From Gemmobacter aquatilis (GTDB lineage: Bacteria > Pseudomonadota > Alphaproteobacteria > Rhodobacterales > Rhodobacteraceae), in contig NZ_FOCE01000002.1 of the NCBI RefSeq assembly GCF_900110025.1, positions 1 through 64,000 of the forward strand: a stretch of 64,000 nucleotides of DNA. Reading direction: 5' to 3'. The notes beneath the pieces are model-generated. The model saw only the letters and a list, made by a program, of their open reading frames with translations. It was not told the origin of the DNA and searched no databases. A program made the translations under genes and the position numbers. Below are positions 1-64,000 of the stretch, in pieces (the first letter of the stretch is position 1; every line of letters begins with the position of its first letter).

Positions 1-34
1 TTCTGGGCATCGAACCAAGCACAAGGCCGAACCG

Positions 35-220
35 ATGCCGCTGTTTCTCTCTGATGACGCCTATTCCCGCCTGCTGGCCGATCTGGCCGGGGCCTTCATT
101 GCCGCCACCAGCACGGGCGCCGATCTGCGCGACAAGTTGGCCGAAGCCTTGGCCGGTGCGGACGTGCTGCCCGAGGCCTGCCGGGGTGACTTCGTGGAAG
201 GCGTGGCGGCGGCGGCGTGA
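35..220 (+). CDS. small hypothetical protein (61 aa)
   Basis: I do not recognise this 61-residue protein. It is Ala/Leu/Asp-rich, mostly predicted helical and acidic, with no signal peptide or membrane segment. A weak AAGG lies about 8 bases before the ATG. It sits in the 1-1.4 kb segment that abuts the 3' end of tRNA-Gln together with two other unrecognised small genes, so it may belong to an integrated element. The sequence begins only 34 bases upstream, so its operon context is not visible. It could be a chance ORF. Confidence 0.45.
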   Translation: MPLFLSDDAYSRLLADLAGAFIAATSTGADLRDKLAEALAGADVLPEACRGDFVEGVAAAA

Positions 221-231
221 TGGGGTGACGC

Positions 232-365
232 CTGCAAATATCCTGCAAACTCGACTGTTTTCAGGGGCGTTACGGTTTTTTCTGCAAACGCAAATCCGCA
301 ACGCACTGAGATATAATGATAAAATCTGCAAAGTTTGCCGCGCATTTTCCTGAAGTTTGCCGCGC
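232..365 (+). repeat. iterated CTGCAAA heptamers plus a 22-bp-period direct repeat
   Basis: The heptamer CTGCAAA occurs four times, starting at 232, 243, 282 and 326. Right after the last copy, the 13-mer AAGTTTGCCGCGC occurs at 331-343 and again at 353-365, a period of 22 bp or two helical turns. A perfect TATAAT lies at 312-317 without an obvious -35 partner. The stretch is AT-richer than the rest of the window. It looks like a regulator-binding or iteron-like region upstream of the small genes at 485-1017. The function is inference. Confidence 0.5.
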
Positions 366-484
366 GACAGATAGCAGAATCGTGTTTATTAGTAGGTTTG
401 CCCGCAGCGGTTCCCGCCGCTGCGAAGCAAGAGCGGCAGGTGTTAGCGCACCTGCCAAAACGAAACGCTCATACGGAGAAAGCC

Positions 485-637
485 ATGCACGAGCGCAACG
501 ACACGACCCCTTTTGACGAAATCAAGAAAGCCGAGGTAAATATGAATACCATGAACACGCCCGAAACCGCAACCATGACCGCCGCCCGGCTGATCCGCGC
601 AAAGCTGGCACCTGTCGTCAACGTGGAGGCCGCGTGA
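485..637 (+). CDS. small hypothetical protein (50 aa, or 31 aa from an internal start)
   Basis: This is an unrecognised small hydrophilic protein rich in Thr, Asn and Ala. The ATG at 485 has GGAGA five bases upstream. A second in-frame ATG at 542 has its own GAGG seven bases upstream and would give 31 residues, so either start may be used. The stop TGA overlaps the ATG of the next gene as TGATG, which indicates translational coupling and supports this being a real gene. No domain can be assigned. Confidence 0.45.
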   Translation: MHERNDTTPFDEIKKAEVNMNTMNTPETATMTAARLIRAKLAPVVNVEAA

Positions 638-1017
638 TGACCGTTTCTTACCTGCGCCTCGTTACCGTAGATGGTGTTCGAATTGGCCCGGACTACTCCG
701 AACTTGACCTGTTTGCGCAGGAACAGGCTCGGGCAAGTGCGCGGTTTCATAGAGAAGAGGCCGCACACGAACGCAGATTCTGGTTTAATATGCGCGCAGC
801 CTTGCCGCACTGTGCCGAAGCCGACTTGATGCTTGCTTCGGTTGAATACGGTGTTGCGATGCACCTGCGCGCCGCTGAATTGTTTGACCGCATTCATAAG
901 GCTGACCAGTTCACCAAGGAGGTCTGCGAACAGAAGGCCAATCTTAGCGAGAAGGCCGCGCAGGCGTTTACGCAAGCTGGCGATTTGATGATGCAGATTG
1001 CCCCGCGAGTGGCCTGA
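637..1017 (+). CDS. hypothetical protein (126 aa)
   Basis: This is an unrecognised soluble, largely helical protein with many Ala, Glu and Arg residues, probably coiled-coil in its second half (FDRIHKADQFTKEVCEQKAN region). The ATG overlaps the stop of the preceding small gene; a GTG three bases earlier is the alternative start. A strong intrinsic terminator follows 12 bases after the stop, so this ends a transcription unit. Codon use and base composition look less GC-rich than the core genes. Together with its position beside tRNA-Gln this suggests accessory DNA, but no phage, plasmid or toxin signature is visible. Confidence 0.6.
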   Translation: MTVSYLRLVTVDGVRIGPDYSELDLFAQEQARASARFHREEAAHERRFWFNMRAALPHCAEADLMLASVEYGVAMHLRAAELFDRIHKADQFTKEVCEQKANLSEKAAQAFTQAGDLMMQIAPRVA

Positions 1018-1028
1018 CCACGACCAGA

Positions 1029-1056
1029 ACGGGCGCCTTCACCGGCGCCCGTTTTT
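1029..1056 (+). terminator. intrinsic terminator after the small-gene unit
   Basis: A perfect 9-bp GC-rich stem (1029-1037 with 1044-1052), a 6-base loop and a following run of T form a classical rho-independent terminator just after the gene ending at 1017. Confidence 0.85.
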
Positions 1057-1059
1057 CTT

Positions 1060-1400
1060 TCCATTCCAACCGACACTTCCCCGGCCCGCGCGTATTCATA
1101 GCTAAGAGGTTGACACGCCGGGCCACCCAAGCAGGGCCGAATGTGTTGCGATTAGTCGGAAAGTGCGCGGGTTCATTCACACCCAACAACCCCGACACGG
1201 CACGGCGGCTGCCTCCTAGCTGCGCGGTGCTGGAACTGGTTTGTGCAGCCAGAGAGAGGGGCGGGGCGAAAGCCTCGCCCTTTCTTCATGGCGAGAGTCG
1301 CCAAAATCTGTTCCTGGCCCATGTGGAACAGCCACGGGACTGTAACACAGGAGATCACTTCGGCCTGCGTAAGTCTTTGATTTTACTATGAAATTTCTAT
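1060..1400. other. intergenic region next to tRNA-Gln, no convincing gene
   Basis: I see no credible gene in these roughly 340 bases. The open frame at 1110-1391 has a composition unlike the neighbours, no ribosome-binding site and no recognisable protein. A 6-bp hairpin at 1264-1280 followed by TTTCTT could be a weak plus-strand terminator. The segment adjoins the 3' (CCA) end of the minus-strand tRNA-Gln, the usual integration side. Confidence 0.5.
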
Positions 1401-1475
<75 letters not shown>

Positions 1476-1577
1476 ACCGTGCCGCGGTGTTTAGCCAAGC
1501 AGCTGGGGGGCTGCAAGAGCGATCTGACGAAAAATGCACCCGTTGCTGTGCCGGGGCCGAAAGGTTACGAACATGGC

Positions 1578-2756
1578 ATGACACAGGTGGATACGGTTGT
1601 TCTGGGGGCCGGTGCGGCCGGGATGTTTGCTGCGATCGAGGCAGGGCGCCGGGGGCGCCGGGTGCTGGTTATCGACCATGCGAAGGCCGCGGGCGAAAAG
1701 ATCCGCATCTCCGGCGGCGGGCGTTGCAATTTCACCAATCTCGACATTCGGGGCGAGAGGTTTCTGTCGCGCAACCCGCGCTTTGCGCTTTCGGCGCTGA
1801 AACGCTTCACCCAATGGGATTTCATCGCCCGCGTCGATGCGGTGGGCATCCCTTGGCACGAAAAGACGCTGGGGCAACTGTTCTGCGATGGGTCTGCCAA
1901 AGAGATCATCGCCATGCTGCTGCGCGACATGGCGCAGGCCGGAGTGCAGCTTTGGCTGGAGACGGAGCTTGGCGCCGTGACGCAAGACAAGCAGGGCTTC
2001 CGCGTGGAAACCTCGCGCGGTGTGGTGGTGGCGGCGCGGGTGATCGTGGCGACGGGCGGCAAATCCATCCCGAAGATGGGCGCCACCGGCTATGGCTACC
2101 GCATCGCCGAAAGCTTCGGCCTGCCGCTGGTGGAAACCCGGCCCGGTCTGGTGCCGCTGACACTGGCCGAACAGGTGCTGGAACCGATGAAGCCGCTGGC
2201 GGGCACCTCGGTTCAGGGACGCGCCAGTCTGGGGCGCATCGGGTTTGACGAGGCGATCCTGTTCACCCATCGCGGGCTGTCCGGTCCGGCTATCTTGCAG
2301 ATCAGCTCTTACTGGCGCGAGGGCGAAAGCCTGAGCCTAGATCTGGCGCGCGGCGCCGAGGCGGGGCGCGTGCTGCGCGAGATGCGGCAAAGCACCGGGC
2401 GCATCGCCTTGCGCACGGCGCTGGCGCGGCTGGTGCCCGAGAAACTGGCCCGCCATCTGGAAGAGATCAGCGGGCTGAACGGCAATCTGGCCGATCAGGG
2501 CAATGCCGCGCTGGATCATCTGGCGGGGCTGGTGCATGGCCTGCCGATCACACCGGTTGGCAGCGAGGGCTACCGCACCGCCGAGGTGACGCTGGGTGGC
2601 GTGGATACCGACGCGCTCGATGCCCGCACAATGGAGGCCAAGGCTGTGCCGGGGCTGCACTTCATTGGCGAGGTAGTGGATGTCACCGGCTGGCTGGGTG
2701 GTTACAACTTCCAATGGGCGTGGTCATCGGGTTGGGCGGCCGGGCAAATACAATAA
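1578..2756 (+). CDS. BaiN/HI0933-family FAD-dependent oxidoreductase
   Basis: This is a 392-residue flavoprotein of the HI0933/BaiN (TIGR00275/TIGR03862) family. The N-terminus carries the dinucleotide-binding motif VVLGAGAAGMFAAIEAG, followed by the family hallmark ISGGGRCNFTN. The C-terminus has the second FAD-contacting block (FIGEVVDVTGWLGGYNFQWAW). Length matches the family. The ATG at 1578 is chosen because the FAD motif begins about seven residues in; an upstream in-frame extension would run through the tRNA gene. The physiological substrate is unknown for most members. It appears monocistronic. Confidence 0.93.
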   Translation: MTQVDTVVLGAGAAGMFAAIEAGRRGRRVLVIDHAKAAGEKIRISGGGRCNFTNLDIRGERFLSRNPRFALSALKRFTQWDFIARVDAVGIPWHEKTLGQLFCDGSAKEIIAMLLRDMAQAGVQLWLETELGAVTQDKQGFRVETSRGVVVAARVIVATGGKSIPKMGATGYGYRIAESFGLPLVETRPGLVPLTLAEQVLEPMKPLAGTSVQGRASLGRIGFDEAILFTHRGLSGPAILQISSYWREGESLSLDLARGAEAGRVLREMRQSTGRIALRTALARLVPEKLARHLEEISGLNGNLADQGNAALDHLAGLVHGLPITPVGSEGYRTAEVTLGGVDTDALDARTMEAKAVPGLHFIGEVVDVTGWLGGYNFQWAWSSGWAAGQIQ

Positions 2757-2873
2757 TCCGATAATCAATATTATGTAATATAAATACGGTACAGAACTGA
2801 CCTTCGCATCAGCCCTTGCATTTCAGGGCAAGGATCGGGCAAAGAACCCGCACTCCCACAGATGAGGCTGCCC

Positions 2874-3566
2874 ATGACCTTCTCGCGTGCCATCAAGATC
2901 GCCCCGTCGATCCTGTCTGCTGATTTCGCCAATTTCGGTGCCGAATGCGAAGCCATTGAGGCGCAGGGCTGCGACTGGGTGCATGTCGATGTGATGGATG
3001 GGCACTTTGTTCCGAATATCACTTTCGGGCCAAGCACTTGCGCGGCGATCCGCAAGCACATCAAGGGCGTGATGGATGTGCATCTGATGATTGCCCCGGT
3101 CGATCCCTATATCGAGGCCTTTGCCAGCGCTGGCGCCGACGTCATCACCGCACATCTGGAGGCTGGACCGCATATCCACCGCACCCTGCAGGCGATCCGC
3201 GCCAGTGGCGCCAAGGCCGGGTTGGCGCTGAACCCCGGCACCGGGATCGAGTCTGTGGCCCATCTGCTCGACATGGTTGACCTGATCTGCGTGATGACGG
3301 TAAACCCGGGCTTCGGTGGCCAGAAATTCATTCATTCCCAAGTGGATAAGGTGCGTTCTTTGCGTGCCATGATCGGTGATCGCCCGATCCATATCGAGAT
3401 TGACGGCGGCGTGACGGTGGAAACCGCGCCGCTGGTGGCCGCTGCGGGCGCCGATGTGCTGGTGGCCGGGTCGGCGGTGTTCAAGGGCGGCTCTGTCGGC
3501 AATCCCGCCCCTTACGGCGAGAATATTCGCGCCATCCGGGCCGTTGCGGAAGCTGCGCACGGCTGA
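2874..3566 (+). CDS. rpe: ribulose-phosphate 3-epimerase
   Basis: Interconverts D-ribulose 5-phosphate and D-xylulose 5-phosphate in the pentose phosphate and Calvin pathways. The 230-residue TIM barrel shows all family blocks: KIAPSILSADFANFG at the start, HVDVMDGHFVPNITFGP with a metal-binding His and catalytic Asp, HLMI, NPGFGGQKFI and the phosphate-binding DGGV. The ATG at 2874 has GAGG six bases upstream. An in-frame ATG at 2862 would add four residues and overlaps that ribosome-binding site. The upstream gap is AT-rich and probably holds the promoter. Confidence 0.97.
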   Translation: MTFSRAIKIAPSILSADFANFGAECEAIEAQGCDWVHVDVMDGHFVPNITFGPSTCAAIRKHIKGVMDVHLMIAPVDPYIEAFASAGADVITAHLEAGPHIHRTLQAIRASGAKAGLALNPGTGIESVAHLLDMVDLICVMTVNPGFGGQKFIHSQVDKVRSLRAMIGDRPIHIEIDGGVTVETAPLVAAAGADVLVAGSAVFKGGSVGNPAPYGENIRAIRAVAEAAHG

Positions 3567-3569
3567 CAC

Positions 3570-3595
3570 ATACATATTCAAGACTTGAAATGTAT
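3570..3595. promoter_or_regulatory. imperfect palindrome between rpe and sulP
   Basis: ATACATATTCAA and TTGAAATGTAT face each other across GAC, forming an inverted repeat with one bulge. It has no T tract, so a protein-binding site or mRNA hairpin before the sulP gene is more likely than a terminator. A second short inverted repeat (ACGCACC/GGTGCGT, 3622-3646) sits just before the sulP ribosome-binding site. Confidence 0.35.
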
Positions 3596-3660
3596 CCCCA
3601 GCATGGGTAGGTATCGCTGAGACGCACCGGAATTGGTCTGGTGCGTTACAGGTGCCAACC

Positions 3661-5415
3661 ATGCAGCGCTACTTTCCCATCCTCGACTGGGGCCGGACCT
3701 ATCGCCGCGCCACGCTGGGCAATGACCTGCTGGCGGCACTGATCGTCACCATCATGCTGATCCCGCAATCGCTGGCCTATGCGCTGCTGGCGGGGCTTCC
3801 GGCGCAGGTCGGGCTGTATGCCTCGATTGCGCCGCTGCTGCTGTACACGGTCTTCGGAACCGCGCGCGCCTTGGCCGTTGGCCCGGTGGCGGTGGCCAGC
3901 CTGATGACGGCCGCCGCAGTGGCACCGCTGGCCGCCGAGGGCAGCGCGGCCTATCTGGGTGCGGCTGTCGCGCTGGCCTTCCTGTCGGGGCTGCTGCTGC
4001 TGGCGATGGGGCTGCTGCGGCTGGGCTTCATGGCGAATTTCATCAGCCATCCGGTGATTTCTGGCTTCATCACCGCCTCGGGCCTGCTGATCGCGGCGGG
4101 ACAGATCCCGCAACTGGCGGGGCTTTCGGTGCGCGGCGAAACGCTGCCCGACCTGGTGATCGCCATCACCGAAAAACTGCCCCAAGCCAGCCTGATCACC
4201 CTGCTGATCGGCCTGCCGGTGCTGGCCTTCCTGTTCTGGACGCGCAGCCGCCTGAAAGGCACGCTGATGCGCCTCGGCCAGTCAGCCAAGCTGGCGGGGG
4301 TGATGACCCGCGCTGCGCCAGTCGTCGCGGTTGCCGCCACGACGCTTGCAAGCTGGGGCTTTGGCCTGTCGGGCCGCGTGCCGGTCGTGGGCGAGATTCC
4401 GGGCGGCTTGCCGGTGCCGGTTTTGCCACCCTTTGACCTCGCGCTTTGGAAACAGATCCTCGTCCCCGCCGCGCTGATCTCGCTGGTGGGCTATGTCGAG
4501 ACGATCTCGGTCGCGCAGACGCTTGCCGCCAAACGCCGCCAGCGCATCGACCCGGATCAGGAGCTTGTGGCGCTTGGCGTGGCAAACATCGGCTCGGCGG
4601 TTTCGGGCGGCTTTCCGGTGACGGGCGGGTTTGCGCGGTCGGTGGTGAATTTCGACGCCGGGGCCGAAACCCCTGCTGCGGGCGCCTTTACCGCCATCGG
4701 CATGGCACTGGCGACGCTGTTTCTGACCCCCCTGCTCTTTCACCTGCCCAAAGCGACCCTGGCCGCCACCATCATCGTCGCGGTGCTGAGCCTTGTGGAT
4801 TTCGGCGCGCTGCGCCGCACCTTGGCCTATAGCCGCAGCGATTTCGCCGCCATGCTGGCCACCATCCTCGTGACTCTGGTCGCGGGGGTCGAGGCCGGGA
4901 TCAGCGCAGGCGTCGCACTGTCCATAGGGCTGCATTTGTGGCGCAGTTCGCGCCCGCATGTCGCCGTGGTGGGTCAGGTGCCGGGGACCGAGCATTTCCG
5001 CAATGTGGCCCGGCACAATGTCGTCACCGCACCGGGCATCCTGTCGATCCGCATTGATGAAAGCCTGTATTTCCCCAATGCCCGCTTTCTGGAAGACCGC
5101 CTGCTGGAGGCGCTGGCCGAACAACCCGGGCTGCGCCACGTCGTGCTGATCTGCGCGGCGGTGAATGTGATCGACAGTTCGGCGCTGGAAACGCTGGAGG
5201 ATATGAATGCCCGGCTGAAGGATGGCGGCGTGAGCCTGCACCTGTCCGAGGTGAAGGGTCCGGTGATGGACAAGCTGGCGCGCAGCCCGTTCCTGCACGA
5301 GCTGACAGGCCAGGTGTTCTTGACGCAGTATGATGCGATGATCGCGCTGGCCCCCGAAGTGACCCAAACCTGCCACGATGCGGCGCGCTGCGAAACGGCA
5401 AGGGCCGCGCGGTAG
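3661..5415 (+). CDS. SulP-family anion permease with STAS domain
   Basis: A 584-residue inner-membrane transporter of the SLC26/SulP family, which moves sulfate, bicarbonate or other anions. The N-terminal part carries the motif with IPQSLAYALLAGLPAQVGLYAS in TM1-2, followed by about ten more hydrophobic segments. A cytoplasmic STAS domain lies at about residues 460-560 (SIRIDESLYFPNA through VIDSSALETLEDM). The ATG at 3661 has AGGTG six bases upstream; a GTG at 3652 is the alternative. It stands alone, so the substrate cannot be read from context. A GC hairpin overlaps the stop codon and the converging neighbour. Confidence 0.9.
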   Translation: MQRYFPILDWGRTYRRATLGNDLLAALIVTIMLIPQSLAYALLAGLPAQVGLYASIAPLLLYTVFGTARALAVGPVAVASLMTAAAVAPLAAEGSAAYLGAAVALAFLSGLLLLAMGLLRLGFMANFISHPVISGFITASGLLIAAGQIPQLAGLSVRGETLPDLVIAITEKLPQASLITLLIGLPVLAFLFWTRSRLKGTLMRLGQSAKLAGVMTRAAPVVAVAATTLASWGFGLSGRVPVVGEIPGGLPVPVLPPFDLALWKQILVPAALISLVGYVETISVAQTLAAKRRQRIDPDQELVALGVANIGSAVSGGFPVTGGFARSVVNFDAGAETPAAGAFTAIGMALATLFLTPLLFHLPKATLAATIIVAVLSLVDFGALRRTLAYSRSDFAAMLATILVTLVAGVEAGISAGVALSIGLHLWRSSRPHVAVVGQVPGTEHFRNVARHNVVTAPGILSIRIDESLYFPNARFLEDRLLEALAEQPGLRHVVLICAAVNVIDSSALETLEDMNARLKDGGVSLHLSEVKGPVMDKLARSPFLHELTGQVFLTQYDAMIALAPEVTQTCHDAARCETARAAR

Positions 5416-5433
5416 GGCGCGGCCTCCCTGCCC

Positions 5434-6624
5434 TTAGACGATGGCCTGTTCGCGGAATGGCCGCCCCGCCAGCACCCGCGCCACCGACAGATCCGACAGA
5501 TCGATGCTCTGCCAGCCGCCATGCAACACATGTTCGGCAATGCCACGCCCGATCGCCGGAGCCTGTTGCAGCCCGTGGCCCGAAAAGCCGTTCATCAGGA
5601 ACAGCGAAGGCAGATCGGGGTGCGGCCCGAGAATCGCGTTCTGATCCAGCGTGTTATAGGCGTAATGGCCCACCCAGTGCCGCAGCACCTTGGCCGCGTC
5701 AAACCCGGGTATGCGGTTGTAGATCTGTTCCCAGATCACATCCTCGAACAGATGCAGATCGGGTTCGAAATCATCCACCGCGCAAGGCCCGTCATCCTGC
5801 GGCACGGTCGCCGTGATCCATTGGCCATGCTCGGGGCGCATGTAATAGCCCGCGTCGATCAGCAGCGGCGCGTCGGGATGGCGGGCATTGGGCGCATCCA
5901 CCACGAAGACCGTGCGCTTGCGCGGCTCCACCGGCAGGTCAAGCCCGGCCCAGCGGCAGACCTCTGCCGCGCGGGTGCCGGCGGCATTGATCGCGGTGGC
6001 GCAGGGAATGAAGCCGCGCCGCGCCAGTGTGACCCCGGTCACCTTGCCCCCGGCCACCGTCAGCCCGGTTGCGGTATCGCTGACAAACTCTGCTCCCTGT
6101 GCTTTCGCGGCGGTGCGGAACCCGGCCAGCAGGCCCATATTGTCGAACCAGCCCTCGTCCCGGTCACCGAACGACCCGCCGGTGATGTCATCCACCGCGA
6201 TCCATGGAAAGCGCGCCTGAACGGCCTCGGGCGTCAGAACCTGCGTCGCCGCCCCATGTGCGCGCTGCATCGCCGCCGCCTCTTCCAGCATCTGCCGCCC
6301 TTCTGCGCTGTGGCACAGGAACAGATAGCCGTTCTCCTTCAGCCCCAGTTCACCGACACCGGCCCCCGCAGCGCCCAGACTCGCCTGAAAATCGCGGATG
6401 AAGCCAATGCCAAAGCGCGAAATCTCCACATTCACCGCCGTGGTGAACTGCTGCCGGATCGACGCCGCCGATAGCGCGGTGGAGGCGCGCGCAAAGCTCG
6501 GATCACGTTCCACCACCAGAACCCTCAGCCCAGGGGACATTCGCGTCAGCCAATACGCCGCCGCCGCCCCCATCACAGCGCCGCCGATGATCACGATGTC
6601 ACGCGGCTGAACCTGTTCCGTCAT
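5434..6624 (-). CDS. DadA/sarcosine-oxidase-like FAD-dependent oxidoreductase
   Basis: A 396-residue DAO-family flavoenzyme (glycine/D-amino acid or sarcosine oxidase type). The N-terminal Rossmann motif is IVIIGGAVMGAAAAYWL, followed by VVERDPSFARASTALSAASI. The C-terminal catalytic block includes GYYMRPEHGQW and a final FAD contact in MNGFSGHGLQQAPAIGRGIAEH. The length fits single-subunit enzymes of this family. No glycine-cleavage or methylamine genes are nearby, so the amine substrate is open. Convergent with the SulP gene and divergent from the LuxR-type gene. Confidence 0.85.
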   Translation of the reverse strand: MTEQVQPRDIVIIGGAVMGAAAAYWLTRMSPGLRVLVVERDPSFARASTALSAASIRQQFTTAVNVEISRFGIGFIRDFQASLGAAGAGVGELGLKENGYLFLCHSAEGRQMLEEAAAMQRAHGAATQVLTPEAVQARFPWIAVDDITGGSFGDRDEGWFDNMGLLAGFRTAAKAQGAEFVSDTATGLTVAGGKVTGVTLARRGFIPCATAINAAGTRAAEVCRWAGLDLPVEPRKRTVFVVDAPNARHPDAPLLIDAGYYMRPEHGQWITATVPQDDGPCAVDDFEPDLHLFEDVIWEQIYNRIPGFDAAKVLRHWVGHYAYNTLDQNAILGPHPDLPSLFLMNGFSGHGLQQAPAIGRGIAEHVLHGGWQSIDLSDLSVARVLAGRPFREQAIV

Positions 6625-6765
6625 CTTCCTGATCTTCCTTGCAAACCTGCCACCTGCCCTGCGTTAGGCTCGACAAGCGGCTACAATCGCCGGTAATACA
6701 GAGCTTCGGTGTAGTTTCCAGCCCTGCGGCGACAGTCTGTGACGGTTTCTGCCAGGTATGTCTAA

Positions 6766-7557
6766 ATGGGGTTTTACAAGGTGACGGACGTGCTTGGCCT
6801 GCTGAACCGGATCGCGGCTGCCTCCAGTGTGGACGCCGTTTGGGATCTTGCGGTGTCGCAGTTCCGGCGACACGGGTTCTCACGGGTGAATTACGGCTAT
6901 ACCCGTTTCCGCAATGCCAGCTCGATGGGCAATACCGATGATGCGCTGTATCTGACGACCTTCGGCCCCGATTACAGCCAATTCTACTTTCGCGAGGGGT
7001 TCTTCGCACGGACGCCGCTCTATCGCTGGGCCGTCGAAAATGCGGGAGTCTGCACCTGGCGTTGGGTCGAGGAGCATTTGTTGTCGGGAAAATTCGGGCC
7101 CGAGGATGCCGCCGCCGTGCAACAGAACGCGGCCCGGGGTCTTCGGGCGGGCATCACCATCAGCTTCCCAGAACCGACACCGCGCGAAAAGGGAGCGCTG
7201 GGTCTGGCCGCCGATCCGGGGATGGACCACGATGCCGTGGATGCGATCTGGGAGGAACATGGCGCGGGAATCGAGGCGGTGGCGCATATGATGCATCTGC
7301 GCATATCGCAACTGCCGCTGGTCACCCGTCGCCGCCCGCTTTCACCTCGCCAGCGCGAGGCTTTGCAATGGGTCGCCGATGGCAAGACCACACAGGATAT
7401 TGCGCTTTTGATGCAGATTTCGCCCACAATGGTCGAAAAACACCTGCGTCTTGCTCGCGCTGCGCTCGATGTGGAAACAACCGCGCAGGCGGTTGCCAAG
7501 GGCACGCTGCTGAACCAGATTTTCATTCGAGCCGACGAGAAGCCACAAAATCCCTAA
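6766..7557 (+). CDS. LuxR-family regulator with autoinducer-binding domain (LuxR solo)
   Basis: A 263-residue regulator with an N-terminal autoinducer-binding domain (about 5-180) and a C-terminal GerE/LuxR helix-turn-helix (192-253, starting LSPRQREALQWVADGK, with TMVEKHL in the recognition region). No luxI-type synthase is in the window, so it is a solo here. At the position where AHL-binding LuxR proteins have Asp-Pro, this one reads ART-P (EGFFARTPLYRW): the ligand-contacting Asp appears replaced by Thr, and the Trp/Tyr pair by aromatic Tyr/Phe. It may therefore sense something other than a standard acyl-homoserine lactone. An in-frame GTG at 6781 is an alternative start. Confidence 0.9.
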   Translation: MGFYKVTDVLGLLNRIAAASSVDAVWDLAVSQFRRHGFSRVNYGYTRFRNASSMGNTDDALYLTTFGPDYSQFYFREGFFARTPLYRWAVENAGVCTWRWVEEHLLSGKFGPEDAAAVQQNAARGLRAGITISFPEPTPREKGALGLAADPGMDHDAVDAIWEEHGAGIEAVAHMMHLRISQLPLVTRRRPLSPRQREALQWVADGKTTQDIALLMQISPTMVEKHLRLARAALDVETTAQAVAKGTLLNQIFIRADEKPQNP

Positions 7558-7639
7558 CAAATCATTAACGACCTATACGAAAGGTTAGGAATACCGCACT
7601 TACCCAGCGTCAAATTCTGTGGAACAACGTGGATGTCCC

Positions 7640-7838
7640 AGAGTGGTGGCTTCGGCCTTGGGATCAGCGGGAAGATACGATTTGTTGGTCTGAACGCGAA
7701 CCGCCCTTTGGGGCGGATAGTGCCGGTTCGTGCAGAGATTGTTTCTGCCTCCGATCCGTTTATACCCGCGCTCCACCCTCATCCCCAATGAGGAGCGCAA
7801 AAAATGGTGCAGTCCTTGGGACTGCACCATTTTTTTAT
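7640..7838 (+). ncRNA. candidate structured RNA or long structured 3' UTR
   Basis: The 367 bases between the LuxR-type gene and tsf contain no credible gene but are dense in hairpins. These are a GGC-TTCG-GCC tetraloop hairpin (7648-7657), an arm with CCGCCC/GGGCGG at its tip (7700-7716), GCAGA/TCTGC (7732-7748), CCTCAT/ATGAGG inside GCGCT/AGCGC (about 7769-7797), and then a very long terminator. GCGGG (7667-7671) can also pair with CCCGC (7765-7769), closing a rod. This could be an independent small RNA or a structured tail of the upstream mRNA. I see no clear promoter. Confidence 0.3.
7799..7836 (+). terminator. long perfect intrinsic terminator
   Basis: A 17-bp perfect stem (7799-7815 with 7819-7835) with a 3-base loop, A-run on the left and T-run on the right. 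Usable in either direction; on the plus strand it ends transcription from the LuxR-type gene or from the putative RNA. Confidence 0.9.
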
Positions 7839-7873
7839 GCCTGGCCTGCAACATGCCTCACCCCTGCTCCAAC

Positions 7874-7900
7874 GAAAAACGGCGCCCCTTGGGGCGCCGT
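7874..7900 (-). terminator. intrinsic terminator of the rpsB-tsf operon
   Basis: A 10-bp GC stem (7879-7888 with 7891-7900) followed on the minus strand by TTTTTC, located 24 bases after the tsf stop codon. Confidence 0.92.
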
Positions 7901-7924
7901 GTTCCTTCAACCAATCCGGGAGAA

Positions 7925-8833
7925 TCAGCCTTTCAGAGCTTTCGCCACTTCGGCAGCGAAATCTTCTTTCTCTTTCTCGATCCCTTCGCCCACGGCGACA
8001 CGGGCATAGCCGGTGATCTCGACGCCGGCATCCTTGGCGGCCTGCTCGACCGTCAGGTCCGGGTTGATCACGAAGGCCTGACCCAGCAGCGTGTTCTCGG
8101 CGAGGAATTTCTTCATCCGACCGGGAATGATGTTGTTGTGGATCACCTGCTCGGGCTTCGGCTTGGCCGAAGTGGCGTTTTCTTCCAGCGCCTTGGCGGT
8201 CTGCACGGCCAGCTCACGCTCCAGCACCGACGGGTCCAGAGTGGCTTCCGACAGCGACAGCGGCGAGGTTGCGGCAATGTGCATCGCAAACTGACGACCG
8301 ATTTCCTGCGCCTTGTCAGCCGGGCCATTCAGCGCAACCAGCACGCCGATCTTGCCCAGGCCATCGGCCGCAGCGTTGTGGACATAGGACACAACGGTAT
8401 CGCCTTCCAGCACATGCAGGCGGCGGAAGGTCATGTTCTCGCCGATGCGAGCCACCGCATTGGTGATGACCTGTTCGACGGTTTCGCCGTTCAGATCAGC
8501 AGCCTTGACCACCTCGACCGTCTCGCCCACTTCCAGCGCGACTTTGGTCACTTCACGTACCAGCGCCTGGAAATCGGCGTTCTTGGCCACGAAGTCGGTT
8601 TCCGAGTTGATTTCGACGGCAACGCCGCGACCGTTGGAAACGGCCACGCCGATCAGGCCTTCGGCCGCAACGCGGTCGGCCTTCTTGGCGGCTTTCGCCA
8701 GGCCCTTGGTGCGCAGCCAGTCAACAGCGGCTTCCATGTCGCCATTGGTTTCGGTCAGCGCTTTTTTAGCGTCCATCATGCCTGCGCCAGTCGACTCGCG
8801 CAGTTCTTTCACCATCGCAGCGGTGATTGTCAT
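7925..8833 (-). CDS. tsf: elongation factor Ts
   Basis: Guanine-nucleotide exchange factor that recycles EF-Tu-GDP to EF-Tu-GTP. The 302-residue protein opens with the UBA-like domain ([20 protein letters not shown], an EF-Ts signature), followed by the core with TDFVAKN and the C-terminal dimerisation part ending in VAKALKG. The start at 8833 is fixed by this conserved N-terminus and an AGGAGAT box upstream. It is downstream of rpsB with a 73-base gap, the classical order, and is followed by an intrinsic terminator. Confidence 0.98.
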
Positions 8834-8906
8834 TTCACATCTCCTGAAATCGGATTGCCCCGGCGGGATATGCCCCCGCCGGGTAACGGCCTTGCGACAG
8901 CAGGTC

Positions 8907-9665
8907 TCAGGCTTCGGCGACGGCTTCTTCTTCCGGCGCAACTTCCAGTGCGCCGATGTCAACGCCAGCGGCGCCGAGCTGAGCCGACATGCCTTCCAGC
9001 GCAGCCCGCGAAATGAGGTCGCAATACAGCGCGATCGCACGGGCGGCGTCGTCGTTGCCCGGGATCACATAGTCCACGCCCTTGGGCGAGCAGTTGGTGT
9101 CCACCACAGCCACGACCGGGATGCCCAGCTTCTGCGCTTCCAGAATGGCCAGATCTTCCTTGCCCACATCAATGATGAACAGCAGGTCCGGCACGCCGCC
9201 CATTTCACGAATGCCGCCCAGCGAAGCCTGCAGCTTGGACTGCTCGCGCTCCATGTTCAGGCGTTCTTTCTTGGTCAGACCGTCGGCGCCATGCGCCATC
9301 AGCTCGTCGATCTGCTTCAGACGGTTGATCGACTGCGACACGGTTTTCCAGTTGGTGAGCGTGCCGCCCAGCCAGCGGTGGTTCATGTAGTATTGCGCGC
9401 ATTTTTCGGCGGCTTCGGCGATCGGCTTCTGGGCCTGACGCTTGGTGCCGACGAACAGGATACGGCCGCCCTTGGCGACGGTGTCGCGCACGACTTTCAG
9501 CGCCTGGTCCAGCATCGGAACAGTTTGCGTCAGGTCGAGAATGTGAATGCCATTGCGGTCGCCGTAGATGTATTCACCCATCTTCGGGTTCCAGCGAGCG
9601 GTCTGGTGACCGTAGTGAACGCCAGCTTCAAGCAGCTGACGCATCGAGAAATCGGGGAGCGCCAT
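8907..9665 (-). CDS. rpsB: 30S ribosomal protein S2
   Basis: Structural component of the small ribosomal subunit, needed for S1 binding. The 252-residue protein begins [19 protein letters not shown], the canonical S2 start, and contains [21 protein letters not shown] and the signature [21 protein letters not shown]. An in-frame ATG two codons earlier (9671) is possible. The acidic C-terminal tail ([11 protein letters not shown]) is usual in alphaproteobacteria. It is co-transcribed with tsf from a promoter about 120 bases upstream. Confidence 0.98.
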
Positions 9666-9781
9666 GTCCATATCCTTTTCCGGTTTGCGCCTCGGCGAAG
9701 CCTTGAGGGATCTCTCCCAACCGGCGGACCCATGAGGATTTCTCCCCCATGAAGCCCAAGCCTCGCCTGTGAAGTGCCGCG

Positions 9782-9810
9782 CACCTAGCACCCCGCCCCG
9801 GCCTTTGCAA
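9782..9810 (-). promoter_or_regulatory. putative rpsB-tsf promoter
   Basis: On the minus strand TTGCAA (9805-9810), a 17-bp spacer and TAGGTG (9782-9787) form a sigma-70-type promoter with the CTAGGT-like -10 common in this order. Initiation near 9775 would give a leader of about 110 bases before rpsB, long enough for autoregulation. Confidence 0.55.
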
Positions 9811-9907
9811 GGGGGCGCGTCCCGCTTGCACCGCGTGTTTTCCGCAGTTCCCCGCCCGCGCACAACGCTTTATACACGGCGCAAGCGGAACGTGACAGAG
9901 GTGCAAG

Positions 9908-11173
9908 GTGCAGCTTGCCTACAAAGGCCCGGCCTATGAAGGGGCCTTCATCGACAGGGGCGGCAACACGCTCGTCGTGACATTCAGCGAACGCCGGATG
10001 CCGGACTCGCCTGCGTTTTTCGCCGAGGCGTTTCTTGAAAAGCGTGGCTACAGTGCCCTGCATATCCGGGCGCTGAACAATGGCTGGTATCTGGAAGACG
10101 AGGCTGCCACCTGTATCACCGCCTGTCTTGCGCAGGTTCCGTCGGGGCGGTTCCGCCGCACCGTTCTTTACGGCGCGTCGATGGGCAGTTTTGGTTTGCT
10201 GCGGCACGCCCATCGCTTTGCCGCCCGCGACATTCTGATCGCGGCGCCGGTCTGCAACATTGCCCCGAAATTCGATAATCGTTGGTTGCCGGATTACAAG
10301 GCTCTGATTGCAGGCCCCGAAGATCCGCGCCTGCGCTTCCGCAGCACCCTTGCCGGTGTCAGGGTCCGGGTATTGTATGACCCCTACGGTGACGATGCCA
10401 AGCAACTGCGCTTTCTGGAACGGTCGGTGACAGTTGATCGGATTGCCGTGCCGTTTGCCGGGCATAACGTGCTGGCCTTTCTGAAACGGGCCGGGGTGCT
10501 GGGTACGGCAATCGGCGCGCTGCTCGCAGAAGAAGACGGGGTGGCGCAGACGCAGGCCCTGATCCGGCAGGCCCGCAAGCAGAACCCGCTCTATTACACC
10601 GGTCTGTCCGATCGGCTGCGCCGTCGTCCCACGCTGGCGCGCCGCGTGCTGTCGCAGGGGGTGCGGGTCTTGCCCGCCGATCCCACGCTTGCGCTGCGCA
10701 TGGCCGGGATCGAGGCCCAGACGGGTCAACCCGCGGCCGCCGCAAGCCGGATCAGCGCGGTTCTGAGCCAGCATGACCCGCGGCGCATTTCAGCCGAACT
10801 GTGCCGCGCCCTGGTACCCTATCTCGAAGCAGGCGGCGAACTTGCGCCGATGCAATCCGCCATCGCCCGGCTGGATGCGACACTGCGCCCGCGCAACCGC
10901 CCCGAACAGCTTTGGTATGCGCGGTTGCTGCGCGCGTCGGGGCGGCTGGACGACGCTTGCCGCGCCCATGAACCGCTGTTGCAGGGCGGCGCATTCGATG
11001 CACATGTGCATTACGAACGCGCCATGATCTTCCTGACGCTCGGCCTGCCGTATCTGGCCCGCAGCTCGCTTCATCAGGCCTTGGTCGCCGTTCCCGGCTA
11101 TGGCCGCGCGCGCGAGGCTTTGCAGAATCTCGACACCCCTGCCCCGTACAAATCGGCCGAGGCGGCGCAATGA
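9908..11173 (+). CDS. alpha/beta-hydrolase-like protein with TPR-like C-terminus
   Basis: A 421-residue protein that I cannot assign to a named family. The first 200 residues look like an alpha/beta hydrolase: a GxSxG elbow with Ser91 (YGASMGSFG), a likely acid at Asp158 (LYDPYGDD) and a likely base at His186 (FAGHNV). The rest is helical, with repeated Arg/Ala/Leu-rich pairs resembling tetratricopeptide repeats, which suggests protein binding. It starts with GTG and has no signal peptide. Its stop overlaps the start of psuK (ATGA), so it is coupled to pseudouridine breakdown, though no direct chemical role is evident. Confidence 0.7.
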   Translation: MQLAYKGPAYEGAFIDRGGNTLVVTFSERRMPDSPAFFAEAFLEKRGYSALHIRALNNGWYLEDEAATCITACLAQVPSGRFRRTVLYGASMGSFGLLRHAHRFAARDILIAAPVCNIAPKFDNRWLPDYKALIAGPEDPRLRFRSTLAGVRVRVLYDPYGDDAKQLRFLERSVTVDRIAVPFAGHNVLAFLKRAGVLGTAIGALLAEEDGVAQTQALIRQARKQNPLYYTGLSDRLRRRPTLARRVLSQGVRVLPADPTLALRMAGIEAQTGQPAAAASRISAVLSQHDPRRISAELCRALVPYLEAGGELAPMQSAIARLDATLRPRNRPEQLWYARLLRASGRLDDACRAHEPLLQGGAFDAHVHYERAMIFLTLGLPYLARSSLHQALVAVPGYGRAREALQNLDTPAPYKSAEAAQ

Positions 11174-12069
11174 TCGGTCAGCCCCCTGACATCCTCTGCA
11201 TCGGCTCTGTCCTGTGGGACATCATCGGCCGCTCGCCCACCGCCATGCGGCTTGGCTCTGACGTGCCGGGGCGCATCACCCGCCTGCCCGGCGGCGTGGC
11301 GATGAACATCGCCATGACGCTGCGCCGCTTCGGTCTGGCGCCGGGCCTGCTGACCACCATCGGGCGCGACCCTGAAGGCGACGAGCTGGTCGCCGCCTGC
11401 GCCCGCATGGGCATGGTCACCGATCACATCTATCGGTCCGAAGACCTGCCGACCGACCGCTATATGGCCGTCGAGGGCGCCAATGGCCTGATCGCCGCCA
11501 TCGCCGACGCCCATTCGCTGGAAGCCTCGGGCGACAAGATCCTGCGCCCGCTGGCCGATGGGCGGCTGGGCAGTGCGGCGGCGCCGTGGTCCGGCCCCAT
11601 CGCGCTGGACGGCAACCTGACCGAGGCGCTGCTGGCCGACATCGCGGGCTCGGCCCTGTTTGCCCGCGCCGATCTGCGCGTGGCCCCCGCCAGCCCCGGC
11701 AAGGCGGAACGGCTGTTGCCGTTGCTGGCCCATCCGCGCGCAACGCTTTATGTGAACCTTGAGGAAGCCGGGCTGCTGTGTGCGGCCGAATTTTCCAGCG
11801 CGCCCGAGGCTGCGGAAGGCCTGCTGGCGCGCGGGGCGCATCGCGTGCTGGTCACCCATGGCGGCAAGCCCTGTGCCGACGGGTTGCACGGCGCCGGTGT
11901 GATCAGCGACAGCCCGCTCCCGGTTCTGGTGACCCGCATCACCGGCGCGGGCGATACTTTCATGGCGGCGCATCTCGTCGCCGAACGGCGGGGCGAGGAT
12001 CGGGCGCAGGCGCTGGCCTCTGCCCTGCGCGCCGCCGCCATCTATGTTTCAGGAGAAATCGGATCGTGA
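11170..12069 (+). CDS. psuK: PfkB-family kinase, probably pseudouridine kinase
   Basis: A ribokinase/PfkB-fold kinase of 299 residues. The N-terminus is DILCIGSVLWDIIGRS, the substrate region GRITRLPGGVAMNIAMTLRRFG, and the C-terminal signature TGAGDTFMAAH contains the catalytic Asp and anion hole. Assignment to pseudouridine rests on direct coupling to psuG: the stop codon overlaps the psuG start as GTGA. Pseudouridine kinase phosphorylates pseudouridine at the 5' position, and the product is cleaved by PsuG to uracil and ribose 5-phosphate. Confidence 0.88.
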   Translation: MIGQPPDILCIGSVLWDIIGRSPTAMRLGSDVPGRITRLPGGVAMNIAMTLRRFGLAPGLLTTIGRDPEGDELVAACARMGMVTDHIYRSEDLPTDRYMAVEGANGLIAAIADAHSLEASGDKILRPLADGRLGSAAAPWSGPIALDGNLTEALLADIAGSALFARADLRVAPASPGKAERLLPLLAHPRATLYVNLEEAGLLCAAEFSSAPEAAEGLLARGAHRVLVTHGGKPCADGLHGAGVISDSPLPVLVTRITGAGDTFMAAHLVAERRGEDRAQALASALRAAAIYVSGEIGS

Positions 12070-12986
12070 CCCAACTGCCGCTCAGCTTCACCCCCGAGGT
12101 CGCCGAGGCGCTGGCCGCTGGCCGCCCCGTCGTCGCGCTGGAATCGACGATCATCACCCATGGGATGCCCTTCCCGCAGAATGTGCAGGCGGCCCGCGCG
12201 GTCGAGGCCGAGGTGCGCGCCCATGGCGCCGTGCCCGCCACCATCGCGGTGATGGGCGGGCGCATCCATATCGGCCTGTCCGATGCGGAGCTTGATGCGC
12301 TGGGGCAGGCCGAACATGTGATGAAGCTCAGCCGCGCCGATCTGGCCGCCTGTCTGGCCATGGGGCGGATGGGGGCCACCACGGTCGCCGCCACGATGAT
12401 CTGTTCGGCGCTGGCGGGCATCCATGTCTTTGCCACCGGCGGTATCGGCGGCGTGCATCGCGGCGCCGAAACCTCGTTCGACATTTCCGCCGATCTGCCG
12501 GAACTCGCCGCCTCGCCCGTCACCGTGGTGGCCGCCGGCGCCAAGGCCATTCTGGATCTGCCCAAAACGCTGGAAGTGCTGGAAACCCAGGGCGTGCCGG
12601 TCATCGCCTTCGGACAGGATGAGTTTCCGGCCTTCTGGTCGCGCTCGTCCGGCCTGAAGGCGCCGCTGCGCATGGATGATGCCGCGACGATCGCCGCCGC
12701 CCATCTGATGCGCGTGCGCCTGGGCCTGCCGGGCGGGCAGCTTGTCGCCAACCCGATCCCGCTGGAGGCCGAAATCCCCCGCGAAGACATCACCCCGGTG
12801 ATCGAGGCGGCGCTGGCCGAGGCGGAGGCCGCCAAGATCGCCGCCAAGGACGTGACCCCCTTCCTGCTCGACCGCATGTTCGAGATGACCGGGGGGCGTT
12901 CGCTCGATGCCAATATCGCGCTGGTGCTGAACAATGCGCGCCTGGCTGCGGCAATCGCCACCGAAATCGTCGCACAACGCGGATAA
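12066..12986 (+). CDS. psuG: pseudouridine-5'-phosphate glycosidase
   Basis: Cleaves the C-glycosidic bond of pseudouridine 5'-phosphate to uracil and ribose 5-phosphate. The 306-residue protein has the family blocks VVALESTIITHGMPFPQN, TIAVMGGRIHIGL, KLSRADLA, GATTVAATM, FATGGIGGVHRGAE and FGQDEFPAFWSRSSG, and ends with NIALVLNNARLAAAIA. The GTG start at 12066 overlaps the psuK stop. The longer open frame upstream is only the shifted frame of psuK. A 9-bp hairpin follows the stop. Confidence 0.96.
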   Translation: MTQLPLSFTPEVAEALAAGRPVVALESTIITHGMPFPQNVQAARAVEAEVRAHGAVPATIAVMGGRIHIGLSDAELDALGQAEHVMKLSRADLAACLAMGRMGATTVAATMICSALAGIHVFATGGIGGVHRGAETSFDISADLPELAASPVTVVAAGAKAILDLPKTLEVLETQGVPVIAFGQDEFPAFWSRSSGLKAPLRMDDAATIAAAHLMRVRLGLPGGQLVANPIPLEAEIPREDITPVIEAALAEAEAAKIAAKDVTPFLLDRMFEMTGGRSLDANIALVLNNARLAAAIATEIVAQRG

Positions 12987-12992
12987 GCAGGT

Positions 12993-13018
12993 GCAGGGCG
13001 GCAATTCTTCCGCCCTGC
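12993..13018 (+). terminator. hairpin after psuG
   Basis: A perfect 9-bp stem (12993-13001 with 13010-13018) and an 8-base loop lie just downstream of the psuG stop. There is no T tract, so it may act as a 3' stabilising hairpin or rho-assisted terminator. Confidence 0.4.
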
Positions 13019-13072
13019 CCGTTGCCGCCCCCTGCCGCGACGCTTAGGTTAGCCGGGCCGACAGGAGATCGC

Positions 13073-13789
13073 ATGGAAGAGCCGCACGATACCGCCCACC
13101 GCAAACGCGGCCTGCTCGCCGGGCTGCGGGCCAGTTTTCTGACCGGGCTTGTCGTGGTGCTGCCCATCGGCCTGACCATCTATCTGGTCTATACCGTGGT
13201 CGGCTGGATCGACGGCTGGATCCTGCCGGTGATCCCCTGGGGCTGGCGGCCCGATCAACTGGTGGCCTATTACCTTGGCCCCGACGCCAATTTCCCGACG
13301 CGCGGGCTCGGCGTCATCGTCTTTCTGGTGTTCACCATCATCGTGGGCTGGATCGCCAAGGGCCTGATCGGGCGCTCCATCCTCGCACAGGCCGAGGCGC
13401 TGGTAGACCGGATGCCGGTCGTCCGCTCGGTCTATGGCGGGTTCAAGCAGATCACCGAAACCTTCTTCGCCAAATCCGAGAAAAGCTTCGATCGCACCTG
13501 CCTTGTCGAATTCCCCCGCCCCGGCAGTTGGGCCGTGGGTTTCGTCGCCACAACCGCCAAGGGCGAGATTGCGGCGAAACTGCCCAGCGACAAGAAGATG
13601 ATCGCGGTTTTCGTGGCGCTGACGCCACTGACCTCGGGCATCCTGCTGTTCGTGCCGGAAGAGGACGTGATCTTCCTCGACATGAAGGCGGATGATGCGG
13701 TGAAGCTGATCGTATCGGCCGGGCTGGTCTCGCCCGGCACGAAAGAGGTGCAGGGGCTGCTAGCCGAACAGCCCGCGCAGATCGACTGA
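13073..13789 (+). CDS. DUF502 family membrane protein
   Basis: A 238-residue protein of the DUF502 family. Two hydrophobic segments follow an Arg-rich cytoplasmic start: roughly residues 20-42 (FLTGLVVVLPIGLTIYLVY) and 78-98 (LGVIVFLVFTIIVGWIA). The conserved motif RMPVVRSVYGGFKQITETF follows. Biochemical function is not established for the family. The ATG at 13073 has AGGAG six bases upstream. Its 3' end overlaps the converging patatin gene by 30 bases. Confidence 0.88.
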   Translation: MEEPHDTAHRKRGLLAGLRASFLTGLVVVLPIGLTIYLVYTVVGWIDGWILPVIPWGWRPDQLVAYYLGPDANFPTRGLGVIVFLVFTIIVGWIAKGLIGRSILAQAEALVDRMPVVRSVYGGFKQITETFFAKSEKSFDRTCLVEFPRPGSWAVGFVATTAKGEIAAKLPSDKKMIAVFVALTPLTSGILLFVPEEDVIFLDMKADDAVKLIVSAGLVSPGTKEVQGLLAEQPAQID

Positions 13790-14791
13790 GCTGCGCTGCC
13801 CCAGATCCTGCCGGTGCTGGCGCAGGAACCGCGCCGCCGCCTGCTGCCCCGCCTCGCGCAGTCGCGCGATCATGCCCGGCGCCGGGGTCAGCTTGCTGGA
13901 GGCATCCAGCTCGTTCATCAGCGCATCGTCGGCAATGACATGGACATTCAGATCCTTCATCGTCCCCTGCGGCATCCGCCCCTCGGCCAACAGCCGCTTG
14001 ACGAAATTCACCGCCCGCAATTCGCCCAGCAGCGCCGAGTTGAAGCTGATCTCATTGATCCGGTTCTGAATTTCTACCGGCGTTACCGGCAGATCTTCGC
14101 GCCGCAGCGGGTTGATCGACACGATCACGATGTCATCGGGCAGATGCGGCTGATACAGCGGAAACAGCGCGGGATTGCCGGAATAGCCGCCATCCCAGAA
14201 GACTTCCTGCCGCCCCGTCGCCGGATCGCGCAATTCCACCGCCTGAAACACCGTCGGCAGGCAGGCCGAGGCCAGCAGCACTGCGGGCGAAATCTCGTCG
14301 CCCGCAAACACCCGGATCTTGCCCGACCGCACATTGGTAGCCGAGATGAACAGATCCGGCCCCTGCTTTGCGCAGATGCGGGTGAAATCGAACCGCGCCA
14401 CCACCTCGTTCAGCGGGTTCTGCCAGAACGGCCCCCAAGCATAAGGCGTATAGACCTGCGCGGCCATCGCGGCGGGGGACACCGGCATGTTCGCCGCCAT
14501 CGCCTCGGCCATGGCCGTGGTCATCGGGAAGGCCGCGCTCAGCCAGCGCGCCACCCGCAGATCCCCCAGCGCACTGACCCGGCCCCAAAGCCGGGCGAGG
14601 TTGTCCACCGCCCCGACCTTGCCGCCCTCGATCAGCCCCATCTTCAGCGCCGCCGCGTTCAGCGCCCCGGCCGAGGTGCCGGAAATCCCGGCAATCTCGA
14701 TCTCCGGCTCTTCCAGCAGCCGTTCCAGCACGCCCCAGGTAAAGGCGCCATGCGCGCCCCCACCTTGCAGCGCCAGATTGATCCGCAGCAT
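13760..14791 (-). CDS. patatin-like phospholipase
   Basis: A 343-residue serine lipase of the patatin family. It shows the oxyanion-hole motif LQGGGAHGAFTWG (residues 9-20), the nucleophile Ser40 in GTSAG, and the second catalytic residue Asp200 in WDGGYSGNP. The substrate is likely a lipid ester or polyhydroxybutyrate-associated lipid. The start ATG overlaps the bdhA stop (TGATG), so both are one operon. Patatin proteins next to bdhA recur in PHB-producing alphaproteobacteria, which fits a role in storage polymer turnover, though that is inference. Confidence 0.9.
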   Translation of the reverse strand: MLRINLALQGGGAHGAFTWGVLERLLEEPEIEIAGISGTSAGALNAAALKMGLIEGGKVGAVDNLARLWGRVSALGDLRVARWLSAAFPMTTAMAEAMAANMPVSPAAMAAQVYTPYAWGPFWQNPLNEVVARFDFTRICAKQGPDLFISATNVRSGKIRVFAGDEISPAVLLASACLPTVFQAVELRDPATGRQEVFWDGGYSGNPALFPLYQPHLPDDIVIVSINPLRREDLPVTPVEIQNRINEISFNSALLGELRAVNFVKRLLAEGRMPQGTMKDLNVHVIADDALMNELDASSKLTPAPGMIARLREAGQQAAARFLRQHRQDLGQRSSVDLRGLFG

Positions 14792-15564
14792 CAAAGCGCC
14801 GTCCAGCCGCCGTCCACGCTGATCGTGGTGCCGGTGATCTGCTCTGCCGCGCCCGAACACAGGAAGACAACGGTGCCGCCCAGTTGTTCCGTGGTCGCGA
14901 ACTGCTTTGACGGTTGGCGCTGCAACAGCACGTCGCGCACCACCGTCTCGCGGTCCATGTTGTATTGCTTCATCGTGTCGGGGATCTGCGCCTCGACCAG
15001 CGGGGTCAGCACATAGCCGGGGCAGATTGCGTTGCAGGTGATGCCCTTGCCCGCCACTTCCAGCGCAACCGTCTTGGTCAGGCCCACCACCCCATGCTTG
15101 GCCGCCACATAGGCCGATTTGAACGGCGAGGCGGTCAGACCATGCGCCGAGGCGATGTTGATCACCCGCCCCCAGCCCGCAGCCTTCATTCCCGGCAGCG
15201 CGGCGGCCGTGGTGTGAAAGGCCGAAGACAGGTTGATGGCAATGATCGCGTTCCACTTGTCCACCGGGAAATCCTCGATGGCGGCGACGTGCTGGATGCC
15301 TGCATTGTTCACCAGAATGTCGCAGCCCCCGGCCTTTTCCACCAGCGCGCGGCACGCGTCGCCATTCGACATGTCGGCGGCGATGTAGCGCACGCTCACC
15401 CCATGGTCTGCCGCGATCTTCGCCGCCAGCGCGTGATCTTCGTCGCGGTCGGTAAAGCTGTTGATCACCACCTCGGCGCCCGCCTTCGCCAGCTCTTCCG
15501 CAACACCCAGCCCGATGCCGGAATTGGAGCCGGTGACGATGGCGCGTTTGCCCTTCAGGGTCAT
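14791..15564 (-). CDS. bdhA: D-3-hydroxybutyrate dehydrogenase
   Basis: NAD-dependent short-chain dehydrogenase that oxidises D-3-hydroxybutyrate to acetoacetate, the step after polyhydroxybutyrate depolymerisation. The 257-residue protein carries TGSNSGIGLG for NAD, NNAGIQHV, and the catalytic Ser139, Tyr152 and Lys156 (SAYVAAKHG). QHV, HGLTASPFKSAY and the C-terminal SVDGGW are typical of BdhA. The start at 15564 is chosen because the fold begins three residues later; the upstream extension is not conserved-looking. First gene of the bdhA-patatin operon. Confidence 0.92.
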   Translation of the reverse strand: MTLKGKRAIVTGSNSGIGLGVAEELAKAGAEVVINSFTDRDEDHALAAKIAADHGVSVRYIAADMSNGDACRALVEKAGGCDILVNNAGIQHVAAIEDFPVDKWNAIIAINLSSAFHTTAAALPGMKAAGWGRVINIASAHGLTASPFKSAYVAAKHGVVGLTKTVALEVAGKGITCNAICPGYVLTPLVEAQIPDTMKQYNMDRETVVRDVLLQRQPSKQFATTEQLGGTVVFLCSGAAEQITGTTISVDGGWTAL

Positions 15565-15725
15565 GTCTGATCTCCGGTTATGAATTTGCGATACCATAAG
15601 ACGCGCCGCGCCGGATGACAGCCCCATCTTGCCGCACCCTGCACATGGGCCGAAAACCCGCCCCGCGCCCTTTGCAAACCGCCCGCGCTTTGCGCATTGC
15701 CGCCCGTAAAACAGGCGGCCGAACC

Positions 15726-15754
15726 AAAAAAAACGCCGGCGCGAAGCCGGCGTT
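15726..15754 (-). terminator. terminator of the candidate small RNA
   Basis: A perfect 9-bp stem (15732-15740 with 15746-15754), a 5-base loop and, on the minus strand, eight T residues. There is no upstream protein gene on this strand before the divergent gene at 15916. Confidence 0.9.
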
Positions 15755-15801
15755 AAGTCGTTGAGGCAGGTTTCATACAGGCAAGAAACCTATCGAGCAG
15801 T
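15726..15801 (-). ncRNA. candidate small RNA (about 76 nt) with its own promoter and terminator
   Basis: On the minus strand a strong promoter (TTGGAT, 17 bp, TATAAG; 15808-15836) points into a short interval that ends in a textbook intrinsic terminator. Initiation near 15801 would make a transcript of about 76 bases. It contains a 7-bp hairpin AGGTTTC/GAAACCT with loop TTGCCTGTAT, a single-stranded linker (TGCCTCAACGAC), and the terminator hairpin. No minus-strand gene ends here that would otherwise need this terminator, and no ORF of note lies within. I do not recognise it as a known RNA family. Confidence 0.6.
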
Positions 15802-15807
15802 GAAACC

Positions 15808-15836
15808 CTTATACCCCTCTGCGCGCTTCGATCCAA
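15808..15836 (-). promoter_or_regulatory. promoter of the candidate small RNA
   Basis: The -35 box TTGGAT lies at 15831-15836 and the -10 box TATAAG at 15808-15813 on the minus strand, with exactly 17 bp between them. Confidence 0.6.
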
Positions 15837-15915
15837 GTTAAAAGTTTGAAAAGGCTCAAAAGCCGTCTTAGTGTCCAACCCAAGAAAAACAGGCGAACAA
15901 AGGATTGTTGCGCGG

Positions 15916-17730
15916 ATGAGACAGGACTTTTTCAGCACGATGCGCAGAATCGGGATGATCGCGGGGCTTGCGCTTCTCGCATCTCCAGTCTTGAGCGACT
16001 CACCTGAACACGCCATAGCTATGTATGGTGAACCGGCCCTCCCACCGGATTTTGTGTCTCTGCCCTATGCCAACCCCGAAGCGCCCAAGGGTGGCCAGAT
16101 CGTGTTCGGCGAGGCGGGCGGGTTCGACAGCCTCAACCCCTATATCGTGAAGGGCAACGCGCCCTCGCAGATCACGCCCTTCACCGTCGAAACCCTGATG
16201 GGGCGCAGTCTGGACGAACCGTTCACGCTTTATGGCCTGCTGGCCGAATCAATCCAGACTGACGCGGCGCGCAGTTATGTGGCCTTCACGCTGCGCGAAA
16301 ATGCCCGATTCTCTGATGGATCGCCGGTCACTCCCGAAGATGTGATCTGGTCGTTCGAGACGTTGGGCACCCAAGGGCAGCCGCGCTATGCTACCGCCTG
16401 GCGCAAGATCGCCAGCGCCGAGATCACCGGCCCGCGTAGCGTGAAATTCACCTTCAACGTGCAAGACCGGGAACTGCCGCTGATCCTCGGCCTGCGCCCG
16501 ATCCTGAAAAAGGCGCAATGGGCGGGCAAGGATTTCACCGCCTCGTCGCTGGAAGCGCCGATAGGGTCCGGCCCCTATGTCGTCGATACGTTCGAGCCGG
16601 GCCGCTTCATTGCGTTCCGCCGCAACCCCGATTGGTGGGGCAAGGATCTGCCGTTCAACCGTGGCCTCTATAATGCCGACACGCTGCGCGTCGAATATTT
16701 CGGCGTGGATACCGCGCTGTTCGAGGCGTTCAAGGGCGGCGCGATTTCCAGTTTCCGCGAATTGAACCCGGCGAAATGGGCCGCGAATTACGATTTCCCC
16801 GCCGTTGCCGCAGGCGATGTGGTGAAAGAAGAAATCCCGCATGGCCGCCCATCGGGGATCGAAGGCTTTGCCTTCAACACCCGCAACCCGCTGTTCGCCG
16901 ACTGGCGCGTGCGCGAGGCGCTGATCCATGCCTTCAACTTCGAACTGGTGAACCAGACGCTGAACGGCGGGGTGCAGCCGCGCATCACCTCGTATTTCTC
17001 CAACTCCGCGCTGGGGATGGAGCCGGGCAAACCGGCCGAGGGCCGGGTGAAGGACTTGCTCACCCCTTTCGCCGCCGATCTGCTGCCCGGCGCGCTGGAC
17101 GGCTACACCCTGCCGGTGTCCGATGGCAGCGAGGCCAACCGCAAGAACATCCGCACCGCCACCAAACTGCTGGCCGAGGCCGGGTGGACGGTGCAGGACG
17201 GTGTGCTGAAAAACGCCGCAGGCCAGCCCTTCGCCTTTGAAATCCTGCTGACCCAGGGCCAGGACGAGATGATCTCTGCCGCCGCGATCTATGTGGAATC
17301 GCTCAAACGGCTGGGCATCGACGCCCGCATCACCACGGTGGACAATGCGCAATACAAAGAGCGCACCAATGCCTACAGCTTCGACATGACCCATTACATC
17401 CGCGCCCTGACCCCCTCGCCGGGGAACGAGCAGATGCTGTATTGGGGCGCGAAAGGCGTGACCGAACCGGGCACCCGCAACTGGCCCGGCATCAACTCCC
17501 CTGCTGCCGAGGCGATGATTTCCGCCATGCTGACCGCCCCCGATACGCAAGAATTCGCCGCTGCGACGCAGGCGCTCGATCGGGTGCTGACAACGGGTAG
17601 ATATGTGATTCCGGTGTGGTATTCTCGGGTCTCACGGCTCGCCTACCGCAAAGAGCTTCACCACCCTGCCCGCCTGCCGCTGTATGGTGACTGGCCGGGC
17701 TGGATGCCGGATGCGTGGTGGGTCGAGTAA
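15916..17730 (+). CDS. YejA-like extracellular peptide-binding protein (SBP family 5)
   Basis: A 604-residue periplasmic solute-binding protein for oligopeptides or microcin-like peptides. An N-terminal signal peptide is visible (MRRIGMIAGLALLASPVLS). The family 5 pattern follows: YANPEAPKGGQIVFGEAGGFDSLNPY, FTLRENARFSDGSPVTPEDVIWSF, and GSGPYVV...FRRNPDWWGKD. These blocks match YejA-type proteins. Starts at 15916 and 15940 are both possible; 15916 is closer to an AAAGGA box. No permease or ATPase genes adjoin, so the cognate transporter is elsewhere. An entericidin gene follows. Confidence 0.9.
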   Translation: MRQDFFSTMRRIGMIAGLALLASPVLSDSPEHAIAMYGEPALPPDFVSLPYANPEAPKGGQIVFGEAGGFDSLNPYIVKGNAPSQITPFTVETLMGRSLDEPFTLYGLLAESIQTDAARSYVAFTLRENARFSDGSPVTPEDVIWSFETLGTQGQPRYATAWRKIASAEITGPRSVKFTFNVQDRELPLILGLRPILKKAQWAGKDFTASSLEAPIGSGPYVVDTFEPGRFIAFRRNPDWWGKDLPFNRGLYNADTLRVEYFGVDTALFEAFKGGAISSFRELNPAKWAANYDFPAVAAGDVVKEEIPHGRPSGIEGFAFNTRNPLFADWRVREALIHAFNFELVNQTLNGGVQPRITSYFSNSALGMEPGKPAEGRVKDLLTPFAADLLPGALDGYTLPVSDGSEANRKNIRTATKLLAEAGWTVQDGVLKNAAGQPFAFEILLTQGQDEMISAAAIYVESLKRLGIDARITTVDNAQYKERTNAYSFDMTHYIRALTPSPGNEQMLYWGAKGVTEPGTRNWPGINSPAAEAMISAMLTAPDTQEFAAATQALDRVLTTGRYVIPVWYSRVSRLAYRKELHHPARLPLYGDWPGWMPDAWWVE

Positions 17731-17798
17731 ACCAGTTTGCGCTGCGGGGTACCCCGCAGCGCATCACAAGAATAAACCAAGGCAGAAGAGCAGACCCC

Positions 17799-17915
17799 AT
17801 GAAGAAACTTCTGATGATTGCCACGCTGGCGGCACTGGCAGGCTGCAACACCGTGGATGGTGTCGGGCGCGACATCTCGGGCGGCGCCAATCAGGTGGCA
17901 GGCTGGCTGGGCTGA
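17799..17915 (+). CDS. entericidin EcnA/B-family small lipoprotein
   Basis: A 38-residue lipoprotein precursor. It has a basic start (MKK), a short hydrophobic segment and the lipobox LAGC with the lipidated Cys16, then NTVDGVGRDISGGANQVAGW, which matches the entericidin pattern. Family members are cell-envelope lipoproteins; the toxin/antidote role described in enterobacteria is not established for orphan copies like this one. It lies 68 bases after the peptide-binding protein. Confidence 0.88.
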   Translation: MKKLLMIATLAALAGCNTVDGVGRDISGGANQVAGWLG

Positions 17916-17940
17916 CGCCCAGCCCTTCGGCCCCCCGCGC

Positions 17941-19005
17941 TCAGGCGCCCCAGGTCCGCCGCAGCACGCCCATCCAGTTCGACCAGCGCAGCTTCTCGAT
18001 CAGCGCCTCGTTATAGCCATGCGCGGCGAGGGCGGCGAGCAGGTTGGGCAGGCCCGCTGCATCGGTGATCCCCTCCGGGATCGCCGCCCCGTCGAAATCC
18101 GACCCGAAGCCCACATGGTCTTCGCCCAGGTGTTCGATCAGATGGTCCAGATGGCGCAGCACCGGCTCCCATCCCATCGCGGTCGATCGTTTGCCATCGG
18201 GCCACAGGAACACCGTGGCGAAGTTCAACCCCACCATGCCGCCGCTCTCGCGGATCATCGCCAGTTGGCGGTTGGTCAGGTTGCGGGTCGAAGGCGTCAC
18301 CGCATGGGCGTTGGAATGGGTGGCGATCAGCGGCGCATCGGAAAGCGCCGCCACATCGTTGAACCCGGCCTCGTTCAGGTGGCTCAGATCGACGACCATG
18401 CGCAGCGCATTGCATTCGCGCACCAGCCGCTTGCCTGCCGCCGTCAGCCCCGGCCCGGTATCGGGGCTGCCCGGAAACCGGAACGGCACGCCATGGCCAA
18501 AGATCGTCGGGCGCGACCAGACCGGCCCGATGGAGCGCAGCCCCATGGCATGAAAGGCGTGCAGCGCATCAAGGCTGTCATCAATCGCCTCGGCGCCTTC
18601 CATATGCATCACGCCCGCAATCGCGCCCGCCGCCTGCGCCGCCTCGATCTCGGCCACGCTGCGGCAGATGCGGAACGCGCCTTGCGAGCTGCGCTCCATC
18701 CACAGCAGATGCCCCGCCATGGACAGCGCGACCGGCTGCGCCACCGCCAGCGGGATCATCGCCGGAAGCTCGATCTCGTAGGGCGGGTTGTCCATCATCG
18801 CGTCGTAATTCGGCGCGCCCGGATCTGCGGGGCTGGGGATATAGATGGCGAACATGCCACCCGCAAAGCCGCCCGCCTGCATCCGCGGCAGATCCAGATG
18901 GCCGCGCCCCTCGCCTGTCAGCCAGATCGCCTCGCGCTTGGCTGGCGCCATTTGCAGCCGCAGCAGGATGTCATTATGGCCGTCGAATACCGGCTGAAGC
19001 CCCAT
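17941..19005 (-). CDS. membrane dipeptidase (M19, renal dipeptidase family)
   Basis: A 354-residue zinc peptidase of the M19 family, hydrolysing dipeptides, possibly including D-amino acid dipeptides. The metal-binding motif DGHNDILLRL is near the N-terminus. Further motifs include MHMEGAEAI with the bridging Glu, SHLNEAGF and ATHSNAHAV with metal-binding His residues, and FGSDFDGA. The start at 19005 places DGHND at residue 8, with GGGGAGA upstream as a ribosome-binding site. Convergent with the entericidin gene. Confidence 0.92.
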   Translation of the reverse strand: MGLQPVFDGHNDILLRLQMAPAKREAIWLTGEGRGHLDLPRMQAGGFAGGMFAIYIPSPADPGAPNYDAMMDNPPYEIELPAMIPLAVAQPVALSMAGHLLWMERSSQGAFRICRSVAEIEAAQAAGAIAGVMHMEGAEAIDDSLDALHAFHAMGLRSIGPVWSRPTIFGHGVPFRFPGSPDTGPGLTAAGKRLVRECNALRMVVDLSHLNEAGFNDVAALSDAPLIATHSNAHAVTPSTRNLTNRQLAMIRESGGMVGLNFATVFLWPDGKRSTAMGWEPVLRHLDHLIEHLGEDHVGFGSDFDGAAIPEGITDAAGLPNLLAALAAHGYNEALIEKLRWSNWMGVLRRTWGA

Positions 19006-19067
19006 GTCCGTCTCCCCGTCTTGTCTTTTCGGCGAACCTGCCACGCGCTGCGGGGGAAGACCAGAGG

Positions 19068-19463
19068 TCAGCAACAGCCCGATGTCGCAAGCCCGGTCAG
19101 GATCGGGCAATCGGGCCGGTGATCGCCCGCGCAAGCCGTGACAAGATCGGACAAGGTGCGCTGCATCGCCTCCAGCTCGGCGATCTTGGCGCCGATCTGC
19201 ACCAGATGCGCCTCGGCCAGCGCTTTCACATCCGCACTGGCCCTTCCCTTGTCCTCATACAGCGCCAGCAGCGTGCGACATTCCTCGATCGAGAATCCCA
19301 GCCCCCGCGCCCGGCCCAGAAAGGCCAGCTTGTGCAGATCGCTTTCGCGAAAGGCGCGATAGCCGTTCGCCTGCCGCTGCGGGCGGATCAACCCGATCTC
19401 CTCGTAATAGCGGATCGTCTTGGCGGGCAGACCCGCCCGCACGGCCACTTCCTTGATGTTCAT
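19068..19463 (-). CDS. cueR: CueR-type copper-responsive MerR regulator
   Basis: A 131-residue MerR-family activator sensing Cu(I). The N-terminal winged helix is [26 protein letters not shown], followed by the dimerisation helix and a metal-binding loop with Cys111 and Cys119 (CAGDHRPDC), the pair expected for CueR. It also ends in GCC, like other CueR proteins. Its ATG overlaps the copA stop (ATGA), so regulator and pump are one operon. Its targets are probably the two mirrored promoters between copA and copZ. Confidence 0.93.
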
Positions 19464-21883
19464 GCTGCCTCCACCGCCTTGATGCGCTTCAACCGCAGCG
19501 CATTGGTCAGAACGAACACCGACGACAGGCCCATCGCCCCCGCCGCCAGCATGGGCGACAGTTGTGGGCCGCCGAACGGCACCAGACCCCCCGCCGCCAC
19601 CGGGATCAGCGCGGCGTTGTAACCAAAGGCCCAGATCAGGTTCTGCCGGATATTGCGCATCACCGCCCGGCTGATGCGGATCGCAGAGGCCACCGCCAGC
19701 GGATCGCCGGTCATCAGCACCACCTCTGCCGCCTCGATGGCGACATCGGTGCCGGTGCCGATGGCGATGCCCACATCCGCCGCCGCCAGTGCCGGGGCAT
19801 CGTTGATGCCGTCGCCCACGAAAGCCACGCCGGGTTTCAGCCCGCGCACCACATCGACCTTGCCACCCGGCAGCACCTCGGCATGAATATCGGTGATACC
19901 CAGTTCCGCCGCGATGGCACGCGCCACGCGTTCGGCATCGCCGGTGATCATCGTGGCTTCCACCCCCATCGCCTTCAGCGCGCCAACCGCCGCCGCCGCC
20001 GTCGGCTTCACCTTGTCCGCCACCGCCAGCACGCCCATCGGCTTGCCGTCCAGCGCCAGATAGACCGGGGTCTTGCCCTGCACCGCAAAGCCCTCGCCCT
20101 CCACCAGCCATGGCCCCAGCCCCTGCGGGAACATCCGCGCCGCGCCCAGCGTCACGCGGTGCCCCTCCACCATCGCCTCGGCCCCATGGCCTGGCGTGGC
20201 GGTGAACCCAGAGGCGTCAGGCACCTGCAACCCCTGCCCCTGCGCCGCCTGCACCACCGCCCGCGCCAAAGGATGCTCCGACTGCGCCTCCACCGCAGCC
20301 GCCAACCGCAGCAGATGGCCGGATTTCGGTTTGAGGTCGGTCAGCACCGGATGCCCCTCGGTCAGCGTGCCGGTCTTGTCAAAGGCCACGCGCCCCACCT
20401 CGGCCAGCGTCTGCAACGCCTCGCCCCGGCGGAACAGCACGCCCAGTTCCGCCGCCCGCCCGGTGCCCACCATGATCGACACCGGCGTGGCCAGCCCCAT
20501 GGCACAGGGGCAGGCGATGATCAGCACCGACACCCCGGCCACCAGCGCCTCGGCCAGCCCCGGCCCGAAGATCAGCCAGACCCCCACCGTCAGCACCGCC
20601 AGCCCCATCACCACCGGCACGAACCACAGGGTGATCCGGTCCACCAGCGCCTGAACCGGCAGCTTGGCGCCCTGCGCCTCTTCCACCATCGCAATGATGC
20701 GCGACAGTACGGTATCGGCGCCGACCTGCGTCACCCGCATCACCAGTGCCCCGGTGCCGTTCACCGTGCCGCCGGTCACCGCATCGCCCGGCGCCTTGGC
20801 CACCGGCAGCGCCTCGCCCGTCAGCATCGCCTCATCCACCGCCGAGCGGCCTTCTTCCACCATCCCATCCAGCGCGATCCGTTCGCCGGGCCGGACCAGC
20901 AGCCGCGCCCCGGGGCGGATCGCCGCAATCGGCGCCTCGATCCAGCCCTCCGGCCCCTCGACCTGCGCCACCTTCGGCTGCAAGCCGATCAGCCCGGCAA
21001 TCGCCGCGCCCGCGCGCCCGCGCGCCCGCGCCTCCAGCGTGCGGCCCAGCAGGATCAGCACCACGATCACCGCCGCCGCCTCGAAATACACCGCCCGCGT
21101 GGCATCGGGCAGCAGACCTGGCGCAAAGGTCGCCAGTGTCGAATAGGCCCAGGCGGCAAAGGTGCCCACCGCCACAAGGCTGTTCATGTCCGGCCCGCCC
21201 CGCAGCAGTGCCGGAATCCCCTTGGTGTAAAAGCGCCGCCCCGGAAACAGCAAGACCAGCGTTGCCAGCACGAATTCCAGCGGCCACAGCAGCTCCATCG
21301 GCAGCCGCATCATCAGCCAGTGATGGAAGGCAGGCACCAGATGCCCGCCCATCTCGACCACGAAGACCGGCAGCGTCAGCCCTGCCGCAATCACCGTATC
21401 GCGCCGCAGATGCGTAAGTTCCACCAGCCGTGCATCCGGGTCGGCCTGCGCCATCGCCGCCGCCTCATACCCCGCCCGCGTCACCGCCGCCGCCAGCAGA
21501 TCGGGCGTCGCGGCGCCATCCCACAGCGTCACCGTGGCCCGCCGCGCCGCCAGATTGGCCGAGGCCGCAATCACCCCCGGCTGCGCCTTCAGCACCCGTT
21601 CCACCCGCGCCGTGCAAGAGGCACAGGTCATCCCCTCCACCGCAAGCTGCACGGTCACCTGCCGTGCCGGATAGCCCGCCTTGGCCAGCGCCCCGGCCAA
21701 CCCTTCCCGCGTGGCGGGCGCCGCGAATTGCACATCGGCACTTTCATCCGCCAGATTGACCCGCGCCACCGCGACCCCCGGCTGCGCCTTCAGCACCCGC
21801 TCCGCCCGCGCCACGCAAGAGGCACAGGTCATCCCCTCCAGCCGGAAGCGGGCGGTCTCGGTCATATCGGCACTGTCAGGCAT
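19460..21883 (-). CDS. copA: P1B-1-type Cu(I)-exporting ATPase
   Basis: An 807-residue copper efflux pump of the inner membrane. Two N-terminal metal-binding domains each have GMTCASC (Cys20/23 and Cys87/90). The membrane CPC motif lies in [13 protein letters not shown]. The phosphorylation site is DKTGTLTEG, the nucleotide domain has the SEHPLARA motif, and the hinge is [10 protein letters not shown]. Eight transmembrane segments are apparent. Transcription starts from a CueR-type promoter at 21905-21935, with cueR as the next gene. Confidence 0.97.
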
Positions 21884-21904
21884 CGGGGGAACTCCTTTGT
21901 CTTG

Positions 21905-21935
21905 GATATGGGGCTTCCCGTCACGGGAAGGTCAA
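21905..21935 (-). promoter_or_regulatory. CueR-type promoter of copA-cueR
   Basis: On the minus strand TTGACC, a 19-bp spacer containing the dyad TTCCCGTGACGGGAA, and CATATC. The overlong spacer with a dyad is the hallmark of MerR-family activated promoters. Confidence 0.85.
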
Positions 21936-21973
21936 CCTCTTTTCCCCTCACGATCCCGTCACCACGATGCCGC

Positions 21974-22004
21974 TTGACCTTCCAGCCACAGGAAGCCCCA
22001 TATC
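21974..22004 (+). promoter_or_regulatory. CueR-type promoter of copZ
   Basis: TTGACC (21974-21979), a 19-bp spacer with dyad TTCC...GGAA, and CATATC (21999-22004). It is nearly a mirror copy of the copA promoter on the opposite strand, even downstream to AAAGGAGT. Confidence 0.85.
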
Positions 22005-22023
22005 GAAGACAAAGGAGTCCACC

Positions 22024-22221
22024 ATGACCAAACTTGCCATTCCCGACATGAGCTGCGGCCATTGCCGTGCCTCGATCGAAGCCGCGCTGCGCCCCTTGCC
22101 CGGGGTCACCGCCATCGCCTTCGATGCCGACCAGCGCACGGCCACCATCGAAGGCCCGGCCCAGGTCGCCTTGCTGATCAAGACCCTCGAGTCCATCGGC
22201 TTCCCGGCGCAACCGGCCTGA
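22024..22221 (+). CDS. copZ: copper chaperone CopZ-like heavy-metal-associated protein
   Basis: A 65-residue single HMA domain. The Cu(I)-binding motif is MSCGHC (Cys11, Cys14) in a beta-alpha-beta-beta-alpha-beta fold. It carries copper in the cytoplasm and delivers it to CopA. It is divergent from copA-cueR, and its own CueR-type promoter is almost identical to theirs. AAAGGAG precedes the ATG at 22024; the longer upstream open frame runs through the promoter and is not used. Confidence 0.93.
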   Translation: MTKLAIPDMSCGHCRASIEAALRPLPGVTAIAFDADQRTATIEGPAQVALLIKTLESIGFPAQPA

Positions 22222-22446
22222 GACCTGTGGCTCTGCGGCAAGATCGCACAAAAGTTACGCGGAATTGAATCGATTCTGTGGCGACAACCCTTGCCGCCCG
22301 TCCATTCCCGCCGTATCTGCCCGCGAACGCGCCACGAGTCTGCCGCATCGCCGCCGGTTTCCCGGTTCAGCATGGGGTTTATCGCAGTGGCGGGGGCGCC
22401 CGCCGCCCGACCCCATAAGCAGAGCCAGTGAACCGGAGCAAACATC

Positions 22447-22581
22447 ATGGCCACCTCGGAACCGAAACCGCAACCGCAGCAGGGCGGCACCCCCAGCCCC
22501 GCGCAGCAGCAGGGCCAGACCGCCCAGCCGCAGCCGCAACAGGGCAGCACGCCCGTGTTCCGCGACTGGGCCGCGATCTGA
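22447..22581 (+). CDS. Pro/Gln-rich microprotein (44 aa)
   Basis: A 44-residue protein made mostly of Pro, Gln, Gly, Thr and Ala with a short C-terminal block FRDWAAI. Two similar halves (PKPQPQQGGTP and PQPQQGSTP) suggest an internal duplication. GGAG lies about 9 bases before the ATG at 22447. No known domain. The composition differs from its neighbours and it would be disordered. Expression is not shown. Confidence 0.45.
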   Translation: MATSEPKPQPQQGGTPSPAQQQGQTAQPQPQQGSTPVFRDWAAI

Positions 22582-22677
22582 TCCACCAGCCCACCGGAGC
22601 TTGGACCGGGGCTTGGAATCGACTGGGCGAGCCATTAGGCTCGCCCGTGTCATTTCAGGGGGCCGCAGCGCCGCACC

Positions 22678-23043
22678 ATGCCCGAACCCGTTTCCTCCAT
22701 CCCCAATCTCGGCCCGGCGTCAGAGGCGGCTTTTGCCCGCGCGGGCATCCATTCTGCCGAAGAGATCCGCGCCTTGGGCGCTGATGCCGCCTATCTGGCG
22801 CTGCTGCGATCCGGCACGCAGCCGCATTTCATCGGCTATTACGTTCTGGTGATGGGCCTGCAGGGCCGCCCGTGGAACGATTGTCAGGGCGCCGAGAAAA
22901 AGGCGCTGCGGGCGAAATTCGATGCGCTGAAGGCCGAGGCAGGCCCGGCTCTGGCAAAAACCAAGGGCCGCTCCGATCTGGAAGCGGCCCTTGACATGTT
23001 GGGTGTGGTGGAGCGCGCTCCGACGCCCCGCCGCAAATCTTAG
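22678..23043 (+). CDS. TfoX C-terminal domain protein
   Basis: A 121-residue protein starting with a TfoX_C domain, a helix-hairpin-helix-like fold ([27 protein letters not shown]). TfoX/Sxy regulates competence in Gammaproteobacteria, but stand-alone C-terminal domains like this are widespread and their role is unknown. The last third is basic. Its stop overlaps the ndk stop by four bases on the opposite strand. Confidence 0.82.
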
Positions 23044-23462
23044 CCGACCAGTTCAAGGCCCGAGAAGTAGAAGGCAATCTCGCGTGCGGCCGAGGCTTCG
23101 CTGTCCGACCCGTGGACCGAGTTTTCACCCATCGACAGGGCAAATTCCTTGCGGATGGTGCCGTCAGCCGCATTGGCCGGGTTGGTGGCGCCCATCACTT
23201 CGCGGTTTTTCAGAATGGCGCCTTCGCCTTCCAGAACCTGCACAACGACCGGCTCGGAGGCCATGAATTCGCACAGTTCGCCATAGAAGGGGCGCTCTTT
23301 GTGCTCGGCATAGAACTGCCCGGCCTGCGCCATCGACAGGTGGATGCGCTTTTGTGCGACGATGCGCAGACCGGCTTCCTCGAACTTGGCATTGATCTTG
23401 CCGGTGAGGTTGCGCTTGGTTGCGTCGGGCTTGATGATCGACAGGGTGCGTTCGATGGCCAT
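23040..23462 (-). CDS. ndk: nucleoside diphosphate kinase
   Basis: Transfers the gamma-phosphate between nucleoside tri- and diphosphates. The 140-residue protein begins [14 protein letters not shown] and has the active-site histidine His117 in NSVHGSDS, the family signature. Length is standard. It converges with the TfoX_C gene. Confidence 0.98.
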
Positions 23463-23600
23463 GAGGGCTCTCCATGGAAAAATGCGCGGGATTTGGCCCC
23501 CCGCGCGAATGCTGTTGCGGCCGCTCCCTACCATGGGCTGCGCATGATGAAAAGCCGTGACGGTGGGGGCGCTGCCCCTGCCGCGCGTGCCGCGCGACTC

Positions 23601-23672
23601 CCCCGGGATATTTTCGCCAAGATGAAGAAGGGGCGTCGGCATTGTCTTCATCTTGGTGAAAATATCCCGGGG
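23601..23672. repeat. extragenic palindrome, paired copy (family A)
   Basis: Two 27-base arms (23601-23627 and 23646-23672) pair with a single G/U mismatch around an 18-base loop. Each arm has the core CCCCGGGATATTT...CCAAGATGAAG found elsewhere in the window. It lies in the 306-base gap between ndk and the ABC-F gene, which contains no other gene. Confidence 0.8.
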
Positions 23673-23768
23673 GTCCGGGGGCTGGCCCCCGGCGCTGCCG
23701 CAAATGCGCGATGTGGTCCCCAGAAGGCCCGTTGACGCTGCGCCGCGCATCAGGCAAGGCTCCCGCCC

Positions 23769-25619
23769 ATGCTGCGTATCACCGATATCACCTATTCCGT
23801 CGAAGGCCGCCCCCTGTTCGAAGGGGCCTCGGCCACCATTCCCACCGGCCACAAGGTTGGTCTTGTCGGGCGCAACGGCGCGGGCAAGACCACGCTGTTC
23901 CGCCTGATCAAGGGCGAACTGGCGCTTGAGGGCGGCGAGATCTCGATCCCCGCCCGCGCCCGTATCGGTGGCGTGGCGCAAGAGGTGCCCTCCTCCTCCA
24001 CCTCGCTGCTCGACACCGTGCTGCAGGCCGATACCGAACGCTCTGCCCTGCTGGCCGAGTCGGAAACCGCCACCGACCCGCATCGTATCGCCGAAATCCA
24101 GACCCGCCTCGCCGATATTGATGCCTGGAGCGCAGAGGGCCGCGCCGCAGCCATCCTGCGCGGGCTGGGCTTTGATGCCGAGGCACAATTGCGCCCCTGT
24201 TCCGATTTCTCGGGCGGCTGGCGGATGCGGGTGGCGCTGGCCGGGGTGCTGTTCGCCCAGCCCGACTATCTGCTGCTGGACGAACCGACCAACTACCTCG
24301 ATCTCGAAGGCGCGCTCTGGCTGGAAAGCTATCTGCAGAAATACCCCCATACCGTGCTGATCATTTCGCACGACCGGGGCCTGCTGAACCGCGCGGTGCA
24401 GGGCATCCTGCATCTTGACGCCAGGAAGCTGACCTATTGGAACGGCCCCTACGATCAGTTCGCCCGCCAGATGGCCGAACGCCGCGCCGTGCTGACCGCC
24501 GAGGCCAAGAAGCAGGACGCCCGCCGCGCCCATCTGCAAAGCTTCGTCGATCGCTTCAAGGCCAAGGCCAGCAAGGCCGTGCAGGCGCAAAGCCGCGTGA
24601 AAATGCTGGAAAAGATGACCCCGATCACCGCCCCGGAAGAGGCGCGCAAGCAGGTCTTCACCTTCCCGGCCCCCGAAGAACTGTCGCCGCCGATCATCAA
24701 TATCGAAGGCGCCAATGTCGGCTATGGCGGCCCACCCGTGCTCAAGCGGCTGTCGCTGCGCATAGATCAGGATGACCGCATCGCGCTGCTGGGTCGCAAC
24801 GGAGAAGGAAAATCCACGCTTTCCAAGTTGTTGGCGGGAAAACTTGAAGCGTCCGGGGGGCAGGTTACCCGCCATTCCAAGCTGCGCATCGGCTATTTCG
24901 CGCAGCATCAGGTGGACGAACTGCATATCGACGAAACGCCGCTGCAACATATCCAGCGGCTGCGCCCCACCGAAGGCCAGCCCCGGCTGCGCGCCCGCCT
25001 TGCCGGGTTCGGGCTGATGGCCGATCAGGCCGAAACCGTGGTGGGCCGTCTGTCGGGTGGCCAGAAGGCGCGGCTGTCGCTGCTGCTGGCCACCATCGAT
25101 GCGCCGCATCTCTTGATCCTCGACGAACCGACCAACCACCTTGACATCGAAAGCCGCGAGGCGCTGGTCGAGGCACTGACCGAATATTCCGGCGCCGTGG
25201 TGCTGGTCAGCCATGACATGCACCTGCTGGGCCTTGTGGCCGACCGGCTGTGGCTGGTGAAGGGCGGCGCGGTCACGCCCTACGAGAAGGATCTCGAAAC
25301 CTATCGCGCCGAGCTTCTGGCCGGGGAAGACCCTGTGAAGGAAGTCGCAAAACCCGTTGAAAAGCCGAAGAAACCCAGCCGTGACGAAATTCTTGCCCTG
25401 CGCGGCGAGGTGCGCAAATGCGAAGACCGGCTGGGTAAGCTGAACGAGATGCGCGACAAGCTGGCTGCAAAGCTGGCGGACCCCGCGCTCTATGAAGACA
25501 GCCGCAAGGGCGAGCTTGAGACCTGGAACAAGAAATACGGCGAACTGATGGATGGGCTTGACCGGGCCGAGGCGATGTGGCTGGCCGCACAGGAAAAGCT
25601 GGAAGCTGCAGGGGGGTAG
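23769..25619 (+). CDS. ABC-F family ATPase
   Basis: A 616-residue soluble protein with two ABC domains and no membrane segments, the ABC-F class that acts on ribosomes. Domain 1 has Walker [10 protein letters not shown] and signature/Walker [18 protein letters not shown]...[13 protein letters not shown]. The linker region is basic and helical (about residues 235-300). Domain 2 has GRNGEGKST and [12 protein letters not shown]...[15 protein letters not shown]-terminal coiled coil follows. The overall pattern resembles YheS/Uup proteins. Target translation state unknown. Confidence 0.92.
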
Positions 25620-25646
25620 CGGCAAGATCTGCCGCAGCTTTACTCG

Positions 25647-25666
25647 TCACGCCGGCGTGATAATGT
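25647..25666 (+). promoter_or_regulatory. 14-bp palindrome abutting a -10-like element before the RTX gene
   Basis: TCACGCCGGCGTGA (25647-25660) is a perfect palindrome, immediately followed by TAATGT, which could serve as a -10 box for the RTX gene. This looks like an operator position, but the binding protein is unknown. Confidence 0.4.
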
Positions 25667-25748
25667 GAACCGATCTGCCAAGCCAGCATCCCATGCCAGC
25701 CGGTGACCCTGACCCTGATCCCGACTGGCCCAACCAGCGGAGGACGAG

Positions 25749-27194
25749 ATGAGCGAGCTCAGGATTGACGGTGCCGACAATGTGGATGACGTCATTTCGC
25801 CTGTCCATGCCAGCGATCAGGATACGCTCATATCTTCGACCGGCAGCGGCAACGATCATGTGACGCCATGGGCGGCTGCCTATCTGGTGCACCTCGGGGA
25901 AGGCGACGACCAGTTCGACGGCTATCGCAATGGCGGCACTGTCTGGGGCGAGGCCGGTCGGGACATCATGTTCACCGGGCCGCACAGCGGCACTCATGTC
26001 ATGTATGGCGGCTCGGAACATGACTGGATCAGCGCTACCAGCTACAGCAGCAGCACCGGCACGCTTCTTGCGCATGGTGACGAAGGGCATGACCTGTTCG
26101 CGGACAGCGGAGTTCGGGGCACCGAAACTGTCAGCTGGAACGGAGGGGACGGGTTCGACATCGTCTTTTTCACGGGCAGCGGCGCCCTTGCCCTGAAACT
26201 TGACGGGCAGGGTACCGGAGGAACGGCGCTGAACCGCAGTTTCTCCAGTGTCGAGGGCGTTGGCGGCACGCAGAGCGATGACAGCATCATTGGCAGCATT
26301 GCCGACAATCTGATTGTGGGGGGCGGTGGCAACGACCATCTGACAGGCGCAGGCGGCAATGATCTTCTGATCGGGGACGCGCGGTATGACGAATTCTACG
26401 AGGCCTATACGGGCACGCTGATCAGTTCTGCCTTCACGCCGGAAGCGCCGCTGGACCCGCTGAATTCCAATGCGCTGGGCGGTTGGGCTTTCGATTCCGG
26501 CGGGCTGGTCGATACATTGCTGGGCGGCGCGGGGTCGGATGTTCTGATGGGCGGCGACGGCGGTGACAGTCTGAATGGCGGCGACGGTTCCGATTGGGTC
26601 AGCTACGTCTCGGCGCGCGAGGGGGTCAGCCTGCGGCTGGCCCGGGGGGGCACCCAGGGGCAGGCGGCGGGCGATGTGTTCAGGTCCGTGGAAAATGCAC
26701 AGGGATCAAACTTTGCCGATCTGCTGATCGGCAGTGCGCAAGCCAATGAACTGCGCGGATTGAACGGTGCTGACCAGCTTAAAGGTCTTGCCGGGTCCGA
26801 TACGCTGCTGGGTGGGGGCGATTCCGATACGTTGGTCGGCGCTGACGGCGCAGATGTGCTGACCGGGGGGGCCGATGCCGATGTTTTCGTGATCTCCGGC
26901 CCCGATGCCACGCTCTTTGCTGACCATATCACCGATATGGAGATCGGGATCGACACCATCCATCTGTCGCGCCACGTCATCCGAAACATCGGCCCGGCGG
27001 GGGCTGAACTCGACAGTGCCCGTTTTACGATCGGGAGCGAGGCCACCACCCGGGCGCAGCGGATTCTCTACGACGAAACGAACGGCGATCTGTTGTTCGA
27101 TGCCGATGGCAACGGCGCGGGCTCTGCCGTGCTGATCGCCCAGCTATCGGCCGGGCTGGCGCTGGACGTTTCGGATTTCCAGATCATCGCGTGA
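25749..27194 (+). CDS. RTX-type calcium-binding repeat protein, likely T1SS substrate
   Basis: A 481-residue acidic protein with clusters of hemolysin-type nonapeptides (GGGGNDHLTGAGGNDLLIGD near residue 195; GGAGSDVLMGGDGGDSLNGGDGSD near 258; GSDTLLGGGDSDTLVGADGADVLTGG near 350). The final 100 residues resemble the M10-serralysin C-terminal/T1SS region. There is no N-terminal signal peptide, as expected for type I secretion. No adjacent ABC exporter, membrane fusion protein or catalytic domain is seen, so its activity is unknown. GGAGGA precedes the ATG. Confidence 0.88.
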   Translation: MSELRIDGADNVDDVISPVHASDQDTLISSTGSGNDHVTPWAAAYLVHLGEGDDQFDGYRNGGTVWGEAGRDIMFTGPHSGTHVMYGGSEHDWISATSYSSSTGTLLAHGDEGHDLFADSGVRGTETVSWNGGDGFDIVFFTGSGALALKLDGQGTGGTALNRSFSSVEGVGGTQSDDSIIGSIADNLIVGGGGNDHLTGAGGNDLLIGDARYDEFYEAYTGTLISSAFTPEAPLDPLNSNALGGWAFDSGGLVDTLLGGAGSDVLMGGDGGDSLNGGDGSDWVSYVSAREGVSLRLARGGTQGQAAGDVFRSVENAQGSNFADLLIGSAQANELRGLNGADQLKGLAGSDTLLGGGDSDTLVGADGADVLTGGADADVFVISGPDATLFADHITDMEIGIDTIHLSRHVIRNIGPAGAELDSARFTIGSEATTRAQRILYDETNGDLLFDADGNGAGSAVLIAQLSAGLALDVSDFQIIA

Positions 27195-27592
27195 TGCCCG
27201 CCGCGTCTTGCGCCCGCTGAACAGGCTGCGCAGGTGAAGATAAAACCTGCGCATCAGCACAGTTTCAATAGGTTCCCCCCAGTCGCAGCGAAGCACCGTG
27301 TTGCTGCAACCGTGAAAGCTGTTTCAGATGACCTGTACCCTCCTCTCGCTCAAGGAGTGCTGCGGGCCAGCATTCCGGCAGCAAATCCTGCCCGACCTGG
27401 GTCAGCATGTCTGCTTGCGCCGCAGGTGAGGCACCGTGTTGTCCCATCACGTCGGCCGGTCAAGGGTTCGACGTGGCCGCCCGCGGATGCCTGCGGGATG
27501 GCTGACAGGCATCCGCGGCAACCCGGCTGCCTTTTTGATTGCGCGGCCGCGGGTTCCGCGTCACCATGGCTCAAGCGCAACAGGGCGGTGGC
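27195..27592. other. 398-base intergenic region between RTX and MarC genes
   Basis: I see no credible gene. It holds a perfect 13-bp hairpin (27481-27493 with 27506-27518; 12-base loop), which could end RTX-gene transcription although the T-run comes only some 13 bases later. It also has two copies of CACCGTGTTG (about 27294 and 27431). Confidence 0.5.
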
Positions 27593-28210
27593 ATGATCGA
27601 GACCGGATTTCTGATTACCGCCTTTGCCACCCTGTTCGTCGTGATCGACCCGCCGGGCCTTGTGCCGCTGTTCATCGCCCTGACGCGGGGGATGAGTACC
27701 GAACGCCGTCGCGCCATGGCCCTGCGCGCCTGCATCATCGCCACGGTGCTGTTGCTGCTGTTCGCCGTGGCGGGCGAGGCGATTCTGGGCTTTGTCGGAA
27801 TCTCGATGCCAGCCTTCCGCATTGCAGGCGGCATGCTGCTGTTCCTGACCGCGCTCGACATGCTGTTCGAACGCCGCACCCAGCGCCGCGAGGGCCAGCA
27901 CCCCGAGCCGGACCATGACCCCTCGGTCTTCCCGCTGGCCACGCCGCTGATCGCCGGGCCGGGCGCCATTGCCACGATGATCCTGCTGGCGGGGCAAAGC
28001 GGCGGCGGCTGGGTGGGCACTTTGGCGGTGATCGGGCTGATGGTGGCGATGATGCTGGTCACCTTCCTGTTCCTGCTCGCCTCGCCGCCGATCGAACGTG
28101 CGCTGGGGCGCACCGGCACGATCGTCATCACCCGGTTGCTGGGCATGTTGCTGGCGGCGCTGTCGGTGCAGTTCGTGATCGACGGGGTGAAGGGCACCGG
28201 CTTGATCTGA
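27593..28210 (+). CDS. MarC family integral membrane protein
   Basis: A 205-residue inner-membrane protein with six predicted helices of the MarC/UPF0056 family. The N-terminus (FATLFVVIDPPGLVPLFIALTRG) and the central PLATPLIAGPGAIATMIL are family hallmarks. Physiological function is not established; despite the name, a role in multiple antibiotic resistance is not supported for this family. The ATG at 27593 starts at the first membrane helix. An ATG at 27566 is an alternative with nine extra residues. Confidence 0.88.
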   Translation: MIETGFLITAFATLFVVIDPPGLVPLFIALTRGMSTERRRAMALRACIIATVLLLLFAVAGEAILGFVGISMPAFRIAGGMLLFLTALDMLFERRTQRREGQHPEPDHDPSVFPLATPLIAGPGAIATMILLAGQSGGGWVGTLAVIGLMVAMMLVTFLFLLASPPIERALGRTGTIVITRLLGMLLAALSVQFVIDGVKGTGLI

Positions 28211-28235
28211 CGCGCCCGGTGGCTGCCGCAGGCAT

Positions 28236-28289
28236 GAGTATTTGGGCCAGGATGAAACACCTGCCGCTTTCATCCTGGCATAAATACTC
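28236..28289. repeat. extragenic palindrome, paired copy (family A variant)
   Basis: GAGTATTT..GCCAGGATGAAA (28236-28257) faces its near-perfect reverse complement (28268-28289) across a 10-base loop, with two mismatches. It follows the MarC gene. Confidence 0.75.
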
Positions 28290-28376
28290 CTCTTCCTTAC
28301 CCCCCGCGCCGCAACCGGATCGCCGCCCATCTTGCGCAGCCGACCCCCGCCCCCTACCTCTGTCCCAGGAGGCGCC

Positions 28377-28949
28377 ATGGACAGTGACCGGATCACCCAG
28401 CTCATCTATCTCGCCCTGATTCTGGCCGCCGTATCGGGCTGGGTCATGGTGGAATATCGCGGGCGTCTGGGGCAGGCGATGCGCGCCGCGATGGGCTGGG
28501 GGCTGATCTTTGTCGGCGTGGCCGCAGGTTATGCGCTGTGGAGCGACATCCGCCATAGCGAGCAGCCGATCCAGGCCATGGTGCAGGGCCGCATCGAAGT
28601 GCCGCGCGCACCGGACGGGCATTATTACCTGACGCTACAGGTGAATGGCGCGCCGGTGACCTTTCTGGTCGATACCGGCGCCACGAATATCGTGCTCAGC
28701 CGCCGCGATGCCGAAGCCGCCGGGATCGACCCCGGCGCGCTGGCCTATATCGGCAGCGCCAATACCGCCAATGGCACTGTGTCCACCGCGCGGGTGCGGC
28801 TGGACAGCCTCGCCCTGGGCGATGTGGTGGACGCGGGCATATCGGCCTATGTCACCAGCGGTGCGATGATGGATTCGCTGCTGGGCATGGATTACCTGCG
28901 CCGCTACCGGATCGAGATCGACGGCGCCAAGATGATCCTCAGCCGCTAG
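28377..28949 (+). CDS. membrane-anchored retropepsin-like aspartic protease
   Basis: A 190-residue protein of the clan AA/TIGR02281 family. Two N-terminal hydrophobic segments (about 8-24 and 39-54) anchor it. The catalytic motif FLVDTGATNIVLS has Asp99 and a second conserved block is LLGMDYLRRYRIEI. Family members work as dimers of this domain. Substrate unknown. AGGAG six bases upstream supports the ATG at 28377. Overlaps holC by 11 bases at the 3' ends. Confidence 0.88.
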   Translation: MDSDRITQLIYLALILAAVSGWVMVEYRGRLGQAMRAAMGWGLIFVGVAAGYALWSDIRHSEQPIQAMVQGRIEVPRAPDGHYYLTLQVNGAPVTFLVDTGATNIVLSRRDAEAAGIDPGALAYIGSANTANGTVSTARVRLDSLALGDVVDAGISAYVTSGAMMDSLLGMDYLRRYRIEIDGAKMILSR

Positions 28950-29406
28950 CCGGTTTCTCGGTCTTCATCTGCCAGCGCCCGCTTTCCTCCGACCAGTATT
29001 GCGCGTGCAGCCCTTCGGCCACCACCGCCTTCCACAAGCCCCGCGCGCCGTTCAGCGCCACCTCATCCAGCCCGTCGAACAGCACCCAGACACGCTCCAG
29101 CCCCGCCGCCTCGCCCGGCAGCGGCTGCGCGCCATCCATCAGCATCAGCGCACGGGCCCCGTTGGTGATCGGCCCGCGCCCCAGCAGCACCGGCTGATCC
29201 GCGTCATGCGGCCCGCCTTCCACGCCATGCGGCAGGAACCCGTCTTCCGGCCCCTGCCACAGCTTCTGGTCCAGCCAGTCCAGCCGCTCGGCCGTGCAGG
29301 CGCGCAGCATGACGCGCCAGCCCGCGGCCAGCGCGCGCGGCAGCAGTTGCACCGCCGTTTCCTCGGCGGAAGACCGCGTGAGGTGATAGAACAGGACGAG
29401 CGCCAT
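28939..29406 (-). CDS. holC: DNA polymerase III subunit chi
   Basis: A 155-residue subunit of the clamp-loader complex that contacts SSB. It opens FYHLTRSSAEETAVQLLPRAL and contains LWQGPEDGFLPHG and a late WKAVV segment, all typical of HolC. The ATG overlaps the pepA stop (TGATG), so it is the second gene of the pepA-holC operon, the usual arrangement in many Proteobacteria. Confidence 0.92.
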   Translation of the reverse strand: MALVLFYHLTRSSAEETAVQLLPRALAAGWRVMLRACTAERLDWLDQKLWQGPEDGFLPHGVEGGPHDADQPVLLGRGPITNGARALMLMDGAQPLPGEAAGLERVWVLFDGLDEVALNGARGLWKAVVAEGLHAQYWSEESGRWQMKTEKPASG

Positions 29407-30875
29407 CAGCGCTCGAACCGGTCCTTGATCAGCCGGTTCAGCGCCATCACGCCCCAGCCGGTGGCCCCCTTCGGCGCCAGAACCGACTCCGCCTTCAGCA
29501 GCGCCGTGCCCGCGATATCCAGATGGATCCACGGTGTTTCCGGCTTCACGAAGCGTTGCAGGAACTGCGCTGCGGTGATCGCCCCGCCGTCGCGCCCGCC
29601 GACATTCATCATGTCGGCAATGCGCGATTTCAGCTTGGCATCATAGGCTTCGCCCATCGGCATCCGCCAAGCCCCCTCGCCCTCGGCCTTGGCGGCCTTG
29701 AGGAAGTTTTCGCACAGTGCATCATTGTTGGAAAAGACCCCGGCATTTTCATGCCCCAGTGCCACGATGATCGCGCCGGTCAGGGTGGCAAGGTCGATCA
29801 TGCCGACCGGGTTGAACCGCTCCTGCGCATACCACATCACATCGGCCAGCACCAAACGCCCCTCGGCATCGGTGTTGATCACCTCGATCGTGTCGCCCTT
29901 CATGGATTTCACCACGTCGCCGGGCCGCTGCGCCCGCCCGTCAGGCATGTTTTCCACCAGACCGACGATGCCCACCACATTGGCCTGCGCCTTGCGCAGC
30001 GCCAGTGTGCGCATCACGCCCGACACGACGGCTGCGCCGCCCATGTCCATCGTCATCTCTTCCATGCCTGCTGCGGGCTTGATCGAAATGCCGCCGGTGT
30101 CGAACACCACGCCCTTGCCGATCAGCGCCAGCGGCGGCGCACCTTCCGGCCCACCCTTCCACTGCAGCACCACGACTTTCGAGGGGGTCTCGGACCCCAT
30201 GCCGACGCCGATCAGCGCCCCCATGCCCAGCTTGATCAGCTCGTCTTCCTCGATGATCTCCACCTCCAGCCCCAGCTCCTGCATGGCGGCCAGACGGGCG
30301 GCGAAATCGAAGGTGGTCAGCACATTGGCCGGCTCGTTCACCAGATCGCGGGTGAAGAACACGCCTTCCACCAGCGCGGCCATCGGCCCGGCCTGTGCCG
30401 CCACCGCCTCGGGCTCGCTGACCATCACCGTGACCGGGCCGGTCACGGTTTTCTCGCCGGTCTTGTGCGGGGTGAAATCATAGGCGCGCATCGCAAGGCC
30501 GAACGACAGGTCAGCCGCCAGTTTCACGTTTTCCGCCAGAACCAGCGTGCCGGCCTTGGCCAGCGCCTTGCCGATCGCGGCCCCCGCCTTGCGCGCCTGC
30601 GCCGCATCGGCCCGGCGCTCCAGCTTCACCACCTGCACCACTTCGGCTGCCAGCCCGGCGGGCCAGGCCAGATCGGCGGCCTCGCCCGATTTCAGGCTGC
30701 CGAACGCCTCCGACGCCAGATAGCGCGCCAGCGCCCCCTTCATCGCCTTGTCCAGCTTGCGCCCGGCAAGCCCCAGCTTGCCACCCTCGTCAACCACCAG
30801 TGCGATGCGCCCCGGCGTGGTCAGCACCGCATCGGCATCGACGGGCTGGAACTGAAGCGGAACGGGATGGGACAT
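29406..30875 (-). CDS. pepA: leucyl aminopeptidase (M17)
   Basis: A 489-residue cytosolic metallopeptidase removing N-terminal residues. The N-terminal macro-like domain is followed by the M17 catalytic domain: FTRDLVNEPANVLT, GKGVVFDTGGISIKP with catalytic Lys and metal ligands, MDMGGAA and the signature NTDAEGRL. The length is standard for the hexameric enzyme. Divergent from the lpt cluster. Confidence 0.97.
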   Translation of the reverse strand: MSHPVPLQFQPVDADAVLTTPGRIALVVDEGGKLGLAGRKLDKAMKGALARYLASEAFGSLKSGEAADLAWPAGLAAEVVQVVKLERRADAAQARKAGAAIGKALAKAGTLVLAENVKLAADLSFGLAMRAYDFTPHKTGEKTVTGPVTVMVSEPEAVAAQAGPMAALVEGVFFTRDLVNEPANVLTTFDFAARLAAMQELGLEVEIIEEDELIKLGMGALIGVGMGSETPSKVVVLQWKGGPEGAPPLALIGKGVVFDTGGISIKPAAGMEEMTMDMGGAAVVSGVMRTLALRKAQANVVGIVGLVENMPDGRAQRPGDVVKSMKGDTIEVINTDAEGRLVLADVMWYAQERFNPVGMIDLATLTGAIIVALGHENAGVFSNNDALCENFLKAAKAEGEGAWRMPMGEAYDAKLKSRIADMMNVGGRDGGAITAAQFLQRFVKPETPWIHLDIAGTALLKAESVLAPKGATGWGVMALNRLIKDRFER

Positions 30876-31026
30876 GAGACTTCTCCGGCTGGCTGCACCC
30901 GCGCTGTGGCGGGCTTTCGCCGGGAGGCTATCGCCGGGCAGCGCGCTTGACCAGATAGCAGTTTTCCCCGCGGGGGAATTCGGCTAGCGTCCCGCGCACT
31001 TGACGCGATTTTTGAAAGGAGCCCGC

Positions 31027-32157
31027 TTGTCCAGATTCGACAGATACCTGCTGTCGCACCTTCTGGCGCTTTTCGGGTTCTTCTCGCTGGTGCTGGTGGC
31101 GATCTACTGGGTAAACCGCGCGGTCAGCCTGTTCGATGAACTGATCGGCGACGGGCAATCCGCACTGGTCTTTCTTGAATTCTCGATGCTGACCCTGCCC
31201 AATGTCATCCGCCTCGTGTTGCCCATTTCGGCCTTTGCCGCCACGGTCTACGGCATCAACCGGCTAACTGCCGACAGCGAGCTTGTGGTGATGCAGGCCA
31301 CCGGCTTTTCGCCGTTCCGGCTGGCGCGGCCCGTCTTGTATTTCGGGCTCTGCGTCGCGCTGATGATGATCGTGCTGATGAATGTGCTGGTGCCCGCCAG
31401 CCGCGCCGCCCTTGCCACCCGCAGCGCCGAAATTGCCGAGAATGTCACCGCCCGCTATCTGTCGGATGGCGAATTCCTGCATCCGGCCGAGGGAATCACC
31501 CTGTTCATCCGCCGCATCACCGATCAGGGAGAACTGCACGACCTTTTCCTCGCCGATGACCGCAAGCCCGAGGCGCGGCGCACTTATACCGCCGCGCGGG
31601 CGCTGCTGGTGCGGGGCGATGCGGGGCCGAAGCTGATCATGTTCGACGGCATGGTGCAGGCGCTGGATGGATCGGCCCGGCTGGCCGTCACCCGGTTTGA
31701 CGATTTCACCTATGATCTGGGCGCGTTGCTGGGCGAAACCGTGCTGCCCGGGCGCAGCGTGGACGAGCTTTCCACGCCAGAGCTGTTTTCCGCCACCCCC
31801 GCCCTGATCGCCGAAACCGGCAAGAGCCGCGCCACCTTTCTGGCCGAGGCCCATGCCCGCATCGCCGTGCCCTTCCTTGGTCTTGCCTCTGCGCTGCTGG
31901 GCTTTGCGGCGCTGCTGGTGGGCAGCTTCTCGCGCTTTGGCCTCTGGCGGCAGATCGTCGGGGCGGTGCTGCTGCTGATCCTCGTGCAACTGATCTCCAC
32001 CGCCGCCAGCGGTGCGGCGCAGCGGGTCAATCACGGCTGGGCGCTGGCCTATGTCGCGCCGCTGGCCGGTCTGGCGCTGGCGGGCGGCCTGCTGTGGCTG
32101 GCGCAACGCCCGCGGCGCCTGCGCCGCACACCGGCAGACGGGGGGCAGGCGGCATGA
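31027..32157 (+). CDS. lptF: LPS export permease LptF
   Basis: A 376-residue inner-membrane permease of the LptB2FG complex, which extracts lipopolysaccharide from the inner membrane. Three N-terminal and three C-terminal hydrophobic segments flank a periplasmic domain. The YjgP/YjgQ hallmark SELVVMQATGFSP is present. The start is a TTG at 31027 with AAGGAG six bases before it; the TTG at 31000 lacks a ribosome-binding site. It overlaps lptG by 4 bases (ATGA). Confidence 0.93.
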   Translation: MSRFDRYLLSHLLALFGFFSLVLVAIYWVNRAVSLFDELIGDGQSALVFLEFSMLTLPNVIRLVLPISAFAATVYGINRLTADSELVVMQATGFSPFRLARPVLYFGLCVALMMIVLMNVLVPASRAALATRSAEIAENVTARYLSDGEFLHPAEGITLFIRRITDQGELHDLFLADDRKPEARRTYTAARALLVRGDAGPKLIMFDGMVQALDGSARLAVTRFDDFTYDLGALLGETVLPGRSVDELSTPELFSATPALIAETGKSRATFLAEAHARIAVPFLGLASALLGFAALLVGSFSRFGLWRQIVGAVLLLILVQLISTAASGAAQRVNHGWALAYVAPLAGLALAGGLLWLAQRPRRLRRTPADGGQAA

Positions 32158-33248
32158 CGCTTTCGCTGTATATCGCGCGCAAGTTCACCTGGATGTTCCT
32201 GCGGGTGCTGCTGGCCTTCTTCGGCATCATGGTGCTGATCGACATGCTGGAACAGCTGCGCCGCTTTGGCGACAAGGGCGCGGGGCTGGCGCAGGCCGCG
32301 CATCTGTCGCTGCTCAACGTGCCTGACAGCCTGTATCGCATCCTGCCGCTGATCATGATCCTGTCGGCCATCGCCCTGTTCATCGGCCTTGCCCGCAGCT
32401 CCGAACTGGTCGTGGTGCGCGCCTCGGGCCGATCCGGCCTGCGGTTTCTGGTCACTCCTGTCGTCGTGTCGCTGGGGATCGGCGTGATTGCGGTGGCGGT
32501 GCTGAACCCTCTGGTGGCGGCCACCAGCAAGGAATATGAAACGCTCTATACCAATTATGCCCGGGGCAAGGAGCGGATCTTGTCGGTGTCGGAAGAGGGG
32601 CTCTGGCTCAGGCAAGGCGGTGACGGATCGCAGACGGTGATCCATGCCGCGCGCGCCAATGCCGATGGCACCTCGCTTTACGGCGTCACCTTCCTGTCCT
32701 TCGATGACACCGGCCTGCCGGTGCAGCGGATCGAGGCAGACAGCGCCACCCTTGTGCCCGGTGCATGGGATCTGACAGCGGCCAAGCACTGGGCGCTGAA
32801 CAGTGCCAACCCCGAACAGGCCGCCACCACCTCGGCCAGCAGCCAACTGCCGTCCGACCTGACGCGCGAGGCGATCCGCGACAGTTTCGGCAGCCCCGCC
32901 GCCATCCCGATCTGGGATCTGCCCGCCTATATCAAGGGGCTGGAGCGGGCAGGTTTTTCTGCGCGCAACCATCAGGTCTGGCTGCAGACGCAACTGGCCC
33001 TGCCGCTGCTGATGACCGCCATGGTGCTGGTCGCCGCGGGATTCACCATGCGCCATGCGCGGTTCGGGCGCACGGGGATGCTTGTGCTCATGGCCATTCT
33101 GGGTGGCTTCGCCATCTTCTTTCTGCGCAACTTTGCGCAGGTTCTGGGCGAAAATGGCCAGATCCCGGTGCCCCTGGCCGCCTGGGCGCCGCCCGTCGCC
33201 GCCACGCTGTTCGCCATCGGCTTGCTCCTGCATCTGGAGGACGGCTGA
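32154..33248 (+). CDS. lptG: LPS export permease LptG
   Basis: A 364-residue partner of LptF, with the same six-helix/periplasmic-domain layout. The motif SELVVVRASGRSG parallels LptF. The start overlaps lptF as ATGA, and the stop overlaps lptD as TGATG, so the three genes are translationally coupled. This places inner-membrane extraction and outer-membrane insertion of LPS in one transcript. Confidence 0.93.
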   Translation: MTLSLYIARKFTWMFLRVLLAFFGIMVLIDMLEQLRRFGDKGAGLAQAAHLSLLNVPDSLYRILPLIMILSAIALFIGLARSSELVVVRASGRSGLRFLVTPVVVSLGIGVIAVAVLNPLVAATSKEYETLYTNYARGKERILSVSEEGLWLRQGGDGSQTVIHAARANADGTSLYGVTFLSFDDTGLPVQRIEADSATLVPGAWDLTAAKHWALNSANPEQAATTSASSQLPSDLTREAIRDSFGSPAAIPIWDLPAYIKGLERAGFSARNHQVWLQTQLALPLLMTAMVLVAAGFTMRHARFGRTGMLVLMAILGGFAIFFLRNFAQVLGENGQIPVPLAAWAPPVAATLFAIGLLLHLEDG

Positions 33249-35416
33249 TGCGCCCCCTTCCCCGCCTGCGATCCCTGCTCGCCGCGCTGCTGCTCAGTGC
33301 CCTGCCGCTGGCCACACCCGCGCAGGACATGGCCAGCCTTATGGCCGACCGCGTGTCGGTCAATGGCAGCAGCCTGCTGATCGCCGAAGGCGGCGTGGTG
33401 ATCCGCTATCGCGGCCAGACCCTGCGCGCCACCCGTGTCAGCTACGATCAGGCCACCGACCGGCTGGAGATTGCCGGCCCGATCTCCGTGACCAGCCCCG
33501 AGGGAGATCTGGTGCTGGCCGACAGTGCCAGCCTCACCTCCGATCTGCGCGACGGCATCCTGCTCTCGGCGCGGCTTGTGCTGAAACAGCAGATGCAGAT
33601 CGCGGCAGAACGCATGGTGCGGGCGGGCGGGCGCTATACACAACTGTCCAATAGCGTGGCCTCGTCCTGTCAGGTCTGCGCCGCGAACCCCACCCCGCTG
33701 TGGGAAATCCGCGCCCGGACCGTGGTGCATGACCAGCAGGAACGGCAGCTCTACTTCGATGGCGCGCAACTGCGCGTGGCAGGGCTGCCGGTGTTCTATA
33801 TCCCGCGCCTGCGGATGCCCGACCCGACGCTGGATCGCGCCACCGGCCTGCTGACCCCGGAACTGCGCACCACCTCCGGCCTCGGCTCGGGGCTGAAGAT
33901 GCCGTATTTCGTGCCGCTGGGCGACAGCCGCGATCTGACCTTCACCCCCTATCTCAGCACCGAGGGCGGGCGCACGCTGGAACTGCGCTACCGTCAGGCC
34001 TTCACCAATGGCCAGATTTCCGTCACCGGCATGGGGTCGCGCGACCAGATCCTGCCCGATGAGGCGCGCGGCTATCTGCGGGCCGAGGGCACCTTCGCCC
34101 TGCCGAAAAGCTTTACCCTGACCTTCGAGGCCGAGGCGGTCAGCGATCCGGCCTATCTGCTCGACTACGGCATCTCCGACAAGGACCGCCTGCTGAGCGA
34201 GGTGGAGATCGCCCGGACCCGCCGCAACGAATATATCTCGGGGCGGCTGGTCAATGTCCATTCGATCCGCGACATCGGCGGCCAGCTGGAAAGCAATGCC
34301 AGCCTGCCCACCCTGATCGGCGATGTCACCTGGCACCGGCGTTTTTCCGGCGGGCCACTGGGCGGCGAAGGCGGCTTCCGGCTGCAGACACATGCGCATT
34401 ACCGCAGTTCCACCAGCCCGATCGACAGCGACATCGACACCGATACCATCGCCGATGGCCGCGATATGAGCCGCACCTCGCTGCGCTTCGACTGGCGGCG
34501 CAACTGGGCTTTCGGCCCCGGCCTGCTGGGCGCGGCCTTGGGCGAACTGAACGGCGATTACTATGTCATCCGTCAGGATGCCACCTATGAGGGCACGATC
34601 GGCCGCCTGTTCGGGGCCGCCGCCGTCGAACTGCGCTGGCCCTGGATCGCCACCAGTGCCGACGGCGCCAGCCATGTCATCGAACCCGTGGTGCAACTGG
34701 TCATGGCCCCCACCGACAGCGCCGATGTGCCCAATGAAGACAGCGCATTGGTGGAATTCGACGAAAGCAACCTGTTCTCGCTCGGTCGCTTTTCCGGCTC
34801 CGACGCGCGCGAGGAAGGCAACCGCGTCAACCTTGGCGTGATGTGGACCCGCTACGCCCCCTCGGGCTGGAGCCTCGCAACCGCGCTGGGCCGCGTCTAT
34901 CGCAGCGCCGATCAGGGGCAGTTCACCTCGGCCTCGGGGCTGAACGGCATCAATTCCGACTGGCTTGCCACCGCACAGGTGATCGTGCCCGGCGGGTTGA
35001 CGCTGACCAACCGGATGCTGATCGCCAATGACATGACGCTGACCAAGACCGAATTCCGCATGGATCTGGACCGTGAAACCTACGGTCTCAGTTCTTCCTA
35101 CATCTGGCTGGAGGCTGACGATGCCGAAAACCGCACCACCGATACACAGGAACTCTACTTCGACGGGCGCTATGCCCTGACCGAAGCCTGGACCGGCAAA
35201 CTCTCTGCCCGGTATGATTTCGAGGCCGACCGCGCCACCCGCGCCGGGGTGGGCTTCCAGTTCCGCAACGAATGCCTGCTGGTCGATCTTTCCCTCTCGC
35301 GCCGCTTCACGTCCTCGACTAGTGTGAAACCGACCACCGATTTCGGCCTCTCGGTCGATCTTCTGGGCTTTGGCGGCTCGGCTCCCTCCGGGGCAACCCG
35401 GCGCTGCCGAAGCTGA
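33248..35416 (+). CDS. lptD: LPS-assembly outer-membrane protein LptD
   Basis: A 722-residue outer-membrane beta-barrel that inserts LPS into the outer leaflet. It has a signal peptide (LLAALLLSALPLATPAQA-like), an N-terminal OstA domain (about 30-130) and a large barrel from about residue 190. Four cysteines occur, CQVC near residue 140 and two near the C-terminus, consistent with the disulfide pairing needed for LptD. The start ATG overlaps the lptG stop. SurA, which folds LptD in known systems, is the next gene. Confidence 0.94.
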   Translation: MRPLPRLRSLLAALLLSALPLATPAQDMASLMADRVSVNGSSLLIAEGGVVIRYRGQTLRATRVSYDQATDRLEIAGPISVTSPEGDLVLADSASLTSDLRDGILLSARLVLKQQMQIAAERMVRAGGRYTQLSNSVASSCQVCAANPTPLWEIRARTVVHDQQERQLYFDGAQLRVAGLPVFYIPRLRMPDPTLDRATGLLTPELRTTSGLGSGLKMPYFVPLGDSRDLTFTPYLSTEGGRTLELRYRQAFTNGQISVTGMGSRDQILPDEARGYLRAEGTFALPKSFTLTFEAEAVSDPAYLLDYGISDKDRLLSEVEIARTRRNEYISGRLVNVHSIRDIGGQLESNASLPTLIGDVTWHRRFSGGPLGGEGGFRLQTHAHYRSSTSPIDSDIDTDTIADGRDMSRTSLRFDWRRNWAFGPGLLGAALGELNGDYYVIRQDATYEGTIGRLFGAAAVELRWPWIATSADGASHVIEPVVQLVMAPTDSADVPNEDSALVEFDESNLFSLGRFSGSDAREEGNRVNLGVMWTRYAPSGWSLATALGRVYRSADQGQFTSASGLNGINSDWLATAQVIVPGGLTLTNRMLIANDMTLTKTEFRMDLDRETYGLSSSYIWLEADDAENRTTDTQELYFDGRYALTEAWTGKLSARYDFEADRATRAGVGFQFRNECLLVDLSLSRRFTSSTSVKPTTDFGLSVDLLGFGGSAPSGATRRCRS

Positions 35417-35468
35417 CCCGAAGACCCACCGGAACCCGGCCCGAGGCCAACAGGATGAGACTGCCCCG

Positions 35469-36677
35469 ATGACCCGCCTTTTCCCTCTGCTCACGGCCAG
35501 CCTGATCGCCCTCGGCGCCAGCCAGGCCCCTGCCCATGCGCAGGCCAACCCCTTCGCGCCGGTGCTGATCATCAATGATCGCGCCATCACCCATTACGAA
35601 TTGCAACAGCGCACCCTGTTCCTGAAACTGCTGGGCGCGGGCGGCGATGTGGAAAAGCTGGCACTGGATGGGCTGATCGAAGACCGGCTGCGCCTGCAAG
35701 AGGCCAAACGCTACAAGGTCGAACTGCCCGAAGAAGACATCACCGCCGCGATGGAAGAGTTTGCAGGCCGCGCCAACCTGACGTCCGAGGCTTTCGTGGT
35801 GCAACTGGGCACCGCCGGTGTGGCCCCCGAAACCTTCCGTGATTTCGTCAGCGCCGGGGCGATCTGGCGCGAGATCGCGCGCGGCAAGTTCGCGGGCACC
35901 ACCAAGGTTTCGGAAACCGAGATCGACCGCGCGATCGAGGCCGAAACCCGCAAGACCGAACTCAGCTTTTCGCTGTCCGAACTGATCATCGGTGTCCCAC
36001 CGGGGCGCGAGGCCGATGCCATGGCCCTGGCGCAACAGATCAGCACCACCGTCAAGTCCGAGGCGGAATTCACGGCTGCGGTGGCGAAATATTCGGCCGC
36101 CGCATCGCGCGATCAGAACGGGCGCCTGCCGCCGATGATCTCGTCGAACATGCCGCCGCAACTCGCCTCCATCGTCACCGCCCTGAAACCCGGCCAGGTA
36201 AGTGCGCCGGTGCCGATGACCGGCGCCATCGCCATCCTCCAACTGCGCGGCGTGACCGAAATCAAGGCCGCCAGCGCGGGCCGGGTCGAAGTGGACTATG
36301 GTCGCCTGCGCCAGCCCGCCACACCGGAAGGTGAGGCTGAACTGGCCCGCGTGCGCAGCCAGATCGAAACCTGCAAGGATGTCTATGGCGTTTCCCCGGG
36401 CCTTGGCACCGACCAGTTCTCGATCCAGACCGCCGCCATGTCCAGCCTGCCCGCCGATCTGGCGCTGGAACTGGGGCGGCTGGATCCCGGCGAATCCGCG
36501 CTGCGCAGCGCCGCAGGTGCACGCGAACTGCTGATCCTCTGCGCGCGTCGCCCGGTCAGCGAAACCCCGATCGACCGGGAAACCGTGCGCCGCGCCCTGC
36601 TCAACCGCAAGATCGACGCCCAGAGCAACCTGTATCTTTCGACCCTGCGGGCCGATGCGATCATCCGGAAGCCCTGA
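35469..36677 (+). CDS. surA: periplasmic peptidyl-prolyl isomerase/chaperone SurA
   Basis: A 402-residue periplasmic chaperone. A signal peptide (LFPLLTASLIALGASQAPAHA) precedes the SurA N-terminal domain (NDRAITHYELQQRTLFL) and one parvulin domain (about 170-270; YSAAASRDQNGRLPPM). The second parvulin unit is not obvious. It escorts outer-membrane proteins such as LptD, which is encoded immediately upstream. The ATG at 35469 precedes the signal sequence. Confidence 0.92.
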   Translation: MTRLFPLLTASLIALGASQAPAHAQANPFAPVLIINDRAITHYELQQRTLFLKLLGAGGDVEKLALDGLIEDRLRLQEAKRYKVELPEEDITAAMEEFAGRANLTSEAFVVQLGTAGVAPETFRDFVSAGAIWREIARGKFAGTTKVSETEIDRAIEAETRKTELSFSLSELIIGVPPGREADAMALAQQISTTVKSEAEFTAAVAKYSAAASRDQNGRLPPMISSNMPPQLASIVTALKPGQVSAPVPMTGAIAILQLRGVTEIKAASAGRVEVDYGRLRQPATPEGEAELARVRSQIETCKDVYGVSPGLGTDQFSIQTAAMSSLPADLALELGRLDPGESALRSAAGARELLILCARRPVSETPIDRETVRRALLNRKIDAQSNLYLSTLRADAIIRKP

Positions 36678-36680
36678 TCC

Positions 36681-37652
36681 GTGACGGCCCCGATTGCACT
36701 GACCTGCGGCGAACCTGCCGGAATCGGCCCGGAAATCGCGGTGAAAGCCCGCCATATTCTGGGCGCCGACCTGCCGTTCTTCTGGATGGGTGATGCGCGC
36801 CACCTGCCCCCCGGCACTGCGCATCGCCTGATCGCCAGCCCGGCCGAGGCCATCGCCGTGCCGCCCGGCCTTCTGCCGGTGCTGCCCCACCCCTTTGCCG
36901 CCCCCGCCACGCCCGGCCAGATCACCTATGCCAATGCGCGCGGCGTGATCGAGGTCATCGCCCGCGCGGTGCGGCTGGTGCAGCAGGGGCAGGCCAGCGC
37001 CATCTGCACCGCGCCGATCCACAAGAAGGTGCTGAAAGACGGCGCCGGGTTCAAGCATCCCGGCCATACCGAATACCTCGCCTTTCTGGCCGGGGTGGAC
37101 CGCGTGGTGATGATGCTGGCCGCGCCCGCGCTGCGCGTGGTGCCGGTGACCATCCATATCCCGCTGGCCGAGGTGCCGCGCGCGCTGACGCCCGCGCTGC
37201 TGGAAGACACGATCCGCATCACCGAAGCCGCCCTGCGCCGCGATTTCGGGCTGAGCCACCCGCGTCTGGCGGTGGCGGGGCTCAACCCCCATGCCGGCGA
37301 AGGCGGCGCCATGGGCACCGAGGATCTGCGGGTCATCGCCCCGGTGATCGAGAAACTGGCGGCGGAAGGCATGGTGATCCGTGGCCCGCTGCCTGCCGAC
37401 ACCATGTTCCATCCCCGCGCCCGGGCGGGCTATGACGTGGCGATCTGCATGTATCACGATCAGGCGCTGATCCCGATCAAGACGGTGGATTTCGACGGCG
37501 GGGTGAATGTGACGCTGGGCCTGCCCTTCGTCCGTACCTCGCCCGATCACGGCACCGCCTTCGACATCGCGGGCAAGGGTATTGCCGAGCCGTCAAGCCT
37601 TGTGGCGGCGCTGCGGATGGCGCATCAGATGGCGGTGGCGCGGGGGCTTTGA
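36681..37652 (+). CDS. pdxA: 4-hydroxythreonine-4-phosphate dehydrogenase
   Basis: A 323-residue metal-dependent NAD(P) dehydrogenase in pyridoxal 5'-phosphate synthesis (DXP-dependent route). Motifs TCGEPAGIGPEI, HPGHTEYLAFLAG, NPHAGEGGAMG, YHDQALIPIKTVDF and SPDHGTAFDIAG are characteristic. It starts with GTG at 36681, three bases after surA. The lptD-surA-pdxA-rsmA order is conserved in many Proteobacteria. Confidence 0.97.
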   Translation: MTAPIALTCGEPAGIGPEIAVKARHILGADLPFFWMGDARHLPPGTAHRLIASPAEAIAVPPGLLPVLPHPFAAPATPGQITYANARGVIEVIARAVRLVQQGQASAICTAPIHKKVLKDGAGFKHPGHTEYLAFLAGVDRVVMMLAAPALRVVPVTIHIPLAEVPRALTPALLEDTIRITEAALRRDFGLSHPRLAVAGLNPHAGEGGAMGTEDLRVIAPVIEKLAAEGMVIRGPLPADTMFHPRARAGYDVAICMYHDQALIPIKTVDFDGGVNVTLGLPFVRTSPDHGTAFDIAGKGIAEPSSLVAALRMAHQMAVARGL

Positions 37653-37678
37653 CCGCGCAGCGGGGGCCAGCCCCCGCA

Positions 37679-37708
37679 CCCCCGGGATATTTGGGCCAAG
37701 ATGAAAGC
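37679..37708 (+). repeat. extragenic palindrome half-copy (family A)
   Basis: A single arm of the family with core CCCCCGGGATATTT..GCCAAGATGAAA lies in the 70-base gap between pdxA and rsmA, with an inverted GC-rich block just before it. It is inside an otherwise compact operon. Confidence 0.7.
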
Positions 37709-37722
37709 AGGAGCCGCAGCAT

Positions 37723-38565
37723 ATGGCGACGATTGACGGGCTTCCGCCCCTGCGCGAGGTGATCGCGGCGCATGAGCTGGTGGCGAAGAAGCAACTGGGC
37801 CAGAACTTTCTGCTGGATCTGAACCTGACCGCGAAAATCGCGCGGCAGGCCGGTGATCTGACCGGCTGCGACGTGCTGGAGGTCGGGCCCGGCCCCGGTG
37901 GGCTGACGCGTGGCTTGCTGGCCGAGGGCGCGCGCCGGGTGCTGGCAGTGGAAAAGGATGCCCGCTGCCTGCCCGCGCTGGCCGAGATCGCGGCGGCCTA
38001 TCCCGGCAAGCTGGAGGTGATCCACGGCGACGCGCTGGAGGTGGATGTGCTGTCGCATCTGACGCCGCCGATCCGCATCGTGGCGAACCTGCCCTACAAT
38101 GTCGGCACCGAACTGCTGGTCCGCTGGCTGACGCCGAAGGTGTGGCCGCCCTTCTGGGACAGCCTGACGCTGATGTTCCAGAAAGAGGTGGCCGAGCGGA
38201 TCGTGGCCAAACCCCGGACCGATCATTACGGGCGGCTGGCGCTGCTGGCGCAATGGCGCTGCGACGCAAAGATCGTGCTGCATCTGCCGCCCGAGGCCTT
38301 CACCCCCGCGCCCAAGGTCCATTCTGCCGTGGTCCATCTGACCCGGCTGGCCGAGCCGCGCTACCCGGCGGATGGCGCGGTGCTGAGCCGGATCACCGCC
38401 ATGGCCTTCAACCAGCGCCGCAAGATGCTGCGCTCGTCGCTCAAGGGGCTGGGGCCGCAGGTCGAAGCGATGCTGGAAGCGGCGGGGATCGCGCCCACCG
38501 CCCGGGCCGAGGAAATCGCGCTGGAGCAGTTCTGTGCGCTGGCCCGGATCGTCGCGGCGGGCTGA
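37723..38565 (+). CDS. rsmA: 16S rRNA (A1518/A1519) dimethyltransferase
   Basis: A 280-residue KsgA/RsmA enzyme that dimethylates two adenines at the 3' end of 16S rRNA. The [11 protein letters not shown] start, the SAM loop [13 protein letters not shown], and the catalytic [11 protein letters not shown] motif are all present. Last gene of the lpt-rsmA cluster, ending at a bidirectional terminator. Confidence 0.97.
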
Positions 38566-38590
38566 GCGGGCACAGGCTGGGGCAGAATGA

Positions 38591-38616
38591 AAAACGGGGC
38601 CAAGCGGCCCCGTTTT
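38591..38616. terminator. bidirectional terminator between rsmA and DUF4167 genes
   Basis: An 11-bp perfect stem (38591-38601 with 38606-38616) with AAGC loop, A-run on one side and TTTT on the other. It serves both converging genes. Confidence 0.9.
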
Positions 38617-38618
38617 CC

Positions 38619-39479
38619 TTATTCTGCGGCTTCGGCCGGATCGCTGCCTTTGGGCGCGGCGGCAGGCTTTTCGACCTTGGGCTTGCGCGGCGCCGGGGCG
38701 CGTTTGGGCTTGGGCGCCGGGGCTGGGGCCTCGCTGGCCTCGACAGAGGCGGCGGCGGGCGGCGTCTCGGCCACAGGCTCGGGCCGGGGGGCCTCTGCCC
38801 GTGCGATTTCCACCTTTTCCACCTTGCGCGGCGCATCCGGGCGGGGCTCGCGCTTTTCATTGCGCGGCTGCGGCTCACGCCGTTCGCCCTGATACTCGCG
38901 CCGTTCGCGCGGCGCGCGGCTGTCCTGACGCGGCGCATCGCTGCGCGGTTTCATCTCGGGGGTTTCGACCAGAATGGCGTCTTCTTCCGCACCGGGAAAG
39001 CGCACGGTATCCCCCAGATCGGGCTGTTCGCCCGCGCCGATATCACGCTCGTCTCGCGGGTCGGGGCGATACTCGCCACGATCCGGCCGGTCGCCCCGGT
39101 CGGTCCGCTCATTGCGGTCGCGGTAGCCCTGATTGCCGTTCTGGCCATTCTGGTTGCCGTTCTGGCCCCCCTGGGCGTTCTGGCCACCACCCTGCCCGAA
39201 CTGCTGCTGGCGGGCCTCCTGCTCGGCGGCCAGCTCGCGCTGCGCTTCGCCCAGCATGCGGGTGTAATGTTCCGCATGTTGCAGAAAGTTCTCCGCCGCC
39301 ACGCGGTCATTGGAGAGCTGTGCATCCCTGGCAAGGAACAGGTATTTCTCGATGATCTGCTGCGGCGTACCGCGCACCTTGCCTTCGGGGCCGGAGCTGT
39401 CGAAGACACGGTTCACGATATTGCCCATCGAGCGCGGGCGGTTCGACTTCGAACGCGAGCGGGACTTGGAGGATCTCAT
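38619..39479 (-). CDS. DUF4167 domain protein
   Basis: A 286-residue protein with an N-terminal DUF4167 domain (MRSSKSRSRSKSNRPRSMGN then DSSGPEGKVRGTPQQIIEKYLFLARDAQLSND), typical of alphaproteobacteria. The rest is disordered: an Asn/Gln/Gly tract (about 100-120), an Arg/Asp/Glu tract (about 120-210) and a Pro/Ala/Lys tail. The basic N-terminus resembles an RNA-binding arm; the function is not known. The low-complexity tracts suggest an RNA-associated or phase-separating protein (inference). Confidence 0.9.
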   Translation of the reverse strand: MRSSKSRSRSKSNRPRSMGNIVNRVFDSSGPEGKVRGTPQQIIEKYLFLARDAQLSNDRVAAENFLQHAEHYTRMLGEAQRELAAEQEARQQQFGQGGGQNAQGGQNGNQNGQNGNQGYRDRNERTDRGDRPDRGEYRPDPRDERDIGAGEQPDLGDTVRFPGAEEDAILVETPEMKPRSDAPRQDSRAPRERREYQGERREPQPRNEKREPRPDAPRKVEKVEIARAEAPRPEPVAETPPAAASVEASEAPAPAPKPKRAPAPRKPKVEKPAAAPKGSDPAEAAE

Positions 39480-39709
39480 AGTGTCCTTTGATCCAGACTA
39501 TACTGGCTTTGACCGACGGCCTGCCACGCGGGGGGGCTGGAGGTTCCTCAGGAACCCGTCGTCATGCTTTTTGCTTGACCGCAGGGGCGACCCAATCCCG
39601 CCCGACTGCTGACCCCGAGTAACCATGCGGGCGGAGTTCTGACAAGCGGATTCTCACTGGATACCCCGGCAAAGCGGCAGTTTTTCGCGTGGTGCGGCGC
39701 GATGGCGGC

Positions 39710-40543
39710 TCAGATTGGGCAGGAAGCCGCCACCACGCGGTCGCGCCCGTCGAAATCGGGCAGGATGCGCGGGGCCTGCAGCCCGGCCCCGGCGAACAGC
39801 GCGGCCACCGCCTGCCCCTGACGCGGGCCGATTTCCACCATCAGCCGCCCGCCCGGCACCAGATGCGCCAGCGCCCCCGCCGCGATGGCACGGTAGGCCG
39901 CCAGCCCGTCGCCGCCCGGCGTCAGCGCCAGATGCGGCTCCCAGTCGCGCACCTCGGGCGACAGGTCGCCCATCTCGTCCTGCGCGATATAGGGCGGGTT
40001 CGACACGATCAGATCGAACCGCCCCTCGACCGCTGCGAACCAGTCCGACAGGTGAAAACGCGCGCGACCGTCCAGCCCCAGCGCCGCCGCATTGCCCTGC
40101 GCCACCGCCAGCGCGGCGGGCGACAGATCGACGGCCAGCCCCTGCGCGCCGGGCCGTTCGGCCAGCAGCGTCAGCAGGATCGCCCCCGATCCGGTGCCCA
40201 GATCCAGCACGCGGGCAAACGGCGCCTCCAATGCGGCGGCGATCAGGGTTTCGGTTTCGGGCCGCGGGTCCAGCACATCGGGCGTCACCCGGAAGCTGCG
40301 GCCCCAGAACTGCCGCTGCCCGGTGATCTGGCTGACCGGCTGGCGCGCCGCGCGCGCCGCCAGCGCCGCCTCGAACCGCTGCGCGGCCTCGGGTGGCAAC
40401 GGGTCGTGCAGCGCCAGCATCAGCCGGTCGGGGGCAATCCCCATCGCATGGGCCAGCAGCAGCCTTGCGTCGCGCGCGGGGTCGGCCACGCCTGCCGCCG
40501 CCAGCCGGGCCACAGCGGCGCGATAGGCGGCACCCGCGCTCAT
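39710..40543 (-). CDS. prmC: peptide chain release factor N5-glutamine methyltransferase
   Basis: A 277-residue SAM-dependent enzyme that methylates the Gln of the GGQ motif of release factors. The N-terminal helical domain is followed by the methyltransferase domain with [16 protein letters not shown] and the catalytic NPPY motif (SNPPYI). Its start overlaps the prfA stop (ATGA), coupling the enzyme to its substrate protein. Confidence 0.95.
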
Positions 40544-41595
40544 GCCTCCATCTCCGCCAGTTTGGCGGCCTGATCATGGGCTGTCAGCGCGTCGATCACT
40601 TCGGTCAGGTCGCCCGCCATGATCTGCGGCAGGGCGTAAAGCGTCAGGTTGATGCGGTGATCGGTCATCCGCCCCTGCGGGAAGTTGTAGGTGCGGATGC
40701 GTTCGCTGCGGTCGCCCGAACCCACCTGCGCCTTGCGGTCGGCGGCGCGGGCATTGGCAACCCGATCCCGCTCGCGTTCAAACAGCCGGGCGCGCAGCAC
40801 CTGCATGGCGATCTCGCGGTTGCGGTGCTGCGACTTTTCCGAAGAGGTGACGATGATCCCGGTCGGCAAATGGGTGATGCGCACCGCCGAGTCGGTGGTG
40901 TTCACATGCTGCCCGCCTGCCCCGCTGCTGCGCATCGTGTCGATGCGGATGTCGCTGGCCGGAATGTCGATATCCACATCCTCGGCCTCGGGCAGCACGG
41001 CGACCGTGGCGGCAGAGGTGTGGATGCGCCCCTGCGCCTCGGTTTCCGGCACGCGCTGCACGCGGTGGGTGCCCGCCTCGTATTTCAGCCGGGCGAACAC
41101 GCCCTCGCCCTGCACATGGGCGGTGAATTCCTTGATCCCGCCCAGATCGGACAGTTGCTGTTCCAGAATCTCGAAGCGCCAGCCCATGCGTTCGGCATAG
41201 CGCTGATACATCCGCGCCAGATCGCCCGCGAACAGCGCCGCCTCGTCGCCGCCGGTGCCGGGGCGGATTTCAAGGATGGCGGGGCGGGCATCGGCGGCGT
41301 CTTTCGGCAGCAGGGCAAGGCGCAGCGCCTGTTCCATCTCGGGGATACGGGCGCGCAGGCGGGGCAGTTCTTCCTCGGCCAGCACCTTCATCTCGGGGTC
41401 GGCCAGCCAACCCTCGGCCTCGGCCAGATCGGCCAGCGCGGTGCGATAGGCGGCGATTTCGGTGACGACGGGTTTCAGATCGGAATATTCACGGCTCAAG
41501 GCAGCGATTTCCGCCGGGGCCGCGCCGGCGCCAAGCTTCGCTTCAAGAAACTCGAAGCGGCGGGTGATCTGGTCGAGTTTTTCAAAAGGAACCAT
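40540..41595 (-). CDS. prfA: peptide chain release factor 1
   Basis: A 351-residue RF1 that recognises UAA and UAG stop codons. The peptidyl-hydrolysis motif GGQ lies in [17 protein letters not shown], and the recognition region holds the expected PxT-type element in domain 2. The start is set at 41595 ([10 protein letters not shown]), since the upstream open frame runs through a repeat. prmC follows in an overlapping unit. Confidence 0.96.
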
Positions 41596-41660
41596 GGCAC
41601 GCGGTTTGGCGCGAAGGCCCTGCGGGGTCAAGGGTGGAAGCCCCGGGGCGCTGCCCCGGA

Positions 41661-41687
41661 CCCCGGGATATTTAGGCCAAGATGAAG
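41661..41687 (+). repeat. extragenic palindrome half-copy (family A)
   Basis: CCCCGGGATATTTAGGCCAA plus GATGAAG occupies the gap upstream of prfA and downstream of the DUF1499 gene; only one arm is present, but a GC-rich inverted block precedes it. Confidence 0.7.
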
Positions 41688-41689
41688 GA

Positions 41690-42148
41690 TCAGCGCAGCG
41701 CTGCAAGCCAGCGGCTGGCGCGCGCGCGGTTCACCCCCATGTCGGAATAGCCAAAGCGCGACCGCGACCACAGGCGCAGCGTGCTGCCACCGGGCACGGC
41801 CAGGGTTTCCACCGTGATGATGTCGGGAAAGCCCCAGAGCGCCGAGCGTTGCACGAAGGTCATGTGCTGGCTGGCGGCACTGCCCGCCAGCAGAAGGGTG
41901 TGCGGTTCGGCCAGCGCCAGAGCCGCGATCCGCGCGGCCAGCGCCTCGGGCGGCTCGGCGAAGACCGGGGCGGCGATCTCGCCGCCCTCGGGCCGGAGGC
42001 GCAGATCATTCGGCTTGCCGGTGCGCATCGGCACCTCCAGCCCCACATGCCAGCGTGCCGGGTCCATCGGGGCCAGCCGCACGAAGGTGGCAAAGCACAG
42101 CAGCGCCAGCAGCGGCAGGCCAAAGGTGACGAGCGCGATCCATTTCAT
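41690..42148 (-). CDS. DUF1499 family protein
   Basis: A 152-residue protein with an N-terminal membrane segment ([20 protein letters not shown]) and the DUF1499 domain ([19 protein letters not shown]...[21 protein letters not shown]). Function unknown. Its start overlaps the agmatinase stop (ATGA). Confidence 0.88.
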
Positions 42149-43110
42149 CTGCGGGTCTTCGCCCAGTGATAGAGGCAGATGATCTCATAGGCGACATGGG
42201 CCCCGGCAATCGCGGTGGCGCCGGTGGTATCATAGGGGGGCGACACCTCCACCACATCGCCGCCGACGATATTGATGCCCGCAAGGTCACGCAGAATCGC
42301 TGCCGCCTGCCAGCTTGCCAGCCCGCCCCAGACCGGCGTGCCGGTGCCCGGGGCAAAGGCCGGGTCCAGCGCGTCGATATCGAAGGTCAGGTAAACCGGA
42401 TTGTCGCCGACGATGGCCTTTACCTTTTCGACAATCCGCGCCACGCCGATTTCGTGACATTCGCGCGCGTCGATCACGTTCATGCCCAGATAATCTTCGC
42501 AGAAGGTGCGAATGCCGATCTGGACCGAGCGTTTCGGGTCCACCAGCCCGGTCTTCACCGCCTTGTACATCATCGTGCCATGGTCGATGCGGCTCAGATC
42601 GTCATCTTCCCACAGGTCGGAATGGGCGTCGAAATGGATCACGCTCATCGGGCCGAACTTCTCGGCATAGGCCTTGAGGATCGGGTAAGTGATGTAATGG
42701 TCACCGCCCAGCGTGACCGAGCCCGCCCCCGCCGCCAGAATGGTGCGGATATGGTCGGTCAGCCGATCCGGGAAATCGGCGGTCTTGGCGTAATCAAACG
42801 CCAGATCGCCATAGTCGATGACCGAAAGCTCTGCCAGCGGATCGGTGCCCCAGCCATGCGGCGGATCATAGGGTTGCAGGCTCGATGCCTCGCGGATCGC
42901 GCGGGGGCCAAAGCGGGTGCCGGTGCGGTGGGTCACCGCCTGATCGAAGGGCACGCCGGTTACCGCCAGATCGACCCCGGTCAGGTCTTTGGTATAGGTC
43001 CGCCGCAGGAAAGACGTGGCGCCACCGAAGGCGTTTTCAAAGGCATAGCCGCGCAGCCCCTTGCGGGTGAAGGCGGTGTCAACTTGCGTCTTGGCATCTT
43101 CAAGGGCCAT
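42145..43110 (-). CDS. speB: agmatinase
   Basis: A 321-residue ureohydrolase converting agmatine to putrescine and urea. Mn-binding motifs GGDHYITYP, FDAHSDLWEDD and TFDIDALDPAFAPGTGTP are intact. The upstream neighbour is a class III aminotransferase, consistent with putrescine breakdown. A guanidinobutyrase- or arginase-like specificity cannot be excluded from sequence alone. Confidence 0.9.
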   Translation of the reverse strand: MALEDAKTQVDTAFTRKGLRGYAFENAFGGATSFLRRTYTKDLTGVDLAVTGVPFDQAVTHRTGTRFGPRAIREASSLQPYDPPHGWGTDPLAELSVIDYGDLAFDYAKTADFPDRLTDHIRTILAAGAGSVTLGGDHYITYPILKAYAEKFGPMSVIHFDAHSDLWEDDDLSRIDHGTMMYKAVKTGLVDPKRSVQIGIRTFCEDYLGMNVIDARECHEIGVARIVEKVKAIVGDNPVYLTFDIDALDPAFAPGTGTPVWGGLASWQAAAILRDLAGINIVGGDVVEVSPPYDTTGATAIAGAHVAYEIICLYHWAKTRR

Positions 43111-43220
43111 GGAACGCTCCTCTCAAGAAAAGCGGTCGTCATTTGGTCATCGGAGACGCGCCGGATCCGGGTGGGGCGACTTTGGCCAAGGCCCGGCCAA
43201 AGTCAAGTCGTTTGATCAAA

Positions 43221-44618
43221 TCAGCCCAGCCGCACGCCCTCGCGCACCAACGCGTCGGCCACCTGCCGGATCGCCGCCTCCAGCGTATCGCCGATGAGAT
43301 CGACATCGGTCGCGGTCAGGATCAAGGGCGGCGACATCACGTTCAGATGGCCCATCGGCCGCACCAGCAGGCCCATCGCCTCGCAGGTGTCGGCGATGCG
43401 GGTGCCCACGTCCAGTTCTTCGGGCAGCAGCGCCTTCGTCGCCTTGTCGGCCACGTTTTCCACGCAGACCATCAGCTTGCGCCCACGCACCTGCCCCACC
43501 ATCGGCAAAGCCTCCAGCGCCTTCATCCGGGCCTCGAACAGCGTGCCGATGCGGGTGGCATTGCCCAGCAGGTCTTCGCGCTCGATGATCTCGATGTTCT
43601 TCAGCGCCGCGGCACAGGCCACCGGATGGCCGGAATAGGTGAAGCCACTGGTGAACCAGCGCGCCCCGTCCGCCGCCATGGCCTCCCAGATCCGGTCGGT
43701 AAAGATCAACGCGCCCAGCGGCAGATAGCCCGAGGTCAGCCCCTTGGCGCAGGTGATGATGTCGGGCTGCACGCCGAATTCCTCCCAGGACGCAAACCAG
43801 TGCCCCAGCCGCCCGAAGGCCGTCACCACCTCGTCGGCCACGAACAGGATGTCATGCTGGCGGCAGATCGCGGCCATGCGCGGCAGATAGCCCGCAGGCG
43901 GCACGATCACCCCGCCACTGGCCTGCACAGGTTCGGCAAAGAAGCCGCCCACGTTTTCCGGCCCGATCTCGGCCAGCTTGGCCTCGAACTCCGCCACCAG
44001 CCAGTCGCAGAACGCCGCCTCACCCATGCCATCCGGCGCACGGTAAGCGTTGGGCGCGGTCAGATGGTGGATGCCGTCCTCCTTGTAGCGGAAGAACGGC
44101 ACCCGGTCGCCGGGCCGCTTGCCGATGGATTGCGAGATATAGGTGGAGCCGTGATAGCTATACTCCCGCGCGATCATCTGGGTCTTTGAAGGACGGCCCA
44201 TAACGCTCTGATAATACTGCACCATCCGATAGGCCGTATCCACGGCGTCCGAGCCGCCGGTGGTGAAATGCACCCGGTTCAGATCGCCGGGCGCGAGGCT
44301 GGCCAGCTTTGCCGCCAGCAGCGCCGCCGGGCCGTTGGTCATATCGACAAAGGAATTGGCGAAGGCCAGGTGCTGCACCTGATCGGCAATCGCCTCGGCC
44401 ATCTCGCGTCGGCCCAGCCCGATATTGGTGCACCACATGCCGCCGATCGCGTCGAAATAGCGCCGCCCCTCGGTATCCCACAGCCAGCACCCCTCGCCCC
44501 GCGCCATGACCAGCGCGCCCTTCGCCTCGAAAGGCCCGAAATTCGCCCAAGGGTGCAGGTGATGCGCCTTGTCCAGGGCGCGCAGATCGGGGGCGTTCAG
44601 GGGGAATTGCACGGTCAT
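43221..44618 (-). CDS. class III PLP aminotransferase (putrescine/omega-amino acid:pyruvate type)
   Basis: A 465-residue fold-type I aminotransferase. The PLP lysine lies in ITCAKGLTSGYLPLGA and the cofactor Asp in ILFVADEVVTAFGRLG. N-terminal features (HLHPWANFGPFEAKGALVM, GGMWCTNIGLG) resemble putrescine-pyruvate or omega-amino acid-pyruvate transaminases. Next to speB this suggests agmatine to putrescine to 4-aminobutanal. Its promoter carries a duplicated 20-bp operator. Confidence 0.88.
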   Translation of the reverse strand: MTVQFPLNAPDLRALDKAHHLHPWANFGPFEAKGALVMARGEGCWLWDTEGRRYFDAIGGMWCTNIGLGRREMAEAIADQVQHLAFANSFVDMTNGPAALLAAKLASLAPGDLNRVHFTTGGSDAVDTAYRMVQYYQSVMGRPSKTQMIAREYSYHGSTYISQSIGKRPGDRVPFFRYKEDGIHHLTAPNAYRAPDGMGEAAFCDWLVAEFEAKLAEIGPENVGGFFAEPVQASGGVIVPPAGYLPRMAAICRQHDILFVADEVVTAFGRLGHWFASWEEFGVQPDIITCAKGLTSGYLPLGALIFTDRIWEAMAADGARWFTSGFTYSGHPVACAAALKNIEIIEREDLLGNATRIGTLFEARMKALEALPMVGQVRGRKLMVCVENVADKATKALLPEELDVGTRIADTCEAMGLLVRPMGHLNVMSPPLILTATDVDLIGDTLEAAIRQVADALVREGVRLG

Positions 44619-44649
44619 GTCGGGCGTCCTTGGGTTGCCGGTTTCGACC

Positions 44650-44678
44650 AGCCTAACATACCCAATAGAATGTTTCAA
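44650..44678 (-). promoter_or_regulatory. aminotransferase promoter
   Basis: On the minus strand TTGAAA (44673-44678), a 17-bp spacer and TAGGCT (44650-44655). Operator copy 1 (44655-44674) fills the spacer exactly. Confidence 0.6.
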
Positions 44679-44696
44679 CATACCGAGCGGAATGTT
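44655..44696. promoter_or_regulatory. tandem 20-bp operator, 22-bp period
   Basis: Two copies of AACATACC-N5-GAATGTT (44655-44674 and 44677-44696) each form the palindrome AACAT-N10-ATGTT. They share 15 of 20 bases and are spaced by exactly two helical turns. One lies in the promoter spacer, the other just upstream of -35. The regulator is not in the immediate vicinity. Confidence 0.7.
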
Positions 44697-45443
44697 CTAG
44701 GTGCCCGACCACCGGCCAAGCAGCGTCGGCAAAGAGATCCCCAGCAGCACCAGCGCCAGCGGGATCGAGAACAGGAAACCCAGATGCCCATAGCCAAAGG
44801 CGCCGACGATGCCGCCCGCCACAAACGCCACCACCAGCCGCAGCAGGATGCCCAGCTTGCGCCGATCCACCCGGACCCGCGGCGACAGCAAGCCAAAGGC
44901 GCCCCGCCCGATCTCGATTCCGATATCGGTGATCATCCCGGTCGCATGGGTGGTGCGGATGCGCGCGCCGGAAATCTTGGTGATCGTCGCGTTCTGCATC
45001 CCCATGATGAAACACAGACAGGCGAGCGAGAACAGCCGCCCCGCCTCGGTGGTGAATATCCCGCCCCCCGCGAAACACAGCATGAAGCCGCCCTGCACCG
45101 CCAGCGGCAGCGCGAACTGCATCCGCGCATCGCGCAACCGCGCCCAGTTGATCAACACCGTGCTGAACGCCGCGCCGCAGACAAAGGCGCCAATCGCCAG
45201 CACGCTGATCGCCGCCAGCCGGAAATTCAGCACAACAAGATTGTCGGCGATCTGCGACAGATAGCCGGTCATATGCGAGGTATATTGCCCCAGCGCGAAA
45301 AAACCGCCCGCATTGGCCGCCCCGGCAATCGCCGCCAGAACCGTGGCCAGCGCCAGATCGCTGCCCGCCGACCGGCGATGCCCCACCAGCGCCCGCGCCG
45401 ATTGCACGGGCCGCCCGAGATGGCTCTGCTGGATCGGCTTCAT
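44697..45443 (-). CDS. DUF1275 (YoaK-like) membrane protein
   Basis: A 248-residue integral membrane protein with six apparent helices. The DUF1275 pattern is seen in AAIAGAANAGGFFALGQYTSHMTGYLSQIADNL and MGMQNATITKISGARIRTTHATGMITDIGIEIG. The role is unknown. The stop codon directly abuts the tandem operator. It follows the M20 amidohydrolase by 13 bases and is likely co-transcribed with it. Confidence 0.87.
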   Translation of the reverse strand: MKPIQQSHLGRPVQSARALVGHRRSAGSDLALATVLAAIAGAANAGGFFALGQYTSHMTGYLSQIADNLVVLNFRLAAISVLAIGAFVCGAAFSTVLINWARLRDARMQFALPLAVQGGFMLCFAGGGIFTTEAGRLFSLACLCFIMGMQNATITKISGARIRTTHATGMITDIGIEIGRGAFGLLSPRVRVDRRKLGILLRLVVAFVAGGIVGAFGYGHLGFLFSIPLALVLLGISLPTLLGRWSGT

Positions 45444-45456
45444 TGCGGGCCCCCGG

Positions 45457-46617
45457 TCACAGCGGCAGCGCGCGCTCCACCAGCCGCGCAAAGAAACTGG
45501 CCCCGATCGGTGCCGCCTCGTCGTTGAAATCATAGGCCGGGTGATGCAGCCCCGCCCCCGGCCCCATGCCCATGAACAGATAGGCGCCCGGACGCACCTC
45601 CAGCATATAGCTGAAATCCTCCGACCCCATCTCGCGCGGCGCCTCGGCATTCACCGCCGCGTCGCCCGACACTTCGCGCGCCACCTCGGCGGCAAAGGCA
45701 GCTTGCGCCGGATGGTTCACCGTCGCCGGATAGCCCCAGTCATACTCCACCCGCGCCGTCACGCCAAAGGCCGCCGCATGTCCCTCGACAATCTCGTGGA
45801 ACCGCTTTTTCAACAGCTTGCGCACCTCGGGGTTGAAACAGCGGATCGTGGCGCAGAACATCGCCTCTTCCGGGATGATATTGCTGGCGGTGCCCGCATG
45901 GATCTGCGTCACCGAAATCACCACCTCGTCCAGCGCATAGACATTGCGGGTGATGATGGTCTGCACCGCCTGCACCATGGCCACCACGGCGACAATCGGG
46001 TCCACGCAGTCATGCGGCGTGGCGGCGTGGCCACCCTTGCCGGTCACATAGACAAACGCCGTATCGACTGAGGCCATCAACGCCCCGCCATTGGTCTGAA
46101 AATACCCCAGCGGCATCCCCGGCGCATTGTGGATGCCGTAAACCTCGGTGATGCCGAAGCGGTCCATCACGCCTTCCTGCACCATCACATTGCCGCCGCC
46201 GCCGTCTTCCTCGGCGGGCTGGAACAGCAGCGCCACCCGGCCCTTGAAGCGCCGGGTTTCCGCCAGATACTTGGCCGCGCCCAGCAGCATGGTCACATGC
46301 CCGTCATGGCCGCAGGCGTGCATCTTGCCGGGAATGGTCGAGGCATGGTCGGCCCCGGTCAGCTCTTCGATCGGCAGCGCATCCATATCGGCGCGCAGCC
46401 CGATCGTCGGCCCCTCGCCCGTGCCGTTGATGATCGCCACCACCCCGGTCCGGGCGATTCCGGCATGAATCTCGTCCACCCCGATCTCGTGCAGCCGTTC
46501 CACAATGAACCCCGCCGTCTCGTGGCAGTCGAACTCCAGCTCCGGGTGCTGGTGCAGATACCGCCGCCAGCCCTTCATCTCCTCGGCAAAGTCGGCGATG
46601 CGGTTGAGAACGGGCAT
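45457..46617 (-). CDS. M20 family amidohydrolase
   Basis: A 386-residue di-metal hydrolase of the M20D subfamily, which includes hippurate hydrolase and N-acyl amino acid amidohydrolases. Metal-binding motifs HACGHDGHVTMLLGAAKYL and FQPAEEDGGG are intact, and the lid domain has GGHAATPHDCVDP. The exact substrate is unknown. Divergent from mazG with 66 bases between. Confidence 0.9.
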   Translation of the reverse strand: MPVLNRIADFAEEMKGWRRYLHQHPELEFDCHETAGFIVERLHEIGVDEIHAGIARTGVVAIINGTGEGPTIGLRADMDALPIEELTGADHASTIPGKMHACGHDGHVTMLLGAAKYLAETRRFKGRVALLFQPAEEDGGGGNVMVQEGVMDRFGITEVYGIHNAPGMPLGYFQTNGGALMASVDTAFVYVTGKGGHAATPHDCVDPIVAVVAMVQAVQTIITRNVYALDEVVISVTQIHAGTASNIIPEEAMFCATIRCFNPEVRKLLKKRFHEIVEGHAAAFGVTARVEYDWGYPATVNHPAQAAFAAEVAREVSGDAAVNAEAPREMGSEDFSYMLEVRPGAYLFMGMGPGAGLHHPAYDFNDEAAPIGASFFARLVERALPL

Positions 46618-46683
46618 GACGGTGGACTCCTCACCAAATTCAAGTTTAAGCCCGCAGGGAAGCCGAAAACCGGAGCCGCCGCA

Positions 46684-47538
46684 ATGCCCCATCGCCCCCG
46701 TCCCCGCGCCGAAAGCGACGCCCTCGTGCGTGACCCGACGGCAGGAATGTCCCGCCTGCTGGAAATCATGGCCCGCCTGCGCGCGCCCGACGGCTGCCCC
46801 TGGGACATCGAACAGACCTTCGCCACCATCGCCCCCTATACGCTGGAAGAGGCGCATGAGGTGGCCGACGCCATCGCCCGCGAGGCTTGGGACGAGCTGA
46901 AATCCGAACTCGGCGACCTGCTGTTCCAATCCGTCTTCCACGCGCAAATGGCCGAAGATGCCGGGCTTTTCACCTTTGAAGACGTGGTTCAGGCGATCTC
47001 CGACAAGATGCTGACCCGCCACCCCCATGTCTTCGGCGACGAAAGCCGCGACAAGACCGCCGCCCAGCAGACGCTGGATTGGGAACGCGTGAAAGCCGCC
47101 GAACGCGCCGCGAGGGATGAGTCCCGCGTGCTGGACGGCGTGGCGCAGGCCCTGCCCGCCCTGACCCGCGCGGTCAAACTGCAAAACCGCGCCGCCCGCG
47201 TGGGATTCGACTGGCCCTCTACCGCAGAAGTGATCGACAAGATCACCGAAGAAGCGCGCGAATTGCATGAGGCGCGCGACAGTCTGACCCAGGCCGAGGT
47301 CGCCGAGGAATTCGGCGATCTGCTCTTCGTCATGGCCAATCTCGCCCGCCACATGAAGGTGGACCCCGAGGCCGCCCTGCGCGCCGCCAACACCAAATTC
47401 ACCCGCCGCTTCAATCGCATAGAAGACTGGCTGGCCGAGGCGGGCCGCAGCCCCGCGCAATCCGATCTGGCGGAAATGGATGCGTTGTGGAACCGCGCCA
47501 AGGCCGAAGAAAAGGCCCGCGCGCAAACAGGTGATTGA
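46684..47538 (+). CDS. mazG: nucleoside triphosphate pyrophosphohydrolase MazG
   Basis: A 284-residue enzyme that hydrolyses NTPs to NMP and pyrophosphate, housecleaning abnormal nucleotides. It has two MazG domains: CPWDIEQTFATIAPYTLEEAHEV...ELKSELGDLLFQ and ITEEARELHEA...VAEEFGDLLFVMAN, each with the ExxE and ExxD metal-binding pattern. The N-terminal start at 46684 (MPHRPRPRAES) fits the domain. Confidence 0.95.
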   Translation: MPHRPRPRAESDALVRDPTAGMSRLLEIMARLRAPDGCPWDIEQTFATIAPYTLEEAHEVADAIAREAWDELKSELGDLLFQSVFHAQMAEDAGLFTFEDVVQAISDKMLTRHPHVFGDESRDKTAAQQTLDWERVKAAERAARDESRVLDGVAQALPALTRAVKLQNRAARVGFDWPSTAEVIDKITEEARELHEARDSLTQAEVAEEFGDLLFVMANLARHMKVDPEAALRAANTKFTRRFNRIEDWLAEAGRSPAQSDLAEMDALWNRAKAEEKARAQTGD

Positions 47539-47579
47539 CCAAAGTAAAATTGTCGGGTTTAAGCGACGCCATAAACCCG
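47535..47579 (+). promoter_or_regulatory. promoter and palindrome before the iron-binding protein gene
   Basis: TTGACC (47535-47540), a 17-bp spacer and TTTAAG (47558-47563) form a promoter. A perfect 8-bp inverted repeat CGGGTTTA/TAAACCCG (47554-47561, 47572-47579) straddles the -10 and probable start, an operator-like position. It could instead form an mRNA hairpin. Confidence 0.5.
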
Positions 47580-47595
47580 ACGAAAGAGGTCAGAA

Positions 47596-48603
47596 ATGAA
47601 CCGCGCCCTTCTCGCCCTTGCGCTGTGCAGCACCGCGCTTCCGGCTTTCGCTGACGAAGTGAACATCTATTCGCATCGCCAGCCCAGCCTGATCCAGCCG
47701 CTGCTGGATGCCTTCACCGCCGAAACCGGCATCACCACCAATGTGGCCTTTGTCGAAAAAGGCATGGTGGAACGTCTGGTGGCCGAAGGCGACCGTTCGC
47801 CCGCCGATCTGGTGCTGACCGTCGATATCGCCCGCCTGACCCAGATCGTCGAGGCCGGTGTGGTGCAGCCGGTGCAATCCGACGTGCTGGAGGCCAATAT
47901 CCCCGAGGCGTTCCGCGACAAGGCCGACCTCTGGTTCGGCCTGACCGCCCGCGCCCGCATCGTCTATGCCAGCAAAGAGCGCGTGGCCGATGGCGCCGTA
48001 ACCACCTATGAAGACCTCGCCGACCCGAAATGGAAGGGCAAGATCTGCACCCGTTCGGGCACCAATGATTACAACATCGCCCTGCTGTCGGCCTATATCG
48101 CCCATCATGGCGCCGAGGCCGCCAAGACCTGGGCCGAAGGCCTGAAGGCCAATCTCGCCCGCAAACCCGATGGCGGCGACCGCGATCAGGTCAAGGCGAT
48201 CTGGGCGGGCGAATGCGACATCTCGCTCGGCAACACTTATTACATGGGCCAGATGGTCAACGACCCGGAACAGAAGGCCTGGGCCGACTCGGTCCGCATC
48301 GTGTTCCCGACCTTTGAAGGTGCGGGCACCCATATGAACGTCTCGGGCGTGGCGATGACCAAATCCGCCCCGAACAAGGCCGCGGCGCTGAAGCTGATGG
48401 AATGGCTGTCCTCCGACGCCGCCCAGAAGATCTATGCCGAAACCAACCATGAGTTTCCGGTGAAACCGGGCGTCGCCGCTTCGGCGCTGGTGGCCAGCTG
48501 GGGCAGCTTCACCCCCGATACGCTGGCGCTGACCGACATCGCCGCCCACCGCGCCGAGGCGCTGAAGATCATGGAAGAGATCGACTTCGACGCCGGCTCC
48601 TGA
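47596..48603 (+). CDS. Fe(3+) ABC transporter substrate-binding protein
   Basis: A 335-residue periplasmic ferric-ion-binding protein of the FbpA/AfuA/FutA type. A signal peptide (LLALALCSTALPAFA) precedes VNIYSHRQPSLIQPLLDAFTAETGI; the body has ADLVLTVDIARL and NTYYMGQMVND, which holds the paired iron-binding Tyr residues. No permease or ATPase gene adjoins. A palindrome overlaps its promoter, and a hairpin terminator follows. Confidence 0.9.
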   Translation: MNRALLALALCSTALPAFADEVNIYSHRQPSLIQPLLDAFTAETGITTNVAFVEKGMVERLVAEGDRSPADLVLTVDIARLTQIVEAGVVQPVQSDVLEANIPEAFRDKADLWFGLTARARIVYASKERVADGAVTTYEDLADPKWKGKICTRSGTNDYNIALLSAYIAHHGAEAAKTWAEGLKANLARKPDGGDRDQVKAIWAGECDISLGNTYYMGQMVNDPEQKAWADSVRIVFPTFEGAGTHMNVSGVAMTKSAPNKAAALKLMEWLSSDAAQKIYAETNHEFPVKPGVAASALVASWGSFTPDTLALTDIAAHRAEALKIMEEIDFDAGS

Positions 48604-48618
48604 GACATAAATACAACG

Positions 48619-48650
48619 CGGGCGCAGCGCCTCTTGCTGCGCCCGTATTT
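48619..48650 (+). terminator. terminator after the iron-binding protein gene
   Basis: A 10-bp GC stem (48619-48628 with 48636-48645), 7-base loop and TATTT after it, 16 bases past the stop. Confidence 0.65.
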
Positions 48651-48735
48651 CATGTGCCTGCACATGAGTTTGCCTGTTTTACCATGTGGACAAATCCCGC
48701 CCCATCGGTTTTTCTCCGCCCGACAGGAGAGAGCC

Positions 48736-49683
48736 ATGACCCACATGCCCCGCAAGATCATCATCGACACCGATCCCGGTCAGGATGACGCCGTGGCCAT
48801 CCTGCTGGCGCTGGCCAGCCCCGAGGATGTGACTGTGCTGGGCATCACCGCCGTTGCGGGCAATGTGCCGCTGGCGCTGACCGAAAAGAACGCCCGCATC
48901 ATCTGCGAACTGGCCGGCAAGCCGGAAACCCGCGTCTTCGCCGGATGCGACCGCCCGCTGGCCCGCAAACTGGTCACCGCCGAACATGTCCATGGCAAGA
49001 CCGGGCTGGATGGCCCGCAACTCGCCGCGCCCACCATGCCGCTGCAACCGCAGCACGCCGTCGATTTCCTGATCGACACGCTGCGCGCCGAACCGGCCCA
49101 CACCGTCACGCTCTGCGTGCTGGGCCCGCTGACCAATATCGCCGAGGCGTTCCGCCGCGCCCCCGACATCATCGGTCGCGTGCAGCAGATCGTGCTGATG
49201 GGCGGCGCCTATTTCGAGGTGGGCAACATCACCCCCGCCGCCGAATTCAACATCTATGTCGATCCGGAAGCCGCTGAAATCGTGTTCAAATCCGGCATCC
49301 CGCTTGTGGTGATGCCGCTTGATGTCACCCACAAGGCCCTCACCACCCGCGCCCGGATCGAGGCGTTCCGCGCCCTTGGCACCGAACCGGGCCGCATGGT
49401 CGCCGAATGGACAGATTTCTTCGAACGCTTCGACATGCAGAAATACGGCTCCGAAGGGGCGCCGCTGCATGATCCCTGCGTCATCGCCTATCTGATCGAC
49501 CCCGCGCTGTTCAAAGGCCGCCACATCAACGTGGAAATCGAAACCACCTCGGCCCTGACGCTGGGCATGACGGTGGCCGATTGGTGGGGCGTCACCGACC
49601 GCCCGGCCAATGCGCTGTTCATCGGCGATCTGGATGCCGACGGCTTCTACACCCTGCTGATCGACCGGATCGGGCGGCTCTGA
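48736..49683 (+). CDS. inosine/uridine-preferring nucleoside hydrolase
   Basis: A 315-residue Ca-dependent nucleoside hydrolase releasing the base from ribonucleosides. The N-terminal active-site motif is DTDPGQDDAVAILLAL, and further family blocks are LGPLTNIAEAF, LMGGAYFEVGNITPAAEFNIYVDPEAA and HDPCVIAYLIDP. AGGAGA precedes the ATG at 48736. Converges with the histidine kinase gene: the two stops are immediately adjacent. Confidence 0.94.
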   Translation: MTHMPRKIIIDTDPGQDDAVAILLALASPEDVTVLGITAVAGNVPLALTEKNARIICELAGKPETRVFAGCDRPLARKLVTAEHVHGKTGLDGPQLAAPTMPLQPQHAVDFLIDTLRAEPAHTVTLCVLGPLTNIAEAFRRAPDIIGRVQQIVLMGGAYFEVGNITPAAEFNIYVDPEAAEIVFKSGIPLVVMPLDVTHKALTTRARIEAFRALGTEPGRMVAEWTDFFERFDMQKYGSEGAPLHDPCVIAYLIDPALFKGRHINVEIETTSALTLGMTVADWWGVTDRPANALFIGDLDADGFYTLLIDRIGRL

Positions 49684-50715
49684 TCACGCAAGCGGCAGCA
49701 CCACGGTAAAGGTGCTGCCCTTGCCCTTCTCGCTTTCGATGCGCAGCCGCCCGCGATGGCGGTTCACGATATGCTTGACGATCGCCAGCCCCAGCCCCGT
49801 GCCGCCCTGCGCGCGCGACCGATGCGCATCCACCCGGTAGAAGCGCTCGGTCAGCCGCGGCAGGTGGATCGCGTCGATCCCCTCGCCCCGGTCCTGCACC
49901 TGCACCATCACCCCCGGCCCGCGCAGCCCCGGATCCACCGCCACCCGTTCCAGCCGCACGCTGACGCGCTTGCCGCTGCCGCCATATTTCACCGCGTTCT
50001 CCACCAGATTGTGAAACACCTGCGTCAGCTGATCGGCATCGGCGCGGATCGCCAGCGGCTCGGCCCCCCCCAGCAATTCCAGCTCCACCCCCGCCGCCTC
50101 GGCCACCGGGCGCAGCGCCGACAGCGTGCCTGACAGCAGCCCCGCCAGATCGACTGATCCCGCCGGGCGCTGGCGTTCTTCCGCCTCCACCCGGCTCAGC
50201 GACAGCAGGTCTTTCACCAGCCGCGTCATCCGGCCCGCCTCGCGCGCCATGATCGCCAGAAACCGCTCGCGCGCCACCGGGTCATCCTTGGCGGTGGTCT
50301 GCAAGGTCTCGATAAAGCCCAGCAGCGCGGTCAGCGGCGTGCGCAGCTCGTGGCTGACATTGGCCACGAAATCGCGGCGCAACTGGCCAATCAGCTCCTG
50401 CTCGGTGATATCCAGAAAGCTGCAGATCGCGCCGCCGCCCGGCGCCGGGGCCACCGTCACCCGCCAGACCTGCTCGGCCACGCTGGGCGACACCGCATAT
50501 CGCACCTCGCGCGCCGCAGCCCCGCGCCCCACCGCCTCGATCGCCTCCACCAGCGCAGGCTGGCGCAGCGCCAGACCGTAATGCCGCCCCAGCGCCGCTG
50601 CCCCCACCAGCGCCCGCCCGCCCGCATTGGCCGCCGCCAGCCGCCAGTCCTCGGCGATATGGATCATCGGCAAAGGCACCGCCGCCAGTATCGCCTCGCG
50701 CTCTGCCGTCTCCAT
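49684..50715 (-). CDS. PhoR-like sensor histidine kinase without membrane segments
   Basis: A 343-residue kinase: a PAS-like domain (about 8-105), HisKA with phospho-acceptor His122 (FVANVSHELRTPLTALLGF) and a HATPase domain with N box HNLVENAVKYG, G1 DRGEGID and G2 GGTGLGLAIV. The pattern around the His is the PhoR type, but the usual N-terminal membrane helices are absent. No response regulator or pst genes are adjacent. The ATG at 50715 is preferred to 50757 because of a G-rich box upstream. Confidence 0.85.
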   Translation of the reverse strand: METAEREAILAAVPLPMIHIAEDWRLAAANAGGRALVGAAALGRHYGLALRQPALVEAIEAVGRGAAAREVRYAVSPSVAEQVWRVTVAPAPGGGAICSFLDITEQELIGQLRRDFVANVSHELRTPLTALLGFIETLQTTAKDDPVARERFLAIMAREAGRMTRLVKDLLSLSRVEAEERQRPAGSVDLAGLLSGTLSALRPVAEAAGVELELLGGAEPLAIRADADQLTQVFHNLVENAVKYGGSGKRVSVRLERVAVDPGLRGPGVMVQVQDRGEGIDAIHLPRLTERFYRVDAHRSRAQGGTGLGLAIVKHIVNRHRGRLRIESEKGKGSTFTVVLPLA

Positions 50716-50887
50716 CGCCCCGCCCCCCTGCGCCTGTTCCTGCCGTTCTGCCCGCACCGCGCCGCCAAGGCAACCGCCCTTGCACCCGCCGCCGCCCGGT
50801 CCTATCTCTCAATCGGCGAGAGCTACACCGCGGCCCGTAACAGCGATGCGACAGCATTCCCCCCGCCTGACGACCCGGAGCCGACCG

Positions 50888-51247
50888 ATGGACCAGCCTC
50901 TCTTCTACGGCGCCGACACCGCCCCCCCGCGCAGCGTTCTGGTGATCGAGGCGCCCGAGGCCCTGCCGCTGATCGAAGCGCTCGATCCGCCGCCGCGCGT
51001 ACTGGCCATCCGTTTCCGGCAACTGGGCGCGGGCCTGCTGGCCCTGGCCCAGCCCGATTGCGTGGCGCTGCCCCTGCTGCGCCCCGGCTTCGACGCGCTG
51101 GAAGTGATCGAAAAGCTGCAAGCGCTCGGCTACACCGGCCATATCTGCGCCTTCGCGCCGCCGCTGCCCGATCCCGATCTGGTCGCCGCCGAATTGCAAC
51201 AGGCCGCAGCGGGCCTGCCGCTGCGGCTGATCATCGTGGGCGCCTGA
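50888..51247 (+). CDS. hypothetical protein, degenerate receiver-like fold
   Basis: A 119-residue soluble protein I do not recognise. It alternates beta strands and helices (VLVIEAPEALPLIEALD, VLAIRF, CVALPLL, GHICAFAPPLP, RLIIVGA) like a response-regulator receiver domain or pseudo-receiver but without the expected phosphorylatable Asp. It lies divergently next to the histidine kinase. The functional link is inference. Confidence 0.5.
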   Translation: MDQPLFYGADTAPPRSVLVIEAPEALPLIEALDPPPRVLAIRFRQLGAGLLALAQPDCVALPLLRPGFDALEVIEKLQALGYTGHICAFAPPLPDPDLVAAELQQAAAGLPLRLIIVGA

Positions 51248-51253
51248 TCCGCC

Positions 51254-52060
51254 TTACAGATCGCGCTGATAGATCCAGTCGTGATCCGGGTCGTTCTTGA
51301 ACCGCCATTTGCGCAGCGGCCCGGCCATGACGTTCAGATAATACAGCTCATATCCATAGGGCGCGCCGCAGGGATGATGCCCCTTCGGCACCAGCACAAC
51401 GTCGTGGTTCTGCACCGCCATGGTCTCGTCCAGCGTGCCATCCTCGGTATAAACCCGCTGCACCCCGAACCCCTGCGCCGGGTTCAGCCGGTGGTAATAG
51501 CTCTCTTCCAGATAGGTCATGTGCGGATAATCATCCTCGTCATGCCGGTGGCTCGGATAGCTGGACCAGTTTCCGGACGGCGTGAATACCTCGGTCACCA
51601 GCAGACTGTCCGCCACCTCGCGCGCCTCCATGGCGATGTTGTTCACGAACCGGGTATTCGCGCCCTTGCCGCGCGGTGTCAGCGCGATCCCCTCCGGCCC
51701 CAGCCGCTGCGCCCCATGCCCGCCCTTGCCCGGCGCCGAACACACCGCCAGCGTGCAGACCGTGGTCGCCTCCGCGCTCCAATCGCTGTCATTGGGCACA
51801 TACAGGCAATGCGGCGGCGTCTTCTCGAACACATCCATCCGGTCGCCCATCTCGCCGAAATCTGCGCCCCCGGCGGTCAGCTTCGCCTTGCCCTCCACCA
51901 GCACAAGGATCACCTCGCGCCCGCCGGTCGCTTCCGCCACCTGCTCGCCCGGTTCCAGCCGGTACAGCCCGAACCCCACATAGCCCCAGCCCGCGCTTTC
52001 GGGCGTCACATCATGCACCTTCCCGTGTGCCCCGCTCGGCTTCACCAGCAGATCGCCCAT
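51254..52060 (-). CDS. iolB: 5-deoxy-glucuronate isomerase
   Basis: A 268-residue bicupin isomerase that converts 5-deoxy-D-glucuronate to 2-deoxy-5-keto-D-gluconate in myo-inositol breakdown. The C-terminal cupin has metal ligands in YPSHRHDEDDYPHMTYLEESYYHRL and VLVPKGHHP. It is the last gene of the iolC-iolD-iolE-iolB run and is separated from iolE by a copy of the extragenic palindrome. The start at 52060 is chosen because the in-frame ATG at 52075 lies within that repeat. Confidence 0.95.
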   Translation of the reverse strand: MGDLLVKPSGAHGKVHDVTPESAGWGYVGFGLYRLEPGEQVAEATGGREVILVLVEGKAKLTAGGADFGEMGDRMDVFEKTPPHCLYVPNDSDWSAEATTVCTLAVCSAPGKGGHGAQRLGPEGIALTPRGKGANTRFVNNIAMEAREVADSLLVTEVFTPSGNWSSYPSHRHDEDDYPHMTYLEESYYHRLNPAQGFGVQRVYTEDGTLDETMAVQNHDVVLVPKGHHPCGAPYGYELYYLNVMAGPLRKWRFKNDPDHDWIYQRDL

Positions 52061-52069
52061 TCCTTGCCC

Positions 52070-52098
52070 CTTCATCCTGGCAAAAATACTCCACGGGG
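52070..52098 (-). repeat. extragenic palindrome half-copy (family A) between iolE and iolB
   Basis: CTTCATCCTGGCAAAAATACTCC, a reversed copy of the family core, followed by a GGGGG-rich inverted block. It sits inside the iol operon and could form a hairpin that lowers iolB relative to iolE. Confidence 0.7.
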
Positions 52099-52132
52099 GT
52101 CCGGGGGTGTGAAACCCCCGGTCCAACCGCTC

Positions 52133-53029
52133 TCAGACGAGCCCCGCATCCCGTGCCAGGCGCTTCAACGTCGCCAGCCCCAGAGTCTGATACAGCAACG
52201 GGTTGCGCACCGCCGGATCCTGCTCCGCCTCGATCACGATCCAGCCATCATAGCCCGCCCCAGCGAGGATCTTCAGCAGCGGCCCGAACTCCACGCCGCC
52301 CTCCTGATCGCCCGGCACGGTAAACGCCCCGGCCACCACGCCCTGCAGAAAGCTCATCCCCTCGGCCCGCACCCTGGCGGTGACGGCGGGCCGGATGTTC
52401 TTGGCATGGAAATGCCGCACCCGCCCCACATGTTTCGTCAACACGGCCACCGGATCGCCGCCGCCGAACGCACAATGCCCGGCATCGAACAGAAGATGCG
52501 TCGCAGGCCCGGTTGCCGCCATCAGCGCGTCGATCTCCTCGGGGGATTCCACGATGGTCCCCATGTGGTGATGATAGACCAGCGTCACACCCTCGCCCGC
52601 CAGATAAGCGGCAAAGGCCTCCAGCTTCGCGCCAAACGCCACCATCTCCTCAGCACTCAGCACGGGCCGGTCATTCACCGGCTTGCCCGCATCGCCATGA
52701 ATGGCGTTGGAGGTTTCGCACACGATGCAGACCTTGCAGCCATTATGCTTCAGCTTCGCCAGATGCCCTTGCACCGCCGCGATCTCGTCTTCCACAGACC
52801 GGACCAGCAGCTCGGTCGAATACCAGCCCGAGATGAACTTCAGCCCGTAACGGCCCAGCAGCGCGCGCAATTCCTCCGGGTCATCCGGCCAGCGGTGGCC
52901 GTTCTCGATGCCGTCAAAGCCGATCTGGCGCCCCGCCTCGTCCAGAATGCGCGCGGTGGGAATATCGGCGCCGATGCTGCGGTCGTCGTCATTGGCCCAG
53001 GCGATGGGGTTGGTTCCGAATTGGATCAT
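52133..53029 (-). CDS. iolE: inosose dehydratase
   Basis: A 298-residue xylose-isomerase-like TIM barrel that dehydrates 2-keto-myo-inositol. Family blocks include [13 protein letters not shown] at the N-terminus, [36 protein letters not shown] and [10 protein letters not shown]. The start at 53029 is 11 bases after the iolD stop. Confidence 0.96.
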
Positions 53030-53040
53030 GGTCTTTGCTC

Positions 53041-54867
53041 TCAGTTGCCCAGCCACTGGCGGGCGGTGTTCGTCACATATGTCTCGCGCGCGGCATTGAC
53101 CTGCGGGCGGACGGAAACCTCCGGCACCGCCACATCCCACCACGTCCCGCCCGCGCCGGTGCCCGGCACCGAGTCCGTCTCGATCAGGATCACCGTCGGC
53201 AGGCTGGCGCCCTTGGCCTCGGCCATCGCGGCCTCCAGCTCGGCCACCGACCCCACCTTCTTCGCAATCGCCCCCATGGAGCCCGCATGGGCCACAAAGT
53301 CGATCTGCGCCGGGTTCACATGATAGCTGTCGTCCAGCATGTTGTTGAACGGCGCGCCGCCGCAGCCCTGCTGCAGCCGGTTGATGCAGCCGTAACCCCG
53401 GTTGTCGGTCAGCACGACGGTAAAGGGCACCGCCATCATCACCGCCGTCGCCAGCTCGCTGTTCGCCATCATATAGCTGCCATCGCCCACCATGCAGACC
53501 ACATGTTTGTCCGGCGCCGCCATCTTGATGCCCATGGCCCCGGCGACCTCGTATCCCATGCAGGAAAAGCCATATTCCATATGGTATCCGCCCGCCGCCG
53601 CCCGCCACAGCACATGCAGCGCGCCCGGCATGGTGCCCGCCGCCGACATGATGACCGACTCCTTCCCCGTCGCCCGCGTCACCGCGCCGATGATCTGCGC
53701 ATCGGTCGGCAGGGCATTGCCTTCTGGCGCCGCGAACAGCGCATCGGTGGTGGCAAACCACGCCGCCCGGCTGGCGAAATCCGGGTCGGCAAAGCGCTTG
53801 GCGCCCAAGCCCGCGCTGATCTTTGCCAGCGCCACCTTCGCGTCACTCACCAAAGCCTGCGCCCCACGCTTGGCGCCATCATAGCCGTGAATGTTGATCG
53901 ACAGGATCTTGCGCCCCGGCGCGCTGAAAACCGTCCAGCTTCCGGTGGTGAAATCCTGAAACCGCGTGCCGACGCCAATCACCAGATCCGCCGCCGCCGC
54001 CAGCGCATTGCCACAGCCCGTGCCGGTCACCCCGGGTGATCCGAAATGCAGCGGCTCCTCCCAGTCGATGGCGCCCTTGCCCGCCTGCGTCTCCACCAGC
54101 GGGATGTTGTGGCGCTTGGCAAAGGCCAGCAGATCGGCCTCGGCCTCAGAATAGATCACCCCGCCGCCCGCCACGATCAAGGGCCGCTCCGCCGCCAGTA
54201 TCGCCGCCACCGCCGCTTCCAGCTCGCGCTGATCCGGTTCGGGCCGCCGGATATGCCACACCTTGGGCGTGAAGAATTCCACCGGGTAATCATAGGCTTC
54301 GGCCTGAGTATCCTGACAGAAGGCCAGACACACCGGCCCGCAATTCGCCGGGTCCGTCATCACCCGCAGGGCGCGGGGCAGCGCGGTCAGGATATGTTCG
54401 GGCCGCGAAATCCGGTCGTAATAGCGCACCACCGGGCGGAAACAGTCATTCGCCGACACCATGCCATCGTCGAAATCCTCGATCTGCTGCAACACCGGAT
54501 CGGGCGCGCGATTGGCAAACACATCGCCGGGGATGAACAGCACCGGCAGCCGGTTCACATGCGCCAGCGCCGCCGCCGTCACCAGATTCAGCGCCCCCGG
54601 CCCGATGGAGCTTGTGACCGCCATCGCCCGCTTGCGCTTCATGGTCTTGGCATAGGCAATCGCCGTATGCGCCATGGTCTGTTCGTTATGCCCCCGCCAT
54701 GTCGGAAACACGTCCTGCGCGTGATACAGCGCCTCGCCGATCCCCGCCACATTGCCATGGCCAAAGATCGCCCAGATGCCCTCGATGAACCGCTCGCCCT
54801 CTTCCGTCATCTGCACGGAAAGCCATTTCACCATGGCCTGCGCGGCGGTAAGCCGGATCGTCGTCAT
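53041..54867 (-). CDS. iolD: 3D-(3,5/4)-trihydroxycyclohexane-1,2-dione hydrolase
   Basis: A 608-residue ThDP-dependent enzyme that opens the ring in myo-inositol catabolism. The N-terminal pyrimidine-binding domain starts with [13 protein letters not shown] and contains [18 protein letters not shown]; the C-terminal ThDP/Mg motif is [12 protein letters not shown]...NRGYGCI. The ATG overlaps the iolC stop region (ATGA). Confidence 0.97.
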
Positions 54868-56771
54868 GCTGCCAGTTCCTTGCTTGCGCGCGCCGCGTCC
54901 CAGACGCCGCAGAGTTGTTGGTATTTCGCCACCATATCGGCCACCGCCGCCGCGTCGGACATCCGCCCGCCCAGCCATTCGCGCGCCGCTTCGGCAAAGA
55001 TCGTGCGGCCCACCGCAAAGCCCTTCACCAGATCCTGCCGCGCCGCCACCGCGAAACTGGCGGCCAGTTGATCCAGCGGCGCATCCAGCCCCAGCACCAC
55101 GATGCCGCGCACATGCGGGTCGTTGCGGGTGATCGCGGCACAGGCCTTCTCCCACGCTGCCGCATTGGTGAACGGCTCCAGCTTCCACCAGTCCGGGTAC
55201 ACCCCCAGATCATAGAACCGCTGGATGATCGTGGCCGAGGTGTCGTCATCCACCGCCGCCACCTTGGACGGGATGATTTCCAGCAGCATTTCCAGCCGGT
55301 TACGCCGACAGGCGTGGAACAGGCGCAGCACCGTCGCCTCCTGCTCCGCCTTCATCTCGGGCGTGTCGTCGGGGTGATAGAAGCACAGCACCTTGCACAC
55401 ATGCTCCAGCGGCCATTCCTGCACGCCGCCGAAATCCGGCCCGATCTCGGGTTCCAGCACCAGCGGGCGCGAGCCCGGCCATTCCACCGGCCGCCCGATC
55501 CACAGCCCGGTGCCCGCCGCCGCATACAGCGCCTCGCGCCCCAACCGGCTGTCGCACAGGATGCCATAGCCCGGCCGCCCATCTTGAACCTGCATCGCAG
55601 CTTTCAGGCACAACTGTTTGAAAGCGCCAATCTTTTCCGGCGTCGCCCCCGCCATCGCCTCCAGTTGCATCCGGTGGTCAAAGGCAAACACCCGCATGGT
55701 GGACCAGTCCTTGTGCCGGTTGGTCGCCCAATGCACCTGCTCCAACGCCGCATCCTTGCGCAGCGCCTTTTCCACCACGCCGCGTTTCAGAAAGAACTCC
55801 AGCTCCGCAAGGCTCGGGTAAGCCGGGGTGCAGCCATGCCGGCTGACCGCAAAGGCCCCGCAGGCATTGGCGTATGTCAGCGCGACCGGCCAGGTTTCGC
55901 CGTCCAGCCAGCCCTTGATCAGCCCCGACATGAAACCGTCGCCCGCGCCCAGCACGTTGAACACCTCGATCGGAAAGCCCGGCCCGGCCTCGCCTTCGTC
56001 CAGCGTGTCCGGGATCGCGCCGGTAAAGGCCACCGCCCCGGCAGCGCCCCGCTTGCACACCAGCGCCGCACCGGAAACCGCCCGCACCGCCCGCAGCGCC
56101 GCGATGGTATCGGTCGATCCGCCCGCGATGTGGAACTCTTCTTCCGTCCCCACGATCAGATCGAACAGATGCAGCGTGCCCTGCAATTTCGCCGTCACCG
56201 CCGCCGATTCAATGAACCGGCTTTCCCCATCGCCATGGCCCGCCAGCCCCCACAGGTTCGGGCGGTAATCAATGTCCAGCGCCGTCTGCGCCCCGGTCTC
56301 GCGCGCCAGCCGCAAGGCCTTCAGCACCGCCGCCTCGGTGCGCGGGTGGCTCAGATGCGTGCCCGTTGCCACCACCGCCCGCGCATCGCCGATCAACGCG
56401 GGGTCGATATCCTCCTCGCACAGCGCCATATCGGCACAGTTTTCGCGGTAAAAGATCAGCGGAAACTGCGTCTCGTCCCGGATGCCCAGCAGCACCAGCG
56501 CCGTCAGCCGCTCGCGGTCGGTCAACACGCCGCGCACATCGACGCCTTCGCGCGCCAGTTCCTCGCGGATGAAGCGCCCCATATGCTCATCCCCGACCCG
56601 GGTAATCAGCGCCGATTTCAGCCCCAGCCGCGCCGTGCCCGCCGCGATGTTGCAGGGCGAGCCGCCGATATATTTCTGGAACGAGCCCATGTCCTCCAGA
56701 CGCCCGCCCACCTGCGCGCCATAAAGATCGACCGACGCGCGGCCGATGGTGATGACATCCAGCGCTTTCAT
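54864..56771 (-). CDS. iolC: IolC: 5-dehydro-2-deoxygluconokinase fused to DUF2090 (aldolase-like)
   Basis: A 635-residue two-domain enzyme. The N-terminal PfkB kinase (about 1-320; GGSPCNIAAGTARLG and the signature VLGAGDGFMSGL) phosphorylates 2-deoxy-5-keto-D-gluconate. The C-terminal DUF2090 domain (about 335-620) starts RVFAFDHRMQLEAM and has a TIM-barrel, aldolase-like pattern. Such fusions are annotated as bifunctional kinase and 5-keto-2-deoxygluconate-6-phosphate aldolase, combining IolC and IolJ activities. It is the first gene of the iolCDEB operon, and a GGAA-N6-TTCC operator lies upstream. Confidence 0.95.
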   Translation of the reverse strand: MKALDVITIGRASVDLYGAQVGGRLEDMGSFQKYIGGSPCNIAAGTARLGLKSALITRVGDEHMGRFIREELAREGVDVRGVLTDRERLTALVLLGIRDETQFPLIFYRENCADMALCEEDIDPALIGDARAVVATGTHLSHPRTEAAVLKALRLARETGAQTALDIDYRPNLWGLAGHGDGESRFIESAAVTAKLQGTLHLFDLIVGTEEEFHIAGGSTDTIAALRAVRAVSGAALVCKRGAAGAVAFTGAIPDTLDEGEAGPGFPIEVFNVLGAGDGFMSGLIKGWLDGETWPVALTYANACGAFAVSRHGCTPAYPSLAELEFFLKRGVVEKALRKDAALEQVHWATNRHKDWSTMRVFAFDHRMQLEAMAGATPEKIGAFKQLCLKAAMQVQDGRPGYGILCDSRLGREALYAAAGTGLWIGRPVEWPGSRPLVLEPEIGPDFGGVQEWPLEHVCKVLCFYHPDDTPEMKAEQEATVLRLFHACRRNRLEMLLEIIPSKVAAVDDDTSATIIQRFYDLGVYPDWWKLEPFTNAAAWEKACAAITRNDPHVRGIVVLGLDAPLDQLAASFAVAARQDLVKGFAVGRTIFAEAAREWLGGRMSDAAAVADMVAKYQQLCGVWDAARASKELAA

Positions 56772-56834
56772 GCAAACTCCCCCCGCGATGCCTGCCGCCC
56801 CCGGATCGGGAGACTCAGGCAGCTTCCTGCTTTT

Positions 56835-56850
56835 TGGAATATTTATTCCA
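56835..56850. promoter_or_regulatory. IolR operator upstream of iolC
   Basis: TGGAATATTTATTCCA is a perfect palindrome with core GGAA-N6-TTCC, the motif described for the RpiR-type regulator IolR of Sinorhizobium meliloti. It lies downstream of a plausible minus-strand promoter (-35 TTCCAA, -10 GCTAAA). A half-site TGGAAT is found near 56878. Confidence 0.8.
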
Positions 56851-56891
56851 TTTTTAGCCGCAGGGGAAGCGCTATTTTGGAATCACCCGCC

Positions 56892-57722
56892 TCAGGCCTC
56901 GCCGCGCGCCGTGCCCACCGCCACCGCCAGCGCCAGCGCCATGGCAATCGTCGCCGAAAGCGACCGGAACGCGCCGAAATCCACCTCGGGCACTGTCAGA
57001 ATGGCATCGGCGTGGCGGGCCAGCGGGCTGGTCAGCCGGTCGGTCATCGCCACCACCGGCAGCCCCCGTTCACGCGCATCCGCCGCCAGCGCCAGCGTTT
57101 CCTCGGAATAGGGCGCAAAGGTGATCGCCAGCAGCGCATCGCCCGGCCGCAGGGCAAAGCGGTGATCCAGCTTGCCTGCCCCATCATGGTGCATCGCCGG
57201 AACGGCCATTTTTTCAAACACATAGGCCAGATAGCTCGACACCGGATAGGCGCGGCGGAACCCCACCACATGCACCGTCTCCGCCACCGCGAGCACCGAA
57301 ACCGCCTGCGCCAGCGCGCCCTCGTCCAGCGTTTTCGCCAAGGCCTCAAGGCTCAGCCGCCCCGCCTCGACAAATTCCGCCAGCAGCGCCGCCGGGCTGC
57401 CCGAGCCGTTGTCCTTCAGGTTTTTCAGCCGCGTCGCATAATCCGGCCAGCCCGGCGCATAGACCTCGCGGAACAGCTTCTGCATCCCGGAAAAGCCCGA
57501 AAATCCCATGATCTGACAAAAGCGCATCAAGGCCGAAGGCGGCACATCCGCCCCCGCCGCCAGTTCCGCCACCGTGCTCACCGCGATCCGGTCGGTATTG
57601 GCCGAAATGTAATCGGCGCATTGCCGCAACCGCTTGGGCAGCCCATCCGAAACCGCCGCCAAGCGCTCGCGGAATTCCTCCACACTGCCCGGGGCATTTG
57701 ACGAGGTTTCGGCATGGTCCAT
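56892..57722 (-). CDS. iolR: RpiR/MurR-family regulator of the inositol genes
   Basis: A 276-residue regulator: an N-terminal RpiR helix-turn-helix domain (about 20-90; VSTVAELAAGADVPPSALMRFCQIMGFSGF) and a C-terminal SIS sugar-phosphate-binding domain (VHVVGFRRAYPVSSYLAYVF...ITFAPYSEETLALA). RpiR proteins sense phosphosugars, here probably a late inositol intermediate. The ATG at 57722 has AAGGA seven bases upstream. It lies between two matching operators, one before iolC and one before the divergent dehydrogenase. Confidence 0.92.
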   Translation of the reverse strand: MDHAETSSNAPGSVEEFRERLAAVSDGLPKRLRQCADYISANTDRIAVSTVAELAAGADVPPSALMRFCQIMGFSGFSGMQKLFREVYAPGWPDYATRLKNLKDNGSGSPAALLAEFVEAGRLSLEALAKTLDEGALAQAVSVLAVAETVHVVGFRRAYPVSSYLAYVFEKMAVPAMHHDGAGKLDHRFALRPGDALLAITFAPYSEETLALAADARERGLPVVAMTDRLTSPLARHADAILTVPEVDFGAFRSLSATIAMALALAVAVGTARGEA

Positions 57723-57732
57723 ACGATGATCC

Positions 57733-57761
57733 TTGACAAAGGGGCACCCCTTCACGCTAGC
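57733..57761 (+). promoter_or_regulatory. promoter of the Gfo/Idh/MocA gene
   Basis: A perfect -35 TTGACA (57733-57738), a 17-bp spacer and GCTAGC (57756-57761). The operator at 57767-57782 overlaps the expected start site. Confidence 0.65.
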
Positions 57762-57766
57762 ACGCA

Positions 57767-57782
57767 TGGAACAAATATTCCA
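57767..57782. promoter_or_regulatory. IolR operator in the iolR-dehydrogenase intergenic region
   Basis: TGGAACAAATATTCCA, a palindrome with core GGAA-N6-TTCC, is the same motif found upstream of iolC. Located right after the -10 of the divergent dehydrogenase gene, a repressor bound here would block transcription. Confidence 0.8.
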
Positions 57783-57810
57783 AGCGGAATGCAGAGGGAG
57801 GGTTTCGGCG

Positions 57811-58941
57811 ATGCGTCTGGGGGTTGGGGTAATCGGCACGGGCTTCATGGGCAAGACCCATGCACTGGCTTGGCGCAATGTGCAGGCGGTTCTGGGCGGG
57901 ATGATGGGCGATGTCGCCACGCCCGACCTCGCGCTGCTCTGCGACGCGCCGCTGGACAGGGCGCAGGCGCTGGCCGCGCAATTCGGCTTCGCCCGCGCCA
58001 CCGACGACTGGCAGGCGCTGGTCACCGATCCCGCCGTCGATGTCGTCTCGATCACCACGCCCAACGGCTTGCATCACCGCATGGCGCTGGCCGCGATTGC
58101 CGCAGGCAAGCATGTCTGGTGCGAAAAGCCGATGGCGCTGACCCTGGCCGAGGCCGAGGAAATGGCCGAGGCCGCCCGCGCCCGTGGCGTGGTCACGCTG
58201 GTCGGCTACAACTACCTGAAAAACCCCGCCTTCACCCATGCCCAACGCCTGATCGCCGCCGGGGCTATCGGCCGCCTCGTTCAGTTTCGTGGCTGGGTCG
58301 ACGAAGACTATCAGGCCGACCCCGATCTGCCGTGGAGCTGGCGCGCCAAACTCGCCGAGGCCGGTCTGGGCGCTCTGGGCGATATCGGCACCCATCTCGT
58401 CTCCTTCGCGCATGGCATCATGGGCCCGATCACCTCGCTGATCGCCGACATGCAGACCATTCACGAAACCCGCCCGCTGCCCGACGGATCGGGACGCGGC
58501 GTGGTGGAAAACGAGGATGCCGCCTCGGTCCTCCTCCGTTTCGCCAATGGCGCGCAGGGCAGCCTGGTGATCTCGCGCTCCGCCTGGGGCCGCAAATCCC
58601 GGCTGGGATTCGAGGTGCATGGCACCAAGGGCATGATCGTCTTCGATCAGGAACGCATGAACGAATTGCAGATCTACCAGAATGAAGGGCCAAAGGCCGA
58701 ACAGGGTTTCAAGACCATCCTCACCGGCCCCACCCATCCGCCCTACGGCGAATTCTGCCCGGCCCCCGGCCATCAACTGGGCTTCAATGACTTGAAGGTG
58801 ATCGAATGCGCCGCCCTGCTGCGCGCCATTGCCGGGGCCGAACCGGCCCATCCCAGCTTCGACGACGCCCTGCGCATCGAACGCGTGATTCACGCCATCG
58901 CCGACTCCGCCCGCAACGGCGGCGCGCGCATCCCCCTGTAA
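57811..58941 (+). CDS. Gfo/Idh/MocA-family oxidoreductase, probable inositol dehydrogenase
   Basis: A 376-residue NAD(P)-dependent dehydrogenase. The N-terminal Rossmann motif is LGVGVIGTGFMGKTHALAW; the conserved catalytic Lys lies in CEKPMALT. The C-terminal domain includes DIGTHLVSFAHGIMGPI with the catalytic-site His and Asp. By context it is probably a myo- or scyllo-inositol dehydrogenase (IdhA/IolX-like) feeding the iolE step. GAGGGAGG precedes the ATG at 57811. It is divergent from iolR. Confidence 0.88.
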   Translation: MRLGVGVIGTGFMGKTHALAWRNVQAVLGGMMGDVATPDLALLCDAPLDRAQALAAQFGFARATDDWQALVTDPAVDVVSITTPNGLHHRMALAAIAAGKHVWCEKPMALTLAEAEEMAEAARARGVVTLVGYNYLKNPAFTHAQRLIAAGAIGRLVQFRGWVDEDYQADPDLPWSWRAKLAEAGLGALGDIGTHLVSFAHGIMGPITSLIADMQTIHETRPLPDGSGRGVVENEDAASVLLRFANGAQGSLVISRSAWGRKSRLGFEVHGTKGMIVFDQERMNELQIYQNEGPKAEQGFKTILTGPTHPPYGEFCPAPGHQLGFNDLKVIECAALLRAIAGAEPAHPSFDDALRIERVIHAIADSARNGGARIPL

Positions 58942-59001
58942 CCTGCGCAAGGCACCAGCGTCGCAGGGGGGCTGTCTGCCCCCCACGGCCCTGCGGGCCT
59001 C

Positions 59002-59080
59002 CCCCCGAGGATATTTAGGAACAGAAAATAGGCAAGAGCCCGCCCTTCCTGCATTTTCTGTTCCTAAATATCCTCGGGGG
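59002..59080. repeat. 28-bp perfect inverted repeat (family B extragenic palindrome)
   Basis: Two perfectly complementary 28-base arms (59002-59029 and 59053-59080) with core CCCCGAGGATATTTAGGAAC and AGAAAAT flank a 23-base loop. They share GAGGATATTT with the other family but differ in the distal half. It sits between the convergent dehydrogenase and DAHP synthase genes. Confidence 0.85.
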
Positions 59081-59149
59081 TGAATTGGCCGCAGGCCAAG
59101 AGGGGGCGCGAGCGCCCCATGAACGGCGACGCCGCAGGCGGCGCAAGTC

Positions 59150-59178
59150 AAAAAAGAAAGGCGGGGTTTCCCCCGCCT
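59150..59178 (-). terminator. terminator of the DAHP synthase gene
   Basis: An 8-bp stem (59159-59166 with 59171-59178), 4-base loop, and a TTCTTTTTT tract on the minus strand, 28 bases after the stop. Confidence 0.92.
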
Positions 59179-59206
59179 GTCCTGTCCGATCCGGCGCGGT
59201 TGCGCC

Positions 59207-60577
59207 TTACATAGCCACGCGGCGCTGATCTTCGCGCCGTGCTGTCAGTTCTTCGGCCACAAGGAAGGCCAGTTCCAGTGATTGCGAGGCGTTCAGCCGC
59301 GGGTCGCAGGCGGTGTGATAGCGGTCCGACAGGTTCTCGTCGGTCACCGCGCGCAGGCCGCCGGTGCACTCGGTCACGTCCTTGCCGGTCATCTCGAAAT
59401 GCACGCCACCGGGGATCGTGCCCTCGGCCTTGTGGATCGCGAAGAACTCGCGCACTTCGCGCAGCACCGAATCGAAGGGCCGGGTCTTGTAGCCCGAGGC
59501 CGCCTTGATCGTGTTGCCATGCATCGGGTCGCAGGACCACACGACATTGGCGCCCTCTTCGCGCACCGCCTTGATCAGCCGCGGCAGGTGATCGCCCACC
59601 TTGCCCGCGCCGAACCGCGCGATCAGCGTCAGCCGCCCCGCCTCGTTCGCCGGGTTCAGCTTGGCCATCAGCACCTTCAGGTCTTCCGCCGTGGTGGACG
59701 GCCCGCATTTCAGCCCGATCGGGTTCAGCACACCGCGGCAGAATTCCACATGCGCGCCATCGGGCTGCCGCGTGCGGTCGCCGATCCAGATCATGTGCCC
59801 CGAGCCCGCCACCGGCTGGCCGGTCAGGCTGTCGATCCGGCACAGCGCCTCTTCATATTCCAGCAGCAGCGCCTCGTGCGAGGTGTAGAAATCCACCCGG
59901 CTCAGCTCATGCGCGGTTTCCGAATTGACCCCGGCCGCGTTCATGAAGTCCAGCGCGTCAGAGATGCGGTTGGACAGTTCGCGATAGCGTTCGGCCTTGT
60001 CATGTTCGGCGAAGCCCAGCGTCCAGGAATGCACGCGGTGGATATCGGCGAAACCGCCGGTCGAAAACGCGCGCAGCAGGTTCAGCGAGGCCGCGGCTTG
60101 GGTATAGGCCTGCAGCATCCGCTGCGGATCGGGCATCCGCGCCTCGACCGTCGCGTCAAAACCGTTGATGATGTCGCCACGGTAGGACGGGTATTCCACG
60201 CCGCCGATCACCTCGGTCGGGGCCGAACGCGGCTTGGCGAACTGGCCCGCCATGCGGCCCACCTTGATCACCGGCACCTTGGCGCCATAGGTCAGCACTA
60301 CCGCCATCTGCAGCATCACGCGGAACGTGTCGCGGATATTGTCGGCGCTGAATTCGGCAAAGCTTTCGGCGCAATCGCCGCCTTGCAGCAGGAAGGCCTT
60401 GCCCTCTGCCGCCAGTGCCAGCTCTTTCTTCAGACGCCGCGCCTCTCCGGCAAAGACGAGCGGAGGATATTTCGCCAGTTGAGCCTCGACCCCCTGCAGC
60501 GCAGCCTGATCCGGATAATCCGGCATCTGCACCCGCGGTTTCGCGCGCCAATCCGATTTCGACCAGGCTTTGGTCAT
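59207..60577 (-). CDS. class II 3-deoxy-7-phosphoheptulonate synthase
   Basis: A 456-residue type II DAHP synthase joining phosphoenolpyruvate and erythrose 4-phosphate at the entry of the shikimate pathway. Motifs [47 protein letters not shown] and GGVHFEMTG, with [34 protein letters not shown] at the end, are diagnostic of the plant/actinobacterial type. The start at 60577 has GGAGGAG upstream. It is called aroG or aroF in different genomes, so no symbol is given. Confidence 0.95.
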
Positions 60578-60718
60578 GGCTCTCCTCCGTCCGTTAGCGG
60601 TATCGCCTGCCCTATAGATATTTGCCCGGGAAAAGCAATGGGGCACACCGTCCCGCCTCTTGAACAGAAGGTCAAATCCTGCCTAGATGCGACGAAACCG
60701 ACGCAAACAGGTCGCATC

Positions 60719-61741
60719 ATGTCCAGCCCCCAGCGCAAAGCCACCCCTGTGACGAAAGAGGCTGCACCGCGCCGCTTCATTTTCCTGTTGCTCGACCGCT
60801 TCACCATGCTGTCCTTCGCCGGCGCGATCGAGCCGCTGCGCATCGCCAACCGTCTCGCCGGGCATGATATCTATTCCTGGAAACTGGCGGGCGAAGGCGG
60901 CGATGTCGCGGTCTGTTCCAATGGCGCGGCCTTCAAGCTCGACATGGGTCTGGACGAGATCGACCGCGAAGATACGCTGCTGGTCTGTGGCGGCATCGAC
61001 GTGGCCCGCGCCACCACCCGCGCCATCATCGCCTGGCTGCGGCGCGAGGCGCGGCGCGGCGCCGCCATCGGCGGGTTGTGCACCGGCGCCTATGCACTGG
61101 CCAAGGCCGGGCTGCTCGACGGCAAGAAAGCCACCATCCACTGGGAGAATCAGGACGGCTTTCTTGAGGAATTCGAGGAAGTGAAGCTGACCAAATCGGT
61201 CTTCGTGATCGACGGCAACCGGCTGACCACCGCAGGCGGCACCGCCTCCATCGACCTGATGCTGAAGATCATCGCCGCCGATCATGGCGAGGATCTGGCC
61301 AATACCGTGGCCGACCAGTTGATCTACAACTCCATCCGCACCGATCAGGACACGCAGCGCCTGTCGATCCCCACCCGCATCGGCGTGCGCCATCCCAAGC
61401 TGAGCCAGGTCATCCAGATGATGGAAGGCGCCATCGAAGACCCGCTTTCCCCCTCCGATCTGGCCGAGGATGTCGGCATGTCCACCCGCCAGCTTGAACG
61501 CCTGTTCCGCCGCTATCTGAACCGCAGCCCCAAGCGTTACTACATGGAACTGCGGCTGCAAAAGGCGCGCAACCTGCTGATGCAGACGGATATGAGCGTG
61601 ATCAACGTGGCGCTGGCCTGCGGCTTTGCCTCGCCCTCGCATTTCTCGAAATGCTACCGCAGCCATTACAACACCACGCCTTACCGCGAGCGCGGCACGC
61701 AGGGCAATGTGCCCGGGGTCGGCGTGCGCCTGTCGATCTGA
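60719..61741 (+). CDS. GlxA-family transcriptional regulator
   Basis: A 340-residue regulator with an N-terminal DJ-1/PfpI-like domain (about 18-195; GGLCTGAYALAKAG with Cys121) and a C-terminal AraC helix-turn-helix pair (DLAEDVGMSTRQLERLFRRYLNRSPKRYY...VALACGFASPSHFSKCYRSHY). This arrangement includes GbdR and ArgR/CdhR-type activators of betaine, carnitine or arginine use. No target gene is evident here. Divergent from the DAHP synthase gene. Confidence 0.9.
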   Translation: MSSPQRKATPVTKEAAPRRFIFLLLDRFTMLSFAGAIEPLRIANRLAGHDIYSWKLAGEGGDVAVCSNGAAFKLDMGLDEIDREDTLLVCGGIDVARATTRAIIAWLRREARRGAAIGGLCTGAYALAKAGLLDGKKATIHWENQDGFLEEFEEVKLTKSVFVIDGNRLTTAGGTASIDLMLKIIAADHGEDLANTVADQLIYNSIRTDQDTQRLSIPTRIGVRHPKLSQVIQMMEGAIEDPLSPSDLAEDVGMSTRQLERLFRRYLNRSPKRYYMELRLQKARNLLMQTDMSVINVALACGFASPSHFSKCYRSHYNTTPYRERGTQGNVPGVGVRLSI

Positions 61742-61753
61742 GGCGCGCGCGGC

Positions 61754-62152
61754 TTACGAAGAAGCGGCCAGAGGGTCGGCGCCAAAGCGGTTGGCGCCCG
61801 CCGTGCCCTTCATGCAGAACCAGGCCAGCAGGAAGATCCAGCCGATCAGCGGCACCAGCACCAGCAGCAGCCACCAGCCGGATTTGTCCAGATCGTGCAG
61901 CCGCCGCACGCCAAGCGCCAGTCCGGGCAGCAGATTGACCAGCGACCAGAGCGAGCCGACCGGCCCGGCATCGTAGGCATAGCCCATCATGCCATGGCCC
62001 ATGCTGCCCTGCCCGCCCCCCTCGACCGCGGCAATGGCCAGCGAAACAAGCACGGTGAACAGCACGAACCACCAATAGTCCGACCGCGCGGCGCGCCCGG
62101 AAAAGGTGGCATAGTTGCGATAGGCGGATTTCACGGCGTCAACAAAGGTCAT
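61754..62152 (-). CDS. DUF805 family membrane protein
   Basis: A 132-residue inner-membrane protein with about three helices and the DUF805 pattern NYATFSGRAARSDYWWFVLF...GVRRLHDLDKSGWWLLL. Function unknown. Its Gly/His/Met-rich segment (GGGQGSMGHGMMGYAYDAG) is unusual. Convergent with the GlxA-type regulator; the start at 62152 is fixed by the conserved N-terminus. Confidence 0.88.
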   Translation of the reverse strand: MTFVDAVKSAYRNYATFSGRAARSDYWWFVLFTVLVSLAIAAVEGGGQGSMGHGMMGYAYDAGPVGSLWSLVNLLPGLALGVRRLHDLDKSGWWLLLVLVPLIGWIFLLAWFCMKGTAGANRFGADPLAASS

Positions 62153-62453
62153 TATCGGTCCTTTACCGGCCCAAGCTGTCACCCAGCCTGCCATGGCGCG
62201 GCAGGGCCTGTCCATCGCCCGATTGCCCGGCCCGCCCCGCCGCACCGGCAAGTCCCCCGGCAAATCCCTGCGCCATATCGGAAAAATCGCAGCCCTTGCG
62301 CATCGGGCACCCGCAGCATGCCGCGCCGCAGCGTCCGTTGACCCCGCGTCACCCGATCATTCTGCGGCATATGGGCCACAAACGGCGCTTTTCTTTTCAA
62401 GACGCCCGATCTAGCCTGCGCCCCATAAGACTGTTTCGACATGGGAGAAACCA
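62153..62453. other. 301-base intergenic region upstream of livJ
   Basis: No gene is seen. It lies between the divergent DUF805 and livJ genes and must contain livJ expression signals; GGGAGA just upstream of the livJ ATG is the ribosome-binding site. I could not identify a clear promoter. Confidence 0.5.
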
Positions 62454-63638
62454 ATGAAAAAACTGCTGCTTGCCACCACAGCAACCGCCCTCTTCGCCGG
62501 CATCGCCAGCGCGGAAGAGGTCAAGGTCGGCGTTCTGCTCGGCTTCACCGGCCCGCTGGAATCCACCGTTCCGAACATGGCCAACGGCGCCGAACTGGCG
62601 ATGAAGGAAGTGTCCGAGTCGGGCAAGTTCATGGGTGGCTCCACCGTGACCCCGCTGCGCGGTGACAGCACCTGCGTCGATGCCGCCGCCGCCCAGTCGG
62701 CTGCCGAACGTCTGGTCACCTCCGACAAGGTGGCGGGCATTGTCGGCGGCGATTGCTCGGGTGTCACCGGCGCCGTGCTGCAGAACGTCGCGCGCCCCAA
62801 TGGCGTCGGCATGATCTCGCCCTCCGCCACCTCGCCCGCGCTGTCCTCGGCCGAAGATGACGGGTTGTTCTTCCGCACCGCCCCGTCGGATGCCCGTCAG
62901 GGCGAAATCATGGCCGATGTGCTGGCCGACAAGGGCGTGACCTCGGCCGCCGTCACCTACACCAACAACGATTACGGCAAGGGTCTGGCCGAAAGCTTCC
63001 AGAAGGCGTTCGAGGCCAAGGGCGGCAAGGTCACCCTGTCTTCGCCGCATGAAGACGGCAAGGCCGACTATTCCGCCGAAGTCGCGGCGCTGGCCTCGGC
63101 GGGCGGCGATGTGCTGGTGGTGGCCGGTTACGTCGATCAGGGCGGCAAGGGCATGATTCAGGCCTCGGTCGATTCGGGCGCCTTCTCGACCTTCTTCCTG
63201 CCCGATGGCATGTATGGCGAAAGCCTGATCGCCGCGATCGGCGCACCGCTCGATGGCTCCTATGGCACCGTCCCCGGCACCGACAGCCCCGGCTCGGCCA
63301 AATTCATCGAGATTTCCAAGGCGGCTGGCTTCGACGGCGCCTCGGCCTATTCGGGCGAAAGCTATGACGCGGCGGCGCTGATGCTGCTGGCGATGGAAGC
63401 GGCGAAATCCACTGCGGGCAAAGACTGGTCCGCCAAGGTGATGGATGTCGCCAACGCCCCGGGCGAGCCGGTCTATCCGGGCGAACTCGGCAAGGCGCTG
63501 GAGCTGATCGCGGCGGGCACCGATATCGACTATGTTGGCGCAACTGCCGTCGAACTGGTCGGTTCCGGCGAATCCGCTGGCGCTTTCCGCGAATACAGCG
63601 TGAAAGACGGCGCCTTCACCACGGACAAGTTCCGCTGA
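62454..63638 (+). CDS. livJ: branched-chain amino acid ABC transporter substrate-binding protein
   Basis: A 394-residue periplasmic binding protein of the LivJ/LivK (peripla_BP_6) family. A signal peptide (KKLLLATTATALFAGIASA) precedes EVKVGVLLGFTGPLESTV; ligand-binding loops include ISPSATSPALSS and TYTNNDYGKGLAESF. Ligand could be branched-chain amino acids or another small molecule such as urea or amides. A hairpin lies between it and the ATPase gene that follows. Confidence 0.93.
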   Translation: MKKLLLATTATALFAGIASAEEVKVGVLLGFTGPLESTVPNMANGAELAMKEVSESGKFMGGSTVTPLRGDSTCVDAAAAQSAAERLVTSDKVAGIVGGDCSGVTGAVLQNVARPNGVGMISPSATSPALSSAEDDGLFFRTAPSDARQGEIMADVLADKGVTSAAVTYTNNDYGKGLAESFQKAFEAKGGKVTLSSPHEDGKADYSAEVAALASAGGDVLVVAGYVDQGGKGMIQASVDSGAFSTFFLPDGMYGESLIAAIGAPLDGSYGTVPGTDSPGSAKFIEISKAAGFDGASAYSGESYDAAALMLLAMEAAKSTAGKDWSAKVMDVANAPGEPVYPGELGKALELIAAGTDIDYVGATAVELVGSGESAGAFREYSVKDGAFTTDKFR

Positions 63639-63666
63639 GCGCCGCCGCCGTATAAACAGATCAGCG

Positions 63667-63690
63667 CGGCCCGGGGCTTGCCCCGGGCCG
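63667..63690 (+). terminator. attenuating hairpin between livJ and livG
   Basis: A perfect 10-bp GC stem (63667-63676 with 63681-63690) with CTTG loop but no proper T run. Such intercistronic hairpins keep binding-protein mRNA more abundant than the membrane components. Confidence 0.6.
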
Positions 63691-63763
63691 TTGCCATAAC
63701 AACTGGCGCACCGCTACCGGGGATCAACCGCGGAGCATCCGTCGCGCCACTGGGGGACATCGG

Positions 63764-64000
63764 ATGATCGTTGTCGAAAATCTGCATAAACATTTTGGCG
63801 GCTTCCATGCCGTCGATGGCGCCTCGCTGGAAATCCGGACAGGCTCCATCACCGGGCTGATCGGCCCGAACGGCGCCGGGAAAACCACGCTGTTCAACGT
63901 GATCGCAGGCCGCCTGCCGCCAACCTCGGGCCGCGTGCTGATGGATGGCGAAGACATCACCGGCCTGCCGCCGCACACGCTGTTTGCCAAGGGCCTGCTG
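63764..64000 (+). CDS. livG: branched-chain amino acid ABC transporter ATP-binding protein LivG (partial)
   Basis: The first 79 residues of an ABC ATPase cut by the window edge. VVENLHKHFGGFHAVDGASL and Walker [13 protein letters not shown] match LivG-type subunits that power uptake with LivH/LivM. Its position after livJ supports the call. The rest of the gene is outside the window. Confidence 0.9.
   Translation, partial: MIVVENLHKHFGGFHAVDGASLEIRTGSITGLIGPNGAGKTTLFNVIAGRLPPTSGRVLMDGEDITGLPPHTLFAKGLL

Follow-up and report, generated by a model that had tools for sequence, protein, structure and literature searches.

Does the minus strand near 15.75 kb of this DNA carry a genuine gene for a small RNA (sRNA), as an earlier note had proposed, and what would such an RNA do? 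The window, that is, the whole stretch of 64,000 nt that was analysed, was compared with related genomes. The unannotated RNA of about 76 bases proposed in that note is borne out by conservation across genomes sampled from the order, and a real, free-standing minus-strand sRNA gene with its own promoter and terminator is strongly supported by the compared sequences. We accept the gene as real because of this conservation, which decides the matter, evidence from the single sequence being modest.

Features of the Locus

The following features of the locus and its two neighbours are used below.

14791 to 15564, minus strand: 3-hydroxybutyrate dehydrogenase gene, starting 161 nt past the sRNA end (TIGR01963, 367.7 bits, over the cut-off)
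15726 to 15801, minus strand: sRNA gene, predicted transcript of about 76 nt (sequence, fold, and conservation as one unit)
15726 to 15731, minus strand: terminal U run, a possible Hfq site (sequence)
15732 to 15754, minus strand: intrinsic terminator hairpin, 9 bp (fold and covarying pairs)
15755 to 15766, minus strand: single-stranded linker (fold)
15767 to 15774, minus strand: first stem, 3' arm (fold and alignment)
15775 to 15784, minus strand: 10-nt loop UUGCCUGUAU, a candidate seed (fold and variation in divergent loci)
15785 to 15792, minus strand: first stem, 5' arm (fold and alignment)
15808 to 15813, minus strand: -10 element TATAAG, 17 nt from TTGGAT
15831 to 15836, minus strand: -35 element TTGGAT
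15837 to 15852, minus strand: conserved block upstream of the -35 element, TTTTCAAACTTTTAAC here and CAAACTTTTAGC typically (column conservation)
15916 to 17730, plus strand: divergent gene of solute-binding protein family 5 (SBP_bac_5; PF00496, E 1.7e-61)

The predicted sRNA, ACTGCTCGATAGGTTTCTTGCCTGTATGAAACCTGCCTCAACGACTTAACGCCGGCTTCGCGCCGGCGTTTTTTTT, begins at 15801 on the minus strand, seven bases past TATAAG, and ends at 15726. Its +1 at about 15801 was placed from the -10 spacing and from the start of a block that is invariant among homologues, the onset of which coincides with the predicted transcript start. The RNA folds better than shuffled sequences (z of -3.3), with 1 of 200 shuffles as good. 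For the first hairpin, the 7-bp stem of the earlier note corresponds to seven Watson-Crick pairs, to which the fold adds one U-G pair, giving eight; the single-stranded linker described there is present in the computed fold. Linker and stem end together form CCUGCCUCAA, a candidate for the main seed.

Distribution among Genomes

Of 149 genomes sampled from the family (the genome of the window included), 146 were matched in a BLAST search with 161 bases, and the three genomes missed are 74, 90, and 73% complete. There was one match per genome except in G098 and G130, each of which has a second weak match. These second copies (L201 and L202, respectively) were rejected, because, with the covariance model R1 (built from an alignment of 40 sequences), L202 scores 18.9 bits and L201 is not matched at E 1, and the linker is kept in neither. 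The regions concerned (L202:537-593 and about position 3015 of L201) resemble degenerate partial copies of the sRNA, possibly decayed duplicates or chance similarities.

R1 matched all of the 149 genomes sampled from the order (73 genera) with one copy each; all 149 belong to the family of the window, and the sample is thus no test of other families of the order. Within one genus (that of G023), 124 of 125 genomes were matched, the match in G752 being weaker and shorter and the single genome missed being 71% complete. When a class sample of 385 genomes, whose share of the family is not stated, was searched, seven genomes matched, five of them of the window's family at E about 1e-22. The other two matches (L209 and L210, E 2e-4 and 6e-4), both outside the family, were rejected, since the terminator and scattered flanking bases align and most of the first hairpin is missing; apart from these terminator-only cases, the class sample contained no match outside the family. 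By this comparison of sequences, the sRNA is to be regarded as ancient within its family and very strongly constrained.

For position-by-position analysis, we compiled 148 loci carrying an exact 25-nt core (30 from BLAST and at least 118 from a scan of named contigs, the two sets coming partly from the same genomes). RNA positions 1 to 40 are identical in all 148 core-selected loci among the matches listed, which represent 111 distinct transcripts, and 15 of these 40 bases lay outside the 25-nt selection pattern. Because this set was chosen by the core itself, 20 places from the weak end of the BLAST list were fetched separately, two of which are L201 and L202, leaving 18 homologous loci. Positions 1 to 40 are intact in 12 of these 18, and changes in the loop, lower stem, or 5' end are found in six (L184, L185, L188, L190, L192, and L197). 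The linker sequence GAAACCTGCCTCA is intact in 18 of 18, the six changed ones included. The loop TTGCCTGTAT, which the earlier note had emphasized, is conserved, but the linker looks the better conserved of the two. UGCCU is present in loop and linker alike, its loop copy being altered in L190, and could, judging from its letters, cover AGGCA-type ribosome-binding sites. A constraint on 40 nt, paired and unpaired, exceeds what a seed of 7–9 nt usually needs. Since its first 40 bases are almost unchanged across Rhodobacterales, the sRNA is very probably a real regulator.

Promoter and Terminator

A promoter close to consensus and a strong terminator with eight T residues had been claimed for the RNA. 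TTGGAT agrees with TTGACA at three of six positions and TATAAG with TATAAT at five of six, and a strict consensus scan of 14500-17500 found no promoter; the same-region scan found one terminator, against a shuffle mean of 2.7. On the consensus scan alone, neither promoter nor terminator is beyond chance. Both are beyond chance because they are conserved across loci, and so TTGGAT-17-TATAAG stands as the promoter, its spacing conserved, while the consensus wording was too strong.

The survey covered 136 non-redundant core-selected loci among the matches listed. TTG and TAT separated by 16–18 nt, at the correct distance from the conserved block, were found in 129 of 136 of these listed loci (exactly 17 nt in 120); as controls, 79 of 13600 mononucleotide shuffles had the pattern, and so did 1 of 680 offset positions. 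It fails in seven loci (L041, L049, L056, L068, L107, L115, and L130). Among the 129 promoter-bearing loci, again among the matches listed, the -10 element is TATAAA in 78, TATAAG in 16, and TATAAC in 10. Mean column identity in the 136 listed loci is 0.49 at -120 to -61, 0.69 at -60 to -37, 0.64 at -36 to -1, 1.0 at +1 to +40, and 0.32 at +90 to +150. The block at 15837-15852 could be an UP-like element or a regulator site. Its CAAACTTTTAGC form is common to most, though not all, lineages.

The intrinsic terminator is kept in all 136 loci among the matches listed. All eight T residues are present in the window; two of them are able to pair into the terminator stem, which leaves six. The earlier note had regarded loss of promoter and terminator in relatives that keep the flanking genes as evidence against an sRNA; the sRNA passed this check, promoter and terminator being present in 129 and 136, respectively, of the 136 listed loci. 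Covariation was computed on an alignment of 40 rows. Seven pairs of the terminator stem have two-sided changes (34 cells), with a covariation score reached by 0 of 500 shuffles; for another measure, the number of further pair types, 54 of 500 shuffles reach the observed value. The first stem is invariant throughout this alignment, and because it never varies, covariation neither supports nor opposes it.

Concerning the sigma factor, passages of one study of the RpoH paralogues of R. sphaeroides give TTG at -35 for both, T at -9 as critical for RpoHI, and, for RpoHII, A at -12 as essential with C-14 and T-13 over-represented (PMC3441632). With the +1 moved one base later (15800), the present promoter has TTG at -36 to -34, T-13, and A-12; its base at -9, however, is A, and that at -14 is G. 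Because these bases differ from the reported RpoHI requirement, RpoHI is unlikely to be the sigma factor for the sRNA promoter, and either RpoHII or the housekeeping sigma factor is possible.

Gene Neighborhood

The divergent peptide-binding protein gene mentioned in the earlier note is the SBP_bac_5 gene, for which no NCBIfam model scored over its cut-off. Of the 144 core-selected loci with enough flank, 137 have a gene of this family no more than 400 nt upstream, and 109 of 139 have the dehydrogenase gene no more than 700 nt downstream, both among the matches listed; some neighbours recorded as absent may reflect short flanks. The RNA is retained in six loci (L038, L045, L056, L061, L068, and L115) where the search turned up neither of these two genes. 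The dehydrogenase gene is adjoined by a gene for a patatin-like phospholipase (13763-14794, PF01734), whose match to a CBASS lipase model is weak and far below the cut-off.

Comparison with Known RNAs

Rfam 15 was searched over the window, and no family reached its gathering score at the sRNA locus. The sole match over a gathering score within the window is a tRNA gene (1404-1475, minus strand). The same kind of search on five homologue loci yielded three matches with E values up to 0.1, all of which fell short of the gathering score. The weak matches at the locus are BjrC1505, SorX, and mmgR, and what they have in common with it is layout and terminator.

SorX (RF02784, R. sphaeroides) resembles the sRNA in length, 5' hairpin, linker, and U-tailed terminator, with a weak match over the full length (22.1 bits). 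The score is below the gathering score of 46.6, however, the sRNA does not have the CCUCCC linker of the SorX consensus, and the genome of the window has a SorX match elsewhere (73.9 bits); identity with SorX was thus rejected. The SorX-like RNAs of this genome are a tandem pair, L149 and L151 (G000:C13:13839-14034), and L150 (G000:C25:152315-152376); the three scores are 73.9, 44.3, and 44.9 bits, of which the first alone passes the cut-off of 46.6, and two weaker matches score 32.5 and 27.3.

The mmgR/suhB RNA (RF00519) has a similar layout and also matches at 22.1 bits. mmgR affects PHB granules, and the sRNA, for its part, sits beside a hydroxybutyrate dehydrogenase gene. The sRNA is nevertheless below the 41-bit cut-off of that family and has no CCUCCC motif, and since the whole genome contains no mmgR match at E 0.001, this identity was also rejected.

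StsR (RSs0827) of R. sphaeroides has been described as an sRNA of 72 nt and comes from the same bacterial group (PMC8307010), and its probe sequence is given in part of another article (PMC11354728). It was rejected because the probe has no complement in the sRNA and matches G051 once, at another locus with different surrounding sequence: the probe site is at 858 kb, whereas the sRNA copy is at 1444 kb of the same contig. RSs1624 is placed at 1724.5 kb, possibly in another assembly version, in an excerpt of a further article (PMC6238624). The copy in G051, a genome that we infer to be R. sphaeroides 2.4.1, occupies C4, 1443995-1444071, on the minus strand, and its predicted 5' end is the A of ACTGCTCG.

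RSs numbers rise with position, and interpolation between RSs0827 (858 kb) and RSs1624 (1724.5 kb) puts the sRNA near RSs1366, with an error of about 30 numbers as checked with PcrZ (presumably RSs2430) and with assembly versions that may differ. RSs1368 is said to be the name of an R. sphaeroides sRNA from Berghoff et al. 2009; our literature search did not find this name. From the interpolated position and this name, the sRNA may be a catalogued yet unstudied RNA of R. sphaeroides. It may also be contained in a master list of 79 sRNAs of this species, 38 of them orphans (PMC8625941).

Two RNAs of P. denitrificans, "Intergenic 60" (80 nt, 120000-175052 reads) and "Intergenic 134" (84 nt), could be compared by description only, as given in extracts of the report (PMC5107571). 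They are similar in size and conserved across Rhodobacteraceae, but their conservation lists in these extracts name taxa outside the order, where the sRNA was not found in our class sample (PMC5107571). A literature search did not find the sRNA characterised, a statement that covers "uncharacterised" and not "undetected", and a text search with the sRNA's own letters returned, among the matches listed, no title on Rhodobacterales sRNAs. Its transcript has probably been picked up earlier, under a number or without a name. GcvB and AbcR are conserved, multi-target sRNAs near ABC-transporter genes, and they could be analogues of the sRNA in function.

Possible Action and Targets

A free-standing Rhodobacterales sRNA gene encoding a putative Hfq-type regulator that acts in trans is, taken as a whole, the probable explanation of the locus. 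As to the mode of action, an Hfq-type trans-acting base-pairing regulator is most likely because of the U-tailed terminator, the free linker, and the conserved loop. RNA polymerase would start at about 15801 on the minus strand from the RNA's own promoter, of housekeeping or possibly RpoHII type, and would end transcription at the intrinsic terminator, so that the released product is about 76 nt long. The U tail would then bind Hfq, and the unpaired CCUGCCUCA linker would pair in trans with several mRNAs, with help from the GCCU loop and from the ACUGCUCG tail at the 5' end, so that translation or decay of these mRNAs may be altered. Hfq binding is plausible for the sRNA because many sRNAs including StsR are Hfq-associated (PMC8307010) and hfq is described as ranking with the best conserved genes in the Roseobacter clade (PMC4809877).

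The layout is consistent with the typical trans-acting one named in the earlier note, but three crude searches for mRNA targets (neighbouring genes, an anti-linker pattern by ATG in 26 genomes, and an 11-nt anti-linker in 41 genomes) gave no positive result. For the neighbours, sRNA duplex energies, computed without accessibility, had at the start regions a median z of 0.15 for the divergent SBP gene (132 regions), -0.24 for the dehydrogenase (116), 0.71 for the patatin gene (68), and 0.05 for DUF502 (49). The pattern TTGAGGCA-N(1..14)-ATG had 443 sites in 26 genomes versus 60 for the reversed pattern, which is not a composition-matched control, and the excess is probably due to composition. 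Sites in 30 loci from this search and in 60 stretches from four genomes (G000, G010, G013, and G005) were examined; among the matches listed, 29 of 104 site/start combinations have a frame of at least 70 aa, and cross-matches are confined to a single locus or to a site present in two copies.

The 11-nt anti-linker TTGAGGCAGGT was searched in 41 genomes, and 30 loci and 69 stretches were inspected, the sRNA gene itself being left out. One family came up in 12 genomes, and two further families came up in a pair of genomes each (L377 with L424, and L404 with L415). The 12-genome family was rejected as a target because the sRNA agrees in sense with its coding strand, the anti-linker being antisense to a GTCLNVGCI motif, which we take to be the active site of dihydrolipoyl-dehydrogenase-type proteins. 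The sRNA segment ACCTGCCTCAA equals, in the same sense, the DNA coding for TCLN of this motif (L338, L344, L376, and nine other loci), probably by coincidence. Complements of the linker with up to two mismatches in the genome of the window numbered 96 (the sRNA gene included) versus 29 for the reversed sequence, too noisy to be used.

An RNA whose main partner is a protein, or another sRNA that it sponges, would also fit the failure of these searches to find mRNA targets, and it would fit a sequence that is fixed in the stem and loop as well as in the tail (no difference at any of the 40 positions in the 148 core-selected loci among the matches listed, and none in 12 of 18 weak ones). We regard this as unlikely, though it is the rival that survives best, since hairpin, linker, and U-tailed terminator form the layout of ordinary base-pairing sRNAs, and loop and lower stem vary in divergent members whereas the linker does not.

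An improbable alternative is a cis role on the divergent solute-binding gene, in which the upstream block and shared promoter region would coordinate both genes and the RNA would be secondary. That gene is the most constant neighbour (137/144, among the matches listed) and the block CAAACTTTTAGCTTGGA is conserved; yet the most conserved part is the transcript and not the promoter (1.0 versus 0.64-0.69 in core-selected loci, among the matches listed), and the RNA is kept in 7 of 144 listed loci without that neighbour, one of which, L086, has a flank of 273 nt only.

Still less probable is a 5' leader or attenuator of the 3-hydroxybutyrate dehydrogenase gene. Although the latter is on the same strand, begins 161 nt past the terminator, and is no more than 700 nt away in 109 of 139 loci among the matches listed, the RNA is kept in the other 30 of these 139, some with short flanks, and the sequence after the terminator is unconserved (0.32). 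A tiny peptide (ATGAAACCTGCCTCA..., MKPAS...) has hardly any chance, and we rejected this mini-ORF and treat the sRNA as non-coding: an ATG and MKPAS codons are present, with a 7-codon frame in 72 of 136 loci among the matches listed, but the frame can be as short as 5 or as long as 58 codons, L185, L190, and L192 have no ATG, a stop comes after it in L184, no ribosome site is well placed by eye, and the core-selected loci have no synonymous changes.

Implications for the Rhodobacterales

Together with the preferred reading of a trans-acting base-pairing sRNA, we tentatively raise a broader possibility, which we think rather less than even: that the sRNA acts as a core riboregulator throughout the Rhodobacterales, with a single copy in practically every genome, and that its fixed sequence of 40 nt may serve several partners at once (mRNAs by way of linker and loop, plus a protein or a second RNA), with a rank perhaps similar to that of GcvB or 6S RNA elsewhere. 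To our knowledge, few bacterial sRNAs are this conserved across an order.

Because no Rfam threshold is reached, annotation based on Rfam misses the sRNA, and model R1 would annotate it. The Rhodobacterales include the marine Roseobacter group, Rhodobacter, and Paracoccus. Since the BLAST match alone spans 146 genera, work on one laboratory strain would inform on a regulator of well over a hundred genera.
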